In this document: positions 1-10,551 of the stretch, piece after piece
Layout: each line of letters starts with the position of its first letter
How positions within the stretch are numbered: position 1 is the stretch's first letter
Source of the DNA: an uncultured beta proteobacterium
GTDB taxonomy: Bacteria > Pseudomonadota > Gammaproteobacteria > Burkholderiales > Rhodocyclaceae
Assembly (NCBI GenBank): GCA_903917505.1
Contig: CAIXAY010000534.1
Span: forward strand, 1 to 10,551
DNA: 10,551 nt
Direction: 5' to 3'
The notes under the pieces: generated by a model
What the model was told of the DNA's origin: nothing
Seen by the model: the letters and a program-made list of their open reading frames with translations, nothing else
The model's database searches: none
Position numbers and translations under genes: made by a program

Positions 1-121
1 CGCGCGCGCGGCTGTCGATCAGCGCAATGGACGGCCCGTCGCGCAGGGCCAAAGCCAGCGCCATGCCAAGCGGGCCGGCGCCGACGATGGCGATGTCGAC
101 CTCTTCGGGAAATTCAATCAC
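1..121 (-). CDS. UbiH/VisC/COQ6-family FAD-dependent monooxygenase, N-terminus only
   Basis: Forty codons are present before the gene leaves the left edge. They open with a short lead and then a beta-strand plus glycine-rich loop (IAIVGAGPLGMALALAL), the GxGxxG Rossmann motif that binds the ADP part of FAD, followed by the second strand ending in Asp (IALIDSR), as expected for the ribose-binding acid. This is the N-terminus of ubiquinone-biosynthesis ring hydroxylases (UbiH/UbiI/UbiF/UbiM group); the pepP-ubiH neighbourhood known from E. coli supports this over other flavoproteins. Which ring position it hydroxylates cannot be judged from this fragment. I chose the GTG at 119-121 as start because it overlaps the pepP stop codon (118-120), suggesting translational coupling; a purine-rich GAAGAAG inside the pepP end could serve as ribosome site. 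No ATG exists between the pepP stop and the FAD motif in this frame. Confidence 0.75.
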   Translation of the reverse strand, partial: MIEFPEEVDIAIVGAGPLGMALALALRDGPSIALIDSRAR

Positions 122-1413
122 TTGCGCATGACTTCTTCGATTTCGGCGATCGTCTTCGGCGCCGTCGTGTAAACGTCGCAGCCGTCGGCGGTGACGAAGG
201 CGTCGTCCTCGATGCGGATGCCGATGCCCTGCAGCGCCTCGGGCACATCGGCGCCGGGGCGCAGGTAGAGCCCCGGTTCGACGGTCAGCGCCATGTCGGG
301 CTCGAGCGCCACCCAGGCCTCACCCGACTTGTACTCGCCGGCGTCATGCACGTCGAGGCCGAGCCAGTGCCCGGTGCGATGCATGTAGAAGGGCTTGTAG
401 GCCTCGCTGGCGATGTTGTCGTCAACGCTGCCGGCCAGCAGCTTGAGGTCGATCAGGCCTTGCACCAGGACGCGCAGCGCGGCGTCGTGGTAGGCGATGA
501 ACGGCACGCCCGGCTTGATGGCGTCGATCGCCGCGCTTTGCGCGGCGAGGACGATTTCATAGACGTCGCGCTGGGCGCCGCTGAACTTGCCGTTGACGGG
601 GAAGGTGCGGGTGATGTCGGAAGCATAACCTTCGAGTTCGCAGCCGGCGTCGATCAGCACCAGCGCATGCTCGCCGAGCGGCTTGTCGTTTTCGATATAG
701 TGCAGCACGCAGGCGTTGTGCCCGCCGGCGACGATCGGCGAATAGGCGTGGCCGCCGGCGCCGCGCTTGCGGAATTCGTGGGAGAGTTCGGCTTCGAGTT
801 CATATTCGGCCATGCCCGGGCGGCAGGCGTGCATGGCGCGCGCGTGTCCGGCCGAGGCGATTTCCGCGGCGCGGCGCATGATCGCCATTTCCTGTGCGTC
901 CTTGCGCTGGCGCATCGGGTCGAGTGCCGCATGCAGGTCGCGAATTTCCGCCGGCGCCCGCTTGCCGGCACGCGCTTGCGCGCGCACCGCGTTCAGAGCG
1001 CCGACGATTTTCGCATCCCAGGCCGCGTCGCTACCCAGCGCGTGCCACAGGGCGCTGCGGTCGGCGATCAGCCCGGGCAGCTTCTCGTCGAATTCGGAAA
1101 AGGCATAGGCCTCGTCGAAACCGAAAGTCTCGCGCGCCGCCTGCGGGCCATGCCGGTAGCCATCCCAGACTTCGCGCTCGGCGTTCTTCTCGCGGCAGAA
1201 CAGGATGCTGCGCGGCGCCTTGCCGCCGACCAGGACGATGACCGCTTCCGGTTCGGGAAAGCCCGAGAGATACCAGAAGTAGCTGTCGAAGCGGAAGGGG
1301 TAATGCGAGTCGCGGTTGCGCACCTGCTCGGGTGCGGTCGGGATCACGGCCACGCCGTCGCCGATGACGGCGAGCAGGGCGCTGCGGCGCGTTGCGTAAG
1401 GTTCGTGCTTCAT
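118..1413 (-). CDS. pepP: Xaa-Pro aminopeptidase (aminopeptidase P, M24B)
   Basis: This 431-residue protein is a cytosolic dimetal peptidase that removes the N-terminal residue ahead of a proline. The first ~170 residues form the creatinase-like N-domain; the pita-bread catalytic domain follows. The metal ligands are all present: D255 and D266 (in [18 protein letters not shown]), H349 ([13 protein letters not shown]), E379 (LTVEPGLYL) and E402 (GIRIEDD). Their spacing tracks E. coli PepP (D260, D271, H354, E383, E406) within one residue, and length is close to the ~440 residues usual for the family. The ATG at 1411-1413 overlaps the murU stop in an ATGA arrangement, so it is translated in a chain after murU. 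Its own stop overlaps the GTG start of the UbiH-family gene. Nothing looks damaged. Confidence 0.95.
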
Positions 1414-2102
1414 GCGTGCGGGCTCACTTGAGTGTTCAGTTCACGGTCGAGTTCGGCGAGGCGTTCGGGCGTTCCTACGTCGACCCATCGCGCGTCATGA
1501 CGTTCCCCGCTGACCCTGCCTTGCGCGATGGCCGCGTCGAGCAGCGGGCGCATCTTCATGACCGCACCGCTCGGCACGCCGGCGAAGAAGCGCGGCGAAA
1601 AAACGCCGATGCCGGCGTAGGTCAGCGTCGGGCCGGCGGCGGTGCCGGCGTATCTGGCCGTCTCGCCGTCGAGGCAGAAGTCGCCGCCCGCATGTTCGCG
1701 CGGATTGGCGACCAGGACGAGATGCGCATGGCGCGCGGCAAGTGCGCGTGCGCGGCGAAAATCCCAGTCGCACCAGATGTCGCCATTGACCACGAGAAAG
1801 GCCTCGTCGCCAAGCAGCGGCAAAGCCCTGGCGATGCCGCCGGCGGTTTCCAGCGCGCCCGGCGGCTCGGGCGAATAGCGGATGGCGAGACCGAAGCGTC
1901 GGCCGTCGCCGAGCGCGGCTTCGATCTTCTCGCCAAGATGCGCGTGATTGATGACGACGTCCTTGAAGCCGGCGGCGGCGAGGCGCTCCAGATGCCAGAC
2001 GATGAGCGGCTTGCCGCCGGCCGGCAGCAGCGGCTTGGGCAGCGTGTCGGTGAGCGGCCGCAGCCGTTCGCCGCGCCCGGCGGCGAGAATCATCGCTTTC
2101 AT
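1410..2102 (-). CDS. murU: N-acetylmuramate-1-phosphate uridylyltransferase, MurU-type
   Basis: This 230-residue nucleotidyltransferase begins with the sugar-nucleotide signature [20 protein letters not shown] (residues 5-24). LETAGG (84-89) and VVNGDIW (104-110, D108 as probable Mg ligand) follow, with [10 protein letters not shown] near the C-terminus. In Pseudomonas putida, MurU converts MurNAc-alpha-1-phosphate plus UTP to UDP-MurNAc, letting recycled muramic acid bypass the fosfomycin-sensitive MurA step. The pairing with amgK upstream on the same strand, beside divergent lptD, supports MurU over a generic glucose- or mannose-1-phosphate transferase. I placed the start at 2102 because GGAG (plus-strand CTCC, 2109-2112) lies six bases upstream. 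The frame stays open to 2192, but that extension is encoded by a dispersed repeat and is not family-like. The stop overlaps the pepP start by four bases. Confidence 0.88.
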
Positions 2103-2108
2103 TTGGTG

Positions 2109-2112
2109 CTCC
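2109..2112 (-). promoter_or_regulatory. Ribosome binding site deciding the murU start
   Basis: The minus strand reads GGAG six bases before the ATG at 2102. It lies just outside the repeat element that fills the rest of the amgK-murU gap, so the element leaves the translation signal of murU intact. This supports 2102 over the in-frame ATG at 2192 or the ATG at 2093. Confidence 0.6.
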
Positions 2113-2122
2113 GAAAAGAGCG

Positions 2123-2250
2123 ATTGACCACAACGAGCACAAAGAGCACAACGAAATTCAAGGCGTGAGAATCTTTGCGCATTTGCTCGCAACCTAACAA
2201 GGTATTGTCTTGAAAGTTTTCGTTGTGACCGTTGTGCGCCTTGTGGTTCA
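2123..2250. repeat. Palindromic intergenic repeat, copy 1 (triple 9-bp units as inverted arms)
   Basis: The left arm (2129-2155) is three tandem 9-mers: CACAACGAG, CACAAAGAG, CACAACGAA. The right arm (2219-2245) read in reverse complement is CACAAGGCG, CACAACGGT, CACAACGAA. The arms match at 22 of 27 positions around a 63-base core (2156-2218). The outermost bases extend the symmetry loosely (ATTGAC on the left, GTTCAT on the right). The core has an inner pair TTCAAG/CTTGAA. The element starts one base after the amgK stop codon and ends about 20 bases before the murU start, filling the gap of an otherwise compact operon. It resembles a non-autonomous MITE-like or REP-like repeat; no transposase or clear target duplication is visible. 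The same unit recurs at 9689-9811. Confidence 0.75.
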
Positions 2251-2251
2251 T

Positions 2252-3295
2252 TTAAAAAGTGTATCCGACATCAGCCGGTCGTTGCTCAAGCTGGTCGAGC
2301 AGGCGCGCCAGCGGCCGCAGGTCGAGGTAGCGCTCGCAGGTGCGGCGCAGGTAGGCGAGCACGCGTGGCATGTCATTCACGTAGCCGGCCTTGCCGTCGC
2401 GGTGGCAGAGGCGGGCGAAAATGCCGAGCACCTTGATCTGGCGCTGCGCACCCATCCATTCGTAATCGCAGTAGAAATCGTCGAAATCGGGGCGCACCGG
2501 CAAGCCGGCGGCGCGCGCCTGTTCCCAGTAGCGTATGACATAGTCAAGTTCCTCGGTCTCTTCCCAATTGATGTAGGCATCGCGGTAGAGCGAAACGAGA
2601 TCGTAGGTGATCGGGCCATAGACCGCGTCCTGGAAGTCGATGATGCCGGGATTGGCCGGATAGGTGACCGAATCGGCCTCGCCGCAGACCATCAGGTTAC
2701 GCGAATGGTAATCGCGGTGCACGAACACTTTGGCCTGCGCCAGGTTGTTGGCAAGAATCTTCTCGAATACGGTGCGCATCGTCGCGCGCTGCACCTCGCT
2801 CAGCGTGACGCCGAGGTGGCGGGCGACGTACCACTCGGGAAACAGGTCGAGCTCGCGCGCCAGCAGGGTGCGGTCGTAGTCGGGCAGGATGCCGGCCTGG
2901 CTGGCGCGCTGGATGTCGACCAGCGCGGAGTTGGCCTGGCGGTAGAGGCGGGGGGCGGTGGCGGCGTCGAGGACATCGAGATACATGGTCTTGCCGAGGT
3001 CGGAAAGCAGCAGGAATCCCTGCGCCAGATCGTGGCCGTACACTGCCGGCACATGCACGCCGGCGGCGCGGAACAGGCTGGCGACCTTGAGAAACGGGCG
3101 GCAGTCCTCGTGCTCGGGCGGCGCGTCCATGACGATGCGCGTGCTCGCATCGGGCAGCGTGACGCGAAAGTAGCGGCGGAAACTGGCGTCGGCCGATGCC
3201 GGTTCGAGCGCGAACGCTTGCGCGCGATGGCGCTCCGGGGAATCGCATGCGAGGTGACTGCTCAGCCAGTCACGCAACAGGACGGTACGCGGCAT
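2252..3295 (-). CDS. amgK: Anomeric MurNAc/GlcNAc kinase, AmgK-type
   Basis: This 347-residue cytosolic protein has the aminoglycoside-phosphotransferase kinase fold. The N-lobe carries a SFRRYFRV strand (38-45) and IVMDAPPE, the usual nucleotide-side segment. The catalytic loop is [12 protein letters not shown] (192-203), with D195 as probable base and N200 as metal ligand. [19 protein letters not shown] (218-236) supplies the metal-binding Asp, D220, and the following helix seen in sugar kinases of this family. AmgK phosphorylates the anomeric carbon of MurNAc or GlcNAc with ATP, feeding MurU, which is the next gene. The location, divergent from lptD and followed by murU, matches the known Pseudomonas arrangement. 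The start at 3295 has a strong AGGAG (plus-strand 3303-3307). A general APH-family phosphotransferase is the alternative, but context makes AmgK the better name. Confidence 0.88.
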
Positions 3296-3302
3296 GCCGC
3301 TT

Positions 3303-3307
3303 CTCCT
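3303..3307 (-). promoter_or_regulatory. Strong ribosome binding site of amgK
   Basis: The minus strand reads TTAGGAGAAGCGGC directly before the amgK ATG, giving an AGGAG at good spacing. This contrasts with the divergent lptD gene, which has no recognisable counterpart. Confidence 0.7.
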
Positions 3308-3317
3308 AAGGCTATGG

Positions 3318-3341
3318 TGCTAAAATGCAACGATTTTACCA
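3318..3341. promoter_or_regulatory. Facing extended -10 elements in the amgK/lptD divergent region
   Basis: On the plus strand, TGCTAAAAT (3318-3326) fits a TGn-TATAAT extended -10 pointing at lptD. On the minus strand, TGGTAAAAT (3341-3333) fits the same pattern pointing at amgK. The two arms match in 8 of 9 positions around a 6-base spacer, making an imperfect 24-bp palindrome. Predicted starts near 3333 (plus) and 3326 (minus) would leave leaders of about 75 bases for lptD and about 31 for amgK. No good -35 hexamer stands at 17 bases from either, which is acceptable for extended -10 promoters. The palindrome could instead be a regulator's operator. The rest of 3296-3407 shows no gene. Confidence 0.4.
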
Positions 3342-3407
3342 CTCGCCCCGCTGGCCCCTGCGTCATCGGAAATAAGCGGTCGTGCTGTTTTTTACTGATC
3401 TTTCCGA

Positions 3408-6400
3408 ATGATTTTTTCTGCTCGGCGCAAGCACTACGCGCTGCTCTATTGCTGCGGTTTGGTCAGCGCTGTCGCCGGCACTTATGCAAGCGACGTATTG
3501 GCGCAGGCGCCTGCGCCGCTGCGCGTCGATCCCGTGCTGCTCGGCCTGCCGCCGCTCAAGCCGGCCGAAGCGCCCGCGCCTGCCGCGGCGGCGCCAGCAC
3601 CCGCGGCAGCAGCGAAGGAAGCGCCGGGCGTCGAGGTGAAATCGATCGAGGCTCCCGTCGTCGAGTCGCGTCCGGTCGACGCTGCGCCGGTCAGCCAGCC
3701 AGCCAAAGCCGGCAGCACAGCGTCCGGCATTACGGCGCCACCGCCCGAGCCGACGCCGGCGGCAGCGATTACACCGCCCGCATCGGCGCCGCAGCTGCCC
3801 ACACCACCGATACAGCCGACTACGCCAACAGCGCCAACAGCACCAACAGCACCCGTGCCGGCGGCTGCCGCAAATCCGGCGTCGGTTCCGGCGGCCGCTA
3901 CGCCGCCTGCACCGGCGCGCCAGGCGGCGCCAGCGTCAGCGGTTGGCCCGGCAACTGCGGTGCCGGCGAAAGCATCGGCCCAGCCTGCGGCGCCCGTTGC
4001 TCCCGTACCCACAGCCAGTGCTTCGGCCGGCAACGTCTCGTCATTGGCACCGCTGCGTGTCGATCCGGCCCTGCTCGGCCTGCCGCCGCCGACGGTGAGT
4101 GCGAGCGCCACGTCGGTTGCCGGTAGTCGTCCGGCGCAAGCCGGAACGCCAGCCGGCGCGCCCGCGCCTGGCGCACCGGTGGTGCTGGCTGCGGCAAGTA
4201 CCGGCAGTCCGGCCGCGGCCGGCAAGTCTTGGTACCGGTATGTCTGGGATCCGCTGGCCGACGCGTACAAATTTGGTACTTACGAGTTCTATCTGCCGCT
4301 CGTGACCTATCACCTGCGCAGCGCCTACACCTCCGAACAGATCGCCGACTATCAGGAACGCCCGCCGGGTTTCGGCGTCGGCAAGGGTTATTACAACGAG
4401 CGCGGAAACTGGGAGGGCATTTATGCCATGGGTTTCCAGGATTCGCATTTCAAGCCTTCGTATATCGCCGGTTACGGCTGGAAGGCCATGTGGCGTCCGG
4501 CCGACGATGTGCGTGTCGGCCTCGGCTACACCGCCGGCCTGATGACGCGCGCCGACATCGGGCACTACGTACCCTTCCCGGTCATTCTGCCAATGGCATC
4601 GCTGGCCTACAAGAATCTTAGCTTGGAATCGACCTATGTCCCGGGCGGCGCCGGTTTTGGCAATATCTTTTTCATCTGGGCAAAGTGGGAGATCGGCAAG
4701 ACCGGCGAAGCGATCGGCATGCCGAAGCCGCCGGCACCGCCACCTCCCGTGCCGACACAGATGGCCAACATCGCGTTCGGCGCCGCCACGCCGCTGGCGC
4801 AGCAGCGGGTGCCTTACGGCCCCGCGCTTGAGCCGGGAGCACGCCTGGCGACGGCGACGGAAACCCTGCCGCCGCAAGTTCCGGCGACCGGTCCGCGCGA
4901 CGAGGAGGAGGTGCCCGATGCGCTGCCGGCGCTGGCCTTGCGCGCGTCGAAAAGCATGGAGCCGCCACCCAAGGACAAGACCACGCCGCAACCCGTATTC
5001 CTGCGCGCGCAGCGCATGGCCGGCGAGGTCGACCGCGAATTCATCGCCGAGGGCGACGCCGAACTGCGCAAGATCGGCACCGTGCTCAATTCCGAGCGGC
5101 TGACCTACTGGCCGATCGACGATGAAGTCGAGGCCGAGGGCAATGTGCATCTGGCACAGGGCGGGGACTTGATCACCGGGCCGAAGATGCGCCTCAGGCT
5201 GGAAGACGAGATCGGCTACTTCGAGCAGCCGGCGTACACGCTCAAGCGGCAGCCGCAGGCCGGGAGCAAGGCCGCGGCGGACAAGGCTTTCGCCGAGAGC
5301 CCGGCGGGGCAGATCGGCGACAAGGACTGGTTCAACTCGGGCTTTGCCACGCCGCGCGTGCTCAACATCAAACCGGGTCAAACGACGTTCAACGAGACAC
5401 CCAAGCGCCACACGGCGACCGAAGGACGCGGCGAAGCCGACCGCATCGATTTCGAGGGGCAGAACCAGGTCAGGCTGACCAACGCCACCTATACCACCTG
5501 TTCGCCGGGCAACGATGACTGGTATGCCAAGGCCGGCGATCTCAAGCTCGACTACGACCGCGGGGTCGGCGAGGGCAAGGACGGAACGATCTATTTCAAG
5601 GATGTTCCGATACTCTATTCGCCGTGGCTTTCCTTCTCGCTCAATAATGAGCGCAAATCGGGCTTCCTGGCGCCAAGCCTTGGCACCAACAGCGTCAACG
5701 GCATTGAAATGAGACAGCCCTATTACTGGAATATCGCGCCGAACATGGACGCGACGATCGCACCGCGAGAAATGAGCAAGCGTGGCGTCGAAGTGGGCAG
5801 CGAGTTCCGCTATCTCAATACGGCCTATGGCGGCGTTTATCGCGGCGTGGCAGCGGCCGAGGTGCTGCCGAACGACAACCTGCGCGACGGCGACAAGCGC
5901 TACGCGCTCGCCTTGCAGCACCTGCAGACGACAGCCAGCGGCTTTAGCGGCCTGATCAATTACAACAAGGTTTCGGACGACAATTACTTCACCGATCTGT
6001 CGAGCAACATAACGCAGACCTCGCAGGTCAACCTGACGCAACAGGCGCTGTTGAGCTATGGCGCCGGCTGGTGGGATGCCACTGTCAATGTGCTGAGCTA
6101 TCAGACGCTGCAGCCGGATCCGACGGTAACCAACCTGAACCCGTACCGGACCTTGCCGCAGATCACCGTCAATGCGCGCAAGTACGACCTGGCCATGACC
6201 GATGCCGTCTTCATGGGCCAGTACACCAATTTCACCAAGCCGGATCAGATCATCAGCGGCGTCAAGGTCAGCAATCCAGACGGCCAACGAACCGTGCTTT
6301 ACCCGCAGGTCTCGCTGCCCCACGTGACGCCCGGCTGGTACGTCACGCCGAAGCTCGGCGTCAATGTCCGCAACTATTCGCTGACCGGCCAGACGCTCGG

Positions 6401-7337
6401 GACGCCGGCTTCGCAAAACATCACGCTGCCGGTCGCCAGCCTCGATTCCGGAATGACCTTCGAGCGCTCGAGCAACTGGTTCGGCAAGGACTACACGCAG
6501 ACGCTCGAGCCACGCCTCTATTACCTGAATATCCCGTACAAGAACCAGGACCAGATCCCGATTTTCGACACCGCTGCCGCGGATTTCAACTTTGCCCAGA
6601 TTTTCTCCGAGAACCAATACACCGGCTGGGATCGAATCAGCAACGCCAACCAGCTGACCGCGGCGGCGACCACTCGCCTGCTCGAGCCTTCGAGCGGCAA
6701 CGAAATCATGCGCGCAATGCTCGGGGAGCGTTTCTATTTCACCCGCAACAAGGTCTTGCTGCCGAATACCTTGACGACGACCGATACCCAGAAGTGGGAA
6801 AAATCGGACGCGCTCGCCGCCTTCAGCGGGCAGATATTGCCCAGGATTTATGCCGATGTCGCGCTGGAATACAATCTCGCCGATCGGCAGCTCAAGCGTT
6901 ATTCCGTCGGGACGCGTTTCGAGCCCGAACCGGGCAAGGTGCTGAACGCCGCCTATCGCTACAACCGCGATCCGACGACACCGGTCGACCAGGTCGATGT
7001 CTCCGGACAGTGGCCGATTGCCGGGCGCTGGCATGCCGTCGGCCGCGTGAATTATTCGTTCAAGGACGACACTGCCAATGTATCGATCGGTTCCACCGGC
7101 GGCCGCATGATCGAGTCCATTGCCGGCCTCGAGTACAACGGCGGCTGCTGGGTGGTGCGCGGCGTGGTGCGGCGCACGGCGCTTACCCAGGATACGGCTT
7201 CGACGGCGTTCTTCATCCAGCTTGAGCTCAATGATTTCTCGAGCATCGGCACCAATCCGCTTAATATTCTCAAGCGAAATATTCAGGGCTACAGCCCGAT
7301 CAATCAGCCGACTGCCGACCCGGTGTTTGGCGATTAG
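3408..7337 (+). CDS. lptD: LPS-assembly protein LptD with N-terminal PagP domain fusion
   Basis: The protein has 1309 residues against ~784 in E. coli. Order: signal peptide 1-32 (basic ARRKH, hydrophobic core, likely cleavage after VLA); motif LRVDPVLLGLPP at 38-49; a Pro/Ala/Thr-rich stretch; a second copy of the motif at 216-227; a PagP lipid A palmitoyltransferase domain at ~273-430; a Pro-rich linker at ~431-527; then the LptD jellyroll from ~529 and the 26-strand barrel to the end. LptD family marks include YYWNIAPNMDATI (772-784), EFRYL and the C-terminal LELNDFSSIGTNPL. LptD receives LPS from the periplasmic Lpt bridge and inserts it in the outer leaflet. Mature cysteines are only C698 and C1247. 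ATG 3408 is the first start after an in-frame stop at 3396 and lacks a clear Shine-Dalgarno. No second signal peptide precedes the jellyroll, so LptD export depends on the fused N-terminus. Confidence 0.95.
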   Translation: MIFSARRKHYALLYCCGLVSAVAGTYASDVLAQAPAPLRVDPVLLGLPPLKPAEAPAPAAAAPAPAAAAKEAPGVEVKSIEAPVVESRPVDAAPVSQPAKAGSTASGITAPPPEPTPAAAITPPASAPQLPTPPIQPTTPTAPTAPTAPVPAAAANPASVPAAATPPAPARQAAPASAVGPATAVPAKASAQPAAPVAPVPTASASAGNVSSLAPLRVDPALLGLPPPTVSASATSVAGSRPAQAGTPAGAPAPGAPVVLAAASTGSPAAAGKSWYRYVWDPLADAYKFGTYEFYLPLVTYHLRSAYTSEQIADYQERPPGFGVGKGYYNERGNWEGIYAMGFQDSHFKPSYIAGYGWKAMWRPADDVRVGLGYTAGLMTRADIGHYVPFPVILPMASLAYKNLSLESTYVPGGAGFGNIFFIWAKWEIGKTGEAIGMPKPPAPPPPVPTQMANIAFGAATPLAQQRVPYGPALEPGARLATATETLPPQVPATGPRDEEEVPDALPALALRASKSMEPPPKDKTTPQPVFLRAQRMAGEVDREFIAEGDAELRKIGTVLNSERLTYWPIDDEVEAEGNVHLAQGGDLITGPKMRLRLEDEIGYFEQPAYTLKRQPQAGSKAAADKAFAESPAGQIGDKDWFNSGFATPRVLNIKPGQTTFNETPKRHTATEGRGEADRIDFEGQNQVRLTNATYTTCSPGNDDWYAKAGDLKLDYDRGVGEGKDGTIYFKDVPILYSPWLSFSLNNERKSGFLAPSLGTNSVNGIEMRQPYYWNIAPNMDATIAPREMSKRGVEVGSEFRYLNTAYGGVYRGVAAAEVLPNDNLRDGDKRYALALQHLQTTASGFSGLINYNKVSDDNYFTDLSSNITQTSQVNLTQQALLSYGAGWWDATVNVLSYQTLQPDPTVTNLNPYRTLPQITVNARKYDLAMTDAVFMGQYTNFTKPDQIISGVKVSNPDGQRTVLYPQVSLPHVTPGWYVTPKLGVNVRNYSLTGQTLGTPASQNITLPVASLDSGMTFERSSNWFGKDYTQTLEPRLYYLNIPYKNQDQIPIFDTAAADFNFAQIFSENQYTGWDRISNANQLTAAATTRLLEPSSGNEIMRAMLGERFYFTRNKVLLPNTLTTTDTQKWEKSDALAAFSGQILPRIYADVALEYNLADRQLKRYSVGTRFEPEPGKVLNAAYRYNRDPTTPVDQVDVSGQWPIAGRWHAVGRVNYSFKDDTANVSIGSTGGRMIESIAGLEYNGGCWVVRGVVRRTALTQDTASTAFFIQLELNDFSSIGTNPLNILKRNIQGYSPINQPTADPVFGD
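3519..3554 (+). repeat. LptD N-terminal 12-residue motif, copy 1
   Basis: Residues 38-49 read LRVDPVLLGLPP, five residues after the predicted signal cleavage site. The motif recurs at 216-227 with one substitution (V to A). It is hydrophobic and ordered-looking inside otherwise low-complexity sequence, so it may be a short binding motif. Confidence 0.8.
3825..3851 (+). repeat. 9-bp tandem repeat in the LptD linker
   Basis: CCAACAGCG, CCAACAGCA, CCAACAGCA stand head to tail and encode Pro-Thr-Ala three times. The period is a multiple of three, so copy-number changes by slippage would keep the frame and only change linker length. Confidence 0.75.
4053..4088 (+). repeat. LptD N-terminal 12-residue motif, copy 2
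   Basis: Residues 216-227 read LRVDPALLGLPP, about 45 residues before the PagP domain. Eleven of 12 residues equal copy 1, and the DNA differs mostly at third positions, so the protein sequence appears to have been held by selection after an older duplication. Confidence 0.8.
4224..4697 (+). other. PagP domain (lipid A palmitoyltransferase) inside LptD
   Basis: Residues 273-430 match mature E. coli PagP (161 residues) along its whole length as I recall that sequence. They start with an amphipathic segment (WYRYVWDPLADAYKF) and run through YLPLVTYH, DYQERPPGFG, GNWEGIYAMGFQDS, IAGYGW, GLGYTAG, VPFPVILPMAS and TYVPG. The catalytic residues H33, D76 and S77 correspond to H302, D345 and S346, with identical spacing. 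G88, the floor of the acyl-chain ruler, corresponds to G357. The lateral-gate prolines P28, P50, P127 and P144 correspond to P297, P319, P395 and P412. PagP is an 8-stranded outer-membrane barrel that moves palmitate from a phospholipid to lipid A. Both its ends face the periplasm, which suits a fusion to the periplasmic jellyroll of LptD. Confidence 0.9.
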
Positions 7338-7341
7338 AAGG
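7336..7341 (+). promoter_or_regulatory. Ribosome binding site of surA over the lptD stop
   Basis: AGAAGG overlaps the last two bases of the lptD TAG stop and lies eight bases before the surA ATG. This suggests surA translation benefits from ribosomes finishing lptD. Confidence 0.5.
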
Positions 7342-7349
7342 TATTTGAC

Positions 7350-8660
7350 ATGAACTCAGTGTATCGCGCGTTGTTCCTCTTGCTCTGCTGCGTCGGGACG
7401 GCCTGTGCGCAAACGCCGCGCAGCCAGGGCCGCGAGCCGCGGCCCGCCGATCGTATCGTCGCCATCGTCAATGACGAAGTGATCACCTTGGTCGAATTGC
7501 GCGCGCGTCTCGCCTTGGCGCTCAACCAGCTGCAGCGGCAGGGCACCGCCTTGCCGGCGCGCGATGTTCTCGAACGCCAGATGCTCGAACGCCTGATCAT
7601 GGACAAGATCCAGTTGCAGTTCGCCAAGGAAAATGGCTTGCGTATCGATGATGCGCAGTTCGAACAGACGCTGCAGCGCGTCGCCGGCAACAACAAGATG
7701 ACGATCGCGCAGTTTCGCGAGGCGCTCAAGAAAGACGGGATCGAATTTGCCAAATTCCGCGAGGACATCCGCGAAGAAATGACGATCGCGCGCGTGCGCG
7801 AACGCGAGGTGGAAAACAAGATCGTCATTTCCGAAGGCGAGATCGACAACTATTTGAGCGGCGACGTTGCCAAGGGGCCTGCCGATGAAGAGTACGAGGT
7901 CGCGCACATTCTCCTGCGCTCGCCGGAGTCGGCGAGTCCCGAGCAGATTCAGAACCTCAAGGCCAAGGCCGAACAGGTATACGATCGCCTCGGCAAGGGC
8001 GAGGATTTCTCGAAGCTGGCGGCGGCTTATTCCGATGCGCCAGATGGCCTGCAGGGCGGGAGCCTTGGCATGCGTCCGCTCGATCGCCTGCCGGCCCTGT
8101 ATGCCGATGCGGTCGCCAAGCTGAAAGCCGGCGATCTGGCGCCGATTCTGCGCAGCGCCAACGGCTATCACATTGTCAAGCTCGTCGCCAGGCGCGGCGG
8201 CGGCGCGCTGCCGGCCGTTCAGCAAACGCATGTCCGGCATATCCTGATCAAGGTCAACGAGGTGGTCTCCGAGGCGGATGCCAAGCACAAACTCGCCGAT
8301 CTCTACGACCGGATCAAAAACGGGGCGAGCTTTGCCGAATTGGCCAAGCTGTTTTCTCAGGATGGCGCCGCGTCGAAGGGAGGCGATCTCGGCTGGATTT
8401 ATCCCGGCGATACGGTACCCGAATTCGAAAGAGCAATGAACGCGCTGAAGCCCGGCGAAGTCAGCGAGCCGGTGCAGTCGCCGTTCGGCTTCCATTTGAT
8501 CGAAGTGCTCGAGCGGCGGGTGCAGGACGTGTCGGCCGAACGGCAGCGTGCGGCCGCCCGCCAGGTCTTGCGCGAGCGCAAGATGGACGAGGCCTACCAG
8601 GACTGGCTGCGGCAGGCGCGCGACAGCGCCTATGTCGAGATCCGTCTTGACGAACGCTGA
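7350..8660 (+). CDS. surA: Periplasmic chaperone / peptidyl-prolyl isomerase SurA
   Basis: This 436-residue protein guides unfolded outer-membrane proteins, including LptD, to the BAM complex. A signal peptide covers residues 1-20 (hydrophobic LFLLLCCVG, cleavage after ACA). The N-terminal chaperone domain starts with DRIVAIVNDEVITLVEL and runs to about 178. Two parvulin domains follow: the first at ~181-279 (EYEVAHILLRSPE, GGSLGMRPLDRLP, NGYHIVKLV), the second at ~294-390 (HVRHILIKVNE, GGDLGWIYPGDTVPEF, PFGFHLIEVLERR). A C-terminal helix (MDEAYQDWLRQARDSAYVEI) packs back on the N-domain in the family. Length is close to E. coli SurA (428). It begins 12 bases after lptD and ends three bases before pdxA, as in the conserved lptD-surA-pdxA order. 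The chaperone of this genome must handle an unusual client carrying two barrels. Confidence 0.95.
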   Translation: MNSVYRALFLLLCCVGTACAQTPRSQGREPRPADRIVAIVNDEVITLVELRARLALALNQLQRQGTALPARDVLERQMLERLIMDKIQLQFAKENGLRIDDAQFEQTLQRVAGNNKMTIAQFREALKKDGIEFAKFREDIREEMTIARVREREVENKIVISEGEIDNYLSGDVAKGPADEEYEVAHILLRSPESASPEQIQNLKAKAEQVYDRLGKGEDFSKLAAAYSDAPDGLQGGSLGMRPLDRLPALYADAVAKLKAGDLAPILRSANGYHIVKLVARRGGGALPAVQQTHVRHILIKVNEVVSEADAKHKLADLYDRIKNGASFAELAKLFSQDGAASKGGDLGWIYPGDTVPEFERAMNALKPGEVSEPVQSPFGFHLIEVLERRVQDVSAERQRAAARQVLRERKMDEAYQDWLRQARDSAYVEIRLDER

Positions 8661-8663
8661 GCC

Positions 8664-9680
8664 ATGCTGAAGCGGCCCGTCATCGCCGTCACTTCGGGTG
8701 AGCCGGCCGGTGTGGGTCCGGACATCTGCCTGCGCTTGAGCGAACGCGCCGCGCAGGGCTTGCCGGCGCATCTTGTTGTTCTCGGCGATCGCGAGTTGAT
8801 GGCCGAGCGGGCGCAAGCCCTCGGCGATTGCGCGACGTCGAAGGGCGCGCGACCGGTGCTGCGCGACTGGACCCCCGGTCTCCTGCCGGCCGCCGGCAGC
8901 CTCGATATTCTGCACATCCCGCTGGCCGTTGCCGCGCATCCCGGTCGGCTTGACCCGGCCAATTCGCCGTATGTGCTGCAGCTGCTCGACCGGGCGATGG
9001 CCGGTTGCCTTTCCGGAGAATTCGCCGCAATGGTCACGGCGCCGGTGCATAAGGGCGTCATCAATGCGGCCGGCACGCCCTTCACCGGACACACCGAGTA
9101 CCTGGCCGAAAAGACCGCGGCGCCGCACGTCGTGATGATGCTTGCCGGCGGCGGTCTCAGGGTAGCGCTGGTGAGCACGCACCTGCGCCTGCAGGATGTT
9201 CCCGGCGCCGTGACGCGGGACGCGCTTGAGAAGTCCTTGCGCGTCCTGCATGCCGAACTGCGCCGCAAGTATGGCATTGCGCAGCCTCGGATTCTGGTCG
9301 CCGGTCTCAATCCGCATGCCGGCGAGGGCGGTTATCTCGGGCGCGAGGAAATCGAGGTCATCACGCCGGTGCTCGAGCGCCTGCGCGCCGAGGGCATGGC
9401 GCTGATCGGCCCGCTGCCGGCCGATACGCTATTCACCCCGCGGCAACTGGCGCAGGGCGATTGCGTGCTGGCCATGTACCACGACCAGGGCCTGCCGACG
9501 CTCAAGTACGCGAGCTTCGGCCAGGGCATCAACGTGACCCTTGGATTGCCCATCATCCGCACTTCCGTCGACCACGGCACTGCGCTCGAGCTCGCCGGCA
9601 CCGGCCAAGCCGACCCGGGCAGCCTTTTCGTCGCCGTCGAGCAGGCGATCGAAATGGCCCAGCGGGTGGGTGGGGGATGA
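8664..9680 (+). CDS. pdxA: 4-hydroxythreonine-4-phosphate dehydrogenase
   Basis: This 338-residue cytosolic enzyme oxidises 4-phosphohydroxy-L-threonine with NAD in the DXP-dependent pathway to pyridoxal phosphate. Family motifs in order are TSGEPAGVGPDI near the start, TAPVHKGVINAAG, FTGHTEYLAE, VSTHL, GLNPHAGEGGYLGREE, GPLPADTLF, AMYHDQGLPTLKY and RTSVDHGTALELAGTG. The three metal-binding histidines are H173, H218 and H273, with the same 45- and 55-residue spacing as E. coli H166, H211 and H266. Length agrees with the family (329 in E. coli). The ATG lies three bases after the surA stop with no strong ribosome site, so translational coupling is likely. A dispersed repeat begins eight bases after its stop. 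Confidence 0.95.
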   Translation: MLKRPVIAVTSGEPAGVGPDICLRLSERAAQGLPAHLVVLGDRELMAERAQALGDCATSKGARPVLRDWTPGLLPAAGSLDILHIPLAVAAHPGRLDPANSPYVLQLLDRAMAGCLSGEFAAMVTAPVHKGVINAAGTPFTGHTEYLAEKTAAPHVVMMLAGGGLRVALVSTHLRLQDVPGAVTRDALEKSLRVLHAELRRKYGIAQPRILVAGLNPHAGEGGYLGREEIEVITPVLERLRAEGMALIGPLPADTLFTPRQLAQGDCVLAMYHDQGLPTLKYASFGQGINVTLGLPIIRTSVDHGTALELAGTGQADPGSLFVAVEQAIEMAQRVGGG

Positions 9681-9688
9681 AAGGACAA

Positions 9689-9811
9689 TTAACCACAACG
9701 AACACAACGGGCACAACGAAAGATTCCAAGTGTCTTGCTTTATGGCGCGGTGAAATGCCATGCCAATTTTTAATGAAATCTCGTTGTGCTCGTTGTGCCC
9801 GTTGTGGTTAA
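9689..9811. repeat. Palindromic intergenic repeat, copy 2 (triple 9-bp units as inverted arms)
   Basis: The left arm (9689-9720) is TTAAC followed by CACAACGAA, CACAACGGG, CACAACGAA. The right arm (9780-9811) in reverse complement is TTAAC followed by CACAACGGG, CACAACGAG, CACAACGAG. Arms agree at 28 of 32 positions and enclose a 59-base core. The core does not match that of copy 1 except near the arm edge, where ATTC(C)AAG follows the left arm in both. The element starts eight bases after the pdxA stop and ends 21 bases before the rsmA ATG. A transcript would fold into a long hairpin, but no U-run follows either arm, so it is not a standard terminator. The TAA inside its right end closes the rsmA frame upstream of the start. 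Confidence 0.8.
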
Positions 9812-9832
9812 ACTGATTTTCAACACAGACCA

Positions 9833-10551
9833 ATGAGCCAACATATCGCGCGCAAGCGCTTCGGACAAAACTTCCTGATCGACCGGCAGGTGATCGCCGA
9901 CATCGTCGGCGCGCTGGCGCTAGCGCGCGGCGATTGCGTCGTCGAGATCGGTCCCGGTCTCGGCGCCTTGACCGAACCGCTGTTGCGCCGGCTCGATCAT
10001 CTGCATGTCATCGAGATCGACCGCGATATCGTTGCCCGGTTGAAGCAGCGCTATGCTAATAGCATGCCAGGGCAACTGACGATACACGAAGGCGATGCGC
10101 TGGCCTTCGATTTCGCCGCGCTCGCCGCCGGCAGCCACCTGCGCATCGTCGGCAATCTGCCGTACAACATCTCGACGCCGCTGCTTTTCCATCTGGCCGA
10201 TTTTGCCGACCGCGTCGTCGACATGCACTTCATGCTGCAGAAGGAAGTTGTCGAACGCATGGTCGCCGCGCCCGGAACCGCGGATTTCGGCCGCCTGTCG
10301 GTCATGCTCCAATATCGTTTTGTCATGGACCGGCTGCTCGACGTGCCGCCCGAATCCTTTGCTCCGGCGCCCAAGGTCGACTCGGCGGTGGTGCGACTGA
10401 TTCCGCGTCCGCCGGCCGAGCTCGCGGCGCGCGACGAAATGCGCTTCGCGGCGCTGGTCTCGGCGGCCTTTGCGCAAAGGCGCAAGATGCTGCGCAACAA
10501 CCTCAAGGGGATTCTCGGCGACGCCGGCTTCGCCGGTCTCGGCATCGCGCC
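9833..10551 (+). CDS. rsmA: 16S rRNA (adenine1518/1519-N6)-dimethyltransferase, C-terminally cut by the window
   Basis: The open frame runs from ATG 9833 off the right edge, giving 239 codons of an expected ~270. The protein (KsgA) dimethylates two adjacent adenines in the 3' terminal helix of 16S rRNA during late 30S assembly. It opens with the typical [10 protein letters not shown] (residues 6-15), which fixes the start. Motif I for S-adenosylmethionine is [10 protein letters not shown] (38-47), VIEIDRD is near 59-65, EGDALAFDF follows, and the catalytic motif IV is GNLPYNIS (107-114). Downstream, [14 protein letters not shown] and [12 protein letters not shown] mark the C-terminal helical domain. 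An in-frame TAA at 9809-9811 rules out an upstream start. No clear Shine-Dalgarno is visible. The gene order pdxA-rsmA is conserved in proteobacteria, but here a repeat element separates them. Confidence 0.95.

Follow-up and report, generated by a model that had tools for sequence, protein, structure and literature searches.

A PagP acyltransferase domain within the LptD chain of Rhodocyclaceae: a possible tethered enzyme near the lipopolysaccharide exit gate

In relatives, PagP adds a fatty acid to lipopolysaccharide (LPS), and the LptD pore delivers LPS to the cell surface. The two are joined in one chain at the locus described here. Solan et al. (2021) reportedly surveyed multi-barrel outer-membrane proteins and their lineage-specific fusion. 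We found no description of a PagP-LptD chain in the searchable literature; that survey lies outside the search and may list the pair. Two-barrel outer-membrane proteins are represented by GfcD and YjbH (PMC11494523, PMC8592465, PMC9603273). Like these, the fused chain has two predicted barrels and periplasmic parts joining them, and its model would place it among the multi-barrel outer-membrane proteins. Unlike them, it unites an enzyme with a lipid translocon, and the two share a substrate.

Compared to PagP (PF07017; E. coli CrcA/PagP, 1thq, 3gp6), the fused domain is whole, with an N-terminal helix, 8 predicted strands, the His/Asp/Ser residues, and the gate prolines. However, it has no signal peptide of its own, lies inside another outer-membrane protein, and is variable at the ruler residue. 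The rest of the chain resembles LptD (PF03968 and PF04453; Neisseria gonorrhoeae 7omm) in its periplasmic N-domain and large barrel, in the gene order lptD-surA-pdxA-rsmA, and in having LptE elsewhere in related genomes; it differs in that a long N-terminal extension holds a second barrel and in that the mature chain has two cysteines only. The free PagP of Rhodocyclaceae, encoded between purH and purD, is of the same family and lies in the same chromosomal block as lptD in seven genomes, but it is a separate protein, with its own signal peptide as read by eye in locus L015, whereas the fused PagP is within the LptD chain. In public databases, such proteins are entered under one name or the other, PagP or LptD. 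With two names in the public records, counts of pagP and lptD and predictions of lipid A in this family can err.

The window, by which we mean the whole stretch of 10,551 nucleotides that was analysed (contig CAIXAY010000534.1, from an uncultured beta proteobacterium), has the gene context expected of LptD. Its features are listed here with the evidence for each.

118..1413, minus strand: pepP (Pfam, NCBIfam)
1410..2102, minus strand: murU (Pfam, NCBIfam)
2252..3295, minus strand: amgK, the divergent neighbour (Pfam, NCBIfam)
3408..7337, plus strand: fused PagP-LptD gene, 1309 aa (ORF list, Pfam, NCBIfam, database relatives)
3408..3509, plus strand: Sec-type signal peptide, about residues 1-34, ending LAQA, common to LptD-only relatives (hydrophobic 15-mers, aligned N-termini; cleavage site by eye)
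3510..4223, plus strand: Pro/Ala-rich extension, about residues 35-272, also in LptD-only relatives (comparison with relatives, composition)
3519..3542, plus strand: first LRVDPxLL motif, residues 38-45 (motif comparison among relatives)
4053..4076, plus strand: second LRVDPxLL motif, residues 216-223 (motif comparison among relatives)
4224..4697, plus strand: PagP domain, residues 273-430, N-terminal helix and 8 predicted strands (Pfam, NCBIfam, AlphaFold2, Foldseek, alignment)
4311..4313, plus strand: His302, aligned to E. coli PagP His33 (alignment)
4440..4445, plus strand: Asp345-Ser346, aligned to E. coli PagP Asp76-Ser77 (alignment)
4698..4982, plus strand: Pro-rich linker, residues 431-525, mostly predicted disordered (pLDDT, composition)
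5097..5558, plus strand: LptD_N periplasmic domain, Pfam 564-717 (Pfam, AlphaFold2)
5499..5501, plus strand: conserved Cys698 (alignment, composition)
5589..7334, plus strand: LptD outer-membrane barrel, about residues 728-1309, boundary approximate, Pfam LptD 830-1208 (Pfam, PDB, AlphaFold2, Foldseek)
7146-7148, plus strand: Cys1247 (alignment, composition)
7350..8660, plus strand: surA, 12 bases downstream of the fused gene (ORF list, Pfam, NCBIfam)
8664..9680, plus strand: pdxA (Pfam)
9833..10549, plus strand: rsmA, cut by the window end (Pfam)

The fused open reading frame begins with ATG and runs for 1309 codons with 0 internal stops; its start is plausible, as MxxxxRRKPLAL-type N-termini line up among relatives. 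The order of parts in the chain is signal peptide, Pro/Ala-rich extension, complete PagP, a linker that is about 95 residues long and largely disordered, and LptD. Pfam matched PagP at residues 287-426 with 174.7 bits (cut-off 24; profile 6-144 of 144), LptD_N at residues 564-717 with 23.6 bits (cut-off 20.4), and LptD at residues 830-1208 with 317.6 bits (cut-off 22.4). The NCBIfam PagP equivalog was over its cut-off (183.4 vs 155). Two NCBIfam LptD equivalogs were matched at E ~1e-103 but were under their cut-offs (346 vs 683 and 345 vs 944), and they may have been built for lineages other than that of the fused chain. Among the PDB matches were LptD chains of Neisseria, Pseudomonas, and enterobacteria, with E values as low as 1.3e-103 and Neisseria LptD 7omm as the best, and E. 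coli PagP at 3.1e-36. A sequence-only reading of this DNA had placed PagP and LptD in a single chain, and this is confirmed.

Strongly hydrophobic 15-mers starting within residues 1-530 were found at 10-25 only. No internal signal peptide was therefore seen in the chain, as the sequence-only reading had also noted. The sole hydrophobic segment preceding PagP is the N-terminal one, which is common to LptD-only relatives, and the window's PagP is, by its sequence, a PagP domain and not a stand-alone PagP. LptD-only relatives, P0080 and P0120 among them, also have the signal peptide and the Pro-rich extension with its LRVDPxLLG motifs. This contradicts the earlier claim that export of LptD had come to rely on the PagP-borne part. 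Because LptD-only relatives share the signal peptide and the extension, PagP was inserted, minus its own signal peptide, into an LptD extension that already existed. The mature chain contains no cysteines other than Cys698 and Cys1247; both are invariant in 16 aligned fusions, and they form a candidate single disulfide. A search of positions 3100-5600 for promoter- or terminator-like sites returned none, a result that says little.

We compared 91 rows of fused PagP; some proteins are counted twice among these rows, once as a genome locus and once as a database entry. H302, D345, and S346, which we take to be the counterparts of the E. coli catalytic residues His33, Asp76, and Ser77, were invariant in 91/91 rows. 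The residues aligned to E. coli prolines 28, 50, 127, and 144, presumably the crenel and embrasure gates of PagP, were likewise invariant in 91/91 rows. The floor of the PagP hydrocarbon ruler, which we assume to be Gly88 in E. coli, corresponds to residue 357 (window 4476-4478). This residue is Gly in the window chain and is G in 60, T in 8, S in 7, Q in 7, E in 5, A in 3, and I in 1 of the fused rows. The 31 of 91 fused PagPs without the ruler Gly may prefer shorter acyl chains, often not palmitate.

In 7 sequence pairs, dN/dS was 0.09-0.26 for PagP and 0.11-0.23 for the LptD barrel, and it was 0.28-0.44 for the N-terminal extension and 0.19-0.53 for the linker; these values are rough, with high synonymous change (0.6-2.2) and with stop-to-stop frames that add some untranslated codons to the extension of the loci. 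The values indicate that the PagP domain, like the LptD barrel, is under purifying selection. If the PagP part were a non-catalytic structural or assembly module, its position in an already variable extension with repeated short motifs would be fitting, but such a role would leave the invariance of the catalytic and gate residues in 91/91 rows without a reason, and we consider it very improbable. The fused PagP looks intact as an enzyme, and we infer that it is active. Rhodocyclus contains phosphatidylethanolamine and phosphatidylglycerol, and C16:0 makes up 33-36% of its fatty acids (PMC8954225). With C16:0 and these phospholipids present in Rhodocyclus, a donor of palmitate is probably available.

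Folding of the PagP part from a single sequence gave a pLDDT of 39, and an alignment-based model was used in its place. The AlphaFold2 model of residues 265-1309, made with an 80-row alignment, had a mean pLDDT of 74.8 and a pTM of 0.57. The PagP part formed a helix and eight strands, with pLDDT of 73-92 in blocks of ten; residues 441-505 and 510-514, in the linker, were below 50; and the linker was followed by LptD_N and then a long series of strands. When the model was searched with Foldseek, each part was matched to its own family, LptD with a best E of 1.5e-52 and PagP with 3gp6 (E 1.5e-10) and 1thq (E 2.0e-10), both at a target TM of 0.83. The model suggests that in the fused chain a flexible tether connects barrels of two families. 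The sequence-only reading had looked to structure prediction for two barrels and a lateral contact between them. Two barrels were predicted, but the model supports no defined contact between PagP and LptD, since the disordered linker fixes none and the relative placement of the parts is not confident at this pTM.

The linker, about 95 residues long, exposed, and mostly disordered, could also be a site of processing. In that scenario the chain would be a polyprotein from which a periplasmic protease, by cleaving the Pro-rich linker, releases separate PagP and LptD, and the fusion would be a delivery device only. However, the linker is partly conserved: 50 of 80 fused proteins carry an RVPYGP-type motif, which a somewhat less strict pattern also finds in 2 of 41 unfused proteins. 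No protease site was noticed, and the linker dN/dS of 0.19-0.53 also counts against processing. We regard a polyprotein as improbable, and we infer that the tethered chain persists uncleaved.

The region of residues 260-760 had 549 database matches. Among the best 120 of these 549 relatives, PagP and LptD were both present in 79 (P0023 and P0056 with the start of LptD only), and LptD was present without PagP in 41, two of which (P0090 and P0095) start downstream of PagP's place and may be cut. A search for long proteins with the PagP part (region 269-432) gave 63 matches among 214 candidates. By the precomputed Pfam column, PagP was present in 63/63 and LptD in 61/63; the two without annotated LptD, P0056 and P0023 ('partial'), are 721-722 aa long, and the start of LptD is visible in both. 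No PagP fused to another partner was found within the reach of these 63 matches.

A genome scan with the PagP-domain alignment gave 33 loci. PagP was in a single frame with LptD in 13 of them (L001-L007, L009-L013, and L019, with L005, L012, and L019 cut by contig ends) and in its own frame in 19. Locus L008, at a contig end, is a fragment belonging to the assembly that also contains L019 (Candidatus Propionivibrio aalborgensis); both contig ends hold part of PagP, and the two pieces are either one split gene or two copies. The fusion was found in 14 genome assemblies, including those of Rhodocyclus tenuis, R. gracilis, R. purpureus, and Propionivibrio dicarboxylicus (fused loci in strains 2761, DSM 110, DSM 168, and DSM 5885, respectively). 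The gene order amgK-murU-pepP / lptD-surA-pdxA was present in these 14 genomes as far as the contigs reach, and LptE was found in 14/14. An artefact of assembly or annotation would have to recur with the same junction and gene order in independent cultured strains and MAGs, which gives it almost no probability; the recurrence shows that the frame is not an assembly join.

Within the family of R. tenuis, PagP was over the cut-off in 43 of 297 genomes, and in 8 of those 43 the PagP match was inside an open frame of >900 aa and in line with the LptD match of that contig and strand. The genus group of one fusion genome (G001) comprises 28 genomes; PagP was found in 10 of these 28, all ten fused (one of them, G008, as two contig-end pieces), and was absent in 18, some of these genomes being incomplete; free pagP was found in 0/28. 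A second pagP was sought in 20 genomes, 13 of them with the fusion, and each of the 13 gave fusion matches only, those of G008 being the two pieces at contig ends. The separate pagP that the sequence-only reading proposed to look for was thus not seen in these relatives. Two weak PagP-like matches below the family cut-off, G131:C1:1469293-1469640 (19.8 bits) and G057:C1:5085-5435 (20.5 bits), are possibly other small barrels.

Free pagP was found in the order purH-pagP-purD in 18 of 19 distinct genomes with annotated free-pagP loci (L071-L083, L020, L023, L024, L026, L030, and L033), a count that leaves out the free-PagP loci L016, L017, L021, L022, L025, L028, L029, and L032. The exception was L079, in which neither purH nor purD was found. 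Loci L021 and L022 both belong to Janthinobacterium sp. palsa_998 (MAG), which has two free PagP loci on different contigs. In 7 of the 13 stretches L071-L083, namely L071-L077, most of which were picked for having lptD and pagP on one contig, the two genes lie in the same block with 8-11 kb between matches. The order there is lptD and then, in the opposite direction, amgK, murU, pepP, ubiH, dusB, purH, pagP, and purD. Stretches L081-L083 stop short of lptD. In L078 and L080, no pepP, murU, amgK, or lptD was found within ~15 kb upstream of dusB, and the neighbourhood from lptD to purD is therefore not universal.

Seven of the 14 fusion genomes were examined for this block, which runs in them from amgK to purD, and pagP was absent between purH and purD in 7/7. 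The purH and purD matches were 15-94 bases apart in six of these genomes and 1.9 kb apart in R. purpureus, and no pagP remnant was found in this 1.9-kb gap. The old slot is thus empty of pagP in these seven genomes. The gap in R. purpureus (L068:8391-10225) holds a two-gene pair that matches the PADLOC candidate defence system PDC-M38 (E 3.4e-139 and 1.3e-68). The sequence-only reading had also proposed that fusion makes PagP constitutive instead of stress-induced. This appears to have no basis, as free pagP lies mostly between purH and purD with no visible stress regulon.

In a tree of 84 PagP domains, 55 fused PagPs were on one side of a branch supported at 89/92, which falls below the star threshold, and found in 90% of bootstrap trees. 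This grouping suggests that the fused PagPs are of one origin. In the FastTree LptD tree (168 rows), the fused state changed 17 times, or 16 times without P0090 and P0095, and at least 11 changes were forced by starred branches with or without these two. A careful LptD tree of 40 rows had 7 changes, 6 of them forced. Given a single origin and many changes of state, most of the changes must be losses. P0082, which has LptD only, adjoins the fused P0038 at 100/100 and retains the linker that follows PagP in P0038; from its sequence, P0082 is a loss of PagP that left a linker scar, and thus at least one later loss has taken place. The genome G050 (L075) has a free pagP in the purH-purD slot, yet its LptD is among fused lineages (92/76, LptD tree), a position that copying and differential loss, or transfer, fits better than a simple move. 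P0076, P0078, and P0079 have a second LRVDP-type motif on the far side of PagP in a 16-row alignment, and a second, independent insertion in the group P0076-P0079 is conceivable; their PagPs nonetheless group with the other fused PagPs, and the number of motifs differs between proteins.

Since PagP is dispensable and the fused state was lost repeatedly, there is no essential coupling of PagP to LptD. The same dispensability would be expected if the fusion brought co-expression only, giving PagP the expression of lptD and one signal peptide while the tether had no effect and PagP worked anywhere in the outer membrane. The long disordered linker would suit this, and so would the active-site residues that fused and free PagPs share. 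However, the free pagP of relatives lies in a purine gene block, from which a gain in expression is not obvious; the single chain has been retained in many lineages, as in the 79 of the best 120 of 549 relatives; and none of the 28 genomes in the genus group of G001 has a free copy. We therefore think it unlikely, though a serious contender, that co-expression is the whole explanation.

The reading that we favour, and judge somewhat probable, is that the fusion is an active acyltransferase tethered near the LPS exit gate. It would have arisen, most likely in a single event, when a free pagP originally located between purH and purD was copied or moved, minus its signal peptide, into the disordered extension at the N-terminus of lptD in an ancestor within Rhodocyclaceae. 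The product would be a single precursor led by the signal peptide of LptD. PagP would fold into a barrel of 8 strands whose two ends should lie on the periplasmic side, and the linker would tether it to the periplasmic LptD_N of the LPS translocon. PagP should then move an acyl chain from outer-leaflet phospholipid to lipid A, with palmitate moved where the ruler residue is Gly, as in the window. The ratio of PagP to LptD would be fixed at 1:1, PagP would sit no more than a few nanometres from the gate that releases new LPS, and it would presumably act mainly on newly exported LPS.

A fuller version of this reading is that the tethered PagP acylates LPS leaving the lateral gate, clears stray phospholipid there, and couples LPS remodelling stoichiometrically to export; we put this forward tentatively, as a real possibility that we would not yet call probable. 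Removal of misplaced phospholipid had been part of the sequence-only reading as well. MlaA was found in 22/22 genomes tested (14 fused and 8 unfused), and removal by the fused PagP would therefore be an addition to Mla and not its replacement. The fusion would be a natural two-barrel chain that unites an enzyme with the pore that supplies its substrate. It makes testable both the modification of lipid A where LPS is inserted and the handling by BAM of two barrels in one chain, one of them with an internal last strand. Such tests are feasible in the cultured strains that carry the fusion (Rhodocyclus and Propionivibrio dicarboxylicus).

LRVDPxLLG is a short motif found behind the LptD signal peptide, and the Pro-rich extension often contains further copies of it, with or without the fusion. 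Akin forms, such as LVVSPDLLG, are present in LptDs elsewhere in the family. LRVDPxLLG is perhaps a docking motif.
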